A DNA stretch of 64,000 nt from an uncultured Lachnospiraceae bacterium (GTDB lineage Bacteria; Bacillota; Clostridia; Lachnospirales; Lachnospiraceae). How positions within the stretch are numbered: position 1 is the stretch's first letter; each line of letters begins with the position of its first letter. Below, in pieces: positions 1 to 64,000 of this stretch. The notes below the pieces were generated by a model. That model ran no database searches. It worked only from the letters and a program-made list of their open reading frames with translations, and was not told the origin of the DNA. Position numbers and translations under genes: made by a program. The DNA lies in the NCBI GenBank assembly GCA_947564735.1, contig CANOEC010000001.1:124001-188000 (forward strand), written 5' to 3'.

Positions 1-726
1 AACACCAATATCCCCTCCCAACAATCTACTATACTGTGTTCCAAAATTCTTCTGTCTATCTTCACTGATAGGTAATTTGGTTCCATTTATTAATGTTACT
101 GCTGTCTTTGAACGAGAGTGTATATGATGATAATTCACAAGATATGATTGATGAATTCTTAGAAAAGGAATTTTCCCACTTAGAAGCCTTCCCTCTACTT
201 CTGACAGCTTTCCATTGAATTTTTCAGTCTTATTATCTCTAAAATACACATGAATTGTTCTACCTCTGCTTTCAAAATATATAATATCAATAGAGGGAAT
301 TTTATACTCTCTATTTTTATAATGAAATGAGAAATAGAATTGCTGATTACATATTTTAAGATTTGCCTCTAAAAAGATTTTTTTAAAATTAAAGTAATCA
401 ATAGGTTTCTTGATAAACGCAAAAACATTCAACCTAAATAACTCAATCATATATTTGTCATATCCGGAAATGTAAATCAATAACGCATTTTCGTCTATTT
501 TTCTAATATTTTTAGCCGTCGTTATCCCATCTCCACTATTCATCTGTATATCCAAATATATTATATCGTATTTTATTCCATTAACTATTTCTTTTTCTAA
601 CCCATTTCCACTAAAGAAAACATCCGTATCAAACGAGATACCTTCCTTACCGCAAATTTCATGAATCATGTTATCTATTTGACCAGTAATAATTTCTTCA
701 TCATCACAAATAGCTATCTTTATCAT
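1..726 (-). CDS. LytTR-family response regulator (partial, C-terminus beyond window)
   Basis: The reading frame runs off the left edge, giving 242 residues without a stop. The N-terminus is a receiver domain: acidic pair in ICDDEE (residues 6-11), phospho-acceptor Asp59 in YLDIQM, and a conserved Lys in FIKKP. A LytTR DNA-binding domain follows from about residue 135, with the typical FLRIHQSYLVN and LPISEDR segments. The family (AgrA, ComE) activates peptide-linked operons in Gram-positive bacteria. It lies on the same strand as, and downstream of, the peptide/transporter operon, with a broken IS200-like element in between, so it is the likely regulator of that operon (inference). The partner kinase would be expected just outside the window. 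A GGGA ribosome binding site precedes the ATG. Confidence 0.9.
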   Translation of the reverse strand, partial: MIKIAICDDEEIITGQIDNMIHEICGKEGISFDTDVFFSGNGLEKEIVNGIKYDIIYLDIQMNSGDGITTAKNIRKIDENALLIYISGYDKYMIELFRLNVFAFIKKPIDYFNFKKIFLEANLKICNQQFYFSFHYKNREYKIPSIDIIYFESRGRTIHVYFRDNKTEKFNGKLSEVEGRLLSGKIPFLRIHQSYLVNYHHIHSRSKTAVTLINGTKLPISEDRQKNFGTQYSRLLGGDIGV

Positions 727-793
727 TTGCATTCCCTTTTATAATATATTGCCTAAATTCATAGTTTATTTGCAATAAAAATAATTTTCTATA

Positions 794-812
794 ATGCAAT
801 GACTAATTGCAT
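794..812. promoter_or_regulatory. Palindrome upstream of the response regulator
   Basis: ATGCAAT and ATTGCAT form a perfect 7-bp inverted repeat around a 5-nt centre, with further partial A/T pairing outside. It sits about 70 bp upstream of the regulator start in very A+T-rich DNA. It could be an operator or an mRNA hairpin. No binding protein can be named. Confidence 0.35.
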
Positions 813-1018
813 ATTATTAATATGTTGTCTTTTATATTATAACCTCTCCAAAAAAATGCTACAATACAAAACAAACAATACACAATGTCAAGACTACCGG
901 CTTAGCCAGTAGCCTGCTCTGCCCCTATAAAGGGCTTTCTCGGCGCTTCCTTACTCCGGCGCAGCCCCATAAGGGGCTTGCTGGTTTGCTTTGACTTCCT
1001 ACTGCCACTCCAAGTGGC

Positions 1019-1494
1019 TTATTTCTTGTTTTTCTTCTCCGGCTCACCCGTAAACGGGTCGATATACTCTACCAGTGACATCTGGTCGTATTCTAAATCC
1101 TCTTTCAGCTGATTCTGGATATACGTTTTGATTGCAGCTGTGTTCTTCCCTACTGTATCTACATAATATCCTCTGCACCAAAAATGCCTGTTCCCATATT
1201 TGTCTTCAAATTCGCATGTTTCTCAAATATCATTAGGGAACTTTTCCCTTTCAAATATCCTACTATCTCTGATACCGAATATTTGGGCGGTATCCTCACC
1301 AGCATATGGATATGATCCGGGCAGCATTCGGCTTCTATGATCTCTATCCCTTTTCTGCGGCATAGTGTTCCTAATATCTGACCTACATCTGCCTTAATGT
1401 CTTTATACATCACCTGTCTGCGGTATTTTGGTGCAAAAACTATATGATACTTGCATTCCCATTTTGTATGGGCTAAACTATTTGTTGTGTCCAT
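1019..1494 (-). pseudogene. tnpA: IS200-like Y1 transposase tnpA, frameshifted
   Basis: Residues 1-104 read as a normal IS200 TnpA, with the HUH motif in CCPDHIHMLV and the conserved KYHIVFAPKYRR start. After residue 104 the frame ends early at a TAG. In the -1 frame the expected continuation appears: YGNRHFW, CRGYYVDTVGKN (containing the catalytic Tyr), then a C-terminus EPEKKNKK and TAA. One missing T after the NLK codons explains this, because restoring it gives the usual NLKYKYGNR. Intact length would be 158 aa, normal for the family. The missing base separates the HUH histidines from the catalytic tyrosine, so the protein should be inactive. A sequencing error is the alternative. Confidence 0.88.
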
Positions 1495-1503
1495 CTTGGG
1501 CTC

Positions 1504-1557
1504 CTCCTGTGTTGTATTTTTGTGGTTTGCAGACCTACTTTTATACTAACACAGGAG
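1504..1557 (-). promoter_or_regulatory. Stem sequestering the tnpA ribosome binding site
   Basis: CTCCTGTGTT and AACACAGGAG are perfect 10-nt arms around a 34-nt loop. In the tnpA transcript the proximal arm contains most of the AGGAGGAG ribosome binding site, so folding would block translation. A 5' stem blocking translation is established for IS200 of enterobacteria; its use here is inferred from the matching position. Confidence 0.65.
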
Positions 1558-1628
1558 TTTCTTTTATCTAAAGATCTGCCCTCCCCCTGCATAGCAGGGG
1601 GTTTATTTTTGTCTGTGACACAATAAGC

Positions 1629-1661
1629 GCATAGTTTTAAGGTTCAACCTCAAAACTATGC
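1629..1661. terminator. Long hairpin downstream of the FtsX gene
   Basis: GCATAGTTTT pairs with AAAACTATGC, and after one mismatch AGGTT pairs with AACCT around a 1-nt loop. It starts about 40 bp after the stop of the permease gene, where the peptide operon should end. There is no clean T-tract on the minus strand, so it may be a 3' mRNA-stabilising hairpin or a weak terminator. Confidence 0.4.
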
Positions 1662-1700
1662 CCTTACGATTCAGCTTCTATAAAAACTATGTTTTCAATG

Positions 1701-4274
1701 TTATTTAGAATTATTTATTTCTTTTTTCTTTGTTTCACTAGAATATAAAAATAATGGTAAAAAAATACTTACTAAAAACATTACAAAAGAAGTACAGAAA
1801 ATGTAAATAACAGGATATTTAAATGCAAAATAGGAAACTTCATTATGCATTAATTTTCCAACCATAAACAAAATTCCATTTCCCAAAGTTAATATGAATG
1901 CTAATGTAGACATACAATAAAAAACACCTTCATAAACCAATATTGCCTTTAACTGTTTCACTGTCATCCCGATTTTTCTCATAATGATAAGTTCTTTGCT
2001 CCTGCTCATATAGCTTGTAAGAAGCGTATTATAATAACTCACAAATGCAAAAAGTATTAAAATTCCACTAAATCCTCCCATAATAATTCGTATTGCTGAA
2101 ATATAATTCTGCTCTTTAGCCAAGATATCGGAACTAGCCGTCATATAATAAGTATTGGTAATTTCTGAATTTTGATTCGCATCCCGTAAAATACCTTGGA
2201 TTATATTTTTTATCTCCTGCTCATACTCTTCGCTGACATCAAAAGAAATATTGTAAATAATCGGCTTCATATCTAATGCCGTCATTGTTTTTTCACTAAT
2301 AATAATATAGTTTAGATTCTTACCATCCCATGGCATATTTAGCTCTGGAAATCCATTTTCTGAAAAATCCAAATAACCACAACAAATAAACTCAAAATCA
2401 TTCCCACTCTCTTCAAAAAGAATCCCTGAGAGCTTCTGCCCTATCATCACGTCAGCTTCCTCTGTCTGTTTAGCAGATAATTCATGATTATGCAGTAAAA
2501 TGAAACCATTTCCCTCCTTTAAAGTATTTATATCTGTACCATATCCTTTTCTCTTAACATACGTTTCCAACTTATCTATCCATTCTTCCGAAACCACCTG
2601 TACTGTCAGCTCCGTAATAATTTCTGAATCATATTGCCATGAATCAATCCTCGGTTTTATTGCCTCTGACTTATAATTAAATGTTCCAAATCCCCCAACA
2701 CATTTATTTATATTATCACCCTTTATTCCTGTCATTTTTATAATTTCAGAAATAATTTCTTCTGACACCAGCTCGTGTCCTTTCAAATCTTCCGAAGCAT
2801 ATCCCTCATTCAAACGAAGATAATATTCCACTGCTTCTTTCGTAACACCAACCTCAAAATCCGGTTCCTGACAAATTTTGTTTGTTTGGTCTAAACCATT
2901 ACTTATTACAACTGCCAATAAAAAAACTTCAATACCGATAAATAAAGAACTTATCGTTACTAACATCTTCTTTCTGTTTCTTGTAAAATTTCTCCATGCT
3001 ATACTTAAAATGCCAAATCTTTTTGAATGCCTGTTGAAAATATATGGCATATTAATTTTTTCTTCACATTTTGAGCATTCTATCGGAGATAACTTCATAA
3101 CAGTACGAATACAACATCCAAAGGCAAACGCTTCACCTATTCCGCACAAAATCACCGCTGCAATCAACATTTCCCCTGAATATAGCTCTTTATGATTTAT
3201 ATTTCCATTTCCCACAAGATACATTTTTTCTAACAATGGCGGTAAAATAAATTTGACAGCCAGACTGCCAAATAGTATTCCCAGCATACATCCCGATAAT
3301 ATAATTCTTAACTCTGAAAAAAGAAATATTTCTCTAATCTGTTTTGGTTCTGCTCCAACCACTTTCAACAATCCATATTCCTGTTTTTCCTTACTAACCG
3401 ATATAGAAAAAATATTATAAATGAATAAATTCATGCTAAGTGTTATCAACACTATTCCGAACAATGCAAATATGCAGTTTCCAATCATACTCCGAATGGT
3501 TTTCGACGCACCCTCATTCATGATTAACAGATTCTGTTCATCTTCCAGTACGATATCCGTATTAATCTGTTTTTCCACCTGAGCAGAATTCATCCATAAC
3601 TTATCCGATTTTATCAACGCATCATTTATAAAGGAAAAACGATTCTGTTGCTCTGCAAACTCTTCTGAAAAAAATGCTTTCGGAAGTTTCTCAACATCTT
3701 CTACGTAATCTGTATAATAACCTGATAATTGAAAAGTCATATCAATATCCTCTGTACCGTTCCTAAACCAATCGAATAGAACAATATGTACTGGCAGCTC
3801 CATTCCTATTTCTGGTTCTTCAATTCCCAGATTATTTAAAACTCGAACCGACAACATAATCTCGTTGAAATTTTCAGGATACCTTCCCACAACATTATCA
3901 TATGCGGGCAAATACATTTTTTCAAAGCATTCATCACTGACCACACTACAGGTAGCAACTTTTTTACTATCCTGATACCAAACTCCGAAATTACGAACAA
4001 TTCCTAGTTCATCTACATAATCTAATTCTTTCAAATTTTGATATTGCTCTTCAGACACATTTTCCAAAATAGCAGTGGCAAAATTACCATTTTCTCTTAT
4101 TCTTTTTAGATCATCCGCTTTCACTCTGCCATTAACTATAGTTAACAATAAAAATAATGCCATTATCGAAAATGCCGTCGTCGCCTCTAAAATAATATTT
4201 CTTTTACGATTTCCAGCTGCAAAAGCATTAGAAATTTTTAAGAGAATCTGTTTTTTCTTAAATATAGTTTTCAT
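1701..4274 (-). CDS. FtsX/MacB-type ABC transporter permease
   Basis: An 857-aa membrane protein with the layout of large FtsX-domain permeases: one N-terminal membrane helix (about residues 27-50), a long extracellular domain, three helices around 265-390, another helix near 440, a second extracellular domain, and three C-terminal helices. The middle and C-terminal triplets each match an FtsX domain (segments such as SKEKQEYGLLKVVGAEPKQI and SRSKELIIMRKIGMT). It overlaps the upstream ATPase gene by one base, so the two are translationally coupled. Such pairs commonly expel or sense antimicrobial peptides, as in BceAB and lantibiotic immunity systems. Here the likely role is self-protection from the peptide encoded upstream, or its release. 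This is inference from the operon. Confidence 0.85.
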   Translation of the reverse strand: MKTIFKKKQILLKISNAFAAGNRKRNIILEATTAFSIMALFLLLTIVNGRVKADDLKRIRENGNFATAILENVSEEQYQNLKELDYVDELGIVRNFGVWYQDSKKVATCSVVSDECFEKMYLPAYDNVVGRYPENFNEIMLSVRVLNNLGIEEPEIGMELPVHIVLFDWFRNGTEDIDMTFQLSGYYTDYVEDVEKLPKAFFSEEFAEQQNRFSFINDALIKSDKLWMNSAQVEKQINTDIVLEDEQNLLIMNEGASKTIRSMIGNCIFALFGIVLITLSMNLFIYNIFSISVSKEKQEYGLLKVVGAEPKQIREIFLFSELRIILSGCMLGILFGSLAVKFILPPLLEKMYLVGNGNINHKELYSGEMLIAAVILCGIGEAFAFGCCIRTVMKLSPIECSKCEEKINMPYIFNRHSKRFGILSIAWRNFTRNRKKMLVTISSLFIGIEVFLLAVVISNGLDQTNKICQEPDFEVGVTKEAVEYYLRLNEGYASEDLKGHELVSEEIISEIIKMTGIKGDNINKCVGGFGTFNYKSEAIKPRIDSWQYDSEIITELTVQVVSEEWIDKLETYVKRKGYGTDINTLKEGNGFILLHNHELSAKQTEEADVMIGQKLSGILFEESGNDFEFICCGYLDFSENGFPELNMPWDGKNLNYIIISEKTMTALDMKPIIYNISFDVSEEYEQEIKNIIQGILRDANQNSEITNTYYMTASSDILAKEQNYISAIRIIMGGFSGILILFAFVSYYNTLLTSYMSRSKELIIMRKIGMTVKQLKAILVYEGVFYCMSTLAFILTLGNGILFMVGKLMHNEVSYFAFKYPVIYIFCTSFVMFLVSIFLPLFLYSSETKKKEINNSK

Positions 4275-4936
4275 TATAGAATTTTTCCATCTTCAATGCG
4301 GATAATCCGGTCAGCTTTTATTGCAATTTCTTCATTATGAGTGACTATTGCAACAGTTTGATTATATAGAGCAGAAAAATTTTTCATTAATGCGACAACT
4401 TCTCTGCTTCCTCTGCTATCCAAATTCCCGGTTGGCTCATCTGCCAAAACGATTGCCGGCTTTGTTATCAATGCTCTTGCTATAGCAACACGCTGTTGCT
4501 GTCCCCCGGATAAAGTATTTGGCATCTGCCATAAGTTTTCCTTAATTTTCAGATAATCAGAAATTTCATTAACAAAGTCTTCATCAACGTCGGTTCCTTC
4601 CAGCTTCAATGGTAAAATAATATTTTCATATGAAGTTAATACGGGAATCAAATTGTAATTCTGAAAAACAAACCCTATATTTCGCCGTCTGAAAATACTT
4701 AACTCTTCTTCCGTCATATCACAAATCGGAACATCCTCAATATAAACCATTCCTTTGGACGGACGATCCAATCCCCCGATTATGTTTAAAAGTGTTGTTT
4801 TTCCACTTCCGGAGGCTCCGACAATAGCAACAAACTCACCTTTCTCAATCTCTAACGATACATTATTTAATACACAAATCTCGTTATGACAATTTAAATA
4901 CTTTTTTGTGAGTGCAACTATTCTGACTGCTTTCAT
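4274..4936 (-). CDS. LolD/MacB-type ABC transporter ATPase
   Basis: A 220-aa single-domain ATPase of usual length for partners of FtsX permeases. Visible motifs in order: Walker A GASGSGKTT (about 40-48), Q-loop VFQNYNL, signature LSGGQQQR, Walker B IVLADEP followed by TGNLDS, and the switch His in VTHNEE. The TGNLDS D-loop is characteristic of the MacB/LolD/BceA group. It powers the permease encoded directly downstream. The gene starts 47 bp after the thioredoxin-like gene and belongs to the same minus-strand operon. Confidence 0.92.
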   Translation of the reverse strand: MKAVRIVALTKKYLNCHNEICVLNNVSLEIEKGEFVAIVGASGSGKTTLLNIIGGLDRPSKGMVYIEDVPICDMTEEELSIFRRRNIGFVFQNYNLIPVLTSYENIILPLKLEGTDVDEDFVNEISDYLKIKENLWQMPNTLSGGQQQRVAIARALITKPAIVLADEPTGNLDSRGSREVVALMKNFSALYNQTVAIVTHNEEIAIKADRIIRIEDGKIL

Positions 4937-4983
4937 ATCCAGTTCCTTCTATTTCCCAATGGCATTCAGAGATTCATACATAA

Positions 4984-5646
4984 TTATTCTAAATTCCAGT
5001 ATTTATCTAACGGCTCTGTATCACTACCCAAATATTCTATAATTTCTTTATCATCAAAATAATACTTTATAACATTATTGCTGTCAAACTCAACTAAAAT
5101 GGGAATTGCTGGCACACAAAAATTGTCTATTTGGAAATCACTTTTTTCCAAAACCGGATGTGTATAGACAGCATATATTTTCCCAGCTTCCTTACCTTTA
5201 TGTAATTCTACATACCTTTCATTCGCTAACACAATTTTATAGTCAATTGCCGGATATTGCTCTTTTATATCTTTTTCCGTTAAATCATTATAATATTTTA
5301 TATCACCATTACTTAACATTTCTCCAATTTCAACATCATATTTTAATTCATGTTCATCCCAGTCATAACCAATTATATTTTCGCACAATTCCGGATCAAC
5401 CATATAGACTGTTAAATTGCTACTCAGATCATTTATATCTTTCTCTATATTTTTACAATATCGGCAATCCTCCCTACTAAAATATACATAAAAATGTCCT
5501 TTCGTATTAAAGATTTCATTCAATGATACTTGTTCAACATTAGAATTTAGAACTTCCTCCTTAGCCATAGGAATTAACCTATATATTAATATGCCAAATA
5601 CTACAATAATAATCGACATAATTATAATTTTTATTTTTTTTTCCAT
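4984..5646 (-). CDS. Membrane-anchored thioredoxin-fold protein of the peptide operon
   Basis: I chose the ATG of MEKKIK because GAGG lies 8 nt upstream and the preceding gene stops 10 bp before; an in-frame ATG 16 codons earlier lies inside that gene. The 220-aa product has a positively charged N-terminus, one membrane helix (about 7-26) and an extracellular domain. A CRYC redox motif sits at 61-64 after the strand HFYVYFSRED, as in thioredoxins and bacteriocin-accessory proteins. IP in the segment VPAIPILVEF could be the cis-proline loop. Because the peptide exported by this operon has five cysteines, a role in forming or sorting its disulfides outside the cell is likely (inference). The sequence between the CxxC and the cis-proline is longer than in a minimal thioredoxin. 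Confidence 0.8.
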   Translation of the reverse strand: MEKKIKIIIMSIIIVVFGILIYRLIPMAKEEVLNSNVEQVSLNEIFNTKGHFYVYFSREDCRYCKNIEKDINDLSSNLTVYMVDPELCENIIGYDWDEHELKYDVEIGEMLSNGDIKYYNDLTEKDIKEQYPAIDYKIVLANERYVELHKGKEAGKIYAVYTHPVLEKSDFQIDNFCVPAIPILVEFDSNNVIKYYFDDKEIIEYLGSDTEPLDKYWNLE

Positions 5647-5656
5647 TCTTTTGTCC

Positions 5657-7807
5657 TCATACTTCCATATGTTTTTTATATTCTGGGAAATCATTCAATA
5701 ACTCATCAAGCTTTCCTTTAGCTATGATTTTCCCCTCATCGATTACATAAATACAATCAAAATCCCTTAAGTTATCTAACCTATGTGTGATAACAATTAA
5801 AGCTATATCTTCATCTTTTTTTAGATATTCCATAATTTTACTCTCACTAAAAGAATCCATACCATTCGTTGCTTCATCTAAAATCAGCATCTGCGGTTCA
5901 CGCAATATTGCTCTTGCTATTGCTAACTTTTGTTTTTGACCTTTTGATAAATTAGAACCCTTTTCTTCTAAAATACTTTCATAAAATCTCGGCAAAAGTT
6001 TAACAAAATCATGTACTCCTATTATTTTTGCAACATGAAGCATTTTTTCATCCGAAATATTTTCATTTCCAAATTTCAAATTTTCTTTTATATTTGATGA
6101 AAATATAAAATCCTCTTGTGAAACATAAATAATATTTTTACGAATGGATTTTCTCCCTATATTTGAAATGTCTTCATTATCAAAATAAATATGACCGCTA
6201 TTACCAGAATAAAGCTTTACTAATAATTTAGCCAACGTTGTCTTTCCAGAACCATTGCCACCAATAATCGCAATTTTTTCTCCTTTTGATATGCTAAAAT
6301 TAACTTTCTTTAAAACTCTGCATTCACTATTATATGTAAAATCGATATTATCAAAAACAATTTTATTTATATTCAATAAATTTTTTCCCTTTTCATCTTC
6401 CGACATAGACTGTATAATAATGTCCAATCTTTCCATTGCAACTTGCGCTGCATGAAATTGTGGTTGTATATCAACAATATCATCTATTGAATTTAATAAA
6501 TATCCAATAAGAACATTATACGCCACAAGATCTCCAACTGTAATATTCCCATATATAACTGCAATTGCTCCAACACACATTATTACAAATCTTCCCAGAC
6601 TACTAATAATGGTTTTTAGCGCTGTCTGATTATTTTCTATATCAGCTAACTTAACAATTGAATTTTGCCAATTCAGAAGTTTTTGTTTACCCATTTCATA
6701 AAATTTACTTTCTTGACAATATACTTTAATTGTCTCAATCCCTTCTAAAGAATCAACTAAATAACTCATCATATTAGCTTGTGAAATCATTTGTTTAGAA
6801 TTATATATTAAATAATTGTTTCTAAATAATACTGTAACAAACAAATATCCTAGACACATCAATAATACCATTATTAGAAGTTTTGTACCCTTTAAACTCA
6901 AAATTATTCCTATTATGATAATTAGTATAAGATCTATTGGCATTATTAATACGCTCGTTACTAGTATTTCTTGAATTTTATTTATATCTTGAAACCGAGA
7001 AATAAATTCTCCGTTTTTCCGACCATTCAAAAAACTAATTGGCAAATTCAAAACTTTCTGATAATATTCTAAAGATAATTTCAAATTTATATTTTTACTT
7101 ATTTCCAATGCTTTTTTTACTCTCAGTTTATTTATATAAACATTAATAATATTCAATATTATAAAAAAAAGCGTATATAAAATAAGAGAATTAACCCACA
7201 TCTTAGGAATTAATACATCCAACATGACTTTGTAATAATAAACATTTAACATATTAAAAAACATCGAAAAAAGAGATAAGAAAAAAATTTGTAAAGATAA
7301 TTTTTTCTCTGCAAAAATCAATTTTCCAAATGAATGTCCGTCTTTTTCCTTTACTATAATTTCCTTAAAGTTTTCTCCCGGTTCCACAAATATTAAAATA
7401 CCACTCCAAACATAAGGCGATTTTTCAGAAAAAAAAGAATTAAAAAAATCTTTTTTATCAATACACATCAATCCTATAGCCGGATCACTTATTATAATTT
7501 TCTCTTTCTTAATTGTATAAATTATTAAATAATGTCCTACTCCATCCTCCAAAAAAACGTGTGCTATACAAGGTACAGAAATAACATCTTCATTAAATGT
7601 TTCCATTTTCTTTGCAGCATTAGCTTTTAACCCAACTTTTTCACACGCTTTTATAATGTCAAAAACACTTGACCCCTCTTTGTTCATATTGGTATATTGC
7701 TGAAGCTTAGATAATGAAACTTTCTTTCCATAATACCATGAAATTGAAGCTATACAGGCACTCGCACAATCTGTTGATTCATACTGCTTGACACTTTTAT
7801 ATTTCAT
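5657..7807 (-). CDS. Peptidase-containing (C39) bacteriocin ABC exporter
   Basis: A 716-aa protein combining three domains. The N-terminal C39 peptidase (about 1-130) has Gln8, Cys14 in STDCASAC, His92 in GHYLII and Asp108 in SDPA, the complete catalytic set. Six membrane helices follow (about 165-440). The C-terminal ATPase has GGNGSGKTT, LSKGQKQKLAIARA and LILDEATNG. These proteins cut leaders after a Gly-Gly pair and export the mature peptide in one step. The substrate is almost certainly the GG-leader peptide encoded 137 bp upstream. Strongly A+T-rich codon use sets it apart from the genes to the right. Confidence 0.95.
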   Translation of the reverse strand: MKYKSVKQYESTDCASACIASISWYYGKKVSLSKLQQYTNMNKEGSSVFDIIKACEKVGLKANAAKKMETFNEDVISVPCIAHVFLEDGVGHYLIIYTIKKEKIIISDPAIGLMCIDKKDFFNSFFSEKSPYVWSGILIFVEPGENFKEIIVKEKDGHSFGKLIFAEKKLSLQIFFLSLFSMFFNMLNVYYYKVMLDVLIPKMWVNSLILYTLFFIILNIINVYINKLRVKKALEISKNINLKLSLEYYQKVLNLPISFLNGRKNGEFISRFQDINKIQEILVTSVLIMPIDLILIIIIGIILSLKGTKLLIMVLLMCLGYLFVTVLFRNNYLIYNSKQMISQANMMSYLVDSLEGIETIKVYCQESKFYEMGKQKLLNWQNSIVKLADIENNQTALKTIISSLGRFVIMCVGAIAVIYGNITVGDLVAYNVLIGYLLNSIDDIVDIQPQFHAAQVAMERLDIIIQSMSEDEKGKNLLNINKIVFDNIDFTYNSECRVLKKVNFSISKGEKIAIIGGNGSGKTTLAKLLVKLYSGNSGHIYFDNEDISNIGRKSIRKNIIYVSQEDFIFSSNIKENLKFGNENISDEKMLHVAKIIGVHDFVKLLPRFYESILEEKGSNLSKGQKQKLAIARAILREPQMLILDEATNGMDSFSESKIMEYLKKDEDIALIVITHRLDNLRDFDCIYVIDEGKIIAKGKLDELLNDFPEYKKHMEV

Positions 7808-7880
7808 ATTGTATTCTTCCTTTGAATTAATCCAATAAAATTTTGTTACTTTTATATTTTATAATTCAAATCATTGTGGT

Positions 7881-7918
7881 CTAAAAGAACTGAATCCATT
7901 AAATAAAAGATTCAGCTC
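7881..7918 (-). terminator. Attenuating terminator between the peptide gene and its exporter
   Basis: On the minus strand GAGCTGAATC pairs with GATTCAGTTC (one G-U pair) around a 12-nt loop, followed by TTTT. It lies between the peptide stop codon and the exporter start. Partial terminators at this place are common in bacteriocin operons and raise peptide mRNA over transporter mRNA. Function here is inferred. Confidence 0.65.
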
Positions 7919-7944
7919 TCTTAGCACCAAACTATAGTATTGCA

Positions 7945-8145
7945 TTAGTTAAAGCCACAATCTTCATAGCAGAACTGAACATACTTGCTTGCTTTATCCT
8001 GACTAACTGCCAGATATTCTGCAACTTTTTTCTGCAATGCAGCTGTGTCTGCCGGGCAGCAAAAATAGTATCCATAATTAGAATTACATTTTCCACCCTT
8101 TACAGATTTCATTTCAGTCAATGAAAGTTCTTTCATTCCTGTCAT
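7945..8145 (-). CDS. Double-glycine leader peptide, five-cysteine bacteriocin-like precursor
   Basis: A 66-aa precursor with ribosome binding site GAGGAGG 7 nt before the ATG. Residues 1-18 form a classic double-glycine leader (ELSLTEMKSVKGG pattern). Cleavage after Gly18 would release a 48-aa core starting KCNSNYGYYFCC. Cysteines are at core positions 2, 11, 12, 41 and 45, separated by a charged helical stretch that contains no Cys. There is no YGNGV box, so it is not a pediocin-type peptide, and no lanthionine or radical-SAM enzyme gene is visible nearby. The C39 exporter, the thioredoxin-like protein and the ABC pair follow on the same strand. I recognise the class but not a named family. 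A signalling peptide is the alternative to a bacteriocin. Confidence 0.85.
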   Translation of the reverse strand: MTGMKELSLTEMKSVKGGKCNSNYGYYFCCPADTAALQKKVAEYLAVSQDKASKYVQFCYEDCGFN

Positions 8146-8152
8146 AGTTTTT

Positions 8153-8181
8153 CCTCCTCTCTTTTCATTTATATTAACGAC
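8153..8181 (-). promoter_or_regulatory. Candidate promoter of the peptide operon
   Basis: TATAAA (8168-8173) would place the transcript start just ahead of the GAGGAGG ribosome binding site (8153-8159). No TTGACA-like box lies 16-18 bp upstream, which suggests an activator-dependent promoter. GTCGTT (8176-8181) abuts the -10 box, as it does at the two LytTR-linked promoters near 16.8-16.9 kb. Confidence 0.4.
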
Positions 8182-8379
8182 GGAGAACCATCATTAATAC
8201 CTTTCCAAATGAATGATTGTTATTATTGATTGATAACTAATTTATAATTCAATTAAATCATATAAGTTTTTTATTTTTTCAATCCTGTCATAAATACCCG
8301 ATTCGTTGCCAATTTTTCTTTCAATATTTGAATCAAAATAATGATTTTGGTCGATTGCAATCCGACTTTCCCGTTTTAT

Positions 8380-8695
8380 GATGTGGACCATCATCAAGCT
8401 GATGCCCGCCTGCGCCAGTTCATCAAAACTTTTTCCTTTCGGCACTACCCTGCAGATAAATTCATGGTTTACTTCTATTTCCGCCCTCTGGTACGGTGCG
8501 CTGGGGTTACAGTAATAAATCCTCGTCCTCTGGAACACTTTCCCGTCCGGTTCGTTCTCGATGCATTTCGGGTTGGAAAACTCACCCCCGTTGTCCGCCA
8601 GTATCACCGAAAACAGCCTGCGGAAATCCTGTCCTCCCAGCCAGTGGTACAATCCGTCATAAATGTCGGTCACTGACTTTGAGGTATTTGCTTCC
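8380..8695 (-). pseudogene. IS30-family transposase remnant (C-terminal part)
   Basis: The translated stretch begins with ANTSKSVTDIYDGLY and continues through VILADNGGEFSNP, YYCNPSAPYQ, EVNHEFI and PKGKSFDELAQ. This is the catalytic half of an IS30 DDE transposase, including the second Asp (in DNGGEF) and the Glu (EVNHE). The helix-turn-helix half and first catalytic Asp are missing, replaced upstream by group II intron sequence. After ISLMMVHI the match also stops and unrelated residues follow to a stop at 8242. It is a fragment broken at both ends and not functional. Confidence 0.8.
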
Positions 8696-8950
8696 GTTAG
8701 GTTTTGGGATTTCTACCCGTCTTACCGGTTGTGGTTTATAACTCCTTGTTCTGATTTGCTCTTTGATACTGTCCCATTTCTCACGGATAAATCCCTCAAG
8801 TACTTTCAGTTCCATGCCATCAACGCCGCCTGCATCCTTATTGGCGCAGACTTTCTTGTACGCTTTATTCATGCTCGTTTTGTCCAGTATTTTCTCCAAC
8901 AACTCTACTATGGCTAAAGCCAAGCCTGCTTGGCTTTGCGACGTTCTCAC
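8696..8950 (-). pseudogene. ltrA: Group II intron reverse transcriptase, N-terminal fragment
   Basis: About 85 residues match the start of group II intron-encoded proteins: LLEKILDKTSMNKAYKKV, NKDAGGVDGM, WDSIKEQIRTRSYKPQPVRRV and EIPKPNG, the first conserved block of the reverse transcriptase. It normally continues for more than 300 residues. Here it ends at KPNG, exactly where IS30 sequence begins. A GTG at the right edge is one possible start. No polymerase active site remains, so the product is inert. Confidence 0.85.
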
Positions 8951-9423
8951 AGTTCGTTGTTAATACGGCTGATGAGACCGCCTGTGAGACCTGTACCTCA
9001 CGGTACAGACCTTGGAAGCCGCCATAAAGTTCGTCGGTAGCTGCGCCTATGTGGTAGGGTCAAGTGATGGCGCGGTTATCCCGTTTCCATCACCTGCCGT
9101 CTCAAACCGTTCATGAAGTTCTCCCTCTACACCGAAGGGTTCCTCAGCACTACCTCCAGTATCTCCGTGCCTTCCATGGTCTTCGTCAGAAAGCCAATAA
9201 CTCGACTCCCTTTTGTCCCCGAAGGGTCTAAGGTAACGATGCTACAGGATTCCCTTTATGTTACGGACTGCTAACTTGCACCTATTTCACATAGGCATAC
9301 ACCACTTCAGCACAATCGGTCACCCAAGAGCACTGGATGCTTGCTACGGAGCCCACTGGCGATTACTCCGACTAGACTTTCACTGGCAAGCTGTTGACAA
9401 CTTGTAGGACACACGTCTCGCAC
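8696..9423 (-). mobile_element. Group II intron, 5' part only
   Basis: The roughly 470 bases before the reverse transcriptase fragment are G+C-rich, highly structured and non-coding, as expected for intron domains I-IV. A GTGCG that fits the conserved GUGYG 5' end of group II introns is at 9419-9423. The intron would start just after a hairpin (TGCGCC/GGCGCA, 9436-9451) and the feo terminator. Insertion next to terminator hairpins is known for class C introns. The class is inferred, and the 3' half with domains V and VI is absent from the window. Confidence 0.65.
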
Positions 9424-9460
9424 CCGTTAGAAACGTGCGCCGCAAGGCGCATTACATAAA

Positions 9461-9495
9461 AAGGCGCCCCAAGACCTATCGTCTCGAAACACCTT
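9461..9495 (-). terminator. Intrinsic terminator of the feo operon
   Basis: On the minus strand a 15-bp stem with several G-U pairs and a 5-nt loop is followed by TTTTT. It lies about 55 bp after the last feo gene. The complementary strand also gives a T-rich end, so it may stop transcription both ways. Confidence 0.75.
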
Positions 9496-9548
9496 TTTAT
9501 CATACACACATGATTTTATTCAAACTTTCATTGTTCTGAAATCCCGAT

Positions 9549-9686
9549 TTAATGGCACCCGCCGCCACAGTGCTTACAATCTCCGCCGCATTGTAGCGAC
9601 TTCCCTGCCTTTTTGTCTTTAATCATACTCCGCAGGGCAAGCGCCACTGCCGCTGCCACAACTGCCAATACAATCACTGTTCCCAT
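9549..9686 (-). CDS. FeoB-associated Cys-rich membrane protein
   Basis: A 45-aa protein with one N-terminal membrane helix (residues 3-19), a basic stretch RSMIKDKKAGK, and a cytoplasmic tail with four cysteines and two histidines in the pattern CGGDCKHCGGGCH. This matches the small Cys-rich proteins commonly encoded after feoB in Clostridia. A role in handling ferrous iron or assisting FeoB, like FeoC, is suggested for the family but not proven. It is the last gene of the feo operon, 102 bp after feoB and before the terminator. Confidence 0.85.
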   Translation of the reverse strand: MGTVIVLAVVAAAVALALRSMIKDKKAGKSLQCGGDCKHCGGGCH

Positions 9687-9788
9687 CTAATCAACTCCCG
9701 AATTCAATTTTTATTTATTTTGCAATTCTCATACTCACAAAAATGTGCTTCGCAGCCGCTTGTTTTTGTCCTACGGCTATTATATACC

Positions 9789-11951
9789 CTACTTAGCCGC
9801 CTTTGCAAATTTTCTCATATCAGCCTGCAGACTATCCGCCTCTTTATAGGGTTTAAAAAGCAGATACAAGAAAACAATTACAAGAAGGAGCGCTGCTGCC
9901 GTTCCGATTCCAAAACCACCGCCCATGAAAAATGTTCCAAGCTGATAGATGCTCATCGCCACCACATAGGCAAGCAGTGTCTGATATCCAATGGCAAACC
10001 AGAACCACTTTATATTATTCATCTCTCTCTTAATTGCTCCCATCGCCGCAAAGCAGGGCGCACACAGCAGATTGAATGCAAGAAATCCGAACGCTGCAAC
10101 AGGCGTCATAACCGCTGCCAGACTGCCCCATACTTCGACGCCGTCCTCTGCTACTTCCGCAAAGCCGAACAGCATACCGAAGGTAGCCACGACATTTTCT
10201 TTGGCAATCAATCCGGTAACTGCCGCAACCGCCATCTTCCATCCTTCTCCTGCCTGTGTCCATCCAAGCGGTGTGAAAATCCACGCAATCGCACTGCCGA
10301 CTTTCGCAAGAATGCTGGCGTCAAGCTGCTCCGCTTCCAACATGCCGAAACTTCCGTCCACCCAGCCAAAGCTCATCAGAAACCACAATACAATCGTAGA
10401 TAAGAGGATAATCGTTCCAGCCTTCTTGATAAAGGACCAGCCACGCTCCCACATGCTCCGCAGCACTGCACCGACGGTTGGCATATGGTATGCTGGAAGC
10501 TCCATCACAAAGGGAGCCGGGTCACCTGCAAACATCTTCGTTTTCTTTAAAATAATACCGGAGCAGACAATCGCCGCGATGCCAATCATCCATGCCCCCC
10601 ATGCAACCGCGCCGGAATTATTGAAAAATGCGCCTGCAATCAATGCGATAATCGGCAGCTTCGCACCACAAGGAATAAATGTCGTCGTCATAATCGTCAT
10701 CTTGCGATCCCTGTCATTCTCGATTGTACGGGACGCCATGATACCCGGCACACCGCAGCCTGTTCCGATAAGAATCGGGATAAAGGATTTTCCGGACAAA
10801 CCGAATTTGCGGAAAATACGATCCATGATAAAAGCAATACGTGCCATATATCCACACGATTCAAGGAACGCCAAGAAAATAAACAGCACAAGCATCTGCG
10901 GCACAAAACCGAGAACCGCACCGACACCAGCTACAATACCGTCTAAAATCAGCCCCTGCAGCCAGTCTGCACAGCCTATACTTACAAGTACGTTTTCAAT
11001 TGCCGGAGGTATGATTTCCCCGAACAGCACATCGTTCGTCCAGTCTGTCAGAAATCCGCCCACCGTCGTCACAGAGACATAATATACAACAAACATGACA
11101 AGTGCAAAAATCGGAAGCGCAAGCCATCTGTTTGTTACAACCTTGTCAATCTTGTCGGAAGTCGTCAATGTATTCTTCTTATTTTTGATAACGCATCCCT
11201 CGATGACAGACGCAATATACACATATCTCTCATTGGTGATAATGCTTTCCGTATCATCGTCAAAAATCTCTTCCAGATTGGCAATTTCCCTGCTCACATC
11301 GGGCACGCTGCTCATCTGCTCCTGAATCTTTGCGTCTTTTTCCAACAATTTAATCGCAAAAAATCTCTTCCGGTCCTCCGCCACACCTTTCAATGATGCA
11401 GATACAGCTGCGATTGCCTCTTCCACTCTCGCGTCAAATTGATGCACAACAGGCTGTGCCTTTCTTCCGGCAATCGCAACTGCTCTGTCAGCCGCTTCCT
11501 GAATACCGCTTCCCTTCAAAGCAGAGATTTCTACCACTTCACAGCCCAGCGCCTCACTCAGTTTCTTTGTGGAAATCTTGTCTCCGTTCTTATTCACAAG
11601 ATCCATCATATTGACCGCCATCACTACCGGAATGCCTAACTCCATCAACTGTGTGGACAAATACAGATTACGCTCGATGTTGGTGCCGTCCACAATATTG
11701 ATAATGACATCGGGACGCTCAGTAATCAGATAATTTCTTGCAACTACTTCTTCAAGCGTATAAGGCGACAAAGAATAAATCCCCGGCAAATCCATGATGA
11801 TTACGTCCTTGTTCCCTTTTAATTTTCCCTCTTTTTTCTCCACCGTAACACCCGGCCAGTTTCCTACAAACTGATTGGAACCAGTCAGTGCATTAAAAAG
11901 CGTTGTCTTACCGCAGTTTGGGTTTCCTGCGAGTGCAATTTTGATTGACAT
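9789..11951 (-). CDS. feoB: Ferrous iron transporter FeoB
   Basis: A 720-aa inner membrane Fe(II) transporter. The N-terminal G domain has G1 GNPNCGKTTLFNAL (about 8-21), the effector loop VGNWPGVTVEKKEG, G3 DLPGIYSLSPY and G4 NMMDL. A helical linker follows. The membrane part carries two gate segments with conserved Cys and Gly (GTGCGVPGIMASR and FIPCGAKLPI). Length and order are normal. It follows feoA by 29 bp and shares the iron-regulated promoter upstream of the operon. Confidence 0.97.
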   Translation of the reverse strand: MSIKIALAGNPNCGKTTLFNALTGSNQFVGNWPGVTVEKKEGKLKGNKDVIIMDLPGIYSLSPYTLEEVVARNYLITERPDVIINIVDGTNIERNLYLSTQLMELGIPVVMAVNMMDLVNKNGDKISTKKLSEALGCEVVEISALKGSGIQEAADRAVAIAGRKAQPVVHQFDARVEEAIAAVSASLKGVAEDRKRFFAIKLLEKDAKIQEQMSSVPDVSREIANLEEIFDDDTESIITNERYVYIASVIEGCVIKNKKNTLTTSDKIDKVVTNRWLALPIFALVMFVVYYVSVTTVGGFLTDWTNDVLFGEIIPPAIENVLVSIGCADWLQGLILDGIVAGVGAVLGFVPQMLVLFIFLAFLESCGYMARIAFIMDRIFRKFGLSGKSFIPILIGTGCGVPGIMASRTIENDRDRKMTIMTTTFIPCGAKLPIIALIAGAFFNNSGAVAWGAWMIGIAAIVCSGIILKKTKMFAGDPAPFVMELPAYHMPTVGAVLRSMWERGWSFIKKAGTIILLSTIVLWFLMSFGWVDGSFGMLEAEQLDASILAKVGSAIAWIFTPLGWTQAGEGWKMAVAAVTGLIAKENVVATFGMLFGFAEVAEDGVEVWGSLAAVMTPVAAFGFLAFNLLCAPCFAAMGAIKREMNNIKWFWFAIGYQTLLAYVVAMSIYQLGTFFMGGGFGIGTAAALLLVIVFLYLLFKPYKEADSLQADMRKFAKAAK

Positions 11952-11980
11952 GTTTCCTTCCTCCTATCCTTCCTATCGTC

Positions 11981-12202
11981 CTACTCAACCTCAATCATTT
12001 CCGCATCCGCCTTGCGAAGCGACAATTCATAGCCCCGGACTGTTACCTCTACCGGGTCGCCAAGCGGTGCAACCTTGCGAACATAGACGGGAATACCCTT
12101 TGTAATGCCCATATCCATGATACGTCTTTTGACCGGTCCTTCGCCTGACAGCTTCTTAACGGTCACAGTTTCTCCGCACGATACTTCTTTTAATGTCCTC
12201 AT
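11981..12202 (-). CDS. feoA: FeoA family protein (second copy)
   Basis: I chose the ATG of MRTLKEV because GGAGGAG lies just upstream; an in-frame ATG 13 codons earlier lacks a good site. The 73-aa SH3-like protein has the FeoA core PVKRRIMDMGITKGIPVYVRK and ends GYELSLRKADAEMIEVE. FeoA is cytoplasmic and thought to modulate FeoB. It directly precedes feoB. Confidence 0.93.
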   Translation of the reverse strand: MRTLKEVSCGETVTVKKLSGEGPVKRRIMDMGITKGIPVYVRKVAPLGDPVEVTVRGYELSLRKADAEMIEVE

Positions 12203-12359
12203 CTTCTCCTCCATCCCGAAATGACACAGCTTCTTGGTCAAATCTATTTTTAGTTAGTCACGGCTTACCTGCGGGGCAATAAGTAGAGCCTGCCACAGCA
12301 AGCTCGCATCTGGATTGCATTCCTATGTAAACTCAGAATGCACCTATATTCAATTCTGC

Positions 12360-12569
12360 TCACACCATAATCCGGTTTGCCATATCCTTCCCGATAGCAA
12401 TCCTCGAATCTTTAATATTGACAATCAGATTGCCGCCTACCGTAGAAATCACTGTGACCGCAGCGCCTGCAACGAATCCAAGGTTCTCAAGAAACTGCCT
12501 CGTATCTTCTTTACCGCCGACTTTTTTGATAGAAATAGGTTCCCCTTCCTTTGCAAATGTCAATGGCAT
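12360..12569 (-). CDS. feoA: FeoA family protein (first copy)
   Basis: A 69-aa FeoA-type SH3-like domain: PISIKKVGGKEDTRQFLENLGFV followed by GNLIVNIKDSRIAIGKDMANRIMV. It is divergent from the second copy, and two FeoA proteins before FeoB are typical of Clostridia. The start has a GGAGAT-type site. It is the first gene of the operon, about 50 bp downstream of two tandem iron-box-like inverted repeats. The 157-bp gap to the second copy holds a small hairpin (GCATTC/GAATGC) and a 19-nt sequence found again near 49.26 kb. Confidence 0.92.
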   Translation of the reverse strand: MPLTFAKEGEPISIKKVGGKEDTRQFLENLGFVAGAAVTVISTVGGNLIVNIKDSRIAIGKDMANRIMV

Positions 12570-12619
12570 CTCCTTTATCTCCTTTCTTATGGCTGTAAGT
12601 CACTTTATGATACTCCTTA

Positions 12620-12678
12620 GTTAGCATCAGCTAACCATTTCTGAGCTTAAGGTTAGCACACACTAACTCAAATGTCAA
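12620..12678 (-). promoter_or_regulatory. feo promoter with two DtxR/IdeR-like operators
   Basis: TTGACA (12673-12678), a 17-bp spacer and TAACCT form a good minus-strand promoter. Two inverted repeats overlap and follow it: GTTAG-6-CTAAC (12652-12667, spanning spacer and -10) and GTTAGC-4-GCTAAC (12620-12635). They resemble the TTAGGTTAGSCTAACCTAA box of DtxR/IdeR-type metal repressors rather than a Fur box. Repression when iron is plentiful is the expected outcome (inference). Confidence 0.75.
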
Positions 12679-12960
12679 TACATTTTTTAATTTTTTGTAT
12701 TAAAATAGTAACAGCTCAGCCCTCCATGTCAGCAATACCATTACACAGCGTCCTTTGGATAACTACATCCTATCAGACAATCCGGGTGCGAACCGCGCAG
12801 TCAGGCGGTGTGAGTGTGTGCGGCACAATCCGCCTGAACCACGCTGTCATTACCCGTGACGGCAAAATCAAAATTTCATGTGGGTGGTTTGCGCCGTGAT
12901 TACCGACGCACACAACAAAATCTCAATTGCCGTACACAAGAAAAGGAATGAATAAGCATG
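12679..12960. other. Intergenic region, nothing recognised
   Basis: About 280 bp between the feo promoter and the end of the ABC exporter operon. I see no open frame with a ribosome binding site, no clear terminator hairpin and no RNA gene. Confidence 0.5.
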
Positions 12961-14775
12961 TTATACTCCGACATCTGCATAAAGCCCAGCCTGTATCCGC
13001 CACATTGTCGCATATTTTCCGTTTATCCCAATCAATCCTTCATGGGTTCCCTTCTCCACAATCCTACCTTTTTCCATCATATAGATACAGTCTGCATCGC
13101 GGACTGTGGACAATCTGTGGGAAATAAAAATCACTGTCTTATCTTTTGCAATCTCATTTAGCTCTTGATTCAGACGGTATTCCGCTAAAGGATCTAGCGC
13201 ACTGCTTGGCTCATCCATAATAATCATATCCTGCGTGCGATACAAGGTACGTGCAATGGCAACCTTCTGCGCCTCCCCGCCCGACAGATTAATCCCGTCT
13301 TTTTCAAATTCTGTCGTCAGCGGCGTCTCAATCTGGTAGGAGAGCCTGTTATCTCCTAACGTAAAATGCGCCTCGTACAACGCCTTTTCCACCTTGTAAG
13401 TCTCTTCCCTGCTTCCATTCTCCACATCCATCAATACATTTTCCTTAAGCGTTGCCGCATAAATCTTGAAATCCTGAAAAACAGAACCGATGCTGCGTCG
13501 GTAATCCATGACTCTATAATCACGGATATCTTTTCCATGATAGCAAATTCTTCCCGATAACGGATCATACAATCGCAACAGCAACTTTACCAGCGTCGTT
13601 TTGCCGGAACCATTATATCCTACGAGCGCAATCTTCTGCTTCGGTTCAACAGCAAATGTGACATCATGTAATACCTGTTTATCCGCAAGATACCCGAAAT
13701 TCACATGCTCCACCGACAAACCGCCGCTACCTTGCGGTACTTCTTCATTTTTTTCAGAAACAATGGTCGATTCCATCTGCAGAAATTCTCTGATACGGTA
13801 AATATACGCCGCATTTTCCGCCATCGACCGCAACCCATCGACAATAATTTTCACATTTGCGGATATCCGCATGACACAATTGCGGCTCGTAATAAGCTGT
13901 GCGCCCGTCACTGCCTGCAACACAAGCATCTGATACAAAAGAACAGTCCAGACTCCTCCCTCACTAACAACACGGGACAGCAGCACCTCATGTAACAGAC
14001 CATAACCGAATAACTGCTTTCCGTATTTCTTATTGACTGACTTGATTCTATCGTTTGCCTCCGTATAATCGGTCCTGCATTTATCCTTCATCTGCGGATA
14101 TAAGCGAAGCTCCCCGGCATAATCAGACAGATAAAACACCCTGTTTCCATACTCCCGTTTCTGTTCATGGGGTACCCGCTCCATACGTGCAGCCACGGTC
14201 TTCTTATTCTCCTGTACAACGCAGAGCAGTTCCAGCGGAAGGATGATTATCAGCACAAGAAGCGCGGCCGGATTAATATACGCACAATACAATACTGAGC
14301 ATGTTACGCCGACCAGCCGCGCAAGCACCGACGTCTCAAAAACCAGATATCTGTCCATGCAGCGGTCCGTCTCCCCTGTCGCCAGAATAAATGTCTCATA
14401 GAAATCTTTGTCATCATAGCACGATAAGTCTATTTCTTTTGCCTTCTTATATATTTCCATCCGCAACGCCTGATACAATACCTGTTTGCCCCGTGGAAAT
14501 GCATAGTGCTTATAAATTGCAAAAGTCACCGTGGAAACCGCAATCGCCGCCATGAGGATTCCCATGCACCACAGAATCTTCTTAAAATCTCCGCCTTCTT
14601 CCGCCACGGTCAGAACATAATTGACTGTCCACGTAAATTCAAAGAAAATAGAAATCTGTAATTTGATGCTCTCAAACAGATGAAACGCCATGAACCCCGG
14701 CGCCTTCTTGAAACAAAATCTGGTCAGAAACCACTGTTGGGCTAAAACCTGCCTCCATGTAAGCATTTCTTTCAT
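12961..14775 (-). CDS. ABC exporter, membrane domain plus ATPase (partner B)
   Basis: A 604-aa half-transporter. The N-terminal membrane domain has about six helices (roughly 20-330). The ATPase domain has Walker A GYNGSGKTT (about 393), signature NLSGGEAQK and Walker B IIMDEPSSALDP, then the switch His in FISHRLSTVRDAD. It begins 12 bp after the similar partner gene, so the two probably form one heterodimeric exporter. The MTABC3-like group handles peptides, lipids or drugs; the substrate cannot be told. No precursor peptide gene is visible beside it. The divergent LytTR/kinase pair and shared promoter sequence suggest common control. Confidence 0.88.
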   Translation of the reverse strand: MKEMLTWRQVLAQQWFLTRFCFKKAPGFMAFHLFESIKLQISIFFEFTWTVNYVLTVAEEGGDFKKILWCMGILMAAIAVSTVTFAIYKHYAFPRGKQVLYQALRMEIYKKAKEIDLSCYDDKDFYETFILATGETDRCMDRYLVFETSVLARLVGVTCSVLYCAYINPAALLVLIIILPLELLCVVQENKKTVAARMERVPHEQKREYGNRVFYLSDYAGELRLYPQMKDKCRTDYTEANDRIKSVNKKYGKQLFGYGLLHEVLLSRVVSEGGVWTVLLYQMLVLQAVTGAQLITSRNCVMRISANVKIIVDGLRSMAENAAYIYRIREFLQMESTIVSEKNEEVPQGSGGLSVEHVNFGYLADKQVLHDVTFAVEPKQKIALVGYNGSGKTTLVKLLLRLYDPLSGRICYHGKDIRDYRVMDYRRSIGSVFQDFKIYAATLKENVLMDVENGSREETYKVEKALYEAHFTLGDNRLSYQIETPLTTEFEKDGINLSGGEAQKVAIARTLYRTQDMIIMDEPSSALDPLAEYRLNQELNEIAKDKTVIFISHRLSTVRDADCIYMMEKGRIVEKGTHEGLIGINGKYATMWRIQAGLYADVGV

Positions 14776-14787
14776 GATGTTCCTCTC

Positions 14788-16659
14788 CTAAAATTGATAA
14801 TTCTTTGCCTGCAATCTGTATAAAGAGGCATATTCACCATTCCGGTCCATTAATTCACTGTGCGAACCTTTCTCCTGAATCCTGCCGTTTTTCATATAGA
14901 AAACAACATCCGCATCACGGACGGAAGATAATCTGTGCGAGATAAAAAATAACATTCGACCCTTGCCATACTCTCTGATATTCTCAAATAAATGGTGCTC
15001 CGCAATCGGGTCAAGGGCGCTGCTCGGCTCATCAAACACTGCAATCGGGCTCTCCTTCGCAAATGCTCTCGCCGCCAGTATCTTCTGATTCTGTCCGCCG
15101 GAAAATACCACTCCCTCTTTGGAAAACTCACGGGTGAGTATGGTTTTTTCCCGAAGGGGCTGATTCTCCACTTCCTCATACATATCTGCAAGCTTCAGTG
15201 CACGCCATACCTTTTCTCTATCCTTCTCTTCCTCTGTATGACGTCCCATCAGAACATTCTCTTCTATCGTATCCGCAAATATCCTGCCATTCTGAAAAGC
15301 CGTGGCAAACAGTTCCCTGTATGCCTTTACTTGATAATTGCGAATGTCTATCCCGTTTACCAGAATCCGTCCCTCATCCGGATCGTACAGCCGCATCAAG
15401 AGCTTCATCATGGTGCTCTTACCCGCGCCGTTATATCCCGCTAACGCTACGCTCTGATTTCCTTCTATTTTAAAATTAATATCCTTCAAGACAAAGTCGT
15501 TTCCTTTTCTGTTTTGAAGATCCCCCTGTTTTCTTTGCGCCTGCAAAGCACTGTCATGAAACGCTCCCTCACACTTTTTGTACCCAAAGGACACATGTTC
15601 AAATTCAATGGAACGAATCGGCAATTCCGGAATCATCCCGTCCTGATCCTCCGGAATCGCCGGCTCATATGCAAGGAAATTACGTGTCTGCTCCAAATAC
15701 AATCCATTCTTGACAACCGTCATGACCGAATCGGCAAACTCAATTAGCGTCCATGTATTGCTGTTCATCGTCGTCTGGATGACCGCCATCTGCGCAAACA
15801 CCATGGTTCCGCTGACTAACACACGATACCCGGCATAAAGCACCGCCCCTTCCTGCAATAACGTAAACGTAAAATACTGGAACAGCCAGAACAGAATCAT
15901 ATTGCCAACGGAATAACGCCCAATTACCTTCCGCATCGCGCTAACCGCCCGGTCATACTGCTTTTTCAGCAGCCGAAACACATTGGTCATGCGGATTTCC
16001 TTCGCATACTCTCCCAGATGAATCGTCCTATTCACATAATCCGCCATCCTCTGAAATACAATATTTTCTTTCTCCATACGGAAAATCCTGCTGTTTAGAA
16101 TGGCATAAAAAACAAAATTACCCAGAATCGGAAAAATCGTAAACAGAATCGCAAACCGGTCAATCTGATAAATAATAACCGTTGCCGCAATCATAGCCAC
16201 AAATCTCGCCACAATCTGGCAGGCTCCCTGCAGCGTATCCGGCAGCCTGATATGTGCCTGACTGACCGCCATCATATACTCATTGTAGAACTCGCTGTCC
16301 TCAAAGCAGAGCATATCTACCTGACACGCCTTGTCATACAACATTCTGTTGATACTTGCATATAGCTCCACGTCTGAGACCGGTTTTACGTAAGTTTCAA
16401 AAAAGCGGCTGAATATTTCAAGCAGCGCCTCCAACGCCACAACACTCCAGACGTACACCATCATTTTTCCAAAAGACGTCCTTTTCATCGCCATATCAAG
16501 AATAAACCGAATCAGAACGCAGGAAACAATCAGCCAGTCTATATAAAGAAAAACCCATTGCGTAAGCTCCATAATAACCCGCCTACGATTAATCCTCCAT
16601 CCAATCTGCAATGCAAACCTGCATGATTGAAATGTTCTGTACAAAAAACTGTCTTTCAT
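14788..16659 (-). CDS. ABC exporter, membrane domain plus ATPase (partner A)
   Basis: A 623-aa half-transporter with an N-terminal membrane domain (about 25-330) and a C-terminal ATPase: Walker A GYNGAGKST, Q-loop ATAFQNGRIF, signature FSGGQNQK, Walker B IAVFDEPSSALDP and FISHRLSSVRDAD. Both ATPase sites of the pair look complete. It is the first gene of the exporter operon. Its mRNA leader of about 160 nt holds a perfect 10-bp hairpin and a second possible -10 box. The GGGAGGATTCGT spacing before the ATG supports this start. Confidence 0.88.
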   Translation of the reverse strand: MKDSFLYRTFQSCRFALQIGWRINRRRVIMELTQWVFLYIDWLIVSCVLIRFILDMAMKRTSFGKMMVYVWSVVALEALLEIFSRFFETYVKPVSDVELYASINRMLYDKACQVDMLCFEDSEFYNEYMMAVSQAHIRLPDTLQGACQIVARFVAMIAATVIIYQIDRFAILFTIFPILGNFVFYAILNSRIFRMEKENIVFQRMADYVNRTIHLGEYAKEIRMTNVFRLLKKQYDRAVSAMRKVIGRYSVGNMILFWLFQYFTFTLLQEGAVLYAGYRVLVSGTMVFAQMAVIQTTMNSNTWTLIEFADSVMTVVKNGLYLEQTRNFLAYEPAIPEDQDGMIPELPIRSIEFEHVSFGYKKCEGAFHDSALQAQRKQGDLQNRKGNDFVLKDINFKIEGNQSVALAGYNGAGKSTMMKLLMRLYDPDEGRILVNGIDIRNYQVKAYRELFATAFQNGRIFADTIEENVLMGRHTEEEKDREKVWRALKLADMYEEVENQPLREKTILTREFSKEGVVFSGGQNQKILAARAFAKESPIAVFDEPSSALDPIAEHHLFENIREYGKGRMLFFISHRLSSVRDADVVFYMKNGRIQEKGSHSELMDRNGEYASLYRLQAKNYQF

Positions 16660-16700
16660 ACGAATCCTCCCTGTCAGAACCGTTTTCCTCTGAGTCTGCT

Positions 16701-16724
16701 AACTCAAGATATGAATCTTGAGTT
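16701..16724 (-). promoter_or_regulatory. Hairpin in the exporter mRNA leader
   Basis: AACTCAAGAT and ATCTTGAGTT are perfect 10-nt arms around a 4-nt loop. On the minus strand it lies just after TGCTACAAT, an extended -10-like sequence, so it could form the very 5' end of the exporter mRNA. A TTATTG follows only on the plus strand. It could stabilise the mRNA or attenuate transcription. Confidence 0.45.
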
Positions 16725-16821
16725 TATTGTAGCATAAAATTTTTAACCTTCTGTCTTCTGTCCCCCAATCCCGTCTTTTTGTCCTCCAATTTCCATTGCA
16801 CGTACCACGGATATTCTCTAT

Positions 16822-16929
16822 ACTATAGTTAACGACATTAGAAATTGCCATTTCGGACTTGCAAAAAGCTTGCGTATATGGTTTTTGCAAGAGCCGGAAT
16901 GTGCAATTTGTTATGTCGTTTGCTATAAT
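16822..16929. promoter_or_regulatory. Mirrored divergent promoter between exporter and LytTR operons
   Basis: Two near-copies of one roughly 50-bp module face away from each other. Reading outward, each has TTTTTGCAAG, a CCGRAATG-like segment, GCAATTT, ATGTCGTT and then a -10 box: TGCTATAAT to the right (16921-16929) and AACTATAGT to the left (16822-16830). Neither has a TTGACA-like -35 box. The arms (about 16831-16868 and 16881-16920) therefore form a long imperfect palindrome with a 12-nt centre. The simplest reading is that one activator, probably the LytTR protein, drives both operons. Confidence 0.65.
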
Positions 16930-16972
16930 TATGGGAAAATAGAAAAAAGGACATACCGTAACGGAGGATGAT

Positions 16973-17728
16973 ATGCTGCAAATTGCTATCTGCGATGACG
17001 AAACACTTTTGCTTAATGAAATCAAAAACACTACGGAAAACTGCCTTTCTAAGCAGCAGGTCTTTTCCATCCTGTCAACATACACCGACGGAGAAACTCT
17101 TCTGTACGATATTCAGGACGGCAGGTATTTTGACCTGCTTCTCCTTGATATTGAAATGCCGGACATCTCCGGAATGGAACTGGCGCGCCGGATTTATGCG
17201 CTGCTTCCCGACGCCCTTATCATCTTTGTAACCGCCCACTACAAATATGCCGTGGACGCCTACGAACTTCAAATCTTCCGCTATATTCCCAAAAATCAGC
17301 TAAAAGAACGGCTTCCACATGCACTAAAGGACGCTGTCCTCCTTCTGGAAATCCAGAACATGGATTCCTATATCATTGACAGTCAGAATCGTCTTGAACG
17401 CATCCCGTTGAAGGAGATTCTTTATATTGAAAAAGACGGGAAGAACGCTATTTTCCACATAACCTCCGGGACAAAGCGCAGCGTGGAAGAAAACGCACCG
17501 ACGCAGAAAACCAGACGTATCCGCAAATCCCTTACGGAAGTTTTTGGTGAGCTCCATTCGGAAGAATTTTACTTTATCGAACGGGGATATATTGTAAATC
17601 TGCGCCATGTATCGGGGATTTCCCGTACCGACTGTATTCTTACGGATGCAACGCAGCTACCCATTTCCCAAAGCCGGCTGGCGGAATTTAAAAAAAAGCT
17701 GAACAGATATTGGAAGGATAAAGTATAA
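16973..17728 (+). CDS. LytTR-family response regulator
   Basis: A 251-aa regulator. The receiver domain has ICDDE at 6-10 and phospho-acceptor Asp59 in LLLLDIEMP. A LytTR domain follows from about 140, with RKSLTEVFGEL, FYFIERGYIVNLRHV and LPISQSRL. Ribosome binding site GGAGG lies 5 nt before the ATG. It precedes the histidine kinase gene by 42 bp and diverges from the exporter operon. The promoter module it shares with that operon makes it the likely activator of both. The helix ending KKKLNRYWKDKV is normal for the family. Confidence 0.93.
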   Translation: MLQIAICDDETLLLNEIKNTTENCLSKQQVFSILSTYTDGETLLYDIQDGRYFDLLLLDIEMPDISGMELARRIYALLPDALIIFVTAHYKYAVDAYELQIFRYIPKNQLKERLPHALKDAVLLLEIQNMDSYIIDSQNRLERIPLKEILYIEKDGKNAIFHITSGTKRSVEENAPTQKTRRIRKSLTEVFGELHSEEFYFIERGYIVNLRHVSGISRTDCILTDATQLPISQSRLAEFKKKLNRYWKDKV

Positions 17729-17770
17729 TGTGCTAAGTCCAGACGACCGGCACATGGAATAGAGGCGGCA

Positions 17771-18448
17771 ATGTTACAGACACGCAGGAACAAAATCAAA
17801 TTTTTAGAACGCAAAAATGAGGTGCTGGAAGAAAATTATCACTTTCTTACCCAGCTTTATCAAAAAAACGAGCATCTGTACCATGACATGAACCACCATT
17901 TGCAGATGATTTATCATCTTGCCAAAAAATATGACATCTCAGAGCTGATGGAATATGTTCATGCTATCAGTACGCCCATCAATGAAATTACCGATATGAC
18001 ATGGAGCGGCGTCGATATGGTTGATGCGATTTTGAACCACACCATTCACGAAGCAGACAGACAGGGCATTACGCTGCATGTAAATGCAGAATTTCCTCCA
18101 AACAGCACCATCGCTTCCGATGATTTGTGCGTGATTCTGTTTAATCTGCTGGATAACGCGATGGAGGCAAGTCTGCGTTATATGAAGCAAACCGGGACAT
18201 CCCCGTATGTGGAAGTAACCATCCGGCGGATTCATCAGTTTCTAATCATCAAAATACAAAATCCCTGTGTACCGCCCCGCAAATTGTTTGGCATCTTCCC
18301 CACCACCAAATCCGACACTCTCCATCACGGAATTGGACTGCGCAATGTGCGGGAAAAAGTCGAGAAATATAATGGCAGTCTGGAATTTGAAGAGAAGAAT
18401 AATCTGTTTACGGTCACGGCACTGTTGTTTTATGAACAAAAGTCATAA
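17771..18448 (+). CDS. GHKL sensor kinase lacking a membrane domain
   Basis: A 225-aa kinase with the dimerisation helix HLYHDMNHHLQ (phospho-accepting His38), N-box NLLDNAMEAS and the G-box region GIGLRNVREKVEKYNGSLEF. These are AgrC/ComD-type (HPK10) features. Such kinases usually carry five to seven N-terminal membrane helices; here the protein starts with a basic coiled stretch and has none. GAGG before the ATG supports this start. A soluble kinase reading a cytoplasmic signal, or a truncated receptor gene, are both possible. It is paired with the LytTR regulator upstream. Confidence 0.85.
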   Translation: MLQTRRNKIKFLERKNEVLEENYHFLTQLYQKNEHLYHDMNHHLQMIYHLAKKYDISELMEYVHAISTPINEITDMTWSGVDMVDAILNHTIHEADRQGITLHVNAEFPPNSTIASDDLCVILFNLLDNAMEASLRYMKQTGTSPYVEVTIRRIHQFLIIKIQNPCVPPRKLFGIFPTTKSDTLHHGIGLRNVREKVEKYNGSLEFEEKNNLFTVTALLFYEQKS

Positions 18449-18548
18449 TTCTGATATTTTTTTCACTTTTTTAGTTTTCTCCATGCCAAATTTTATGTAT
18501 GATTTATTTATGTATATAATTGCGATATTTTAATCATCCATGTCATAG

Positions 18549-18592
18549 CCTCAAATTGCCGATTGAAAAATAAGCTATCAAGCTTATTTTTC
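18549..18592. repeat. Dispersed palindromic repeat, family 1 (copy 1)
   Basis: A CAAATTGCCGATTG prefix is followed by GAAAAATAAGCT and AGCTTATTTTTC, perfect 12-nt arms around ATCA. Other copies lie at 34512-34532 (prefix only) and 35243-35287, with a related hairpin at 33690-33716. It sits between the kinase gene and the GH94 gene and ends T-rich, so it may also terminate transcription. Confidence 0.7.
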
Positions 18593-18630
18593 ATCTATAT
18601 CCTACGGATAGGAAGAAAGGAGTACAAAAA

Positions 18631-21330
18631 TTGAAACCATTAAAATTCATTGACGAATATGGCAGTTTTACATTGGAAAACCCGGAAAACATAAGCTATC
18701 TTTATTTTCCTCTTGCCTCCGAAACCGGTTTAAAAAGTTCTGTTACCCCAAATTTGGGCGGAGATGCCAAAATTGATCAGGAGACGTTTCTCTTAGAACC
18801 GGTAAGCTCCGAAAACTTGCACAATAACCGTTCCAGCCGAAACTTCTGGTGTGTTGTGGATGACACCCTTGTATATTCGGTTACCGGTTTTTCCGCCGAA
18901 CAGGAAGCGGCTAAATTTTCTTCCGCACAGGATCAGAGTGAATTAACTGCCGGCTTCATGTGGCAGACACTAAGGCGTTCTTCAAAAACCTGTCCATTAG
19001 AAACCACTGTTACTTCCTTTATTCCCAACGACAATAATGTAGAAATCATGCACATAACCGTGCGCAACCTGTCCAAAGATACCCATCAGATAACGGCTTA
19101 CGGGGCAATCCCTATTTATGGACGCAGTGCGGACAATATACGTGACCACCGCAATGTAACTTCCATGCTCCACCGTATCAGAACAGAAAAAAACGGTATT
19201 TTCGTCCATCCGACGATGTCTTTTGATGAAAAAGGGCATCGCATAAACAATAAAATATATTACGTCAGCGGCTATACAGGCGCAGGAAAGGCGCCTGTAA
19301 GTTTCTATCCCACCGTCGAGGATTTTATCGGGGAAGGCGGTACTTACACGCATCCACGAGCCGTCTACGAGAATTATCCCGGTATTACAGCGCCTGCTGA
19401 ATCCGCCGGCAGAGAGGCTATTGGCGCTTTTCGCTTTGAACCGGTTCTTCTTGCGCCGGACGCAACAACGGATTATATTCTTCTTCTGGGTGTAGAGGAA
19501 GATGAAACGCGTATCTGCGATATTCTGCAAAAATACAATACAACGCAAAAGACGCAATCTGCCTTGAAAACTGTTAAGTTATACTGGCAGAGCAAGGTAA
19601 ATGTCAGTTTTCACACAAAAGACGCTGACTTTGACTGTTTTATGAAATGGGTCAGCTTCCAGCCGTTCTTACGTCGTATCTTCGGCTGTTCATTTCTACC
19701 GCATCACGATTACGGACGCGGCGGTCGGGGATGGCGCGATTTATGGCAGGACTGCCTCTCCTTGCTGCTATTGGAACCACAGGGCGTCGGACAAATGATT
19801 ACGTTAAACTATGGCGGCGTCCGTATTGACGGTACAAATGCCACTATCATAGGAAGCGAAAACGGCAGCTTCCTTGCCGATCGCAACGGCATTTCCCGTG
19901 TCTGGATGGATCATGCTCTGTGGGCGTTGATGACCACAAAACTCTATATAGACCAGACCGGAGATATCGACATTCTGAATCAGCAGGTTCCTTATTTTAA
20001 AGATGCACAGATTATGCGCGGTAACGATACTGATAATCTCTGGTCTCCGGAGCTTGGCAATCAACAGCTCACAATGAAGGATGAAGTCTATACCGGAAGT
20101 ATTTTAGAGCATCTTTTGATACAGCAGCTTACTGCTTTCTACGAAGTCGGAGACCATAATATTTTCAGACTTCGCGGCGCAGACTGGAACGATGCCCTCG
20201 ATATGGCGCCGGAACATGGTGAAAGCGTTGCTTTTACCTGCGCCTATGCCGGAAATTTATTAGACATGGCTTCCCTGCTTCGTCTGTTGGAAAGCCGCTC
20301 TTCACAGCATACTGTTGATTTATGGGAAAATATTGCTGTCTTAATCAATGAGACACCGGATATCTATGAGAATATCCACAAAAAAAGAGAATTACTGGAA
20401 TCCTACATGCTCCGCTGCCGCCACACCATAAGCGGTAGACGCACCGCCTTTTCTCTTTCCTCGCTTGCCGACAATTTAACCCGAAAGGCAGACTGGCTCG
20501 TCAACTATATAAGGTCTCATGAATGGATTAGCCACGCCAATGGGGAAGGGTGGTTCAACAGCTATTATGATAACAATGGCCGCGCTGTCGAGGGATTTTT
20601 TGGCAGTCAGGTGCGCATGATGCTGACGGGACAGGTTTTTGCTATTATGAGCGGTGTTGCAAAGGACGAACAGATTCAGCAGATCGTCAAGAGTGCAGAC
20701 CACTATCTGTATCAAAAAGAAGCCGGCGGTTATCGTCTGAATACAGACTTCCGTGAACTCAAATTTGACATGGGACGAATGTTTGGCTTTGCTTACGGAG
20801 AAAAAGAAAACGGAGCCGTTTTTTCTCATATGACCGTTATGTATGCAAATGCACTGTACCGTCGCGGATTTGTCAAAGAAGGATGGAAAGCATTAAAAAC
20901 TCTTGCAGACACAGCTTTAAACTTTGATGTCAGTCATATCTATCCCGGCATTCCGGAATATTTCCGTGCCGATGGAAGGGGCATGTATCACTATCTGACC
21001 GGCGCAGCAAGCTGGTTTATGATGACTATGATCATAGAAATTTTTGGTGTACGGGGAGAAGCCGGCAATCTTATGATACGCCCGAAGCTTTTAGCCGAGC
21101 AGTTTGATTCCGATGCAACTGCCTCCATTTGTGTTCCCTTTGCCGGAAAGCGTTTCCGCATTACCTTTTTCAACAAAGCGCAAAAAGACTACGGCGCATA
21201 CATTATTGGCTTTGCAGAATGTGACAAGACTCCGCTTACCGTAAACGACGACTCTTTTGTCGTGATTCCTTTTGAAGCGCTTGCAGCGCTGTCCGATGGA
21301 ATACATGAAATAACCATAAAGCTTATATAG
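18631..21330 (+). CDS. GH94-family glycoside phosphorylase
   Basis: An 899-aa cytoplasmic enzyme starting at TTG, with AAGGAG 8 nt upstream. Family marks are GRGWRDLWQDCL, the catalytic-acid segment GADWNDALDMAPEHGESV, and FGSQVRMMLTGQ near 660. GH94 enzymes cleave beta-glucosidic bonds of cellobiose, chitobiose, cellobionic acid or 1,2-beta-oligoglucans with phosphate to give a sugar 1-phosphate. The protein is longer than cellobiose phosphorylase (about 810 aa), and the N-terminal beta domain looks divergent, so I do not assign a substrate. There is no signal peptide. It is a single gene ending at a strong terminator shared with the convergent AraC gene. Confidence 0.88.
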   Translation: MKPLKFIDEYGSFTLENPENISYLYFPLASETGLKSSVTPNLGGDAKIDQETFLLEPVSSENLHNNRSSRNFWCVVDDTLVYSVTGFSAEQEAAKFSSAQDQSELTAGFMWQTLRRSSKTCPLETTVTSFIPNDNNVEIMHITVRNLSKDTHQITAYGAIPIYGRSADNIRDHRNVTSMLHRIRTEKNGIFVHPTMSFDEKGHRINNKIYYVSGYTGAGKAPVSFYPTVEDFIGEGGTYTHPRAVYENYPGITAPAESAGREAIGAFRFEPVLLAPDATTDYILLLGVEEDETRICDILQKYNTTQKTQSALKTVKLYWQSKVNVSFHTKDADFDCFMKWVSFQPFLRRIFGCSFLPHHDYGRGGRGWRDLWQDCLSLLLLEPQGVGQMITLNYGGVRIDGTNATIIGSENGSFLADRNGISRVWMDHALWALMTTKLYIDQTGDIDILNQQVPYFKDAQIMRGNDTDNLWSPELGNQQLTMKDEVYTGSILEHLLIQQLTAFYEVGDHNIFRLRGADWNDALDMAPEHGESVAFTCAYAGNLLDMASLLRLLESRSSQHTVDLWENIAVLINETPDIYENIHKKRELLESYMLRCRHTISGRRTAFSLSSLADNLTRKADWLVNYIRSHEWISHANGEGWFNSYYDNNGRAVEGFFGSQVRMMLTGQVFAIMSGVAKDEQIQQIVKSADHYLYQKEAGGYRLNTDFRELKFDMGRMFGFAYGEKENGAVFSHMTVMYANALYRRGFVKEGWKALKTLADTALNFDVSHIYPGIPEYFRADGRGMYHYLTGAASWFMMTMIIEIFGVRGEAGNLMIRPKLLAEQFDSDATASICVPFAGKRFRITFFNKAQKDYGAYIIGFAECDKTPLTVNDDSFVVIPFEALAALSDGIHEITIKLI

Positions 21331-21371
21331 AAAATATTGTTATTTCTTTTCCAATACTTTTAAAAGTAAAT

Positions 21372-21418
21372 GAGAATACCTCGCATTGCACCACCCTTTA
21401 TCAATGCGAGGTATTCTC
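21372..21418. terminator. Bidirectional terminator
   Basis: GAGAATACCTCGCATTG pairs perfectly with CAATGCGAGGTATTCTC (17 bp) around a 13-nt loop. T-rich sequence follows on the plus strand and A-rich sequence precedes it. It separates two convergent genes and should serve both. Confidence 0.85.
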
Positions 21419-21427
21419 CATTTATTG

Positions 21428-22195
21428 TCATGATTCTGTTTTTTCTTCCGCCTCGTCCCATGGAGTCGCACGACCGCTATCCCGATATTTTTTGGGCGTC
21501 ATACCAACCAATTCACGGAACTGCTGGATAAAATGACTCTGTGACGAAAAAGAAAGCTGGTTTGCAATATCAATCAGCGAATAATCACTGTACTTTAACA
21601 GCTTCTTAGCCGTCTCAATCTTCTGTTTCCGGATATAGGCACTGACGGAATCCCCGGTTTCCTTCTTAAACAATCGGGAAAGATACGCTGTCGATACTCC
21701 CGACACATCCGCCAATTCCGCGACCGTAATCCGCTCTTTCAGATGGGAATAAATATATTCTTTGCAGACATTAATATATTTGGAGCCTGTATGATTTCCG
21801 GAAAGTTTACGCATCTTTTGCGCATAATCCATAACCATTTCATCATGCAGCTTTCGTACCTCTTCCACCGTATGAATATTATCCAGCCGTAAGATATAGA
21901 AATCGCTCATCCGGAAAGCCTGTTCCAACGCCATACCCTTCTGCCTGCACAGACGTGCAACCATCGCCGCCGTAATAACAAAATGATATTTCAAATTGGT
22001 AACCGGGTCTTTGGATAACACGCCTACTCCGTCACTGTCCAAAAATCTTGCCTGCTCACAGTTTTTTTGAACCGTTTCCACATCCCCGTCCGCTACTGCC
22101 TGATAAAAGAGGAATTCTTCTGTCGGCTGACGATGTTCCATGTCGTCAAACTCATCTCCCGCTTCCAATAAAAGCCATTCATCCTGATATCCCAA
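21428..22195 (-). CDS. AraC-family transcriptional regulator
   Basis: A 255-aa protein. The C-terminal 100 residues hold two helix-turn-helix motifs: ITVAELADVSGVSTAYLSRLFKK and YSLIDIANQLSFSSQSHFIQQFRE, with the closing GMTPKKYR. The N-terminal 140 residues contain no cupin fold I recognise but include an ALEQAFRMSDFYI helix seen in YSIRK/AraC-like regulators. It starts 31 bp after pgi on the same strand and may be co-transcribed with it. Its target cannot be read from the sequence. Confidence 0.88.
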   Translation of the reverse strand: MGYQDEWLLLEAGDEFDDMEHRQPTEEFLFYQAVADGDVETVQKNCEQARFLDSDGVGVLSKDPVTNLKYHFVITAAMVARLCRQKGMALEQAFRMSDFYILRLDNIHTVEEVRKLHDEMVMDYAQKMRKLSGNHTGSKYINVCKEYIYSHLKERITVAELADVSGVSTAYLSRLFKKETGDSVSAYIRKQKIETAKKLLKYSDYSLIDIANQLSFSSQSHFIQQFRELVGMTPKKYRDSGRATPWDEAEEKTES

Positions 22196-22226
22196 GGAGC
22201 CATCTCCTTCTGCATTCCGTTCCCTT

Positions 22227-23573
22227 TTACAGTCTCTTCAACAGCTCTTCTCTCTGTGCCTCATACCCCGGTTTGCCAAGAAGCGCGAACATATTCTTCT
22301 TGTAGCTTTCAACGCCCGGCTGGTTGAACGGATTTACACCGAGCAGATATCCGCTGACACCACAGGCAAACTCAAAGAAATAGAACAGTTCACCCAGATA
22401 GAACTCATTTACTTCCGGAACATTGATCATGAAATTCGGAACCTGTCCGTCCGTATGTGCAAGAATCGTACCGTTCATCGCGCTTTTATTCACAAAATCA
22501 ACGTTCTTACCAGCCAAGTAATTTAAACCGTCCAAATCTACCGGTTCCTCGCCAATAATAATCTCTTCCCTGCTTGTCTCAATATTCAGTACTGTCTCAA
22601 ACATCGTTCTGGAACCGTCCTGAATAAACTGTCCCATGGAATGTAAATCTGTGGTAAGGTCAACGCTTGCCGGGAAAATACCCTTCTGGTCTTTTCCCTC
22701 AGACTCGCCGTAAAGCTGCTTCCACCACTCAGATACATAATGTGCACTCGGTTCATAGTTGGCAAGAATCTCGATTACCTTGCCCTTTCTAAGCAAAATA
22801 TTACGAAGCGCCGCATACTTCACTGCATCGTTCTCCTCAAAGGGAGCCTCCAGAGCCATCTTTCTACCCTCTGCCGCGCCTTCCATCAATTTATCAATAT
22901 CCGCGCCGGATACCGCAATCGGAAGAAGTCCAACCGCCGTCAACACGGAGAAACGTCCGCCAACGTCATCCGGAACAACAAAGCTCTCATAGCCTTCTTC
23001 ATTGGCAAGATTCTTAAGGGAACCTCTCGCTTTGTCGGTAGTCGCATAGATTCTCTTCGCCGCACCCTCTTTGCCGTATTTCTTCTCTGCCATCTCCTTA
23101 AATACACGGAACGCAATCGCCGGTTCCGTAGTCGTGCCGGACTTGGAAATCATGTTGATAGAGAAATCCCTGTCGCCGATAACATCAATCAAATGTTTGA
23201 TATAAGTAGAACTGATAGAATTACCTACAAAATAAATCTCCGGTGTCTTTCTGACAGACTTATCCACTACATTGTAGAAGCTGTGGCGTAAAAATTCAAT
23301 TGCCGCCCGCGCGCCGAGATAGGAACCGCCAATACCGATAACAACCAAAACTTCCGAATCACTCTGAATCTTAGCCGCCGCCTGCTTAATCCTTGCAAAC
23401 TCTTCCTTGTCATAATCAACCGGTAAATCAATCCATCCAAGGAAATCATTTCCTGCCCCGCTCTTTGATACAAGTACTTCCTTCGCATCAAGCGCCAGCT
23501 GCTTCATGGATTCCACTTCATTCTCACCGATAAAGGAAGCTGCTTTAGAATAGTCAAATGTAACTTTGCTCAT
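22227..23573 (-). CDS. pgi: Glucose-6-phosphate isomerase
   Basis: A 448-aa glycolytic isomerase interconverting glucose 6-phosphate and fructose 6-phosphate. Marks are [29 protein letters not shown], the catalytic Glu-containing [24 protein letters not shown] and the C-terminal [16 protein letters not shown] with the catalytic Lys. Length is normal for the Gram-positive form. The ATG of MSKVTF is preceded by GGAGG; an in-frame ATG 9 codons earlier is not. A promoter lies about 125 bp upstream. Confidence 0.97.
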
Positions 23574-23695
23574 TTCATCCTCCATTCCGAACCGTTTCAC
23601 CGTAATGCAGACTTACAGCCACGCGGTTCACTCATTTTTTCCTTATTTCTGCGCTGCTTTCTGTGCATATCACAGACACACCAGTTCTACACATA

Positions 23696-23724
23696 AGTTT
23701 AGCATTGCACATATTGTTTTTCAA
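23696..23724 (-). promoter_or_regulatory. Candidate pgi promoter
   Basis: TTGAAA, a 17-bp spacer and TAAACT on the minus strand, about 125 bp upstream of the pgi start and between murG and pgi. Confidence 0.55.
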
Positions 23725-23752
23725 GATTTTTCCATTCTGATTAACCGACAGA

Positions 23753-24826
23753 TTACTTTTCATTTACCGCATTTTCAATAAGTCCTATGATGGTTCCAAT
23801 GGCATCCCGCTGGTTGCTCTTACTCATTGCATCCACATAAGTGAATCTATTAAAATACAGCTCCTGAACCTTCTCTAACAGCAGCTTGTGGGTCAAATCG
23901 TCCTCGTCAATCACTATACTGAATCCTTGGGATTCAAAAGATTTAGCATTCAAAATCTGATCGCCCCTGCTGCTGCTTGCCGGCAGTGGAATCAGAATAT
24001 TTGGCTTTTTTAGGGCAAGTAATTCGCTGATTGCATTCGCACCTGCTCTGGAAATTACCAGATCTGCCATGGCAAAGAGGTCTTTCATCTCGGACCGCAC
24101 ATACTCAAACTGTTTATATCCGGACGTGGTAAGAAGCAGATTATCCATTTTCTCTTTTCCGCATAAATGTACGACTTGAAAATCCTTTAACAGCTCCGGA
24201 AGCACATCCCGCACTGCCTGATTAATCGCCGCTGAACCAAGACTTCCTCCCACTACCATAATTACCGGCTTGGAAGCATCAAATCCGCACATTCTGTAGC
24301 CTGCCTCTTTACTGCCCATGGCAAGTTCTTTTCTAATCGGCGAACCGGTCAGCACGGCTTTGCTTGCCGGCAGCATACTGAATGTCTCCGGGAAATTGCA
24401 ACAAACCTTCTTCGCCACCGGAATACAGAGCTTATTGGCAAGTCCGGGCGTCATGTCAGACTCATGTATGATACACGGAATCCCCAGCGAGTACGCGGCG
24501 CGAACTACCGGCACGCTGACAAAGCCTCCCTTGGAAAAAACGACATCCGGTTTTATCTCCTTAAGGTATTTTCTTGCCTCCCCCATTCCCTTCAGCACGC
24601 GAAACGGGTCGGAAAAATTCTTCGGGTCAAAATATCTCCTAAATTTACCCGTTGCAATGCCAAAATACGGAATATTAAAATCTTCCATCAGCTTCTTCTC
24701 AATACCGTCATAGGAACCCATATAGGCAATTTCATACTGTAGTTCCCGCAGCTTCGGAATAAGCGCCATATTAGGCGTTACATGTCCGGCAGTCCCGCCG
24801 CCGGTAAGTACAATCTTCTTGCTCAT
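23753..24826 (-). CDS. murG: MurG, lipid II-forming GlcNAc transferase
   Basis: A 357-aa GT28 enzyme that adds GlcNAc from UDP-GlcNAc to lipid I at the inner face of the membrane. The N-terminal GGGTAGHVTPNMAL loop, VFSKGGFVSVPVV, VVGGSLGSAAIN and the donor-site ISRAGANAISELLALKKPNILIPLP are all present. Length is normal. It lies alone among cell-wall genes here rather than in a dcw cluster, as in several Clostridia. The TSCPD gene ends 15 bp before its start, so the two may share a transcript. Confidence 0.97.
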   Translation of the reverse strand: MSKKIVLTGGGTAGHVTPNMALIPKLRELQYEIAYMGSYDGIEKKLMEDFNIPYFGIATGKFRRYFDPKNFSDPFRVLKGMGEARKYLKEIKPDVVFSKGGFVSVPVVRAAYSLGIPCIIHESDMTPGLANKLCIPVAKKVCCNFPETFSMLPASKAVLTGSPIRKELAMGSKEAGYRMCGFDASKPVIMVVGGSLGSAAINQAVRDVLPELLKDFQVVHLCGKEKMDNLLLTTSGYKQFEYVRSEMKDLFAMADLVISRAGANAISELLALKKPNILIPLPASSSRGDQILNAKSFESQGFSIVIDEDDLTHKLLLEKVQELYFNRFTYVDAMSKSNQRDAIGTIIGLIENAVNEK

Positions 24827-24841
24827 TGTGAAAGAAACCTC

Positions 24842-25084
24842 CTAATTGTCTAAGATTTCCTGTAAAGCACATGCCAGTTGGTCAGGACAGGAAGTATTTT
24901 TAAATCCACACTTAATGCCGCGCAGCTTTTCAATCGCATCTTCAATTTTCATTCCCGAAACCAATCGGGAGATTCCCTGCAGGTTGCCGTTACAGCCTCC
25001 CGTAAACGCAACGGATTTGATGACGCCGTCTGCCACTTCCACATCAATTGCTTTAGAACATACTCCTTGCGGATGATATACCAT
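24842..25084 (-). CDS. TSCPD-domain protein (TIGR03905-like)
   Basis: An 80-aa protein ending with CGFKNTSCPDQLACALQEIL, which carries the TSCPD motif, preceded by VAFTGGCNGNLQGISRLVSGM. The same fold occurs at the C-terminus of some ribonucleotide reductases. The standalone proteins have no proven function, and the conserved cysteines suggest metal or redox binding. The ATG chosen has GGAGG 8 nt upstream; an in-frame ATG 19 codons earlier lacks a site. Confidence 0.85.
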   Translation of the reverse strand: MVYHPQGVCSKAIDVEVADGVIKSVAFTGGCNGNLQGISRLVSGMKIEDAIEKLRGIKCGFKNTSCPDQLACALQEILDN

Positions 25085-25357
25085 TTTGATTCCCTCCAGT
25101 TTACAATAAATATTTTTCCCGAATAAATCTACTTTACACATTGTGTTTATTGTAACATATTCTCCTATTTATTTCCAGTATGCGACGTTTTCACGCAACC
25201 AGCAAAGACAAACGCATGGATTATGCTTTTTATCCATAGAAATGTGCCACAAAACAGACGAATTTGACGATGCTTTACAGCTTTTACATCATGAACTTTC
25301 CAATATAATATAGGTATGCGGTTTATTTTATCGAATCTGAGGAGGGTATGGCGAATC

Positions 25358-26026
25358 ATGCTTATGAATTTTTTTCAACATAGAAACTTTATGGTCGTGA
25401 TTCTGGCATTGCTGTTTGCTAGTATCATATGCCAGATTGTGATGGGAGTGATTTACCATCACTTAATCTGGGAAACAGAGCACATGTCCACCACTACCAA
25501 TAAATCATTGCAGCAGCTCAAGCTCAAATTTTCCGGCTGCTGTAAGATGAATGATAAAGTTTCCAACGTTTCTGTTTTTGTGGACAAGTTTATCAGCCAT
25601 ATAAAATTTGGAATTGTACCTTTATCTATGTTAAAGCACCTGTCGGGTCAGCTTACGCTGCTTTCGGTTCTGGTCGCCGGAATTGGCGCCTGTATCAGTA
25701 TCATACATAATGAAAATTTTTTCAGCATTGCACCCTTTTATATCATCAGCCTTCTCGGTCTGTACTGCTACTTTGCCATCTCCTCGCTGGTTGATGTTCC
25801 CGGCAAAATCAATGTACTGCGCATCAATCTGGTAGACTATCTGGAAAATCATCTGGCAAACCGTTTAGAACAGACCGAACTGGACATGAAACTAATCCAA
25901 CCGAAAGACAATCACGCCGCACAAAAGCAGCTTTCAGATCCCGCTATTCCCCAAGCTCCCTCCCCTTCCATTTCCAACTCGGAAATGGAAGAGCTGGAAC
26001 TGCTGCTGCAGGAATTTCTGCTTTAG
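25358..26026 (+). CDS. Membrane protein of unknown function
   Basis: A 222-aa protein with an N-terminal membrane helix (about 9-32), an extracellular or cytosolic middle segment with a CC pair, two helices around 105-165 and a charged C-terminal tail. The tail is Pro/Ser-rich and ends in a leucine-rich helix (EMEELELLLQEFLL). GAGGAGGG precedes the chosen ATG. The layout resembles MotA/TolQ/ExbB-like proteins only loosely, and I do not assign a family. It diverges from the TSCPD/murG genes. Confidence 0.6.
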   Translation: MLMNFFQHRNFMVVILALLFASIICQIVMGVIYHHLIWETEHMSTTTNKSLQQLKLKFSGCCKMNDKVSNVSVFVDKFISHIKFGIVPLSMLKHLSGQLTLLSVLVAGIGACISIIHNENFFSIAPFYIISLLGLYCYFAISSLVDVPGKINVLRINLVDYLENHLANRLEQTELDMKLIQPKDNHAAQKQLSDPAIPQAPSPSISNSEMEELELLLQEFLL

Positions 26027-26192
26027 CGGTACACAGCTATTTTCTATATTTTTTGTCGTATCAGTTGAGCCTTCAATGTCCGTTAAACCATTTGTCTGCA
26101 TTTTTTTCAAAAAGAATGGACATTCCTTCTTCTCTCCTATAGAATGGTTAATGTATGATATGAATACAGTTACGGATGAAGAGGGGGAAATC

Positions 26193-27326
26193 ATGGAAGA
26201 ACTATTAAAGCAACTGAAAAAGAAATCTATTAGAAATGTACTGCCGATAACTATTATTCTGGCTGTCGTCACCGTTATCTTATTTTTGATTAACGGCGCG
26301 GCAGTCCCGCAGTTATTCAGTATGTTCTCCGGCGGCACGAATCTGGATGATATTCCGCAGACCGAGTTATACAATACCATTGCAAGCAGTGATATCTCTG
26401 CCGTATACGACTGCTTTGCAGAATACGAATCCAGCGACGGACAGATTTATGAGTACTATATCATTCCATACGGTGCAGAATGGGAAAACTATATTGCCGT
26501 GCGTGTCAAGGAAAGCAAGGCTTCAGCCTTTGACGACATCTGCGACGACACTTGGGAATACCTTATGGGAAATGACGATATTGCCCTTGACAATACGGTT
26601 TCTGTCAAAGGTAACGTTCGTCTTATGGATTATGACGAATCCAAATATTACAAAGAATGGTTCCGGAACATGGAATTTTCTGATGATGAAATAAAAAAGT
26701 ATGCCATAAACTATGTACTGGTTGATGATAGATTTGCCGATGATATCAGTCCCTTACGTCTCTATCTCATGTGCGGCATTGGTATCATCATTTTCTTAAT
26801 CGGTATCTGGGTACTAATCAAGGCGTGCCTTGGCATTTATCTCAAAGAAATCAAGAAAGATTTTGCACAACTCGGCGCCTACGCGGAAGGGCAGATTGTC
26901 TCTGACTATGAAAACGCCTGCACATTCGGCAAGGGTATCCGCATCGGTCGAATATTTACATATAATACTTCCGCAACCGCACCCCGCGCATACTTAAATA
27001 ACAATATTGCATGGCTGTACCAGCACCGTACAAAGAATTATACGAACGGTATTTATACCGGCAGCAACTACAGCATTGTGCTTTATCCGGTAAACGGCGA
27101 CGGAAAAACGGCTGACAGCTTTGACATCAAGAAAAAGGAAAAAGACCGGATTCTTGAATATTATGCAAACAATTTCCCACATATTGTCGTTGGCTTCTCC
27201 GAGGAACTGCGTGATTTGTATCACCGCGACCGCAATGCTTTTTTGGCGCTTCGCTATGCACAGACACAGACAGATGCTTTCGGGCAGGTGCCGCCACAGA
27301 ATAATGACTTTACACCGATGCCGTAA
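26193..27326 (+). CDS. Two-helix membrane protein of unknown function
   Basis: A 377-aa protein with a ribosome binding site AGAGGGGGA before the ATG. A basic N-terminus leads into a membrane helix (about 15-35), an extracellular domain of about 150 residues rich in Asp, Glu and Tyr, a second helix near 190-212, and a cytosolic C-terminal domain of about 165 residues. I recognise no domain. It follows the previous membrane protein by 166 bp on the same strand and ends at a clear terminator. The two may form a unit. Confidence 0.65.
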   Translation: MEELLKQLKKKSIRNVLPITIILAVVTVILFLINGAAVPQLFSMFSGGTNLDDIPQTELYNTIASSDISAVYDCFAEYESSDGQIYEYYIIPYGAEWENYIAVRVKESKASAFDDICDDTWEYLMGNDDIALDNTVSVKGNVRLMDYDESKYYKEWFRNMEFSDDEIKKYAINYVLVDDRFADDISPLRLYLMCGIGIIIFLIGIWVLIKACLGIYLKEIKKDFAQLGAYAEGQIVSDYENACTFGKGIRIGRIFTYNTSATAPRAYLNNNIAWLYQHRTKNYTNGIYTGSNYSIVLYPVNGDGKTADSFDIKKKEKDRILEYYANNFPHIVVGFSEELRDLYHRDRNAFLALRYAQTQTDAFGQVPPQNNDFTPMP

Positions 27327-27355
27327 CTGGCACGGAATGATATACCACATAAAGA

Positions 27356-27396
27356 AAGGGCTATGCCATGGAATCCAAATGGCATAACCCTTTTTT
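27356..27396 (+). terminator. Intrinsic terminator
   Basis: AAGGG-TATGCCAT pairs with ATGGCATA-CCCTT with one internal mismatch, followed by six T. It ends the two-gene plus-strand unit and lies between convergent genes, so it may act in both directions. Confidence 0.85.
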
Positions 27397-27435
27397 ATTT
27401 AATAGGAAATTTCCCGCCTGCTTCCTCGGAATCCC

Positions 27436-29298
27436 TCAACTCTTTTTAAAATAATAAAATCCATAAGCAGGTATCATGACCTCATCAATCATCATGGTCT
27501 TTCCCGACAGCAGCTCCGTATACCTGCCATCCTGTTCTTCTATCTGTACACTCTTATCAAATTCACTGAAATTGAATACACCGATAATTTTCTCGCCGTC
27601 GTAATATCTTCCGATACACAATACCGATTGGTCACCGGTTTCAATCGTCCATGCGTCTGCATCCGTGACAAATACTTTCTCTGTTTTGCGGATGCGCTCT
27701 AACCGCTCCAGCCCTTGAAAAATCTTACCCTGTACGCTCTTTGCATCCCCAATCTTTTCTGCCAGCTTCCAATCCATTGCACCACGGTGTATATAACGGG
27801 AATCCGCTACTTTGTCGGGGTCTTCTTTATATGTATAATCATTGAGCTGCCCTATTTCATCCCCACTGTACAACACCGGAATCCCCGACTGCATAAACAT
27901 ATACGCATGAAGCATTAAGTCAAGGCGGATTGCCTGCTCCATCGCCTTATCGTCCTGCTCGCCGGCTGCCTTCTCCACACCGCACATAGATGCCGTTGTT
28001 CCGCAGAATCTGGCGTCCCCGGTAACCGGATCCGCATTGTATAATTCGCCGCGGCTGTTGCTGCCTCCGGCATAACCTTGAAAATAATCATTCAGATACT
28101 GCTTATGACTTCTCTCCTCAAAGCCTTCCTTCTGCAGCGTACCGTAATCAAGACCCCAGCCAATATCGTCATGGCACCTAAGATAATTCAGAAATACATA
28201 ATCTTTTGGCAGCCCGTTGACAATATCGAGCTGTCTTTTTAATAACCTTACGTCTCTCGTTGCCACCGTATGCCATGTTGTCGCCATTGTAGTGACATTG
28301 TAGAGCATATGGCATTCCGGCTTCTCTACCGTACCGAAATAGGGTGTAACCTTCTCCGGCTCCATAACCACCTCGCCGAGCAGAAGGATGCCGGGACAGA
28401 CAATCTCGCCTATCATACGCATCATGCGCACAATCGTATGTACCTGTTTCAAATTACGGCAGGAAGTGTTTAACTCTTTCCAGATATAAGGCACTGCATC
28501 AATTCGGATAATATCTATTCCTCTGTTCGCCAGATAGAGGAAATTGTACATCATCTCATTAAAGACACGCGGATTTTTATAATTTAAATCCCACTGATAC
28601 GGATAAAAAGAGGTCATCACATACTTACCGGCATCCTCAAGCCATGTAAAATTCCCCGGCGCGGTCGTCGGGAATACCTGCGGCACAGTCCTCTCATACA
28701 TAGCTGTCTCCTCAGCCGTATCAAAGAAAAAGTACCGGCTCATATACTCGCCGTCCCCCTGACGCGCCTTCTTCGCCCACTCATGGTCTTCCGAAGTATG
28801 GTTCATGACAAAATCCATACAGACGTTGATTCCCTTCTTATGACAGGCTGCCGTCAGACTATCCAAATCCTTCATCGTGCCTAATTTCGGCTGAACCTTA
28901 CGGAAATCCGAGACGGCATATCCGCCGTCGGAACGTCCCTTCGGCGTATCGAGAAAGGGCATCAGATGTACATAATTGACATTACACCGCTCAATATAAT
29001 CCAGCTTGGACTCCACGCCCTTCATATTGCCGGCAAAATTATCAATATAGAACATCATGCCCAACATATCATTCTGTCTATACCATTCCTGATTTGTCTC
29101 CCGAAGCAAATCCCGATCTTTTAATTCCTGATTTCTTTCCAGATAAAACTGACGCAGGTTGTCGCAGAGCTCCGCAAACATAGAGCCGTTATCATATAAT
29201 TCCATATACAGCCATCGCAACTCATCATGATGGCGGTTTAATCTTTGCAAAAAAACCTCGTCTGTCTGTTTTTTTATGTTCTTTTTCGCTGTTCCCAT
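27436..29298 (-). CDS. Amylosucrase-like GH13 enzyme
   Basis: A 620-aa GH13 enzyme. An N-terminal helical domain of about 90 residues, as in amylosucrases, precedes the barrel. Barrel motifs are DFVMNHTSEDHEWA, GIDIIRIDAVPYIWK (nucleophile Asp), LLGEVV (acid/base Glu) and LNYLRCHDDIGWGLDYG; the last is diagnostic of the amylosucrase subgroup (GH13_4). The C-terminal beta domain is present. These enzymes make alpha-1,4-glucan or transfer glucose from sucrose, or hydrolyse sucrose. There is no signal peptide, so it acts in the cytosol. It starts 6 bp after the DegV gene. Sucrose could come from raffinose cleaved by the GH36 enzyme encoded near 42-44 kb (inference). Confidence 0.87.
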   Translation of the reverse strand: MGTAKKNIKKQTDEVFLQRLNRHHDELRWLYMELYDNGSMFAELCDNLRQFYLERNQELKDRDLLRETNQEWYRQNDMLGMMFYIDNFAGNMKGVESKLDYIERCNVNYVHLMPFLDTPKGRSDGGYAVSDFRKVQPKLGTMKDLDSLTAACHKKGINVCMDFVMNHTSEDHEWAKKARQGDGEYMSRYFFFDTAEETAMYERTVPQVFPTTAPGNFTWLEDAGKYVMTSFYPYQWDLNYKNPRVFNEMMYNFLYLANRGIDIIRIDAVPYIWKELNTSCRNLKQVHTIVRMMRMIGEIVCPGILLLGEVVMEPEKVTPYFGTVEKPECHMLYNVTTMATTWHTVATRDVRLLKRQLDIVNGLPKDYVFLNYLRCHDDIGWGLDYGTLQKEGFEERSHKQYLNDYFQGYAGGSNSRGELYNADPVTGDARFCGTTASMCGVEKAAGEQDDKAMEQAIRLDLMLHAYMFMQSGIPVLYSGDEIGQLNDYTYKEDPDKVADSRYIHRGAMDWKLAEKIGDAKSVQGKIFQGLERLERIRKTEKVFVTDADAWTIETGDQSVLCIGRYYDGEKIIGVFNFSEFDKSVQIEEQDGRYTELLSGKTMMIDEVMIPAYGFYYFKKS

Positions 29299-29304
29299 AT
29301 GTTT

Positions 29305-30174
29305 CTACTTTTCATCTCCTAAAAAAATCAATCCCACGGCTCCCGGACCAGAATGCGCACCGATACTCGGTCCGATTGGTCTGATTGTAATATCCGTATA
29401 ACCAAAACGCTCCGTAATCTGATTTGCAATATACCTCGCATCCATCTCGCAGTCTCCGTGGACAATCCCGATAAAGACCTGTTTGTCCCGATACTCTCCA
29501 AGCCTCTGCTCCATATTATCCACCAGCGTCATCAGTGATTTCTTGCGCCCTCTTACTTTGCCTAATGCCACAAGCCTGCCTTCCCTGTCAAAATACAAAA
29601 TCGGCTTAATATTAATGACAGTTCCGAGAATTGCCGACGACCTCGACAGACGTCCGCCACGATACAGAAAGTTCAAATCATCCACCGTAAACTGAATATT
29701 CAGATGCGGGCTATTCTCCCGTACCCAGTTGGCGGCCTCCTCTATTGTCCTGCCCTCTTCCTTCATCTCTATTGCCTTGCAGATCATGATACCTTCACCC
29801 AGAGAAGCCGACAGCGTATCAATAACGATAATCTTCATCTCAGGATATTTTCCCATAATCTCCTCTGCGCCGCCGACAATATTATCGTACGCACTGCTCA
29901 ATGCAGAAGAAAAGCTGATGTGCAGAATATCTTTGCCCTGCTTCGCATATTCCTCAAACTTTGTTCTGATGACTTCCGGGTTGCTCGCCATCGTCGCCGC
30001 CTTCCTGCCCTCGCGCATGGCGTCATAAAATTCTCTGACAGTCAGCTCTGCACCGTCACCATACACCTCGTCGTCCACCGTATAATAATGAGGAATCACA
30101 CCTACCCCATGTTCTGCCAGATACTCCAAATCCATATCGCAGTTACTATCTGTTGTAATTACAAACTCCCTCAT
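29305..30174 (-). CDS. DegV family fatty acid-binding protein
   Basis: A 289-aa DegV/FakB protein: ITTDSNCDMDLEYL start, TMASNPEVI near 60 (the Thr/Ser pair contacting the lipid carboxylate), ISFSSALSSAYDN, and the C-terminal RPIGPSIGAHSGPGAVGLIFLG. FakB proteins present fatty acids to the kinase FakA for phospholipid synthesis. Length is typical. It heads an apparent two-gene unit with the amylosucrase-like gene; no functional link is known. Confidence 0.93.
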   Translation of the reverse strand: MREFVITTDSNCDMDLEYLAEHGVGVIPHYYTVDDEVYGDGAELTVREFYDAMREGRKAATMASNPEVIRTKFEEYAKQGKDILHISFSSALSSAYDNIVGGAEEIMGKYPEMKIIVIDTLSASLGEGIMICKAIEMKEEGRTIEEAANWVRENSPHLNIQFTVDDLNFLYRGGRLSRSSAILGTVINIKPILYFDREGRLVALGKVRGRKKSLMTLVDNMEQRLGEYRDKQVFIGIVHGDCEMDARYIANQITERFGYTDITIRPIGPSIGAHSGPGAVGLIFLGDEK

Positions 30175-30300
30175 GATACCCGCCTCTTTGTAAAAATATA
30201 TTGCCAGCCGTGTTTTTTATTCATATGCCGCCGAAAATCCTCTCTCTAGCCACAGCCGCCTTTTTTAGTCTATCATAAAATCATTATTTCGGATAGTAAT

Positions 30301-30346
30301 TTGAAAAAAGATTATGTACAATAGTATTATCAATTATCGCAAGGAG
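30301..30346 (+). promoter_or_regulatory. Promoter and ribosome binding site of the esterase gene
   Basis: TTGAAA, an 18-bp spacer and TATTAT (30325-30330), then AAGGAG (30341-30346) 7 nt before the ATG. Confidence 0.6.
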
Positions 30347-30353
30347 AACTTAT

Positions 30354-31415
30354 ATGCAATCTATCAGACCAACAGACAAAACCGTAAAATACCTTGGACG
30401 TACGCTCATGCAGGACAATATCCTCTGGCTTGCGCTTTCTGGCAGCGGCATCGAATTTTCTTATGAAGGAACCTATCTGGAACTATGCCTACAGGGAGAC
30501 GACCATACCTCTGCTCTTACCGACCACACCCGAATCGCCGTTTATCTGGATGGCAATCGTGTGCTGGATGAAATGATCACGTCCCCGCAGCCGCGTTACA
30601 TTATCATAAACGAGAAGGAACCGGCATCCCATACCGTCCGGCTGCTCAAGCTGTCAGAAGCTCCTATGTCCATCGCAGGCATCCGCGAGCTGATTACCGA
30701 TGATGCCGCCAAGTTGTCCCCCACGCCTGCCAAAGTACACCGCGTTGAATTTATCGGCGACTCCATCACCTGCGGCTACGGCACGGATGACAATGACCTG
30801 ACCCATACCTTCAGTACCTCCACCGAAGATGTCACGAAGGCTTACGCTTACCGGACGGCACGGATGCTGGATGCCGATTACAGTATCGTATCCTACAGCG
30901 GCTACGGCGTTTACTCCGGTTATACAGACGAGAATACAGATGTCCGCAATACCACAGAGCTTGTCCCGCCGTACTATCCTTTGGTGGGTTTTTCCAGAGG
31001 AACCTATAAAGGTACGGCTGTCACTATGACCGATTGGGACTTTCGTCGTTTCAAGCCGGAACTCATTGTCTTAAACCTTGGCACGAACGATAATAGCTAC
31101 TGTGGAAACAATCCCGACAGACAGGCGGCTTTTCTCTCCTGCTACCATGATTTTCTGACCTTGATTCATGAGAAAAATCCCGACGCTTATATTTTGTGCG
31201 TGTACGGCATAATGAACAACGAACTGACCTCCTGCATCGAAGGTGCAATCGCACAATACCGGCAGTCCTCCGGCAGTGAGCACATTACATCTCTGTTCCT
31301 TCCTACACAGACAGACGCAGACGGCTATGTTGTCGATTTCCATCCGAGTATTGACACCCATAAGCGGGCGGCTTCTGCCGTCTGTGCCAAAATCCGCGAA
31401 ATCATGAATTGGTAA
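30354..31415 (+). CDS. SGNH esterase, carbohydrate esterase family 2-like
   Basis: A 353-aa enzyme with an N-terminal beta-rich domain (about 1-115) and a C-terminal SGNH domain: nucleophile Ser in VEFIGDSITCGYG, Gly in SYSGYGVYSG, Asn in LGTNDNSYC and the catalytic His in VVDFHPSIDTH. The two-domain order matches CE2 acetyl-xylan/glucan deacetylases. There is no signal peptide, so it would deacetylate imported oligosaccharides in the cytosol. It is a single gene, convergent with the glycan operon whose last gene ends 4 bp away. Confidence 0.85.
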   Translation: MQSIRPTDKTVKYLGRTLMQDNILWLALSGSGIEFSYEGTYLELCLQGDDHTSALTDHTRIAVYLDGNRVLDEMITSPQPRYIIINEKEPASHTVRLLKLSEAPMSIAGIRELITDDAAKLSPTPAKVHRVEFIGDSITCGYGTDDNDLTHTFSTSTEDVTKAYAYRTARMLDADYSIVSYSGYGVYSGYTDENTDVRNTTELVPPYYPLVGFSRGTYKGTAVTMTDWDFRRFKPELIVLNLGTNDNSYCGNNPDRQAAFLSCYHDFLTLIHEKNPDAYILCVYGIMNNELTSCIEGAIAQYRQSSGSEHITSLFLPTQTDADGYVVDFHPSIDTHKRAASAVCAKIREIMNW

Positions 31416-31419
31416 CCCT

Positions 31420-33021
31420 CTATTTTCCGTAAATCATAATCGTCGGTCCCACATAATATTCTTTCGGATTGTATCTAAATAAATCAAGATATCCTATCCG
31501 GTATTTCCATTCTTTTCCATAGGAAATACCGGTATAATTTTGCAACAGCGTATAATTCCCCGTTTTGGCTTCATAGACTACTTTCAAATCGGGGTACATA
31601 TCGTCTCCCTCTGCAACCATATAATCCTTTTTTTGGCTAAAATAACCCGTGGCATATTCCGTATCCACATAGTATTCATCCTCGCCAAGCGTATCCGGCA
31701 GAAGTGAAATATCCTCGCCTATGTCAATCACATGATACCGCTCCGTATCCATAACGGGTGCAAAGGAAGTACAATAAATTGTTGCCCCATCCGGAATCTG
31801 CGTCCCGATATAGGTTTCCGCCTGTATATAAGTCAGGTCATAGCGGTAACTGTTCACTGCCACTGCCCCGTTGCAAATCACCATAAAAATAACCAGAGCG
31901 GGAATCACCCATTTTCTGTCAAGGCGGTACTTTTTGCACTTACCCAGCCACTCTTTTACTTCCATGAAACCGTATACCATAAATAGATAAAAGAACGGCT
32001 GTACCAATGAGAGATTTCTCCCCAGCATAATCCGATACCGTGACAAAAAAAGAATTACGAACACCGGCATCCACAAAAACACCACCGCCTGCTGCCAGTC
32101 CTTCCTGCGAATCAAACGGGCAACTCCTATGATAAACAAGCATCCGCCTGCCACTCCGTATCCGGTAAACGCATACGCCTCAACATAGCCAAGCAGCGGT
32201 AAGTTATGCTCAATTCCGGGATGACCCCATGCATAGTGATTGAGATTATATAGATTGTCCCACACGAAAGTCTTGAAATGGAAGAACAGAGAGTAATTGC
32301 AAACGCAAAACACCATCGCCAGCACAATACAGTTTAAAAAGAACAGAAAATTATTCCGGTAACTCTTCCAGTATTTCTTCTTCACATGAAGCGCCAGCCA
32401 GAACAACCCGAATAAGATGCCGTGAACCTTCGAGGCAGTGGCAAGCCCGATGCAGACTGCCATCAGCGGATACCATAAATAGACCACCCGCCCCTCATTC
32501 TCATCTCCATAAATCACACATCCGAGAAGCATAATCACATTTGCCACCGCATAAATCATGGTGTCCGGTCCCGTATAATACAGATATGCATATCCGTACA
32601 AAGAAAAAACAGACAGCACCAGCGCAGCAAATGCCCACATACGCTCTCCCGTCATCTTTTTCACAGAAAAATAAATGCAGATATTCGACAAAAGCGCCGT
32701 TCCACACACTACATACCGCAGTAATATAACCGTATCTGTTCCGGTCAGTATTTTACCAAGCAGACGGACGCCCAGCACCGCATAATAAAACGTGAAATGC
32801 GGATAACGAAAGAAATCCAACACGTAAATATCGCCCGCGTAGAGATGCTGATTTAGCAAATCAAAGATACAGTCCAAAGACAGCTGTTCATCCACATTCG
32901 GATAAAGGGGCATCTCAAACTGCCAGTGCCTGTAGAACAACAACAACCCGGCAGCTAACACTGCACAAACCGCCGCTGCCATACCGATTCTGTATTTTAT
33001 TTCCTGTCGGGATAATTTCAT
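31420..33021 (-). CDS. Polytopic membrane glycosyltransferase (GT39/ArnT-like)
   Basis: A 533-aa protein with about ten membrane helices (first at 12-30) and a C-terminal extracellular domain of about 130 residues. The first loop carries YPNVDEQLSLDCIFDLL; an acidic residue after the first helix is the usual catalytic site in polyprenyl-phosphate-sugar transferases of the GT-C fold. It likely moves a sugar from a polyprenyl-phosphate donor to a surface acceptor. It is the last gene of the seven-gene operon, 6 bp after the phosphodiesterase-like gene. Confidence 0.75.
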   Translation of the reverse strand: MKLSRQEIKYRIGMAAAVCAVLAAGLLLFYRHWQFEMPLYPNVDEQLSLDCIFDLLNQHLYAGDIYVLDFFRYPHFTFYYAVLGVRLLGKILTGTDTVILLRYVVCGTALLSNICIYFSVKKMTGERMWAFAALVLSVFSLYGYAYLYYTGPDTMIYAVANVIMLLGCVIYGDENEGRVVYLWYPLMAVCIGLATASKVHGILFGLFWLALHVKKKYWKSYRNNFLFFLNCIVLAMVFCVCNYSLFFHFKTFVWDNLYNLNHYAWGHPGIEHNLPLLGYVEAYAFTGYGVAGGCLFIIGVARLIRRKDWQQAVVFLWMPVFVILFLSRYRIMLGRNLSLVQPFFYLFMVYGFMEVKEWLGKCKKYRLDRKWVIPALVIFMVICNGAVAVNSYRYDLTYIQAETYIGTQIPDGATIYCTSFAPVMDTERYHVIDIGEDISLLPDTLGEDEYYVDTEYATGYFSQKKDYMVAEGDDMYPDLKVVYEAKTGNYTLLQNYTGISYGKEWKYRIGYLDLFRYNPKEYYVGPTIMIYGK

Positions 33022-33027
33022 TCGTAC

Positions 33028-33618
33028 TCACATCCAATCCGTAATATGGTAACTCTTCGTGCAGATTGCATCAAACACAATTCCCTGTTCTTCAATATAT
33101 TTCCTGTATGCCGGAATTTTCTCCTCCTGCCCTTCCAGCTCCGGGGACACAAAGCATAATTTATAGCCTAATTCTTTCAATTCCCGGTAACTCTCCGTAT
33201 CAAGCGGAATCCTTGTAAAACAGTCCACCCATACCCAGTCAGCCTTACCAGCCATGTTGCGGATGGTATCCAGCCCTTCCAGCTCGCTGAATCTGAGCGC
33301 AATGTCCTTCACGCCCATATCCGTCAGAAGCTTAATCATCGGAAAGGAAGAATCAAGGAAAAAGTATTTTTCAATATGATACTGCTTCATATAGTCCAAA
33401 ACCTTATGCTCAATCCGCTCACTCTTAATATTCAGAATCATCGTCCCATGATGATATTCCTTGCAATACTCCTCGAAGTCTTCCCCCGCCTCAAAAGGAT
33501 TGTGCGAAATGTAAATCCGTCCGTTTAAATCATCTCTTAAATCCAGCTCCACACCATATTCCGCCGACAGCTTACGAAGCTCTTCCAAGGTATTTACTCT
33601 GTGCGCTATGTATTCCAT
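33028..33618 (-). CDS. Glycerophosphodiester phosphodiesterase-like protein
   Basis: A 196-aa protein with the active-site pattern of the GDPD/PI-PLC-like barrel: His6-Arg7 in YIAHRVN, Glu24 and Asp26 in GVELDLRD, and His39 in ISHNPF. It is shorter than standard GDPD enzymes (about 240 aa). The rest of the barrel is present as short strands (TMILNIKS, KYFFLDSS, WVWVDCF, KLCFVSPE). There is no signal peptide. Placement between two glycosyltransferase genes suggests cleavage or transfer of a phosphodiester in the glycan or its precursor. The substrate is unknown. Confidence 0.7.
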   Translation of the reverse strand: MEYIAHRVNTLEELRKLSAEYGVELDLRDDLNGRIYISHNPFEAGEDFEEYCKEYHHGTMILNIKSERIEHKVLDYMKQYHIEKYFFLDSSFPMIKLLTDMGVKDIALRFSELEGLDTIRNMAGKADWVWVDCFTRIPLDTESYRELKELGYKLCFVSPELEGQEEKIPAYRKYIEEQGIVFDAICTKSYHITDWM

Positions 33619-33689
33619 ATTTATAACCCTGCTCCTTTCTCAACCTGCGATGTTTGAGACTGATGCCAACGGCGTCAGCACAAACTCGC

Positions 33690-33716
33690 GGTTGAAAGAA
33701 TTACATTCTTTCAACC
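33690..33716. repeat. Hairpin repeat related to family 1
   Basis: GGTTGAAAGAAT and ATTCTTTCAACC are perfect 12-nt arms around TAC, preceded by a smaller stem from GATGCC and GGCGTC. Its GCGGTTGAAA prefix resembles that of family 1. It fills the 140-bp gap between two genes of the glycan operon. Confidence 0.6.
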
Positions 33717-33758
33717 TTTCCTTTATGAATCCGACGCTTTCTAATGCCTTATAACACC

Positions 33759-34457
33759 CTACAGATTCCCGTTCTTTTTTAGGTTCACGCTAAATTCGAT
33801 TGTTCTCTTAATAAACTTCCACTTGGACTTTAAGCCCGTATTCCACTTGGATGTTCCGTGGACCCTCTCAGGAAACAGAACCGGAAATCTGACCACTTTC
33901 AGATTCTTTGTGCGCGCCATGTACAACGCATACAAATCCAGTGAGAAATCATGAGGCGGATTCTCCCATCCGTCATAAAAAATCTTCGGGAAAAGATTGG
34001 GCTGTGCATTGATGTCGTATAGCTTTTTACGGAGAAAACATGTCTCAAACAGACTCATCCCTGCCGTAAAGAACACGTCAAACAACGGTCTGCCCTTGCG
34101 GTTCCCCTTGACGAAAACAAGTCCCTTCTCCTTCTCTATGATAGCAAGCGCCTTTAAAATATCCGCCGGGTCAGTCTGCATATCCGCATGTGTCCATCCG
34201 ATATACTCACCCCTGCACTCTTTTAACCCCTGCAAAATACCATAGCCATACCCTTGATTTACTTCCACTTTGACCGTTCTGGCAAAAGAATATGTTGGCA
34301 GCAGCTCTTTAAGCACCTGCGCACTGTCGTCCGTAGACCCATTATCTACAAGAATGACCTCTATGTCGTCTCTCTTAATAATCTCCCCAAACCGTTCAAG
34401 AATCAACGGTATATTCTCCTCTTCATTATAACATGGTACAACGACTGATAATTTCAT
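33759..34457 (-). CDS. Family 2 glycosyltransferase, DPM1-like
   Basis: A 232-aa GT-A enzyme starting at the ATG of MKLSVVVPCYNEEENI, with GGAGGG upstream; an in-frame ATG 20 codons earlier is not supported. ILVDNGSTDDSAQVL and GWTHADMQTDPADI (the DxD-type metal site) are visible. The small size and motifs fit the polyprenyl-phosphate sugar synthases (DPM1, GtrB). No C-terminal membrane helices are present. It would supply the lipid-linked sugar used by the polytopic transferases of the same operon. Confidence 0.85.
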   Translation of the reverse strand: MKLSVVVPCYNEEENIPLILERFGEIIKRDDIEVILVDNGSTDDSAQVLKELLPTYSFARTVKVEVNQGYGYGILQGLKECRGEYIGWTHADMQTDPADILKALAIIEKEKGLVFVKGNRKGRPLFDVFFTAGMSLFETCFLRKKLYDINAQPNLFPKIFYDGWENPPHDFSLDLYALYMARTKNLKVVRFPVLFPERVHGTSKWNTGLKSKWKFIKRTIEFSVNLKKNGNL

Positions 34458-34511
34458 CCTAACCCTCCATCTCAGAGCGTTTACTGCGCTCAAGGCACAT
34501 CCCCGGCTCTG

Positions 34512-34532
34512 CCTCAAATTGCCGATTGAAAA
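34512..34532. repeat. Dispersed repeat, family 1 (prefix only)
   Basis: CCTCAAATTGCCGATTGAAA matches the start of the copy at 18549, but the hairpin arms that should follow are replaced by AGTATGCCGC. It lies in the 99-bp gap between the HAD and GT2 genes. Confidence 0.6.
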
Positions 34533-34556
34533 AGTATGCCGCTTCCTTAGCAGCTC

Positions 34557-35222
34557 CTACCCATGCAAAATAACCTGCAGCGCCTCTTCATACTGCGCTG
34601 CACTCTCCTCTTCCGGATGAAAATGAATTGCCATCATCCCCGCCGCTCTGGCTCCTTCCACATCCTTTGTCAGACTGTCGCCGATAAAACACACTTCATG
34701 GGGTAAAATCCCCAGCTTCTTCAGACAGAGCGCAAATATCTCCGGCGCCGGCTTCTCCCTTCCGGCTTCTTCGCTCGTCACAAGCATACAAATGTCCTTC
34801 GCCAGCCCAAGCGCTTCCAGTTTGCGATGCTGTATGTGCGCTGTCAAATCCGTGCAAATCATCGTCTTGATTCCCCGTTCATGCAGCCGATCGATAAACT
34901 CCCGCCCACCGTCATACAACTTCATTTTTTCTAAAAATGTCCCCCAATATGTCTCGTACATCCGCAGGGCATAGGGCATAGGATAAATCTCCAGATACTC
35001 CAACGCTTTCTGGAAATACAACATTCTATTGTGAGACGCGCCCACATCCCGGAGCTGCTTCTTCGTCTCCTCTCTTCCAAAGAGATATGCTTCATCGTAT
35101 TGCTCTCCGGTAATCCCTATCTCTTTACAGGCATATTCCCGCACTCTCTTTCGCGCCTGTTTATCCAGCGGGTCATATGCATACAACGTATTGTCCAAAT
35201 CAAAGATCACTGCCTGAATCAT
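34557..35222 (-). CDS. HAD-superfamily hydrolase
   Basis: A 221-aa phosphatase-type protein: nucleophile motif VIFDLDNTLYAYD (Asp8, Asp10), motif II MICTDLTAH, conserved Lys in GREKPAPEIF, and motif III/IV CFIGDSLTKDVEGARAAGM. A four-helix cap of about 75 residues follows motif I (subfamily IA). It could remove phosphate from a sugar made by the aldolase of the operon, but many HAD proteins act on unrelated small phosphates. Repeat copies flank it on both sides. Confidence 0.85.
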   Translation of the reverse strand: MIQAVIFDLDNTLYAYDPLDKQARKRVREYACKEIGITGEQYDEAYLFGREETKKQLRDVGASHNRMLYFQKALEYLEIYPMPYALRMYETYWGTFLEKMKLYDGGREFIDRLHERGIKTMICTDLTAHIQHRKLEALGLAKDICMLVTSEEAGREKPAPEIFALCLKKLGILPHEVCFIGDSLTKDVEGARAAGMMAIHFHPEEESAAQYEEALQVILHG

Positions 35223-35242
35223 CGTTTTCTTCCAATCCTCGG

Positions 35243-35287
35243 CACAAATTGCCGGTTGAAAAATAAGCTATCAAGCTTATTTTTCAA
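35243..35287. repeat. Dispersed palindromic repeat, family 1 (copy 2)
   Basis: CAAATTGCCGGTTG is followed by TTGAAAAATAAGCT and AGCTTATTTTTCAA, 14-nt perfect arms around ATCA. The palindrome is identical to the copy at 18565-18592. It lies between the HAD gene and the membrane-kinase fusion gene, inside the glycan operon. Confidence 0.75.
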
Positions 35288-35288
35288 T

Positions 35289-37412
35289 CTATTCTCTTTT
35301 CATAATCTCGCCGATTACCACCAATAGCATCAACTGTACCACACCGTTTACGCCGTCTTCCCATAGGATGTGTCCGCCCGTCAAGTCCTCAATCTGTGAG
35401 ATTCCCGTATGTGCAATCTTTTCCCAGACTTCTCCTCCGACCTGCAGATCGTCCGCCGCAAAGAGGATTCTCTGATGCATCAAATCATTGTCATACGAAA
35501 GAACGCTGTGTACTCCGTTTTCCTGCAAAAGCGCCAGCATCGGTTCCGCATTAATCTCCACATCCATCAGAAATTCTACACCCGGATTTGTCTTGTAAGT
35601 ATCGTCTAATCCGGCTATCCTGTCCAAATCCTCCGGCAGTCCACTGTCAAAGTAACGGATAACAAGGTCTGCATATTGCTTTTGCGGATGTATATATTTC
35701 TGCGCATCGCTGCGGCGTCTCTCAATCTCTTCCTTCACTGCCGCCCACGCATGTCCCCTGCTGCTTTTATCTCTTCCCAGCTTCCAATAACATCTGAGCG
35801 CTTCGTCTGTGTCCAGATAAATCTTCATATCAAGTACCTGCCGCATCTGGGGCAGATATAGGGAATGCAGTCCGCACATGACAATATACGGCTTCGGAAG
35901 CATTCTCTTCTTCGCGGTAAAAGTACCGGTACTATGGTCGTAATCGACCCGCTTCACGGAATTATTCCCACGCAGTACCCTCAAATCCTCCGCCTGCCGA
36001 TACAAATAATTTGCCTGCGGATTTAAGTGCGTCATCCCGTTCCAGTTATCGTTACCACGTTCCCATTTGTGATCGCCGTCTCCTTCAATATTTAAAATAC
36101 TGTTCTCGGAAAGCAGCTCGCCTAACATGACTAACAGCCGGCTCTTGCCCGCTCCGCTGTCTCCGGCTATGCCAATGGTAAACGGACGGTTTCTCCTGCG
36201 GTAATAGGAATTGCTGTTCACACCATACAGATACATGGAAACAACCAGAATCAGAAAAATGCCCACCATCAATGTAAATACAATGTTCCTTACGCCCTCA
36301 TCGGCAATTTTAAGCCCGTCCAGATTTTTTCCAAGGAAGGACAAATCGGTAAACTGTGTCGCATGAAAACAGACATAATACAACAGATACATCGAATTAA
36401 ACGCCCCGTAAACCATCACCATTTTGCCCCTGTTCACGGACAACCCGGCGAGATAAAGCATAAAAAACGGCACTACCCAGACAAACCATGCAGGCATCGC
36501 AGGCACAAACGCCAGAAATACGGAAAATAGAAGCCCCGCCATACTAATCAGCAAATCCCTGTTCATCTGATTGATATGAAATGCCTGAAAATAGATAAAA
36601 AGCAACACCAGCACACACAGAAGCAAATGTGCACTGCCATATTCAATGTAAACATTGTCAATTGCACTCTGCTCTTTATTGAACAACACCATATTGACAA
36701 ATCCGCTGCCCCAGAACGGCGCGATAATAGCCGCCGCAAATAACACCGGGAGCCCGGTCATGATAAACGCCTTTTTCCACCCCTTCCTTTTGTAAAGATA
36801 TAGGAAAAATAATGGAAATATCACGGCAATATGAAACTTGGACGTAAGCGCCAGCGTCAGAAATATGACAAATTTACTTTCATTGTATATCGCCTGTCCA
36901 ACTTCAATATCCGTCTTGGTCAGATAATAAATCGCGCCAATTAAAAACACGGTCGGTATGATATCAAGCTGACCGTGCATATAAGAAGAATACAACACAA
37001 TCGGAGACAGGAAATATAGTACCAGAATATACTTTCTTTTTGATTTGGAAATGCGCATCAAATAATACAGCCCTACCAAATCCATCAAAAGCAGCGGCAA
37101 TTTAAAAAATAAATTCCGGAAAAAAACCGGAAACGTTTCGCAAATACTTACCAGAATCCCTCCGATACACTCAATAAACAGCATGACGGGCGGGTAAGGA
37201 AAAGAAGAAAGAAGTATGTTATCATAATAATACTGATATGGATTCTCCCCGCCAAGAAAGCATTTTACAAAAGGAATAAACATCAAATCCTGATAATCAG
37301 AAGAAAACAGTCCCATCAGAAGCAGCTTAAAGAGAACTGTCACTACAACGGCAGTCCTCAATATTTTATAATAGTTCTTCTCCAAATCAAATGTATTTAA
37401 TCTCTGCAACAT
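35289..37412 (-). CDS. Membrane glycosyltransferase fused to a uridine kinase-like domain
   Basis: A 707-aa fusion. Residues 1-400 form about ten membrane helices of the GT-C type, with charged first loop SSDYQDLMFIPFVKCFLGG and a segment YFLSPIVLYSSYMHGQLDIIP like those of GT87/PIG-M mannosyltransferases. Residues from about 405 are a soluble kinase domain: Walker A GIAGDSGAGKS (about 412), an EGDGDHKWERGND substrate loop, and IVMCGLHSLYLP in the position of the phosphoribulokinase/uridine kinase EG motif. I know of no characterised protein with this pair of domains. The kinase might phosphorylate a sugar or lipid used by the membrane half. It sits between the HAD gene and the double nucleotidyltransferase gene. 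Confidence 0.8.
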   Translation of the reverse strand: MLQRLNTFDLEKNYYKILRTAVVVTVLFKLLLMGLFSSDYQDLMFIPFVKCFLGGENPYQYYYDNILLSSFPYPPVMLFIECIGGILVSICETFPVFFRNLFFKLPLLLMDLVGLYYLMRISKSKRKYILVLYFLSPIVLYSSYMHGQLDIIPTVFLIGAIYYLTKTDIEVGQAIYNESKFVIFLTLALTSKFHIAVIFPLFFLYLYKRKGWKKAFIMTGLPVLFAAAIIAPFWGSGFVNMVLFNKEQSAIDNVYIEYGSAHLLLCVLVLLFIYFQAFHINQMNRDLLISMAGLLFSVFLAFVPAMPAWFVWVVPFFMLYLAGLSVNRGKMVMVYGAFNSMYLLYYVCFHATQFTDLSFLGKNLDGLKIADEGVRNIVFTLMVGIFLILVVSMYLYGVNSNSYYRRRNRPFTIGIAGDSGAGKSRLLVMLGELLSENSILNIEGDGDHKWERGNDNWNGMTHLNPQANYLYRQAEDLRVLRGNNSVKRVDYDHSTGTFTAKKRMLPKPYIVMCGLHSLYLPQMRQVLDMKIYLDTDEALRCYWKLGRDKSSRGHAWAAVKEEIERRRSDAQKYIHPQKQYADLVIRYFDSGLPEDLDRIAGLDDTYKTNPGVEFLMDVEINAEPMLALLQENGVHSVLSYDNDLMHQRILFAADDLQVGGEVWEKIAHTGISQIEDLTGGHILWEDGVNGVVQLMLLVVIGEIMKRE

Positions 37413-37462
37413 GAACTGCTTATGCCTTTCCTATAAGTAAATTTGTAAATTTACTTCACAAA

Positions 37463-39082
37463 TTACTCCGCTTCCAACAATTCTTTAAAGTACTGCCATG
37501 TTTTCTCATAGTTTTCATAATCCGCCGGCGTACCCCAGCCTACATACCGGTCGATATCAAAAATCTTGGCGCGATACCCCAAATCCAGCACATGCTTCGC
37601 CACCTCATCTACATAAAATTCTCCGTTGATACGGTCGTCCTCAGCAATCATCTTCTTCGTTGCCTCTAAGAAGATTCCTGCTTTTTTAAACCAGAAAGTG
37701 GCAACCACTGCCGGGTCTTCCATAGGCGTGTCGGAAATTGCCTTTTTGATGGATGTTCCCGTAATATTGCCTTCATCGTCCGTAAGCATCCAGCCATAGG
37801 CATTGGGATTCGCCAGCACGGCTTCGTTATGGCGATAGGTAAAAACAATACAGTCGCATTCTTTCATCAAACGCTCATAGGATGCCCAGTCAATATCCAT
37901 ACCGTTATCACATCCCGCAATCAAAAGCGGTTCTTCCGGATTCAGATAGTCCTCCGCCAGCATACAGGTACATGCCTGCCCCTCTGTCAGATGGTCAATT
38001 GTAATAAACTCCGCCTTCGGATAATATGCGCGGATTGCATCCTCCACGCCGTCTTCCTTATGAAAAGTCCTGTCCACATAAATCACATTACTGCCGTCCG
38101 CCGCCACGCCCGGCAAATCCTGCGTAGCGCATACCACCATCGGTTTCTTTACACCGGTCCGTCGATCCGTCGTCATAATCGCCGGCTTGTGCACCCGATA
38201 TCCGGCGTCTGCGAATCGCTGTCCCGCACCCGCCATAGGGATGAGAATCCTGCCGGTATACTTTGCACCATCATGATTTCCTCCCTGCCATAATCCACGA
38301 ATCAAATCTGTCCAGTAGACAAATTCCTGCATATCTTCCGGCGTCCCCCACTGGCAGAAATACTTCACGTTCGTCGGAATCCACACCTTAAGTCCGTCAC
38401 GCACCATGAAATTATATGGAAGGGACGCATAAAACTCCCCGTTGATGGCACACTCCTCATGTTCCGTCAATATCTGACAATATTTCTCCATCATACTGCC
38501 ATTTTTGAAATAGTATACGCCCGGCGAATGCTTTGCATTCGTCTTATCTTTTTCAAAGGAATATTTCTCTCGGATTTCAATCAGATTGTCCTCTTCGTCC
38601 GTCAAGCAGGACGCATAGTAATTCTTCTCCGGGAGAAGATTGGGATGAAATCCGGTATAGCACGGCACCGCGCCGTCACAGTTCCGCTTCTTTGCTTCCC
38701 CGGCAAACGCGGCATAATCCCAATTCATATAGAAATCACAATAATTAATGATACAGCCGTCCTCCGTATCAATCTTATTTTCTCCACACAGCATCCGATA
38801 GGCACGCAGCACATCATACACCGGTCCCTTCTTGACCCAGTCCTCTATCGATACAATGATTGCCTCCGGTGCAAGCGCAAGCAGTCTCTCCCGCATAGTC
38901 GGATCGTTTTTTAAATGCTCCCCGCGGCACACAAAAATAAACCGCACGTCCGACGGGTACATCCTCTTCACAATCCACTCAATAATCGGCATGTCCATAA
39001 TTTTAATAAACGGCTTCAAATCCTGATAACCTGCTGCTACGAAACGGGAACCGTATCCCGTCATCGGAATGATTACATTCAT
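37463..39082 (-). CDS. Double sugar nucleotidyltransferase
   Basis: A 539-aa cytosolic protein made of two nucleotidyltransferase domains in tandem. The first starts MNVIIPMTGYGSRFVAAGYQ with Lys in LKPFIKI; the second, from about residue 277, starts RILIPMAGAGQRFADAGY with VHKPAI. Each keeps the Gly-rich nucleotide loop and an acidic metal site (NYCDFYMNWD and AGCDNGMDIDW). The first domain also has FVCRGEHL, the second TEGQACTCML, so they differ in detail and may activate two sugars or two nucleotides. GMP, CMP and UMP products are all possible. AAGGAG precedes the ATG. It is the second gene of the glycan operon. Confidence 0.82.
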   Translation of the reverse strand: MNVIIPMTGYGSRFVAAGYQDLKPFIKIMDMPIIEWIVKRMYPSDVRFIFVCRGEHLKNDPTMRERLLALAPEAIIVSIEDWVKKGPVYDVLRAYRMLCGENKIDTEDGCIINYCDFYMNWDYAAFAGEAKKRNCDGAVPCYTGFHPNLLPEKNYYASCLTDEEDNLIEIREKYSFEKDKTNAKHSPGVYYFKNGSMMEKYCQILTEHEECAINGEFYASLPYNFMVRDGLKVWIPTNVKYFCQWGTPEDMQEFVYWTDLIRGLWQGGNHDGAKYTGRILIPMAGAGQRFADAGYRVHKPAIMTTDRRTGVKKPMVVCATQDLPGVAADGSNVIYVDRTFHKEDGVEDAIRAYYPKAEFITIDHLTEGQACTCMLAEDYLNPEEPLLIAGCDNGMDIDWASYERLMKECDCIVFTYRHNEAVLANPNAYGWMLTDDEGNITGTSIKKAISDTPMEDPAVVATFWFKKAGIFLEATKKMIAEDDRINGEFYVDEVAKHVLDLGYRAKIFDIDRYVGWGTPADYENYEKTWQYFKELLEAE

Positions 39083-39101
39083 ATGTATTCTCCTTCAATC
39101 A

Positions 39102-40178
39102 TTACGCTTTCTGCCTGCGGTATTTCTCTGCATCCCAGTTGAGAAGATCATCCTCCTGCGCCTCGCTTAAATAGTTCATCTCATACCCTAAATTCGCGCA
39201 TTGTACCCTTGCCGCAAAACTCATGACATTCTCAATCTCCTGCGCTTTCTTCACGCTCTCCGCAAGTATATAGAAATTTCCTTCATAGTAAACAAGCGCC
39301 GGAATGCCGTACCTGTCCACAAAATCCAGAATATCCCGTACTTCATAGCCCTTCTTAAGCCACAATAATTTCTTGTTCGCATAGACTACACAATCCGGGC
39401 AAAAGGCATGTTCCCATACACCCTGCTCAACCAGCTTTGTCCCTGCATACTCCCTCGACAGGTAACGATTCTCAGAAACATACACGATGTTTCCTTTCAG
39501 TATATCAATCTGCTGTATCGTCTGATACAATGTCGTCGCCACACGGTATGCACTATCGTCTATATCCAGATACTCTGCAATAATATGTAAAACTTCTTCT
39601 GTCTTTCCAATGACCCCATCCGCATCGTCCCCACTGACCACTAACCCGTGATTCGCGAGGAAAATAACCGTGCCATCCGCTCCCTGCGCCTGCTGCCTGC
39701 GGTATAATTTATAATAAGTCTCCGCCAGCGCCGCGCCCGGTTTCCGATAAGGAACAAATACCGCCTTCGGAAAAAGTGTATGAAGAATATCCGTCCCGCC
39801 CGCTCTTGCCGTCAATATATTGACAAGCGTCGGATGGGAATGCAGTGTATATTTGCCGGTAACCGCATGAAGAAACGTCTCTATGGATGCCCGTCCGCCC
39901 TCGATATGTACTTCCTCCAGCAGACGCTTGCCGACTTCTTCCGTCAGGACATCCTCTTCGCACTTCTCCACATGCTCCTTAAAATAATCTACAATTTTCC
40001 TGTAATCTACCTTTGAATAGCCCGCCTGCTCAGCAACGTCCGCCAACTGACAGCCGGAACTCTTAACGAGCATCGTATGGTCATCTGATTTCACGGAAGT
40101 GTTTCCGCCTCCTGCCTGCGCCAGATCGTTACGCATTCCCGCATATTTTGATATTTTGATAAAATCCTGCATATACAT
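39102..40178 (-). CDS. Class II aldolase/adducin-family protein
   Basis: A 358-aa protein with the class II aldolase core: GGGNTSVKSDDHTMLVKSSG (phosphate site), HSHPTLVNIL (two zinc His), and ANHGLVVSGDD with the third His. The C-terminal 120 residues form an extra domain seen in YuxG-type enzymes. Such enzymes cleave or form 1-phosphate ketoses such as rhamnulose or fuculose 1-phosphate. As the first gene of an operon with nucleotidyltransferases, a kinase and a phosphatase, it may build the carbon skeleton of an unusual sugar (inference). GAGGAAAG suits an ATG two codons further in at least as well. Confidence 0.85.
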   Translation of the reverse strand: MYMQDFIKISKYAGMRNDLAQAGGGNTSVKSDDHTMLVKSSGCQLADVAEQAGYSKVDYRKIVDYFKEHVEKCEEDVLTEEVGKRLLEEVHIEGGRASIETFLHAVTGKYTLHSHPTLVNILTARAGGTDILHTLFPKAVFVPYRKPGAALAETYYKLYRRQQAQGADGTVIFLANHGLVVSGDDADGVIGKTEEVLHIIAEYLDIDDSAYRVATTLYQTIQQIDILKGNIVYVSENRYLSREYAGTKLVEQGVWEHAFCPDCVVYANKKLLWLKKGYEVRDILDFVDRYGIPALVYYEGNFYILAESVKKAQEIENVMSFAARVQCANLGYEMNYLSEAQEDDLLNWDAEKYRRQKA

Positions 40179-40500
40179 CTTTCCTCTTATTTAAATAATT
40201 CTTATGAAATGAAAAACTTACTTAAATATATACAGTCTAGCACATTTTAATCAACATTTCCACACTTACACCCATAAATGATATCTCTTATGTAATCGAA
40301 CAAAATTGTTAAAAGATGCATATCATTTTACAAGAAAGTAATAATTTATAACATGACTATTGCCAAATACGTAAAATCAAGCAGACATAATATGACATAG
40401 AAACCACCTATAGAAAAAACTTGTCGAAATCAAATTATTATTGTAAATTACTAATTTATATGTCATTATTTTTATATTATTATTTTATGTGAGGAAGCAA
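40179..40500. other. A+T-rich intergenic region
   Basis: About 320 bp of markedly A+T-rich DNA between the glycan operon, which starts leftwards, and the three-gene cassette, which starts rightwards. Both must have promoters here. TTGTCG followed 17 bp later by TAAATT is a weak candidate for the cassette. No gene or stable hairpin was seen. Confidence 0.45.
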
Positions 40501-40914
40501 ATGAATACGAAAGATGGGTTTACAATCTCCGCGTTTAAGATGCTTTTATCTGTTGTGTCTTTAGCAATCATGTTACCCATGGTAGACGATTTGACAAATA
40601 TATCTTTCTATGTTACGGTGAACGTATATGTACTTGGAAAGTTTATCGACTTAGTCTCAAAGATAATGGAAAGACAAAGAAAACTTTTCTTTATCATCTA
40701 TTTAATAGGCGTGGTAATTGGTATGATTGCTGTTGGCATGTGTTTTTTCGCATTTGCCAATACAGATATCGCAAACGGAATTTCTTTTACATTGCCATAT
40801 AATTATATTCTACTGGTAATGGTAACGGCATTCTGTTTTATTGATATCGCTGATTTTGTGTTATGCATCTGCAAGTTAAATGATACAAAACAACGACTGC
40901 AGCAATTTGGTTAA
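40501..40914 (+). CDS. Four-helix membrane protein of unknown function (cassette gene 1)
   Basis: A 137-aa protein; GAGGAAG is placed well for the ATG of MNTKDGF. Four membrane helices are evident at about 10-28, 35-52, 60-84 and 98-122, with short loops. I recognise no family. The composition is much more A+T-rich than the flanking enzyme genes. It is followed 23 bp later by a small membrane protein gene and then a soluble protein gene, all ending at one terminator. Confidence 0.65.
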   Translation: MNTKDGFTISAFKMLLSVVSLAIMLPMVDDLTNISFYVTVNVYVLGKFIDLVSKIMERQRKLFFIIYLIGVVIGMIAVGMCFFAFANTDIANGISFTLPYNYILLVMVTAFCFIDIADFVLCICKLNDTKQRLQQFG

Positions 40915-40937
40915 AAGTGGAAAATGGAAGGTGGAAA

Positions 40938-41135
40938 ATGACAACAGGTTTAGTTTATACAATTGTTTTTGGAATATTGACAATAGGTGCAATTATCTTG
41001 GGAATTGTTGTCTCAAAACAGTTAAAGAATGAACATGATATAGAATTAGTACAAGAAAAGCTGGAAAATTCTGATTTATCAATAGCCGATGCTATACCCT
41101 ATCTAAAAATTACAAATGAATGGGGCAGGCAATAA
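40938..41135 (+). CDS. Small single-helix membrane protein (cassette gene 2)
   Basis: A 65-aa protein: one N-terminal membrane helix (about 4-27) and a charged cytosolic tail with a short helix ELVQEKLENSDLSIADAI. The site GGAAGGTGG before the ATG supports this start rather than one 7 codons upstream. Its stop overlaps the next start (TAATG), so the third gene is translationally coupled to it. No family recognised. Confidence 0.65.
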   Translation: MTTGLVYTIVFGILTIGAIILGIVVSKQLKNEHDIELVQEKLENSDLSIADAIPYLKITNEWGRQ

Positions 41136-41788
41136 TGCTTAAGAAAGATGAAATTTTTATTGACAAAAATAGTTATAATGATGTCTGGAATATTATTATA
41201 AGTCCTACTATTCGAGATTATCAGAATCGTTTTGCAGAAATTACGGTTGCGCATAATGCACAAGAAATCATATGGGAAGAATATACAAAGTTTAACCTAC
41301 ATTGTAAAACCACGTATATGCAGGATGCAAGCGGAAAACTGGATAGACATAAGGTTTGTGCCTGTTATATGTTTGCAATTGTTAAAGCTGGCGTTTTAGG
41401 GTGCAGATTAGCGGATTCTGATACGGAACGTTCATATCTTGCATTAAACGAGAATCTTGCAATTACTGTGGGAATGTCTTTATTACGTGCGTTTGTATTA
41501 TCAAGTATAAAAAGTAGTGAAGAACTTCCAGATAATGTGAAAGAAATTTATAGAAATCGTATTGATGATGGAATTGTTTTTCCGGAATGTAATCATGGTG
41601 TATACCGCGAAAATTTTGTATCAGAGTTACATTACACAAATGATGAAAGAAATTATAATGTTTTATCATTAGCAAATACATTATTTTTGTTAGAAATACA
41701 CACATTACAAACCGAAGTTGTGCATAGACAGGGAACGGGAACGATTAAAAAGAAGAAGGTTAAAGGTAAAAAGAAGCAATCTCAATAA
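41135..41788 (+). CDS. Soluble protein of unknown function with Lys-rich tail (cassette gene 3)
   Basis: A 217-aa mostly helical protein without signal peptide or membrane helix. A striking segment is KLDRHKVCACYMFAIVKAG (about 74-92), followed by helices SYLALNENLAITVGMSLLRAFVL, an acidic region, and a C-terminal SLANTLFLLEIHTLQTEVVHR. It ends in a basic tail, KKKKVKGKKK, suggesting nucleic acid or membrane contact. The stop codon lies inside the loop of the terminator. Small membrane proteins encoded with a soluble partner are common in phage defence and stress cassettes, but nothing here proves that role. No family recognised. Confidence 0.65.
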   Translation: MLKKDEIFIDKNSYNDVWNIIISPTIRDYQNRFAEITVAHNAQEIIWEEYTKFNLHCKTTYMQDASGKLDRHKVCACYMFAIVKAGVLGCRLADSDTERSYLALNENLAITVGMSLLRAFVLSSIKSSEELPDNVKEIYRNRIDDGIVFPECNHGVYRENFVSELHYTNDERNYNVLSLANTLFLLEIHTLQTEVVHRQGTGTIKKKKVKGKKKQSQ

Positions 41789-41802
41789 GAGATTGCTTTT
41801 TT
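41774..41802 (+). terminator. Terminator overlapping the end of cassette gene 3
   Basis: AAGCAATCTC pairs perfectly with GAGATTGCTT around a 5-nt loop, followed by TTTT. The proximal arm encodes the last codons and the stop codon is in the loop. Confidence 0.9.
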
Positions 41803-41869
41803 AGAAAAGACCATGCCAAAACTAATCCTGCGGCGCTGCTATATAAACGAACATACACCGCAGAATTTA

Positions 41870-44059
41870 TCACACACTTCTATCCACTACCCGAAATACA
41901 AACCGGTACGCCAGATACTCTCCCGCTTCTACCGGCATGGGAATCCCTGCTTCCATCAGTGCAGAACCGTAGTAATTTCGTCCGCTTTGTGTCTCTTCAT
42001 AAACTGCATCCGACAGTAAGCCCCGCATCTTGACATAATTCACCGTCATATTGCCATGGTTTTCCAGCATAACTACATGTACAAGCGCCTGCTTTTTATC
42101 CTCCGACACATGCATCCAAGCCGCGTATTCATCCAGAAACGGATTGGACAGACGGTAATAGTTTCCTTCACAAATCAGCCTTTCATATCGCTTATACTCT
42201 CCGACCTGCTGCCGAACCTCTTCTTTTTCCTCCCCACTAAGCTTGGCAAGCGACAACTCGTAGCCAAAAGCGCCCGTCATCGCCACAATGCCCCGCGTGC
42301 GCAGACTGATGCTTCTGCCCGTCTGATGATTCGGCACTGCAGACACATGGGCCCCAATGGCTGACATCGGATAAAAGAACGACGTTCCATACTGAATCCG
42401 CAGCCTGTCCAATGCATCTGTATTGTCACTGCACCAAATCTGTGGCGTATAATACAGCATTCCGGCATCAAACCTTCCGCCGCCGCCGCTGCAGCCCTCT
42501 AGTAAAATATCCGAATATCTTTCTGTCAGCTTCTCCAAAAAATCATATACGCCAAGTACGTAATCATAAGCAACCTTTCCCTGACTGTCCACAGAGGAAT
42601 AGATATCCGTAATGCTCCTGTTCATATCCCATTTCACGTACTCAATCTTTCCTTGGTCTAACACATCGCATATCTGATGAAAAACATAATTCCGCACTTC
42701 TTCTCTGGAAAAGTCAAGCACAAGCTGGTTTCTTCCCCGAACCGATTTCCTTCCCGGTATCTGCAATGCCCAATCCGGATGCGCCCTGTAAAGTTCACTG
42801 TCCTCCGAAACCATCTCCGGCTCAATCCAGATTCCAAACTTGACACCTATCTCGTTCACCCGGTCAATCAATTCACCAAGCGTACTTCCCAGCTTTTCTT
42901 CGTTAACCTGCCAGTCTCCCAGCCCGCTGTTATCGTCTCTGCGTTTCCCGAACCACCCATCGTCCATAACGACCATATCAATTCCGAGTCCTACCGCATC
43001 TTTTGCCAACTCCAGAATGGTCTCACCGTTAAAATTAAAATATGCCGCCTCCCAGCTATTGATTAAAATCGGTCTGGGTTGATTTTTATAACTTCCCCTG
43101 CATAGATGCTCTCTGATGCAATGGTGATATTTCACTGATAAATCGCCAAAGCCTTTATCTGAATAGCACAGTACTGTTTCCGGCACCACTAATCTTTCTT
43201 CCGGCAATAAGGGATAATGGAACAAGTCGCTCTGCAGTCCCATCATGACCCTCGTCTGATGATACTGGTCCTTCTCTGCCTCACACATGAAATTTCCGCT
43301 GTAGACAAAAAGCATTCCATAGCAGCTTCCATTATCCTCCGTAGTATCCTGTCCGGCGATTATGACTGCCGGGTTATACTGGTGGCTCGAAGTTCCCCTG
43401 CGGCTGCCGATTACATGGCTGCCATGCGCTATCTGTGTACGCTGGATATTCCGCTCCATTGCATGTCTGCCATAGAAGCTGACTAAATCATAAGTTCCAC
43501 TTAAAAAATCAAGGTTTGCAGACGCCGCCTTTTCCACCACAATCCCACTGTTTCCGCCATTGATAATCTCTGCGCTCCTTGTGATAATATCCTCTTTTTC
43601 CAGCACACCATACAGTAACCGAACCCGTACCTTACTGACTTTATCTTCCAGCATAATCATTAATGTTTCCGCGTCCTGAACCTTTGCATGAACTGCCGGT
43701 AACCCCGGCAGCTCATATTTTCCTTTACAGATATCATGTCCGGCATAGCGCAAATCACAACATTCGGATTCGTCATGGTTCTGGATAATAAGCGCACTGT
43801 TTCTGAAATCACCAATACCCATAGTCGGGTATTCCTGCGGCAATACATCCATAGAATAGGTTCTGTCATTCCCCGCTTCATAAGGATTTCCCGAAAATCC
43901 TCTGTCGTAATAGGTCAACAGATAATCCATAGTTCCGTCTACCCTGCCTCCGTAATACAGATGCAGGAGAAAACCGAAATCATCTATTTTCATCTGATAG
44001 GTCGTATGATTTGTCTGTAATGTAAAAATCCGGTTTTCCTCTTGATAAACAATCGCCAT
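41870..44059 (-). CDS. aga: Alpha-galactosidase (GH36)
   Basis: A 729-aa cytosolic enzyme that removes alpha-1,6-linked galactose from melibiose, raffinose and stachyose. The N-terminal beta domain (to about 330) precedes the barrel with SWEAAYFNFNGE, VMDDGWFGKRRDD, nucleophile Asp in YVKWDMNRS (near 478) and acid/base Asp in IWCSDNTDALDRL (near 545). LLEGCSGGGGRFD is also typical of the AgaA/RafA group. Length is normal. It starts one base after the stop of the upstream permease gene and is the last gene of the msm-type operon. Confidence 0.95.
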   Translation of the reverse strand: MAIVYQEENRIFTLQTNHTTYQMKIDDFGFLLHLYYGGRVDGTMDYLLTYYDRGFSGNPYEAGNDRTYSMDVLPQEYPTMGIGDFRNSALIIQNHDESECCDLRYAGHDICKGKYELPGLPAVHAKVQDAETLMIMLEDKVSKVRVRLLYGVLEKEDIITRSAEIINGGNSGIVVEKAASANLDFLSGTYDLVSFYGRHAMERNIQRTQIAHGSHVIGSRRGTSSHQYNPAVIIAGQDTTEDNGSCYGMLFVYSGNFMCEAEKDQYHQTRVMMGLQSDLFHYPLLPEERLVVPETVLCYSDKGFGDLSVKYHHCIREHLCRGSYKNQPRPILINSWEAAYFNFNGETILELAKDAVGLGIDMVVMDDGWFGKRRDDNSGLGDWQVNEEKLGSTLGELIDRVNEIGVKFGIWIEPEMVSEDSELYRAHPDWALQIPGRKSVRGRNQLVLDFSREEVRNYVFHQICDVLDQGKIEYVKWDMNRSITDIYSSVDSQGKVAYDYVLGVYDFLEKLTERYSDILLEGCSGGGGRFDAGMLYYTPQIWCSDNTDALDRLRIQYGTSFFYPMSAIGAHVSAVPNHQTGRSISLRTRGIVAMTGAFGYELSLAKLSGEEKEEVRQQVGEYKRYERLICEGNYYRLSNPFLDEYAAWMHVSEDKKQALVHVVMLENHGNMTVNYVKMRGLLSDAVYEETQSGRNYYGSALMEAGIPMPVEAGEYLAYRFVFRVVDRSV

Positions 44060-44060
44060 A

Positions 44061-44903
44061 TTACTTCACCGCTCCGTTTACAACTCCGTTCAGAATCTGT
44101 TTCTGACAGATAATATAGAAAATCAAAATCGGAATCAGCGAAAGCAAGTAAGATGCAAACGCAAGATTATAATTGGTTCCGAACTGTGACTGGAAATTTA
44201 ATTGTGCCAGCGGCAGCGTATTCTGTGCAGAACCCGCCATGACAATCAGCGGCGTCATTACATCATTCCATACGGCAAGCGCCGTCAGGACCGCAACCGT
44301 CGCATGCATCGGGCGCATAACGGGAAAGATAATCGTCCAGTAAGTTCTCCATGTAGACGCACCGTCCACCTTCGCCGCCTCCTCAAGCGCCATCGGTATA
44401 TTGACAAGGTATCCCGAATACAAAAGCACATTCATCGGCATATAGAATACCACATATAGAAGGACAACACCGAACCAGTTCGCCAGACCCATCTCCGCCG
44501 TCTGCTTTGCAATGGGCATCATCAGGATTGCAAACGGAACGAACATGCCGCTGACAATAAACAGATAGACGAAGCTGTAGAATTTGCTGTGCGCTTTATT
44601 TCTTCCAAGGGCATAACCCATTAGGGAATGAACCGCTATCGAGAGTCCCACTGTAAGCAGCGTAATCAATAAACTGTTTCCAAGCGAATGCCAAAAATCC
44701 GTAATCTCCATTGCCTCTCTGAAATTGTCAAGGCTCCACACTTTAGGCAGCGATAAGATACCACTGATACTGTTGGTCATTTCCGAAGGCTGTTTAAATG
44801 CAATGACAACCGTTAAGTACAAAGGAAATATAATCGTAGATAATCCGAGGATTAATAAAATCATTGCCGGCGTATTTACTTTTTTGTTCACCATATCTTT
44901 CAT
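44061..44903 (-). CDS. msmG: ABC sugar permease, MalG/MsmG type
   Basis: A 280-aa permease with six membrane helices. The cytoplasmic EAA loop reads EEAAKVDGASTWRTYWTIIFPVMRP. It is the second membrane subunit of the importer whose binding protein and first permease are encoded upstream. Its start overlaps the end of the first permease gene (TAATG). GGAGGAACAGC upstream supports the start. No ATPase gene is present here, so the shared MsmK-type ATPase must be elsewhere, as is usual for this family. Confidence 0.93.
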   Translation of the reverse strand: MKDMVNKKVNTPAMILLILGLSTIIFPLYLTVVIAFKQPSEMTNSISGILSLPKVWSLDNFREAMEITDFWHSLGNSLLITLLTVGLSIAVHSLMGYALGRNKAHSKFYSFVYLFIVSGMFVPFAILMMPIAKQTAEMGLANWFGVVLLYVVFYMPMNVLLYSGYLVNIPMALEEAAKVDGASTWRTYWTIIFPVMRPMHATVAVLTALAVWNDVMTPLIVMAGSAQNTLPLAQLNFQSQFGTNYNLAFASYLLSLIPILIFYIICQKQILNGVVNGAVK

Positions 44904-45769
44904 TAGAGCTGTTCCTCCTTTTTACCGGAAAATTTCATCTGCGCTACTGAAACACACACGATTACAATAAAGAAAACAACCGCGTTAGCACTCTGGAATC
45001 CAAACTGTCCGCCCGACATACCGTTATTGTAAATCAGATAGGAGATAGATTCCGTGCTCTGCGCCGGACCACCCTTTGTCAATGCCATAATCTGGTCGAA
45101 TACCATCAGGAAATTTTTAACGCAAAGTACCATATTGATAGAGAAAAACGGAATGATTAACGGGAAGGTAAGATACTTAAACTGTTTCCATCCGGTCGCC
45201 CCGTCTAATCCGCCTGCCTCATATACGTCTTCCGGTACCGTCTGCAATCCCGAAATATAGATAATCGTGTTCATTGCAATCGCCTGCCATGCGCATACCA
45301 CCATGACGCCAATCCACGCCGCACTCGGATTTGATAAGATACTGGAGCTTAACGCCTCTATTCCAATCATATCCGCCACTGCGGGAAGAATATATGTGAA
45401 AAAGTAATTAAAAATGTATCCTACAACAAGCGCGCCTAATATGTTCGGTAAAAAATATGCGCCGCGGAAAAAACTTTTCGCTCTTATCCTACTGTTTAAA
45501 CCTAACGCGAGAATCAGGCTGAGCACATTCACCACAACGGTAGACACAATCGCCAGTTTAAATGTAAACAGATAAGACTTGCCGACACGGGCATCAGAAA
45601 ACAAATCAATATAATTTCTAAAACCTACCCAGTCATAACTTCCGAATCCTTTAAAATTTGTGAAACTGTATATCACGCCGCGAATCAACGGAATGGTATT
45701 AAAACAGACAAATAACGCAAGAATCGGAATGGTGATTAACAAAAACGTTCTCTTTCTTTCATTTTTCAT
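44903..45769 (-). CDS. msmF: ABC sugar permease, MalF/MsmF type
   Basis: A 288-aa permease with six helices and the EAA loop YEAGGLDGATGWKQFKYLTFPLIIP. The ATG of MKNERKR is 10 nt after AAGGAG; a TTG seven codons earlier lies inside that site and is not used. It pairs with the MsmG-type subunit encoded downstream. The gene starts 21 bp after the binding-protein gene. Confidence 0.93.
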   Translation of the reverse strand: MKNERKRTFLLITIPILALFVCFNTIPLIRGVIYSFTNFKGFGSYDWVGFRNYIDLFSDARVGKSYLFTFKLAIVSTVVVNVLSLILALGLNSRIRAKSFFRGAYFLPNILGALVVGYIFNYFFTYILPAVADMIGIEALSSSILSNPSAAWIGVMVVCAWQAIAMNTIIYISGLQTVPEDVYEAGGLDGATGWKQFKYLTFPLIIPFFSINMVLCVKNFLMVFDQIMALTKGGPAQSTESISYLIYNNGMSGGQFGFQSANAVVFFIVIVCVSVAQMKFSGKKEEQL

Positions 45770-45790
45770 ATCCTTATCTCTCCTTTCCAA

Positions 45791-47074
45791 CTAATTCGCG
45801 TTTCCATGTTCTTTTTCATATTCCTGTACGAGACGAATGATATCCCTGTTGTACCTTAACCAGTCCGTATCAAACTTGCTTAAGAAAGCATCCACATCCT
45901 TTTGCAGCAGGAAGGTCTGTATCTGCGCATCTACCGCCATCTCGGAAGGATAGTAATGATCCTGATAGTCACTCATATTACCTGCCAGAATATATTCCGT
46001 CATGCCGTCCAGAATAGAGGGCAGTGTAAAATTGCCTTCTTTACACGGTATTGCCGTCTGCGCGTCAATATATTTTTGGATATTTTCATCTGCATACAAA
46101 AAGTCAAGCACCTCATATGCCGCTTCCTTGTTCGGGCAGTCCGCCATCACACAGAACTGTAAATCTATTCCGGAATTTAATGTGTTGCCGTCTAAACTGT
46201 CGCTCGCCGGCATTACGAAAGAATCCAAGTCCAAATCCGGATTCACTGAAAGAATCTGCGGCGCCGCATAGCTTCCAATCGGATACATGGCGGATTCTCC
46301 TCTTGCAAACGCCGTACACGCATCGTTGTATCCATATGCAAAGGGATCATCAGGTCCATAATCAAGCAGTTTCAAATATTTCTCGGATACCTCCCGGTAT
46401 TCTTTCGAGAATGTTGTCTCACCACGGTTCACCTGCTTGGTCGTATCCGCAGGAGATAAATCAACCGCCATTGCATTCCAAGGCGCAAGGCAGGTCCACG
46501 TATCCTTGAACCCAAAGTAGAATGGAAGGATTCCTTCAGCCTTAATCTCGTCACATAACGTAAGGAGTTCTGCCCAGTTCTGCGGAATCTCCCAGCCGTG
46601 TTCCTCAAACATATCTCTGTTGTATAACACGCCCGCCGCATTTGCCACATAAGGCACTGCAAATGTTCCGTCAGTGGGAACAAGCTCAAGCGCTTCGTCG
46701 ATATCCAGATATGCGGGATTAATGTTCTGAAGTCCTTCATAATCTGATACATCCGCCAGAATCTCAGCATCCACGAAATAGGAATAGTTAATGTCGCCGC
46801 CGATTCCTATGATATCGGGATAGTCCTCCCTGATAAATCTTGTTCGCAATATTGTCATTGCATCATTAGGAGAGCTGATCTTGAGATGAATGTCATCATG
46901 TGTTGCATTAAACTCTTCTTCCACCGTACTAAAATAGTTGGCGGCTTCGGGTTTGTACTGAACAATTTCAATTTGAATCTTACCGTCGTCAGACGCATTC
47001 CCACACCCTCCGACAGCCGTCACCGCCGCACAGCATAATGCCGCTTCAAGGTATTTTATTTTGCTCCTTTTCAT
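45791..47074 (-). CDS. msmE: Sugar ABC transporter substrate-binding lipoprotein
   Basis: A 427-aa cluster-B sugar-binding protein. The signal peptide ends in a lipobox AVGGC, so it is anchored outside the membrane. Mature sequence has IEIVQYKPEAANYFSTVEEEFN, IIGIGGDINY and the family segment FARGESAMYPIGSYAA. The ATG of MKRSKIKY has AAGGAG upstream; an in-frame ATG 19 codons earlier is unlikely. With the two permeases and the GH36 enzyme, the substrate is probably an alpha-galactoside such as raffinose or melibiose (inference). An extended -10 box lies upstream. Confidence 0.92.
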   Translation of the reverse strand: MKRSKIKYLEAALCCAAVTAVGGCGNASDDGKIQIEIVQYKPEAANYFSTVEEEFNATHDDIHLKISSPNDAMTILRTRFIREDYPDIIGIGGDINYSYFVDAEILADVSDYEGLQNINPAYLDIDEALELVPTDGTFAVPYVANAAGVLYNRDMFEEHGWEIPQNWAELLTLCDEIKAEGILPFYFGFKDTWTCLAPWNAMAVDLSPADTTKQVNRGETTFSKEYREVSEKYLKLLDYGPDDPFAYGYNDACTAFARGESAMYPIGSYAAPQILSVNPDLDLDSFVMPASDSLDGNTLNSGIDLQFCVMADCPNKEAAYEVLDFLYADENIQKYIDAQTAIPCKEGNFTLPSILDGMTEYILAGNMSDYQDHYYPSEMAVDAQIQTFLLQKDVDAFLSKFDTDWLRYNRDIIRLVQEYEKEHGNAN

Positions 47075-47105
47075 ACCATATCTCCTTCCCTGTTTCAGTA
47101 ATTGA

Positions 47106-47216
47106 ATTATAACATACCTTTTTGCCATCACTAAATAGCATCATATCTGTTGTTTTATGCCATTATGCTATTTTTATGCGAATCCGTTGAAGTCGTCTAG
47201 CATTTTGGTATATAAT
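47106..47216. promoter_or_regulatory. Divergent promoter region of msm operon and AraC gene
   Basis: Leftward: extended -10 TGTTATAAT (47106-47114). Rightward: TTGAAG (47187-47192), an 18-bp spacer and TATAAT (47211-47216). Between them AAATAGCAT (47133-47141) and ATGCTATTT (47165-47173) form an inverted repeat, with ATGCCA/TTGCCA half-sites repeated nearby. These are candidate sites for the AraC-type activator encoded to the right. Confidence 0.6.
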
Positions 47217-47244
47217 TGCTTTAATACAGTATATGAGGTGAGTT

Positions 47245-48099
47245 ATGAGCGAAGTAATCTTTTCTGTTTTTCCAAGCGAAAATTTTATAGATTTGGGATT
47301 GTATCAGTTCGGGTGGGAACAGTGCGACCCTTCCCACTCCTTTGGTCCTGCAGCCAGAAACCATTATCTGTTTCATCTATGTCTGTCCGGTACAGGTACT
47401 TTAATCGCGGATAACACACAGGGAGAATCCATTACGTATCAAATTAAGAGCGGACAGGGATTTATGATGTTCCCGCATCAGATATGTACTTATATTGCGG
47501 ACCGCGAGATTCCTTGGGAATATGTTTGGTTAGAATTTGATGGACTGCGCGTTAAAGAAACAATTGAATTAGCCGGAATCAACCAGAACCAGCCAATTTA
47601 TAAAACCCACAATAAAGATATTGCCGAGACGATGAAATCGGAAATGCTGTACATTGTGAATCACAGGGACGCTTCTCCTTTCCACTTGATCGGACATCTA
47701 TATCTTTTTATCGACAGTTTTTTGCGCTCTTCTACATCCGCCCAGACCGGTATGGGAAACAGCCTGCGGGATTTCTATATTAAAGAAGCATTCTCCTTTA
47801 TTGAACAGAATTTTCAGAACGATATTTCCGTAGAGGACATTGCTGCCTGCTGCGGTCTGAACCGAAGCTACTTTGGCAAGATTTTTCATGAGAATATGGG
47901 AAAAACACCGCAGGAATTTCTCATATCCTACCGCATGACAAAGGCAACAGAACTGCTCAAGCTGACCGCCCTGTCTATATCCGATATAGGCAATGCCGTA
48001 GGCTATCCGAACCAGTTACACTTTTCCAGAGCATTTAAGAATGTATACGGCATCTCACCCAGACAGTGGAGATATGAAAACGGTGGCGGCAGATTGTAA
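47245..48099 (+). CDS. msmR: AraC-family regulator of the alpha-galactoside operon
   Basis: A 284-aa regulator with an N-terminal cupin-like sugar-binding domain (about 15-160, with HLCLSGTGTLIAD and GQGFMMFPHQICTYIADREIPWEYVWLEFDG) and C-terminal AraC helices ISVEDIAACCGLNRSYFGKIFHE and LSISDIGNAVGYPNQLHFSRAFK, ending GISPRQWR. It diverges from the msm operon and matches the MsmR/RafR group. It probably activates the operon when the sugar is present. Confidence 0.9.
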   Translation: MSEVIFSVFPSENFIDLGLYQFGWEQCDPSHSFGPAARNHYLFHLCLSGTGTLIADNTQGESITYQIKSGQGFMMFPHQICTYIADREIPWEYVWLEFDGLRVKETIELAGINQNQPIYKTHNKDIAETMKSEMLYIVNHRDASPFHLIGHLYLFIDSFLRSSTSAQTGMGNSLRDFYIKEAFSFIEQNFQNDISVEDIAACCGLNRSYFGKIFHENMGKTPQEFLISYRMTKATELLKLTALSISDIGNAVGYPNQLHFSRAFKNVYGISPRQWRYENGGGRL

Positions 48100-48146
48100 T
48101 ATTACGCTGCTGCCCTTATGAAAACAAGGCGTTTGTCCCAACATTT

Positions 48147-48776
48147 TTATTCGAGAATTTCCTTCTCAAGAACATACAATGCCCTCTCATTTTCTTCCTG
48201 ACAATAAGCAATCATCTCTTCTTCCCCTTTATCCGCCACGATAGTCGTATCCGCCCCAAGCTGCACAAAACAGACGTAATCCTCTATGGTTTCCATACGG
48301 GATGCCTCCGCTTTACACAGATTTTGCGGATGTCCCCTGTTTTCTGCAATCATGTTTGTGCGATACTGTTCTAACGCCTGTTCCACATCCCCCACATGCG
48401 CCTCCTTGGCATGGATAATGATCATGGTATCAATATGGGAATCCAGTACTTGTCTTTCTGCCAGAAAATCCACATACATATCCTCGGTAATTCCTGTTTT
48501 CTGTTCCAGCTCTTCCTCTGTCAAATCAACTTCCGGCCAGTAATTATCACCCAGAAGATCCTTCACGCAATCTTTCAGTTCCGTCAGTGTCACAAATTTC
48601 TTTTCGTCCTGAAAAGGAAAGCTGCTTGCCTGTAAGTCGTCTCCAATCTTCTGTATCTCAAACGCCTGCCCGTGGTTGACCAGTTCGTCCTGTGGCAATT
48701 CGTTACCACAGCCTGTTATCAGTAACAGTGATGCCGCCATCATCCATACTTTTACCTTCCCTGCGCTTTCTTTCAT
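48147..48776 (-). CDS. DUF4358-type lipoprotein
   Basis: A 209-aa protein with lipobox LLLITGC after a signal helix. The mature part resembles DUF4358 proteins: a central VDFLAERQVLDSHIDTMIIIHAKEAHVGDVEQALEQYR segment, then ENRGHPQNLCKAEASRMETIEDYVCFVQLG. Function is unknown. The start is uncertain: GGAGG is 13 nt before this ATG and inside the alternative that begins 10 codons upstream. It diverges from the MBOAT gene, and genes of this family often sit by acyl-transfer loci (general impression, not checked). Confidence 0.72.
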   Translation of the reverse strand: MKESAGKVKVWMMAASLLLITGCGNELPQDELVNHGQAFEIQKIGDDLQASSFPFQDEKKFVTLTELKDCVKDLLGDNYWPEVDLTEEELEQKTGITEDMYVDFLAERQVLDSHIDTMIIIHAKEAHVGDVEQALEQYRTNMIAENRGHPQNLCKAEASRMETIEDYVCFVQLGADTTIVADKGEEEMIAYCQEENERALYVLEKEILE

Positions 48777-49000
48777 ACCTGTCCGTTTCCTCCATTTTTT
48801 ATACATTTTCCCTTTTTGTCCATGTCCGAACCACCCTCCGCATAAGTCGCGGAAGTTTCTTTGTTGTTTCCGACGCCGCTATTTGATATACTGTATTTAT
48901 CTGTATGTCTGTTTATATTTGACAAATGAGACGATACTATACACTAGTTTTTACCTTTGTTAGAAAAATATGTATTGATATAAAGGAATTACCAGATTAT

Positions 49001-50557
49001 ATGCTATTTAACTCTTACATCTTTATCTTCATATTTCTGCCCGTAGCTTTAATCGGATGGTACGGACTGAACCGCTGTCAGAAATACGCGCTGGCAAACT
49101 TGTTTCTGGCAGGTATGTCACTGTGGTTTTATGCCTATTTCAATGTCAGTTATCTGGCTATTATTTTGTCCAGTATCGGGTTAAACTATTTGTTAAGCTA
49201 CCTGCTGACACGTCTGCCCGCGAACCGGTATTCCTCATCCGGCAATGCTGACACAGACGGCTTACCTGCGGGGCAGACACTTGGGATGTGGAACCGTGTT
49301 GGGCTGATTGCGGGTATCCTCATAAATCTCGGCATTTTGTTCTATTTTAAGTATTACGATTTCTTTATCGAAAATATTAATTATGCCTTTCATACGGATT
49401 TTACGCTGAAACACATCCTGCTGCCCCTCGGTATCAGTTTCTTCACGTTCCAGCAGTTATCCTTTATCATTGACAGATGTCTTGGAAAAACCGACCATTA
49501 TTCATTTATTAATTATGTTACTTTTGTGACCTTTTTTCCGCAGTTGATTGCTGGACCGATTGTTTTGTATAAAGAAATGATTCCTCAATTTGAGGATTTA
49601 TCCAAACGCCGTTTCAATGCCGCTTCTTTTTCCAGAGGCATCTACCTGTTTGTGCTGGGACTTGCCAAAAAAGTGCTTCTTGCGGATACTTTTGCATTGA
49701 TGGCAAACTATGGCTTTGCCCAGACGTTTTCTTTAGACAGTATTTCCACAATCATTGTGATTCTGTCTTATTCCTTTGAACTGTACTTTGACTTCAGCGG
49801 CTATTCCGATATGGCAATGGGACTTGGCAGAATGTTCAACATCGAACTGCCCGTCAATTTCAATTCACCCTATCGTTCCTGCAGTATCAAGGAGTTCTGG
49901 CAGCGATGGCATATCACGCTTTCCCGGTTCTTCATCACCTATGTGTACATTCCGCTGGGCGGCAGTAAGAAGGGATATCCCCGTATGCTGGTCAATACAT
50001 TTATCGTATTCCTCCTAAGCGGTTTATGGCACGGTGCGGCATGGACCTACGTCGCATGGGGCGCCATGCATGGTCTTCTCGTCGTATGGGACAATCTGGG
50101 TATCATAGGCGTGCAGGGACGCGACGGCAAAAGACCCGCCCGTTTCCATATCCCGACATGGCTTGGCTGGATATTTACTTTTACACTCTTTAATATGTCG
50201 CTTTTCTTCTTTAGGAGCGAGAGTATGCTCGGCGCGGTACAGTTATTTAAAAATCTCTTTGCCGGAAACTTCACGGGCAAGATTTGCGAAGTGGCGGCGC
50301 AGCTTGATATTTCCGAAATTTATGTGGTGAAGCAGGCGTTAGAGCTGGCGGCGCCGGATTTTGTGCAATATGTTTATCTGATTTTTATGTTCCTGCTGTT
50401 TGCACTGGCATTTTACCTGATATTCAGACCTAATGCATATGAGCGTGCTATGCGCGGCGAGTTGACGTCCAAAAGATGCTGGATTATCTGCATTCTGTTG
50501 ATATGGTGCATCGTGTCGCTGTCACAGGTGAGCACGTTTTTGTATTTTAACTTCTAA
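49001..50557 (+). CDS. MBOAT-family membrane O-acyltransferase
   Basis: A 518-aa protein with about twelve membrane helices and the MBOAT core: PLGISFFTFQQLSFIID, FPQLIAGPIV, FWQRWHITLSRFFITYVYIPLGGS, and catalytic His in LSGLWHGAAWTYVAWGAMHG. It matches AlgI/DltB-like enzymes that carry acyl groups, commonly acetyl, across the membrane onto a surface polymer. The weak AAGGAA spacing leaves the start open; another ATG lies 25 codons upstream. It is followed 38 bp later by an SGNH-type partner. A loop after helix 3 contains DTDGLPAGQ, encoded by a 19-nt sequence also present in the feo region. Confidence 0.92.
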   Translation: MLFNSYIFIFIFLPVALIGWYGLNRCQKYALANLFLAGMSLWFYAYFNVSYLAIILSSIGLNYLLSYLLTRLPANRYSSSGNADTDGLPAGQTLGMWNRVGLIAGILINLGILFYFKYYDFFIENINYAFHTDFTLKHILLPLGISFFTFQQLSFIIDRCLGKTDHYSFINYVTFVTFFPQLIAGPIVLYKEMIPQFEDLSKRRFNAASFSRGIYLFVLGLAKKVLLADTFALMANYGFAQTFSLDSISTIIVILSYSFELYFDFSGYSDMAMGLGRMFNIELPVNFNSPYRSCSIKEFWQRWHITLSRFFITYVYIPLGGSKKGYPRMLVNTFIVFLLSGLWHGAAWTYVAWGAMHGLLVVWDNLGIIGVQGRDGKRPARFHIPTWLGWIFTFTLFNMSLFFFRSESMLGAVQLFKNLFAGNFTGKICEVAAQLDISEIYVVKQALELAAPDFVQYVYLIFMFLLFALAFYLIFRPNAYERAMRGELTSKRCWIICILLIWCIVSLSQVSTFLYFNF

Positions 50558-50595
50558 AAAAGGCGCAAAAAACGTGCGCAAAAATGAGGATTAAT

Positions 50596-51705
50596 ATGGA
50601 CAACGACCGGAAATTTATCAAATCATTTTTCATACGGATGTTTGTTCTGCTGGCGGCAGTCATGGCAGCAGTCGTGGTTTTTGACCCCTTTTATCAGTAT
50701 CACAAGCCTCTTCCCGGTTTAAAAGCTGTGTTAACGGATAAAGAATATCAATGTATCGGCACACTGCGCACCTTTGATTATGATGCGCTGATTGTCGGTT
50801 CCTCCGTATGCGAAAACTATAACAATCACTGGTTTGACGACGGCTTTGACTGTACTGCCATTAAGGCAATCCGCTCCTACGGCGCCACTGCGGACTTGTG
50901 CTATCTGTTAGACAATGCGTATGAAAAGCATGATTTGAAATATGTGTTCTATAACATTGACCCTTCTTCCTTATCGGCAAGTACGGAACCGACTTACGTT
51001 TCCACCGGATGCCCGATGTATCTGTATGACAAAAACATCCTCAATGATTATCCGTATGTGCTCAACAAAGACGTATTGATGGAGAAACTGCCTTACATGC
51101 TCGCCTACTCCTTTATCGGAGATTACGATGAGGGCAATTCTTACAACTGGGCACAGTGGAAATACTTTGGGCGCGACATGGCGATGGGATTGTACACGCG
51201 TCTTCCCGCCGTCAAACCCATGCAGCCGGAAACCGCAAATTCCAAAGAACTTACCGGAAATATTGCATTACTCACCGCGCAGGTAACGGCACATCCGGAA
51301 ACTACATTTAAATTCTTTTTCTCCCCCTATTCCATGCTCTGGTGGGACAACGCCTACCGAAACGGTGAACGGGATGCGGTCATCTATAATGAAAAGCAGG
51401 CAATTAAAGCGCTGTTACAATATGATAACGTCGAGATATATTTTTATCAGGATGACAAAGAAATCATCACAAATCTTGATAATTATATGGATATGATTCA
51501 TTTTTCCAAAGACATTAACTATGATGTCTATGATAAACTGGCAAAGGGAGAGGAGAGACTGACTTTGGACAATTATGAAGCGCGGCTCGACGGAATGTAT
51601 GAATTGTCACAGGAGATTGTGGACGAACTGATTAAAGAATACTACAAGAAAATCTGCTCCGCAGATTATCTTGGGAAGAATGCTTTGCATTCTTCCACTC
51701 TCTGA
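50596..51705 (+). CDS. Membrane-anchored SGNH/AlgJ-like partner of the MBOAT protein
   Basis: A 369-aa protein with one N-terminal membrane helix (about 9-30) and an extracellular domain. [10 protein letters not shown] (about 77) provides the candidate nucleophile Ser, and [10 protein letters not shown] near 300 provides the Asp-x-x-His pair. This is the layout of DltD, AlgJ and PatB proteins that finish acyl transfer on a polymer. The ATG used follows GAGGATTAAT. The last 16 residues ([15 protein letters not shown] region) are encoded by a dispersed palindromic repeat and are unlikely to belong to the fold. Confidence 0.8.
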
Positions 51706-51720
51706 AGAAATTTCCTATAC
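51648..51720. repeat. Dispersed palindromic repeat, family 2 (copy 1, partly coding)
   Basis: Three parts in order: AATCTGC-CGCAGATT hairpin, GGAAGAATGC/GCATTCTTCC hairpin around TTT, and a GAARAAATTTCC tail. Copies lie at 52521-52584 and 60816-60887. This copy supplies the 3' end of the SGNH gene and reaches into the leader of the exonuclease gene. Confidence 0.8.
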
Positions 51721-51748
51721 TAAAAAGATTAAAGAAATGGAGAAAATT

Positions 51749-52501
51749 ATGAAACTGATATCTTGGAATGTAAATGGGCTGCGTGCGTGCGTCGGAAAGG
51801 GTTTTATGGATTTTGTACAGATGGAAGATGCGGACATCTTCTGTGTGCAGGAAACAAAGCTTCAAGAGGGACAGATTCATCTGGACTTACCCGGATATTA
51901 TCAATATTGGAATTACGCTGAAAAAAAAGGGTATTCAGGTACGGCTGTTTTTACCAAAGAAGAGCCTCTTCGTGTATCTTACGGAATCGGCATCGAAGAA
52001 CATGACCATGAGGGACGCGTCATCACATTAGAGTATCCCGATTATTATTTCATCACCGTATATACGCCAAACGCCCAGCGTGAACTGACACGATTGGAAT
52101 ATCGCATGAAATGGGAGAATGATTTCTTATCCTATCTGAAGAAACTGGAAGAAACGAAACCGGTAATCTTCTGTGGTGATTTGAATGTGGCACATCAGGA
52201 AATAGATTTAAAAAACCCGAAGACCAACCGCAAAAATGCCGGCTTTACAGATGACGAACGGGCAAAATTCACGGCTTTGACAGAAGCCGGATTCATCGAT
52301 ACATTCCGATATTTTTATCCCGATTTGGAGGGCGCCTACTCGTGGTGGTCCTATCAGTTTAACGCAAGAGCAAATAACGCAGGATGGCGTATCGACTATT
52401 TCCTTGTATCAAAATCACTGGAAGAACGGTTAGAGGATGCTGTTATTTATAAAGAAGTGCTGGGTTCCGACCATTGTCCGGTAGGACTTATTATGAAATA
52501 A
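51749..52501 (+). CDS. xth: Exodeoxyribonuclease III / AP endonuclease
   Basis: A 250-aa DNA repair enzyme. The ATG of [15 protein letters not shown] has GGAG 8 nt upstream; longer forms would start inside the preceding repeat. Active-site motifs: FCVQETKLQ (metal Glu), [25 protein letters not shown] (catalytic Asp and Asn), [25 protein letters not shown] and the last GSDHCPVGL (catalytic His). It cuts DNA at abasic sites. Length is normal. Confidence 0.96.
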
Positions 52502-52520
52502 CGCACAGCCTTCCTTCTTA

Positions 52521-52600
52521 GAACATAATGCCTTCGGCATTATGTTCGGAAGAATGCTTCGCATTCTTCCACGCTCTGGAAAAATTTCCTATACTATAAA
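52521..52600. repeat. Dispersed palindromic repeat, family 2 (copy 2)
   Basis: GAACATAATGCC and GGCATTATGTTC form a perfect 12-bp stem around TTC, in place of the first hairpin of the other copies. GGAAGAATGC/GCATTCTTCC around TTC and then GGAAAAATTTCC follow. It lies between convergent genes and may serve as their terminator. Confidence 0.75.
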
Positions 52601-53274
52601 AAATCCACCGACACCACTTTGTCCGACTTCATAAGGATATCATATATTTCCGTGCGCTCCGCAGACCTCTTCATATAGAGGACCATGTGCACGGAAACCC
52701 CTTCTCCGGCAATTCTCGATTCACTCATATCCATAGAATCTATCACCACTCCGGCTTCTTTCAAATCACGGATGACTACGTGCACATCCCGGCTCTTCTC
52801 AAAATCAATGAACACATTACAATAACGTGAGTGTCTCGTGGCAAAACGTTCCACGAAAGGGAGCACATGTAAAGAGAGCATCATCATAGCCGTAATCAAA
52901 ATACCGCCCTCTATAAATCCGATTCCTACGGCAAGCCCGATACATGCGCTCGCCCAGAGTGTAGCCGCAGTAGTAAGACCTCTGACACGATGCTTAGAAA
53001 TGATAATTGTACCCACACCGATAAATCCGACACCGCTGATGACCTGCGCCGCCAAACGGTTCATATTCGCCAGTCCGGGAAAATAAATCTGAATATACTG
53101 TTCCGTCAGCATTACCAGTGTTGCACCAAGGCAGACAACCGTAATTGTTTTTGTCCCGGCGCCGCGGTGCTTCATGCCTCTGTCAAGACCAATTACGCAT
53201 CCCAACACAGCCGCAGCAATCACACGGATTACTATATTCTGCATATTCCATGCCGCAAAATCACCTAGAATCAT
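52594..53274 (-). CDS. MgtC/SapB-family membrane protein
   Basis: A 226-aa protein with four to five membrane helices in the N-terminal 140 residues (VIAAAVLGCVIGLDRG, TKTITVVCLGATLVML, QVISGVGFIGVGTIII, TTAATLWASACIGLAVG) and a C-terminal ACT-like cytosolic domain. The MgtC signature G-x-GFIG-x-G is intact. The family is linked to growth at low magnesium and to ATP synthase control in some pathogens. Its 3' end touches a repeat copy. Confidence 0.92.
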   Translation of the reverse strand: MILGDFAAWNMQNIVIRVIAAAVLGCVIGLDRGMKHRGAGTKTITVVCLGATLVMLTEQYIQIYFPGLANMNRLAAQVISGVGFIGVGTIIISKHRVRGLTTAATLWASACIGLAVGIGFIEGGILITAMMMLSLHVLPFVERFATRHSRYCNVFIDFEKSRDVHVVIRDLKEAGVVIDSMDMSESRIAGEGVSVHMVLYMKRSAERTEIYDILMKSDKVVSVDFL

Positions 53275-53300
53275 ATAGATGCTCCTATTTTTTCAAAAGT

Positions 53301-53900
53301 TTACTCCGGATAGTCCACAATGTAATATTCATATGCATTCACTATGGTCGTTTTTTCGTATGTGTCTATCCGCTTAAACCCTCTGCTGTAATTGGCATGT
53401 ACATGTCCGTGAAAAAAGAATTTCGGCTCGTACTTTTCCATCAATGTGCGGAAAATTTCAAACCCACGGTGAGGTAAATCATCCAAATCATTAATCTGAT
53501 ACGCGGGCGCATGTGCCACGAGAATATCAAATCCTTTATGCTTCCATAGCTTATACCTCAGTTTCTTAACGCGCTTTCTCATTTTCTGTTCCGAATACTG
53601 ATTGCTTGATTTGGGTATATACTCCATAGAACCGCCCAGCCCCAGAATACGGACTCCCTCATGTACATAAATGTCATCTTCAATGCAGGTACATCCTTCC
53701 GGCGGCGTCTCCTCATATCTTCCGTCATGATTCCCCCTGACATACAACAGCGGTACATTGCAGAGCGTCACAAAAAAGGATAAATACACTGGAGAAAGAT
53801 CGCCGCAGGAAATAATAAGGTCAATATCTTTTAATTTATCCGGCTCATAAAAATCATACAAAAACTTGGATTTCTGGTCAGCAAGCACTAAGATTTTCAT
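53301..53900 (-). CDS. Metallophosphoesterase
   Basis: A 199-aa calcineurin-type phosphoesterase. MKILVLADQKSKFLYDFY has a changed first motif (ADQ in place of the usual DxH); the others are intact: IISCGDLSP, VRGNHDG, LVAHAP and FFHGHVHANY. GGAGG 6 nt before the ATG sets the start, which overlaps the end of the upstream gene by 23 bases. The overlap implies coupled translation with the BMP-type protein. Substrate unknown. The missing His in motif I may weaken one metal site. Confidence 0.85.
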   Translation of the reverse strand: MKILVLADQKSKFLYDFYEPDKLKDIDLIISCGDLSPVYLSFFVTLCNVPLLYVRGNHDGRYEETPPEGCTCIEDDIYVHEGVRILGLGGSMEYIPKSSNQYSEQKMRKRVKKLRYKLWKHKGFDILVAHAPAYQINDLDDLPHRGFEIFRTLMEKYEPKFFFHGHVHANYSRGFKRIDTYEKTTIVNAYEYYIVDYPE

Positions 53901-55875
53901 TGGGTCCTCCATTCTCATCCAATTTCTCCCCTTGCGCCCCGGCATTTTTATCCGTTGCGGATTCATCAACCTTAATGCCTTGATATTCAACAAGTGTCCG
54001 CGCATCGTCCGTCAGTTCATCTAACTCCGGAATCTTACCGATCACATTCTCAGCCAGCCAGTCCATTGTAATGATTTCTTCCGCACTGAGACTCTGTCCT
54101 TTCTCACACTGTATAACACCGCCCTGTGCATAGATTGGTCCGTCAAAGGGCTGGAAGGCTCCCGCGCGAATAGAGTTCTTCAGAAATTCAATCAGTCTGT
54201 TTGTTCCGTGGGGCATAGACTTGGAACAGATGACATCAATGACATCAGCCGACATTCCCCACCAGTAATTGACAGCCTTTTTTCCTTTCTGTGCATCTTC
54301 CTCCATACTGCCGCCACTGAAAATATTCTGAACTATCTTCTCGTAGAACTTACCCCAGTCCCAGATGGGTGTCGCTAAATTTTCAAAGGTGTCATCTTCC
54401 CTCTTTTTGTATAATCCATATGCCCGTGAAGCATTCTCCGGTGTAATCATATCACTGTCAGAGACAAAAACAATCCCCTCTTGATCCAACCTTTCCCTTG
54501 CATCGATTCCCTTGACCTTTGTCCATTCCAGATGCACCTGCACATAAGGATTAATCATCTTGGCGCCTAACGCAAACGCATTGATATTTGCCATCGTTCC
54601 ATAAATAGGATAGTCCGCCACGTATCCGAGCCTGTCCGTTCTTGCCAGCGCTGCCGCAATCGCTCCCATCAGAAACTTAGATTCATACATTCTCGCATAA
54701 TAAGTACAGATGGAAGAATATGACATTTTAATGGAACAGTTATATATTTTCACTTTCGGATGCTGGATTGCGGAACGTACACTCTGATTTACCATCTGTG
54801 TGGAAGTCGTGAAAATCAGTTCGCACCCTTCCCCGATTGCCTGCTCAATAGCTTTCTCCACTTCCGCATCCGAATCCGCCCGGTCAAAAGCCATGGTTTC
54901 TATTTTACCTTCAAATGCCTGTTCCAAGTAATGTCTGCCCAGCTCATGCGCATATGCCCAGCTGGAAGTCTCCGGTGTCTTCATATAAATAAATGCTATC
55001 TTCAGAGAATCCGGAACTCCCGTCGGGAGCAGTTTATTCAACAGAGATGCTTTTACCTGCTCTGGATCCTGAATCAGCTTTACCTGACTGCCGCCGTCTG
55101 CCAGTGTAATCTCCGTCCATATCTTCTGGAGAGAACGGTTCATTTCATGCTCCGTCTGTTCCAGCACTTTTTCATATCCATATATCTGTACATAAATCAA
55201 AAAGGCATCGGACACAATAATATCCAGCTTATCACCATGCGCCTTGTTAAATGCAAGCTCAAAATTATAGCATGCGGTATGTAGATTCATTCTATCATCA
55301 TCGCTCCACACTTCATCCGGCTTCTTTCCCATGCATTTCAGCAGCTTTTTATAGCTTCCCTCTTTGGAAAAGCAGACATCATAGCTGTGTGACACCTCAT
55401 AAAAATCCAGAAATTCATAATACAGACGATTTTCCGGATCGTCCGATTTCTTGGGTACTAACCGTGTAATACTCGCGGGAATACTGTATGTTTTCAGATA
55501 CTTCATAACGCTGACACGCTTGTTGCCTTCCTGCACGTAGAACTGGTTCATAAATTCATAGGCTATAATCGGGTCGTTGATTCCATCGTTAATCTGATGA
55601 TTATACAATGACGACCACTTCAAACCAAATTCCGATTCTTCGGGAAGAAGCGGCATAAAATTATTGGCAAACGCATTGGAACGCCCGACCGTCTTTGTTC
55701 CCACAATCTTAGACAGGGGAATATCCATAATTCCCAGATTCTCAATCGCTCCAACCTCAGTATATGATATCATTTCATCCAGTATCGGAAGATAAGGGTA
55801 TTCTCCTTTTGTGAGTGCCGTCCGGTAACTACGCCTTCCTTGTTTCAACGCTGTAATATAATCATTAGATGCCAT
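53878..55875 (-). CDS. BMP-type ligand-binding protein with ParB-like N-terminal domain, no signal peptide
   Basis: A 665-aa protein. Residues from about 290 to 600 match the Bmp/Med family of nucleoside-binding proteins: PDSLKIAFIYMKTPETSSWAYAHELGR, ELIFTTSTQMV, YESKFLMGAIAAALARTDRLGYVADYPIYG and NAFALGAKMINP. These proteins are usually secreted lipoproteins, but no signal peptide or lipobox is present here. The N-terminal part includes IMDIPLSKIVGTKTVGRSN and YVQEGNKRVSVMKYLKTY, like the ParB/sulfiredoxin fold's GNKR motif. GGAGGG lies 8 nt before the ATG. It is followed by an overlapping phosphoesterase gene. A cytosolic nucleoside or nucleotide sensor is one reading (inference). Confidence 0.72.
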   Translation of the reverse strand: MASNDYITALKQGRRSYRTALTKGEYPYLPILDEMISYTEVGAIENLGIMDIPLSKIVGTKTVGRSNAFANNFMPLLPEESEFGLKWSSLYNHQINDGINDPIIAYEFMNQFYVQEGNKRVSVMKYLKTYSIPASITRLVPKKSDDPENRLYYEFLDFYEVSHSYDVCFSKEGSYKKLLKCMGKKPDEVWSDDDRMNLHTACYNFELAFNKAHGDKLDIIVSDAFLIYVQIYGYEKVLEQTEHEMNRSLQKIWTEITLADGGSQVKLIQDPEQVKASLLNKLLPTGVPDSLKIAFIYMKTPETSSWAYAHELGRHYLEQAFEGKIETMAFDRADSDAEVEKAIEQAIGEGCELIFTTSTQMVNQSVRSAIQHPKVKIYNCSIKMSYSSICTYYARMYESKFLMGAIAAALARTDRLGYVADYPIYGTMANINAFALGAKMINPYVQVHLEWTKVKGIDARERLDQEGIVFVSDSDMITPENASRAYGLYKKREDDTFENLATPIWDWGKFYEKIVQNIFSGGSMEEDAQKGKKAVNYWWGMSADVIDVICSKSMPHGTNRLIEFLKNSIRAGAFQPFDGPIYAQGGVIQCEKGQSLSAEEIITMDWLAENVIGKIPELDELTDDARTLVEYQGIKVDESATDKNAGAQGEKLDENGGPNENLSAC

Positions 55876-55995
55876 GACATTACCCTCCATAATCATACTA
55901 AAATACTTACTATTTTTATCTTACCATTTCGTGTCAATATTGAAAAGATTATCTTAAATATCTTATCTCAAATCTGTTTATAACAGTACTCCATC

Positions 55996-56023
55996 AAAAA
56001 TGCCCCACCGTTCTCAGTGGGGC
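55996..56023 (-). terminator. Intrinsic terminator
   Basis: On the minus strand GCCCCAC pairs with GTGGGGC around an 8-nt loop, followed by ATTTTTG. It lies 9 bp after the small membrane protein gene and should end that transcript. Confidence 0.85.
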
Positions 56024-56031
56024 ACCTTTGA

Positions 56032-56133
56032 CTACTTATCGCCATCTTTTTTCTTTTTAATGTTTCTGATTATGCAGACTGCCGCGATTGCGATAAAGGC
56101 AACGGTAATCACTACTTCAAAAATCTCATACAT
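56032..56133 (-). CDS. 33-aa small membrane protein
   Basis: A short gene with a strong site, GGAGGGAAGAGGA, before the ATG. The product is one hydrophobic helix (VVITVAFIAIAAVCII) followed by a basic end RNIKKKKDGDK, so the N-terminus is probably outside. A terminator follows at once. No family is known to me. It may belong to the transcript of the upstream lipoprotein gene. Confidence 0.65.
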   Translation of the reverse strand: MYEIFEVVITVAFIAIAAVCIIRNIKKKKDGDK

Positions 56134-56203
56134 TCCTCTTCCCTCCTTATTTCAAGCGGTTTACATTATTCCGCCCCATTTTTCTAGCTGTTCATACAGT
56201 TTC

Positions 56204-57406
56204 TTACCACGTTTTCTCAAGCGCCGTTTCCCATTCCAATTGAAAGGGACTGTTAGAATCTGCTTTAATGCCTTCATAAATCGCACGTCGCTCATCACTG
56301 CTTTCTCCAGCCCAATATTCATATCCTACAAAATAGCTTTCCATAAAGCTGTCCCACGAATCAAAAGTGTCCTGAATCACCACAGCCACTTCCAACGATT
56401 TATCCAATGCTTCTTCTTCCGTATAATAACCTGCAAGATAATAGTATCCAAGCAGAGACATCGCACGGCTGTAATCCCATCCTGCCACAGCATCTGATCC
56501 ATACTGCTCATATAATACAAACCAGTCCGCATAATCGTGCGCCCCGTCTTGGTCTACGTCAAAATTATCAAGAATGATATCAATTCTCTCGGCTTCGGGA
56601 ATATCTGCAAGACCGATTTCTTCCAATACATCCATGTCCTCTGCAAAGGAAATTCGGTGTCCTTCTTCTAATAACCAATCCATCGTTTCCTCTGCCGTCT
56701 CATGATTCGTAACATCCCACCAGTCATTCAAAAGAATCTGAACAGCGTTTTTACTAGTATCATTTACGGGCATCCCACCAAATATCGTATAATCCCAATT
56801 GTTCACTGCCGTCAAAACAGCGCATGTATTGTTAAACCATTGTATCGTTTCTGTATTCTCAAACGTCTCCTCTACTTCCGGCGCTGTTTCTTTAAAAGTC
56901 TCACACATCCTGTAATAATATTCTTTCTTTACTGTATTCATTTTGGTCGTTGCATATAAAATACAATAGTAAGCATAATCCGTTTCCCCATATAACAGAT
57001 ATCCGGATCCATTAACTTCGTCAATCGTCATCGTACAGCAATATGTTTCCGACACGTTCATACCCGGAACAGCCGGATTATCAACCAACTCTGCCTCCGA
57101 TACCGGATAAATTGTCTGTACCATTTCCTTCCAGCTATCCATATCCGTAATTGTTGCGCCGTAGACACTCTTTGACATCTGCACAACAATCCCCACTTCC
57201 GAGCCATCTTCATTCATTGCTCCGATAAACCCTTCCGCCCCGGCTCCTAAATCTTCCATATCCCATGTTTCATTCATCTGTATACTTACCGTCTGATCTT
57301 TGGATGCAAACTCTTTCATAACCACTTCTTTACTGCCGCATCCCGCAAGCATCAATGTCAATGCTGCAACTGCCACGATTCCATTTCTTATCATCCTTTT
57401 CATCAT
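56204..57406 (-). CDS. Lipoprotein with DUF1266 C-terminal domain
   Basis: A 400-aa protein with a signal peptide and lipobox LMLAGC. The mature N-terminal half (about 25-170) looks like a PsbP/DcrB-type beta domain (TVSIQMNETWDMEDLG, GIVVQMSKS). The C-terminal half fits DUF1266: NNWDYTIFGG, WDYSRAMSLLGYYYLAGYYTEEEA and DSWDSFMESYFVGYEYW. Its role is unknown. It lies 24 bp after the ribbon-helix-helix gene and likely shares its promoter. Confidence 0.78.
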   Translation of the reverse strand: MMKRMIRNGIVAVAALTLMLAGCGSKEVVMKEFASKDQTVSIQMNETWDMEDLGAGAEGFIGAMNEDGSEVGIVVQMSKSVYGATITDMDSWKEMVQTIYPVSEAELVDNPAVPGMNVSETYCCTMTIDEVNGSGYLLYGETDYAYYCILYATTKMNTVKKEYYYRMCETFKETAPEVEETFENTETIQWFNNTCAVLTAVNNWDYTIFGGMPVNDTSKNAVQILLNDWWDVTNHETAEETMDWLLEEGHRISFAEDMDVLEEIGLADIPEAERIDIILDNFDVDQDGAHDYADWFVLYEQYGSDAVAGWDYSRAMSLLGYYYLAGYYTEEEALDKSLEVAVVIQDTFDSWDSFMESYFVGYEYWAGESSDERRAIYEGIKADSNSPFQLEWETALEKTW

Positions 57407-57430
57407 ATTTTTTCCTTGCTGCGCTCCTAT

Positions 57431-57622
57431 TCAAAAGTTTTCTATCACCATATTTTCCAATGCAAATTCGAGGCAAAGCTGCATAATTTCATTGCGCGTT
57501 CTTCCTGTCTCCTTGGCAACCCGGTCTACTTCCACTAACATGTCACTTGGCAGCCGCATGGAAATAACTTTAGATTCACTTGTATATTTCTGTGGGCGAA
57601 TAATCAGTTTCTTGTCTTCCAA
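57431..57622 (-). CDS. Ribbon-helix-helix DNA-binding protein (CopG/Arc type)
   Basis: A 63-aa protein. KVISMRLPSDMLVEVDRVAKETGRTRNEIMQ matches the ribbon-helix-helix fold: one strand for DNA contact and two helices for dimerisation. It starts at TTG, with GGAGGG about 10 nt upstream. It has a strong promoter of its own and heads a unit with the DUF1266 lipoprotein. No toxin gene is next to it, so it is not evidently an antitoxin. Autoregulation is probable for the family. Confidence 0.82.
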   Translation of the reverse strand: MEDKKLIIRPQKYTSESKVISMRLPSDMLVEVDRVAKETGRTRNEIMQLCLEFALENMVIENF

Positions 57623-57648
57623 AAATATATCCCTCCGTTGGTGAATAC

Positions 57649-57677
57649 TATTATATTACAAATGTATTTTTGCGTCA
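57649..57677 (-). promoter_or_regulatory. Promoter of the ribbon-helix-helix gene
   Basis: TTGACG, a 17-bp spacer and a perfect TATAAT on the minus strand, about 27 bp before the TTG start. Confidence 0.8.
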
Positions 57678-57739
57678 ACCACACGTCTTTTGCATTTTCC
57701 ATATCTGCGTCTGCTTACTTTATTGTCCCAATAGATAAA

Positions 57740-57791
57740 AAATCCTTCAAAGCATGCGATAATATACTGCACTGCCTGCTCCAAAGGATTT
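57740..57791 (-). terminator. Terminator after the HTH-PurM gene
   Basis: On the minus strand AAATCCTT pairs with AAGGATTT, extended by GAGCA/TGCTT after a short mismatch, then TTTTTT. It begins about 45 bp after the gene ends. Confidence 0.7.
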
Positions 57792-57834
57792 CTTATTTCA
57801 AAATTTTCATTTCAAAATATGGTTTGTACTTTTA

Positions 57835-59085
57835 TCAAAGCCACTCCAGCCGGTTCACAAACCTGACTTTTTCTTCACCACTCCGGATTCTGCCAATCTC
57901 ATAGCAGTCATAGAACCTCAAGACGTGCCGGACGACTTCTTCTACATTTTTCTCATTCACTACAAGATTGAACCCAACGCCGCAGTTAAAGGTATGCAGC
58001 ATCTCTGTATCGCTGACGTTTCCGCTATTTTTGATATACTTAAAAATGGGAAGTGCTCGTATTTTTGACAAATCAATCTCTGCCGTCAACCCTTCCGGTA
58101 TGACCCTGCCCAGATTTCCTTCGATTCCTCCGCCCGTAATATGTGCCATACCGTGCAAAATACCTCTTCCGAACAAACCCTTCACAGCTTTATAATACGG
58201 TGTATGAGGTTTCATAATCTGCTCGATAAAGGTCACGCCTTCGATTTTATCCAGCTTAATCTGCGGCGCCTTGTCCATCAGCATCCGCACAAGTGAATAA
58301 CCGTTTGTATGTAGTCCGTTGGAAGCAACTGCCAGCACCACATCCCCTTCCCGAATCGCAGAACCGTCAACCACATTTTTCTTTTCCACGATTCCCGCAA
58401 TACTTGAGGTCAGAACATATACACCCGCATCCACCACAAAGGGTTGAATGGACGTCTCGCCGCCCACCAGAGCACATTCATTTTCACGGCAGGCATCCGC
58501 AACTCCCTTCACCAGACTCTTGATGGTATCTTTTTCCGCATTACCACACACAATCGTATCTAATACCGCAAGCGGCTTAGCGCCCATGACAATGATATCG
58601 TTGACAAGATGGTTGACCATGTCGTGACAGATAGATTCCGTATAGCCATATTCCATGGCAAGCTTCTGCTTGGAACCCGGCTCCTCCGACTTTAAGACTA
58701 AAACCGGCTCTTTCATTGCCGGAAAATGAATATCATAAAGAGAGGCAAAGGCGCCTATTTTATTCAGTACACGCCTATCCTCCGTTTCCAGATGCTTCGC
58801 CATCTCTTTTTTAATCGTATCCGTATAGGCAATATCCACACCCGCCTTACTGTATGAAAGCCCGTCCTCCGATTTCTCGTTTCCTGCCAGAATTTCGTCC
58901 GTCGTCACACCAAGAACCGACGCCAAATCACAAAGAATTTCTACGTTTGGATAGGCGTTCCCCGTCTCCCATTTTGATACCGACTGAAAGGAAATCTTTA
59001 GTCTGTCCGCCAACTGCTGCTGTGTCATTCCTGCTTCTTTTCTTTTTCTCATAATAAAATTGCCGACTCTGATACTATCTGTCAT
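57835..59085 (-). CDS. XRE-type HTH domain fused to a PurM-like domain
   Basis: A 416-aa fusion. Residues 1-66 are an XRE helix-turn-helix: MRKRKEAGMTQQQLADRLKIS then FQSVSKWETGNAYPNVEILCDLA. Residues 70-416 match AIR synthetase (PurM): YSKAGVDIAYTD, HDMVNHLVNDIIVMGAKPLAVLD, ALVGGETS, SNGLHTNGYSLVR, HITGGGIEGNLGRV and FNCGVGF. The usual nucleotide loop around DGVGTK is altered to EEPGSKQK. PurM closes the imidazole ring in purine synthesis. Here the HTH suggests a regulator that binds a purine intermediate or ATP, or an enzyme that also binds DNA. No other purine gene is nearby. Confidence 0.85.
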   Translation of the reverse strand: MTDSIRVGNFIMRKRKEAGMTQQQLADRLKISFQSVSKWETGNAYPNVEILCDLASVLGVTTDEILAGNEKSEDGLSYSKAGVDIAYTDTIKKEMAKHLETEDRRVLNKIGAFASLYDIHFPAMKEPVLVLKSEEPGSKQKLAMEYGYTESICHDMVNHLVNDIIVMGAKPLAVLDTIVCGNAEKDTIKSLVKGVADACRENECALVGGETSIQPFVVDAGVYVLTSSIAGIVEKKNVVDGSAIREGDVVLAVASNGLHTNGYSLVRMLMDKAPQIKLDKIEGVTFIEQIMKPHTPYYKAVKGLFGRGILHGMAHITGGGIEGNLGRVIPEGLTAEIDLSKIRALPIFKYIKNSGNVSDTEMLHTFNCGVGFNLVVNEKNVEEVVRHVLRFYDCYEIGRIRSGEEKVRFVNRLEWL

Positions 59086-59234
59086 AGCTCTCCTCCAAAA
59101 CGTTCATCTTCATGATGCATTTATATGTTACATTTTTAAGTATAATTGGGAATATTGCCGGCATAAATAACCGGAATAAAGAACTTCTATTGAAAACTCA
59201 ACCATTGGCTGAATTGATGCTTTTTAGCAGTAAA

Positions 59235-59259
59235 ATACCCCGCCGTAAAAGCAGGGTAT
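59235..59259 (-). terminator. Terminator of the aldo/keto reductase gene
   Basis: On the minus strand ATACCC-GC pairs with GC-GGGTAT with one mismatch around a 7-nt loop, followed by TTTTA. It lies just after the reductase stop codon. Confidence 0.75.
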
Positions 59260-59265
59260 CCACAA

Positions 59266-60258
59266 TCATTTCATGACAATCGCATCGATTTTCTTCAACT
59301 CTTCTTCCGTAAAATGTACATTTCCTACAATTCCGCAATTATCCGTAATCTGTTCCGGTCTGGATGCTCCGATTAGCACACTCGTTACTTCATCGTCTTT
59401 CATAATCCAGCTTAACGCCATCTGTGCCAGCGTCTGTCCTCTCTGAACAGCCAGTTCATTTAACGCTTTTATCTGGTCAATCTTGTCCGCTACCTGACTT
59501 TCATGGAGAAAACGTCCGTCCGTACAGACACGGCTGTCTTTCGGGATGCCGTTTAAGTAACGATTCGTCAAAAGCCCCTGTGCCAGCGGACTAAAGGCGA
59601 TAATCCCCTTACCTTCTTTGACGGCGGCTTTTTTCAGCCCATCCTCTTCAATCGTCCTGTCAAAAATGGAATAGCGGTTTTGATTAATCACAAAGGGGCA
59701 ATGCAGGTCTTCTAAAATTTTTGACGCTTTTTTCATGGTTTCCCCATCATAATTAGACAAACCTGCATACAATGCTTTCCCGCTCTTTACCGCACTGTCT
59801 AGGGCTCCCATAGTCTCCTCCAGCGGCGTCTCCGGGTCCATTCTGTGATGATAGAAAATATCCACATATTCAACGCCAATTCTCATTAAACTCTGGTCCA
59901 GACTTGCCAGCAGATATTTCCTGCTTCCATAATTTCCATAAGGACCTTCCCACATATCATAACCCGCCTTTGTACTGATAACCAGTTCGTCCCGATAGGC
60001 ATACATCTCCTCTTTCAGTATCCTGCCCAGATTCCGTTCGGCGCTTCCCGGTTCCGGTCCATAATTATTTGCCAAATCAAAATGTGTGATTCCATTGTCA
60101 AAAGCCGTGAAACACATCGCCTTCATATTCTCGTAGTCCCCGTTGGAACCAAAATTATGCCAGAAGCCAAGCGACAGCATGGGAAGTTTCAACCCGCTTC
60201 TGCCCGTCCTTCTGTAAGACATTCTCTCATAACGTTTCGCATCTGCCTGATATGACAT
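59266..60258 (-). CDS. Aldo/keto reductase (YghZ/GPR type)
   Basis: A 330-aa NADPH-dependent reductase. LPMLSLGFWHNFG and the catalytic Asp-Tyr in THFDLANNYGPEPGSAERNLG mark it, with the catalytic Lys in VISTKAGYDMW and His in DIFYHHRMDPETPLEET. SVLIGASRPEQI is the C-terminal cofactor site. The YGPEPGSAE form and GPYGNYGSRKYL are typical of the L-glyceraldehyde 3-phosphate reductase group. The likely role is detoxifying small aldehydes. Single-gene unit. Confidence 0.92.
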   Translation of the reverse strand: MSYQADAKRYERMSYRRTGRSGLKLPMLSLGFWHNFGSNGDYENMKAMCFTAFDNGITHFDLANNYGPEPGSAERNLGRILKEEMYAYRDELVISTKAGYDMWEGPYGNYGSRKYLLASLDQSLMRIGVEYVDIFYHHRMDPETPLEETMGALDSAVKSGKALYAGLSNYDGETMKKASKILEDLHCPFVINQNRYSIFDRTIEEDGLKKAAVKEGKGIIAFSPLAQGLLTNRYLNGIPKDSRVCTDGRFLHESQVADKIDQIKALNELAVQRGQTLAQMALSWIMKDDEVTSVLIGASRPEQITDNCGIVGNVHFTEEELKKIDAIVMK

Positions 60259-60371
60259 ATTCTCTCTATGTGCGACTGCACATTTCCTCCTGTCTCTTTT
60301 ATATTTTCTAATCAGATTTCTTTTTTCTTTATCCTACTGCATTCTATTATCCTTGTCCACTTGAATTGTCA

Positions 60372-60677
60372 TGATGTTGGGGTCAAAATGAACTTTTACA
60401 ACATACTACTGGCAGATTGCACAAATTGCTCACGCAGTTGTTTTGTGAAGGAGATTGTGATTTTCTTCATATTCCGCTCAGTATCCAGCATTTTGCGGAC
60501 ACGGATGTCCGCAAAAGCCCGAAACGAGCCCGGATGGCTCATTGAGGGCGGATGCGTCTGTCAGTCAATGTCTTGCCGGAATATGTTAGAAAATCCAATC
60601 GACGAAACCAACACAAGAGAGCAATTTGTGCAATCTGCCATCTCAATTTACCAAAAGTTCATTTTGACCCAACATCA
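60372..60677. mobile_element. MITE-like element with 6-bp target duplication
   Basis: A 306-bp element without a coding gene. The ends are 5'-TG...CA-3' inverted repeats: TGATGTTGGGGTCAAAATG... on the left and the same, with one G fewer, on the right, over 25-26 bp. After 13 unmatched bases comes a second perfect inverted segment of 21 bp (60411-60431 and 60619-60639). A direct repeat TTGTCA flanks it on both sides (60366-60371, 60678-60683). The ends resemble those of IS21-like elements, but that assignment is tentative. Confidence 0.8.
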
Positions 60678-60770
60678 TTGTCATCTAAGATTTTATATTC
60701 AATATCTGTACCAACATTTTTGAAATTATCGCATAATAATAATTATTTATTGAAATTCGATAAATTTTTA

Positions 60771-60799
60771 TTGACTTTCATTTTTGAGCGTGTTACAGT
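60771..60799 (+). promoter_or_regulatory. Promoter of the DUF2975 operon
   Basis: TTGACT, a 17-bp spacer and TACAGT, about 110 bp upstream of the first gene. Repeat family 2 lies in the leader it would produce. Confidence 0.65.
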
Positions 60800-60815
60800 A
60801 TGGTTACAAAACAAG

Positions 60816-60887
60816 AAAATCTGCTTCGCAGATTATCTTGGGAAGAATGCTCTGCATTCTTCCGCGCTTTGGAGGAATTTCCTATAT
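60816..60887. repeat. Dispersed palindromic repeat, family 2 (copy 3)
   Basis: AATCTGC-CGCAGATT, then GGAAGAATGC/GCATTCTTCC around TCT, then GGAGGAATTTCC. It matches the copy at 51648 at nearly every position. It would be transcribed as part of the leader of the DUF2975 gene. Confidence 0.8.
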
Positions 60888-60908
60888 AACAAGAAAGGGC
60901 ATTATCAC

Positions 60909-61355
60909 ATGAAAGACAAACTGACTCTGTTTACTAAGTATCTGCTGGATTTTATGTTCTATTCCGGAATTGTTGTCATCGCAACACTTCCCTTAAGCTT
61001 CAAATTCTATGGCAGATATAATACGTATTTCAAAGAAAATTATTATTCTCTCTGCGTCATTTTCATTTTATCGGGCATTTTTGCGATTCTGATTATACAG
61101 CAGCTGCGTAAAATGTTCCGCACAGTCATTAACGACGACTGCTTCATCAAAGAAAATGTCGTAAGCCTTGAAAAAATGAGCACATACAGCTTTTTCATTG
61201 CTGTCATTACAGCGTGCCGGCTGTTCATTTATCTCACTCCTGCAGTGCTTATCATTATACTGGTGTTTGTCATCGCAGGACTGTTCAGTAAAGTACTGGC
61301 AGGCGTTTTTGACAAGGCAATCACCTATAAATTAGAAAACGATCTGACCATTTAA
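60909..61355 (+). CDS. DUF2975-family membrane protein
   Basis: A 148-aa protein with four membrane helices (about 12-32, 45-65, 95-113, 115-135) and the segment LRKMFRTVINDDCFIKENVVSLEKM, typical of DUF2975 proteins. GAAAGGG precedes the ATG; longer forms would start in the repeat and MITE. It is followed 58 bp later by a YozG-type HTH gene, the standard pairing for this family. Function unknown, perhaps membrane stress sensing. Confidence 0.87.
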   Translation: MKDKLTLFTKYLLDFMFYSGIVVIATLPLSFKFYGRYNTYFKENYYSLCVIFILSGIFAILIIQQLRKMFRTVINDDCFIKENVVSLEKMSTYSFFIAVITACRLFIYLTPAVLIIILVFVIAGLFSKVLAGVFDKAITYKLENDLTI

Positions 61356-61413
61356 GGCGTTGATTTTTAAGAGACAGCGATACGTTACACGAAAACATAT
61401 TAAGGAGAATACC

Positions 61414-61644
61414 ATGGCAATCATCATCAACCTAGATGTTATGATGGCGAAACGCAAGAAAGGACTGACCGAGCTGGCAGGCGAAATTGACATTACCCTT
61501 GCGAATCTGTCCATCTTAAAAAATAACAAAGCAAAAGCAATCCGTCTCTCCACTCTGAATGAAATCTGCAGGGCACTGGAATGTCAGCCCGGAGATATCT
61601 TACAGTATGTGGAGGATGAGGACTGCAATGAAACATCCACGTAA
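61414..61644 (+). CDS. YozG-like XRE transcriptional regulator
   Basis: A 76-aa single-domain HTH protein: MMAKRKKGLTELAGEIDITLANLSILKNNKAKAIRL, then LNEICRALECQPGDILQY. AAGGAG is 7 nt before the ATG. The Cys in LECQPGDIL is conserved in YozG proteins. It likely controls this operon. It lies between the DUF2975 and DUF4173 genes. Confidence 0.92.
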   Translation: MAIIINLDVMMAKRKKGLTELAGEIDITLANLSILKNNKAKAIRLSTLNEICRALECQPGDILQYVEDEDCNETST

Positions 61645-61658
61645 GAAAGGAGTTTACT

Positions 61659-63257
61659 ATGGAACAAACAAGACAATTTACAGATAATCCTTATCCAAAT
61701 AACCAGAATCCGCAGGCAGATTCCCCCTATACCGCGCAGCCAAAACCTTATGCGGCAAAACGGGAAGACACTGTATACACCAAAAGATTCAAGGAACACT
61801 TTTCTTTCTTCAGTATCGGAAGCCTGCTCTATGCCATATTCTATACATTTTGCCTGTATAGAAATACTTCCGGAATTACTTACCCTTTTTTCGTCATCGG
61901 AACCCTTTGCTATTTCTTCTTCTCTATGCAAAAGTTAGGGGTTCCTTACAAAAAAGACAGCATTTTTTATATCGTTAGTATTGTGCTTCTGGGTATTTCA
62001 AACTGCCTGACAAATTCACCGCAATTACTGGCAATGAATAAATGCGGCATCTTCCTGCTTGGTTTCATCCTGATGATACACACCGTTTATCTGGATAAAA
62101 ACTGGAATTTTCCGAAATATTTCTGCGCGCTTGCCCAGATGACCGGCACTATTTTTATCTGCATTTTTCGCCCCTTTGGCGACATGATCTCTTATTTTGA
62201 TGCCAAAAAGAAGGCAAAAGACGGGAAAAACAGCAACTTAATTCCGGTACTTATTGGCATATCCATCGCCCTTCCGCTGCTTTTGTTTGTGACGATTCTT
62301 CTTGCCAGCGCCGATGCGGTATTTGCAAATATTTTTATACACATACTGGATTCCATAAATTTAGTTACTGTTTTTGGCGTAATATTAATGACTGTAATTA
62401 CTTTTTTTGCTTCCTATGCTGTCTATGCCGCTTTTTCCATGAAAGAGGTAAAAGAAGAAATCACTGACCACCGCACGCTAGAACCAATCATCGCTATCAT
62501 TGTCACGGTGACGCTGTCCGTTATTTATCTCATTTTCAGCGTCATACAGATTCTCTATCTTTTTATCGGCAATTTGAAACTGCCGGATGGGTATACTTAT
62601 TCAAGCTATGCGAGAGAAGGGTTTTTCCAACTGCTCTTTGTCTGTGTCTTGAATCTGCTCATTGTGCTGATATGCCTGTATCTTTTCCGGGATAACGTGG
62701 TATTAAAAGCGATTCTGACAGTTATCAGCGGCTGTACGTTTATTATGATTTTATCAAGCGCGTTGCGGATGCTTATGTATATCAACCGCTACAACCTTAC
62801 TTTTCTGCGGATATTTGTCCTCTGGTCCCTTGCCGTTATCTTCCTCTTGATGGCAGGTGTAACCGTTTCTATCTATATGAATAAATTTCCGCTCTTTACT
62901 TATAGCATGATGATTGTCACGGTATTTTATATCGGACTGTCCTTCGCGCATCCGGATTACTGGATTGCAAAATATAATCTAAATCCACAACATATAGAAT
63001 ATCTGGATGAATACGATACACGGGACAGTCAGACCTATCTGACAAAACTGTCTTCCGATGCCGCGCCGGTGATACTGGATGAAAAGACAAATCCTTATCT
63101 GGAAAAATACTTTAACGTTCTCGATAATGACGGAGACCTTCATGACGAACTCCTATGGCTGAACAGATACTATCATAAAATACAGCTTCTCTCGGAAGAT
63201 ATGCATATACGAAACTTTAATTTCTCTGTGCATGCCGCAGAAAACTATATCCACTGA
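61659..63257 (+). CDS. DUF4173 (DUF4153-like) membrane protein
   Basis: A 532-aa protein with about twelve membrane helices, an N-terminal disordered segment of 40 residues rich in Asn, Pro and Gln, and a C-terminal cytosolic domain of about 110 residues (YWIAKYNLN, DAAPVILDEKTNPYLEKYFN). The size and topology fit DUF4173. AAAGGAG precedes the ATG, 14 bp after the HTH gene. The function of the family is unknown, and the set DUF2975-HTH-DUF4173 suggests a membrane sensor module. Confidence 0.82.
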   Translation: MEQTRQFTDNPYPNNQNPQADSPYTAQPKPYAAKREDTVYTKRFKEHFSFFSIGSLLYAIFYTFCLYRNTSGITYPFFVIGTLCYFFFSMQKLGVPYKKDSIFYIVSIVLLGISNCLTNSPQLLAMNKCGIFLLGFILMIHTVYLDKNWNFPKYFCALAQMTGTIFICIFRPFGDMISYFDAKKKAKDGKNSNLIPVLIGISIALPLLLFVTILLASADAVFANIFIHILDSINLVTVFGVILMTVITFFASYAVYAAFSMKEVKEEITDHRTLEPIIAIIVTVTLSVIYLIFSVIQILYLFIGNLKLPDGYTYSSYAREGFFQLLFVCVLNLLIVLICLYLFRDNVVLKAILTVISGCTFIMILSSALRMLMYINRYNLTFLRIFVLWSLAVIFLLMAGVTVSIYMNKFPLFTYSMMIVTVFYIGLSFAHPDYWIAKYNLNPQHIEYLDEYDTRDSQTYLTKLSSDAAPVILDEKTNPYLEKYFNVLDNDGDLHDELLWLNRYYHKIQLLSEDMHIRNFNFSVHAAENYIH

Positions 63258-63288
63258 GATCGCGTGCCGCAGGGCACACCACGACGAC

Positions 63289-63328
63289 GGGGCTGCCACG
63301 GGTTATAAATCAATTCCCCGGCAGCCCC
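63289..63328 (+). terminator. Intrinsic terminator
   Basis: GGGGCTGCC pairs perfectly with GGCAGCCCC around a 22-nt loop, followed by ATTATTTG. It separates convergent genes and probably ends the DUF4173 operon. Confidence 0.75.
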
Positions 63329-63362
63329 ATTATTTGAAACACATTACTTTAAGCGGAACAGA

Positions 63363-63932
63363 CTATCCCTCCTGTTCCTCCCTGCCCTTTGAACTTTTAA
63401 TCCCTGAAAAAATACCTGTGGCAAAAATCCCGAGAACCAGAACGATAATGACACTGCCCCATATTTTAGAGCGGCGTGCGTCTGCGCGATAACGCTCCAC
63501 CGTCTCCACAACAAGCTTTGCCTCCTGCTCCGTTCTTGCCATCTCCTCATCCAGCGCCGCCACATCCATCTCCTGCACGCTCAGATATTCCTTGGGGACA
63601 TATCCTTCTTTATCCTGATAAATCACGCGGTACCATCCACTGCCTGTCTCCCCCGTGACAAAAACGGAATCACCCTTTTGGTAAGACATAATGACCTCTG
63701 CATTATCTTCCGGCGCAGTCTTCATCTTTACAGATTCCTCCGCCATCATAAGTTGGCTTAACTCGGATATCTCCGCTGCACTTCCCGGCTGTAATGTATC
63801 TTCCTCCGGTAACTGTATTGCCGCGGCATCTTCCAACGCATTGACGTATTGCATATTGCCCGCTGTGCCGGATAACCCGAAGCAGATTCCCATGACTGCC
63901 AGTATACTTGCAATTTTCACTTCTTTTTTCAT
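63363..63932 (-). CDS. SH3-domain (SH3b) membrane-anchored protein
   Basis: A 189-aa protein with an N-terminal hydrophobic signal (about 7-25), a bacterial SH3 domain (about 65-120: VKMKTAPEDNAEVIMSYQKGDSV, GWYRVIYQDKEGYVPKEYL), a helical segment and a C-terminal membrane helix (about 157-176) with a basic end. SH3b domains bind cell wall or peptides. The first hydrophobic stretch may be cleaved, leaving the protein held by its C-terminus. The family role is unknown. AGGAAGGAC lies before the ATG. Confidence 0.85.
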   Translation of the reverse strand: MKKEVKIASILAVMGICFGLSGTAGNMQYVNALEDAAAIQLPEEDTLQPGSAAEISELSQLMMAEESVKMKTAPEDNAEVIMSYQKGDSVFVTGETGSGWYRVIYQDKEGYVPKEYLSVQEMDVAALDEEMARTEQEAKLVVETVERYRADARRSKIWGSVIIVLVLGIFATGIFSGIKSSKGREEQEG

Positions 63933-64000
63933 AATGATGTCCTTCCTCTCATTGATAACATACTTATTTTTCCTAAACCTTCAGTTCCAATTCCGATAGC

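Follow-up and report, generated by a model that had tools for sequence, protein, structure and literature searches.

A low-G+C island of an uncultured Lachnospiraceae bacterium carries a probable agr-controlled, disulfide-bonded class II-type bacteriocin locus

Introduction

The left end of a 64,000-nucleotide stretch (G000:C1:124001-188000, hereafter the window) from the 4.5-Mb genome of an uncultured Lachnospiraceae bacterium holds genes for a small peptide with a double-glycine (GG) leader, for a C39 peptidase exporter and for further membrane and regulatory proteins. Do these genes form a new peptide export and immunity system, as the initial annotation had proposed, or do they belong to a kind of bacteriocin locus already known? 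To answer, we characterized each gene of the set, its relatives elsewhere and the island that carries it; the genome searches drew on samples of each taxonomic rank.

Results

By ORF reading and matches to Pfam and NCBIfam models, all the parts named in the initial annotation were found at their place on one (minus) strand. In the order of transcription they are the precursor peptide, C39/ABC exporter, CxxC protein, LolD, FtsX, an IS200/IS605 transposase and the LytTR regulator; the transposase, situated between FtsX and the regulator, had been missing from the one-direction gene list. Together with genes of a kinase, AgrD and AgrB found left of the window, we counted nine functional genes with open reading frames: peptide, exporter, CxxC, LolD, FtsX, regulator, kinase, AgrD and AgrB.

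The precursor gene (7945..8145, minus strand) encodes 66 amino acids, divided into the leader MTGMKELSLTEMKSVKGG and a 48-residue core with five Cys; a ribosome-site-like GAGAGGAGG ends 7 nt upstream of its ATG. Among 1,751 candidate starts in 25-130-aa frames of the 64-kb window the strict GG-leader pattern was matched by this frame alone (with two of its start codons), while 20 first-order Markov randomised windows produced no match. In the leader, V at position -4 fits the pattern of C39 substrates. Hydrophobic residues also occupy positions -7 (M) and -12 (L), a feature that an excerpt of PMC12457901 gives for C39 substrates. From this leader and the adjoining C39 exporter, the precursor is classified as a double-glycine C39-type peptide.

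The core (5.4 kDa, pI 6.2) has its cysteines at positions 2, 11, 12, 41 and 45. With five Cys full pairing within one chain is impossible, which we counted against a disulfide-bonded bacteriocin. A pediocin-like (class IIa) core was rejected, as the YGNGV box is absent and a Pfam search at E 0.1 gave no family; the class IIb/Blp two-peptide type was rejected as well, given the lack of GxxxG in the core and of any further ORF with the strict GG pattern in the window and in the region L004.

We observed no credible core family in searches of Pfam, NCBIfam, PHROGs, PADLOC and PDB sequences (TIGR04149 and TIGR01847 matched the leader only, below cut-off); no homologue was confirmed by tblastn in the genome_contigs or viral_contigs collections, and no match appeared in plasmids or phages at E up to 1. 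At E 0.1 there were matches in 7 of 99 genomes (own plus 98 relatives), own among the seven. None of the seven matched places in the six other genomes resembled a GG-leader precursor; for G039 this judgement covers the part of a 177-aa frame that aligned. A GG does occur at each of the two G098 places, in one case within a frame of 258 aa and in the other 8 residues from the start of a frame of 45 aa. The view that the core belongs to no named family thus held in the collections searched, among which a single copy of the core is known. With no relative found, selection on the peptide is not assessable, a further point against the bacteriocin reading. An orphan core alone is unsurprising, since a commentary on a survey of gut class II bacteriocins gives, in the part available, 6,238 distinct mature sequences, mostly novel (PMC12648078).

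The best single-sequence model of the peptide (pLDDT 64.7, pTM 0.48; the other four models had pLDDT of 42-49) places strands at 19-23 and 26-30 and helices at 34-45 and 49-63, suggesting, with modest confidence, that the core folds into a beta-hairpin followed by two helices. A Foldseek search of the PDB with this model reached 0.92 as its best E-value, with nothing at or under 0.001.

Between the peptide and exporter genes we detected an RNA hairpin with a continuous 17-bp stem plus 4 bp (7877..7929, minus strand). Folded over 141 nt it gives -35 kcal/mol, with a z of -5.5, and 200 shuffles produced nothing as stable. It is possibly a 3' stabiliser or a partial terminator, and would allow production of the peptide in excess over the exporter.

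The exporter (5657..7807, minus strand; 716 aa) combines C39, ABC_membrane and ABC_tran domains. Its C39 domain scored 96.4 bits in Pfam (cut-off 22), and residues Q8, C14, H92 and D108, which we take to be catalytic, are present. It aligns over residues 2-704 with the ABC-type bacteriocin transporter 4ry2; its top NCBIfam match is TIGR01193 (bacteriocin_ABC) with 478.8 bits, below the curated cut-off of 523.85. This exporter is the genome's sole match to the C39 model. There was no HlyD match within the island, the genome's two HlyD_3 matches being on contig C28. A GG leader beside a C39 exporter with catalytic residues in place was counted for the bacteriocin reading.

The genome_contigs collection yielded only three distant matches of the exporter (23-28% identity), to its ATPase part alone (residues 491-703 at most), so searches of whole genomes were used. 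At E 1e-80 the exporter was found in 32 of 397 genomes of the family, own included, with the two best matches 36% and 40% identical. We scanned 29 of the 37 other places listed; a GG-leader ORF, defined by pattern, lay within 1.5 kb at 11 of them, and none of the cores at these 11 places had more than three Cys. Four plasmid relatives with 36-37% identity were opened as well: pZL221 (in a record labelled Pseudomonas fluorescens), Bacillus arachidis YX15 and Paraclostridium sordellii C171 and C173. Genes annotated as bacteriocin were present at two of the four loci; a LytTR regulator plus kinase was seen near one exporter and a kinase near another. These annotations and GG-leader ORFs, indicating that relatives of the exporter serve bacteriocins, were counted for the bacteriocin reading. 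Unlike the island, all four plasmid loci have an HlyD-family partner and genes of the CAAX/CPBP protease family, and in the stretches shown neither a thioredoxin-like nor an FtsX gene is annotated.

The gene of the putatively thioredoxin-like CxxC protein (4984..5694, minus strand) probably starts at 5646, 10 nt after the exporter stop, giving 220 aa. The protein has a single N-terminal hydrophobic segment, consistent with a membrane anchor, and the motif CRYC; it is a probable thiol-disulfide oxidoreductase. Its match to Thioredoxin_2 scored 16.7 bits (cut-off 27), a match to TrbB was also below cut-off, and that to PedC/BrcD (TIGR01295) reached 13.8 bits at E 0.039, under the cut-off of 120; the best PedC/BrcD E-value for this protein and its homologue in genome G413 was 0.0013. 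That the weak matches are to oxidoreductase families, PedC/BrcD included, was counted for the bacteriocin reading, and the distance of the score from the PedC/BrcD cut-off against it. A structure model of the protein was poor (pLDDT 42.1).

The CxxC protein is rare. At E 0.001 it was found in 2 of 392 genomes of the order, at E 0.01 in 8 of 391 genomes of the class (seven weak), and with a two-sequence profile at E 1e-4 in 3 of 348 genomes of the phylum, own genome counted each time; the viral_contigs and plasmids collections gave no match. The one clear homologue (G413; 27% identical, sharing CRYC and Pro198) is encoded directly before a LolD/FtsX pair. Judged from our own reading of the frames, made apart from family searches, the G413 locus resembles a radical-SAM peptide cluster: the motif QYCDPxDC recurs in its short ORFs, and three further proteins look radical-SAM-like (two) or subtilase-like (one). 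We recognised no C39 exporter in the part inspected. This location of the clearest homologue was counted against the bacteriocin reading. Homologues outside G413 (G1429, G1223) were weak, and in the G1429 region (L105 4500-9500) neither an exporter nor a precursor was seen.

The ABC pair consists of a LolD-type ATPase (4274..4936, minus strand; ABC_tran 120.2 bits), matched below cut-off by the LolD, DarD, L_ocin_972 and DevA models, and an FtsX-type permease of 857 aa identified with Pfam (1701..4274, minus strand). Hydropathy indicates 8 TM segments for the permease, with two long stretches, about residues 46-266 and 458-726, looping out on the extracytoplasmic side. A separate ATPase and a fused permease with two extracytoplasmic domains are also the layout of YbbAP/MacB-superfamily pairs, as in YbbP (excerpt of PMC5985334). 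The same excerpt gives BceB ten TM segments and one extracytoplasmic domain; by topology, therefore, the island FtsX is not BceB, and a BceAB-type transporter, with its single domain between TM7 and TM8, was rejected. We consider this two-ectodomain MacB-superfamily pair a probable self-immunity transporter.

At E 1e-25 the permease was found in 45 of 280 genomes, own included, with the two best matches 48% and 45% identical. We took the 12 best-matching places elsewhere, in 11 genomes, and compared their ORFs of at least 100 aa by blastp. At six of the 12 an OmpR-type response regulator adjoins the pair, which was counted for the bacteriocin reading; BceAB-type resistance transporters are known to cooperate with two-component systems (PMC5985334, in excerpt). 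None of the 12 showed a C39 exporter, a CxxC homologue or AgrB. The idea of agr sets as usual companions of this FtsX type was therefore rejected, such a pairing being seen only at a second locus of the same genome (contig C25, below). Next to the pair in the closest relatives (G846 and G133, among the six without a regulator) are an NlpC/P60-SH3 protein and an AAA ATPase. That no regulator or peptide gene was recognised near these two counts against the bacteriocin reading, and so does the lack of a C39 exporter by blastp at all 12 places.

The LytTR response regulator (1..732, minus strand; its last 3 bases lie left of the window, full ORF L004 14998-15732) matched LytTR with 56.5 bits (cut-off 22.6) and Response_reg with 42.7 bits in Pfam. 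It is AgrA-like by position, its score with the NCBIfam AgrA model being 20.1 of 400 bits. Directly downstream of its gene, within about 2.1 kb left of the window, we found a GHKL sensor kinase of 453 aa (C1:122725-124086, minus strand; L004 15086-13725, 5' end at window 1..86; GHKL 83.3 bits, cut-off 22), an AgrD precursor ending in NSRCALIYHQPKQPEALRKFRKF (C1:122490-122681; TIGR04223, 40.1 bits, cut-off 19) and AgrB (C1:121903-122487; PF04647, 120.7 bits, cut-off 23). A kinase had been predicted just there by the initial annotation. A second peptide had been expected there too, and a peptide gene is present; as its product is an AgrD pheromone precursor accompanied by AgrB, regulation reads as agr-type quorum sensing. 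With kinase, AgrD and AgrB beside it, the LytTR protein is part of a complete set of agr type, and the four are assigned by their domains to an agr quorum-sensing system. Their place directly beside one another was counted for the bacteriocin reading.

A link from this set to the peptide gene would be a regulatory one, and two results were counted against it. The upstream regions of the peptide gene and agrD shared no motif above chance (the best alignment was equalled in 54 of 300 randomisations), and an upstream repeat scan, run as a scan with no control, gave only AT-rich 7- or 8-of-9 matches.

The genome holds two AgrB matches, one at this locus. The other, on contig C25 (103 bits), misses roughly the first 23 positions of the model. 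After it come a LolD gene interrupted by an in-frame stop and an FtsX frame of 921 aa, 27% identical to the FtsX of the window; a piece of a GHKL kinase lies beside them on the opposite strand. Within the 13.5 kb read at the C25 locus the peptide, the C39 part of the exporter and the CxxC protein had no match. It resembles a degraded counterpart of the island's regulation and immunity half, and weakly supports the notion that the agr genes and this ABC pair belong together; the recurrence of AgrB beside LolD/FtsX was counted for the bacteriocin reading.

The island (C1:120881-133549; 12,669 bp) has a G+C content of 0.332, as compared with 0.445 in the 5 kb to the left and 0.449 in the 20 kb to the right. 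In a congener (G001) the matching flanks, with feoB and a small Cys-rich gene on one side and an HTH regulator on the other, are parted by only 59 unmatched bp, and the island stands in their place. As one low-G+C stretch replaces the 59 bp, all parts lie on one island, which was counted for the bacteriocin reading. Of the 61 genomes searched in the genus, own included, 56 have a feoB-type gene, in some cases just a distant paralogue. We compared the flanks in 10 congeners with near feoB copies: the HTH regulator was in reach in four of them, with a short gap from feoB in G001, about 7 kb in G057 and G042 and about 2.6 kb in G059, and neither AgrB nor the C39 part of the exporter had a match in any of the 10 at E 1e-5.

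Mobile elements are found at the edges of the island and inside it. An IS30-type transposase remnant lies upstream of the peptide gene (8242..8673, minus strand; NF033563, 35.5 bits, below the cut-off of 80), a group II intron, also a remnant, close to the right-hand (upstream) edge (9256..9389, minus strand; RF02003, 76.9 bits) and a weak reverse-transcriptase fragment at the left edge (16.1 bits, cut-off 29.6). The low G+C, the short congener gap and the mobile remnants at the edges make it likely that the island was acquired horizontally. The IS200/IS605-family transposase (1159..1494, minus strand; Pfam, NCBIfam), which separates the ABC pair from the regulator, marks an element that may have altered expression of the locus, and was counted against the bacteriocin reading.

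Discussion

Taken together, these observations make it likely that the locus encodes an agr-controlled, unmodified, disulfide-bonded bacteriocin of class II type, and the best reading, made by analogy, is that it works like the loci of pediocin or bactofencin, with a peptide, a C39 exporter and a thioredoxin-like accessory protein. The claim of novelty in the initial annotation stands for the core and for the exact combination, which had no named match in our searches and of which no published description was found in a literature search made mostly of papers outside subscription; the overall gene set, on the other hand, matches disulfide-bonded class II bacteriocin loci already known. The accompanying model of export, oxidation and immunity is partly supported, agreeing with the anatomy of the locus and with some relatives of its parts. 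The least ordinary points are the odd fifth cysteine of the core and the rarity of the CxxC protein.

We propose the following mechanism. AgrB would cut and cyclise AgrD into a pheromone, for which the candidate ring is Cys-Ala-Leu-Ile-Tyr carrying an N-terminal tail. The pheromone would accumulate and be sensed by the GHKL kinase, and the LytTR regulator thus activated would turn on the peptide, exporter, CxxC and ABC genes. During export the C39 domain of the exporter would remove the 18-residue leader after Gly-Gly, and the outward-facing, membrane-anchored CxxC protein may help to pair the core cysteines. The freed 48-residue peptide would kill competitors, while LolD/FtsX, via its two extracytoplasmic domains, would remove or shield the peptide at the producer's own membrane.

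According to excerpts of PMC4919988 and PMC5465099, pediocin PA-1 (pedABCD) and bactofencin A likewise combine a structural peptide, a peptidase ABC exporter and a thioredoxin-like accessory protein linked to disulfide pairing, their operons comprising structural, immunity, ABC transporter and thioredoxin-like accessory genes (PMC5465099); the island is also comparable in having no HlyD match. In contrast to them it has a core without YGNGV or a named-family match, a CxxC protein far under the PedC/BrcD cut-off, an ABC pair with no recognised small immunity protein, and probable agr control. PedC raised the potency of pediocin (PMC4919988, excerpt); this effect and the gene content of the two operons were counted for the bacteriocin reading. 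Counted against it was a finding in E. coli, where both pediocin and bactofencin could be made without the accessory protein (PMC5465099, excerpt). For the regulation, the closest comparison is Fsr, an agr-type system of the same AgrD/AgrB/kinase/LytTR make-up, which controls the antimicrobial peptide enterocin O16 in Enterococcus (PMC5454873, excerpt). Enterocin O16, as that excerpt describes it, is Sec-exported and gelatinase-processed, with a gene about 800 kb from fsr, whereas the island peptide has a GG leader and a C39 exporter and is encoded beside the agr genes. In the family itself, cyclic lactone autoinducers were proposed to regulate the bacteriocins of a Lachnospiraceae strain (PMC11352710, excerpt). 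An excerpt on bacteriocins of the Hungate1000 collection mentions 75 cyclic-lactone-autoinducer clusters as well as a PedC/BrcD protein beside pediocin-like genes (PMC13289728).

Other explanations of the same genes have to be weighed. Glycocins carry a paired CX6C cysteine pattern, and sublancin, one of them, also has five Cys. The peptide could be a modified one (RiPP), for instance glycocin-like as sublancin, with the extra Cys, one of five being left unpaired, carrying a group. The logic of exporter and oxidoreductase would be the same, as a glycocin locus contains a precursor, a glycosyltransferase, a C39 transporter and a thioredoxin-like pair, and sublancin has a GG leader, a C39 exporter and thiol oxidoreductases (PMC12457901, excerpt); the apparent radical-SAM surroundings of the clearest CxxC homologue point the same way. 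Still, none of the island ORFs read was recognised in general searches as a glycosyltransferase or as an enzyme of radical-SAM or LanM type, and the spacing of the core cysteines lacks the paired CX6C; on these two grounds a glycocin identity was rejected, and a modified peptide in general is quite unlikely. It could also be supposed that LolD/FtsX and the CxxC protein are a separate module for redox-assisted resistance to foreign peptides, the GG peptide being exported and oxidised without them. The G413 arrangement, with a CxxC homologue directly before LolD/FtsX and no C39 exporter recognised, the two-component genes often adjoining FtsX relatives, and the C25 locus, whose AgrB and LolD/FtsX have no exporter, CxxC or peptide match beside them, would fit such a module; yet the CxxC gene probably begins 10 nt past the exporter stop and blastp gave no CxxC homologue at the 12 best LolD/FtsX loci elsewhere, so that we regard a separate module as unlikely.

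LytTR/kinase regulators often respond to exported peptides, and the exported GG peptide might be a second pheromone, or an aid to the producer sensed via the ABC pair, rather than a toxin; MacB-type pairs such as BceAB share in peptide sensing (PMC5985334, excerpt). The kinase, however, already has its signal in AgrD/AgrB, and a 48-residue, five-Cys core with its own oxidoreductase and ABC pair would be costly for a signal, which makes this very unlikely. Equally little probability is given to a decaying relic with lost expression: the IS200 element between the ABC pair and the regulator would suit decay, as would what is left of IS30 and of a group II intron at the edges, but all nine functional genes keep open frames and the exporter residues checked are all present. 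One could speculate further, as a long shot, that the core represents a new structural class (beta-hairpin and two helices) with a fifth Cys deliberately kept for a covalent dimer or for a mixed disulfide made by a dedicated membrane oxidoreductase that also serves LolD/FtsX, so that oxidation, toxicity and self-protection would be coupled under agr control.

If the bacteriocin reading is true, this organism carries an orphan Cys-rich bacteriocin together with its own pheromone switch, an oxidoreductase and a probable immunity pump, in one acquired-looking package of 12.7 kb. Such packages would be relevant to strain-level competition within bacterial communities, and this one offers testable parts: a 48-residue target for synthesis and a candidate cyclic pheromone.

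Mobile-element remnants and related loci

The island that carries the peptide, exporter and agr genes is flanked by remnants of a group II intron and of IS30, which bound it at window 8242-9462 and, on the left side, at positions 12419-12823 of L004, the stretch covering the sequence left of the window. A stretch of 42 bases is common to both sides with 81% identity (window 9421-9462 and L004 12782-12823). Within the island an IS200/IS605 transposase gene (window 1159-1494) lies between the FtsX and LytTR genes; comparison of window 760-1710 with the rest of the genome produced only two short matches, of 73 and about 44 bases.

The same genome has a second agr/ABC locus on contig C25 (about 7480-12070 of L153, G000:C25:46000-59539), which contains AgrB, a LolD gene interrupted by an in-frame stop and a 921-aa FtsX frame, with a piece of a GHKL kinase on the opposite strand. 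This locus looks decayed; neither the peptide nor the CxxC protein was matched there (C25:46000-59539).

A homologue of the CxxC protein is encoded in another genome, G413, in an apparent radical-SAM peptide cluster (L014, G413:C9:371301-390868), in which several short ORFs share QYCDPxDC. The cluster genes also include a subtilase-like protein and three FtsX genes, two of them with LolD present in this stretch.

In the congener G057 the site between feoB and the HTH regulator, where the island lies in the window genome, holds an insert (L093, about 650-7040) that differs from the island; from sequence, its genes read as an OmpR-type regulator, a kinase, LolD, FtsX and a MATE-like transporter. 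The insert at this site in a further congener, G042 (L095), is similar in size to that of G057. The feoB/HTH-regulator site looks like a variable spot.
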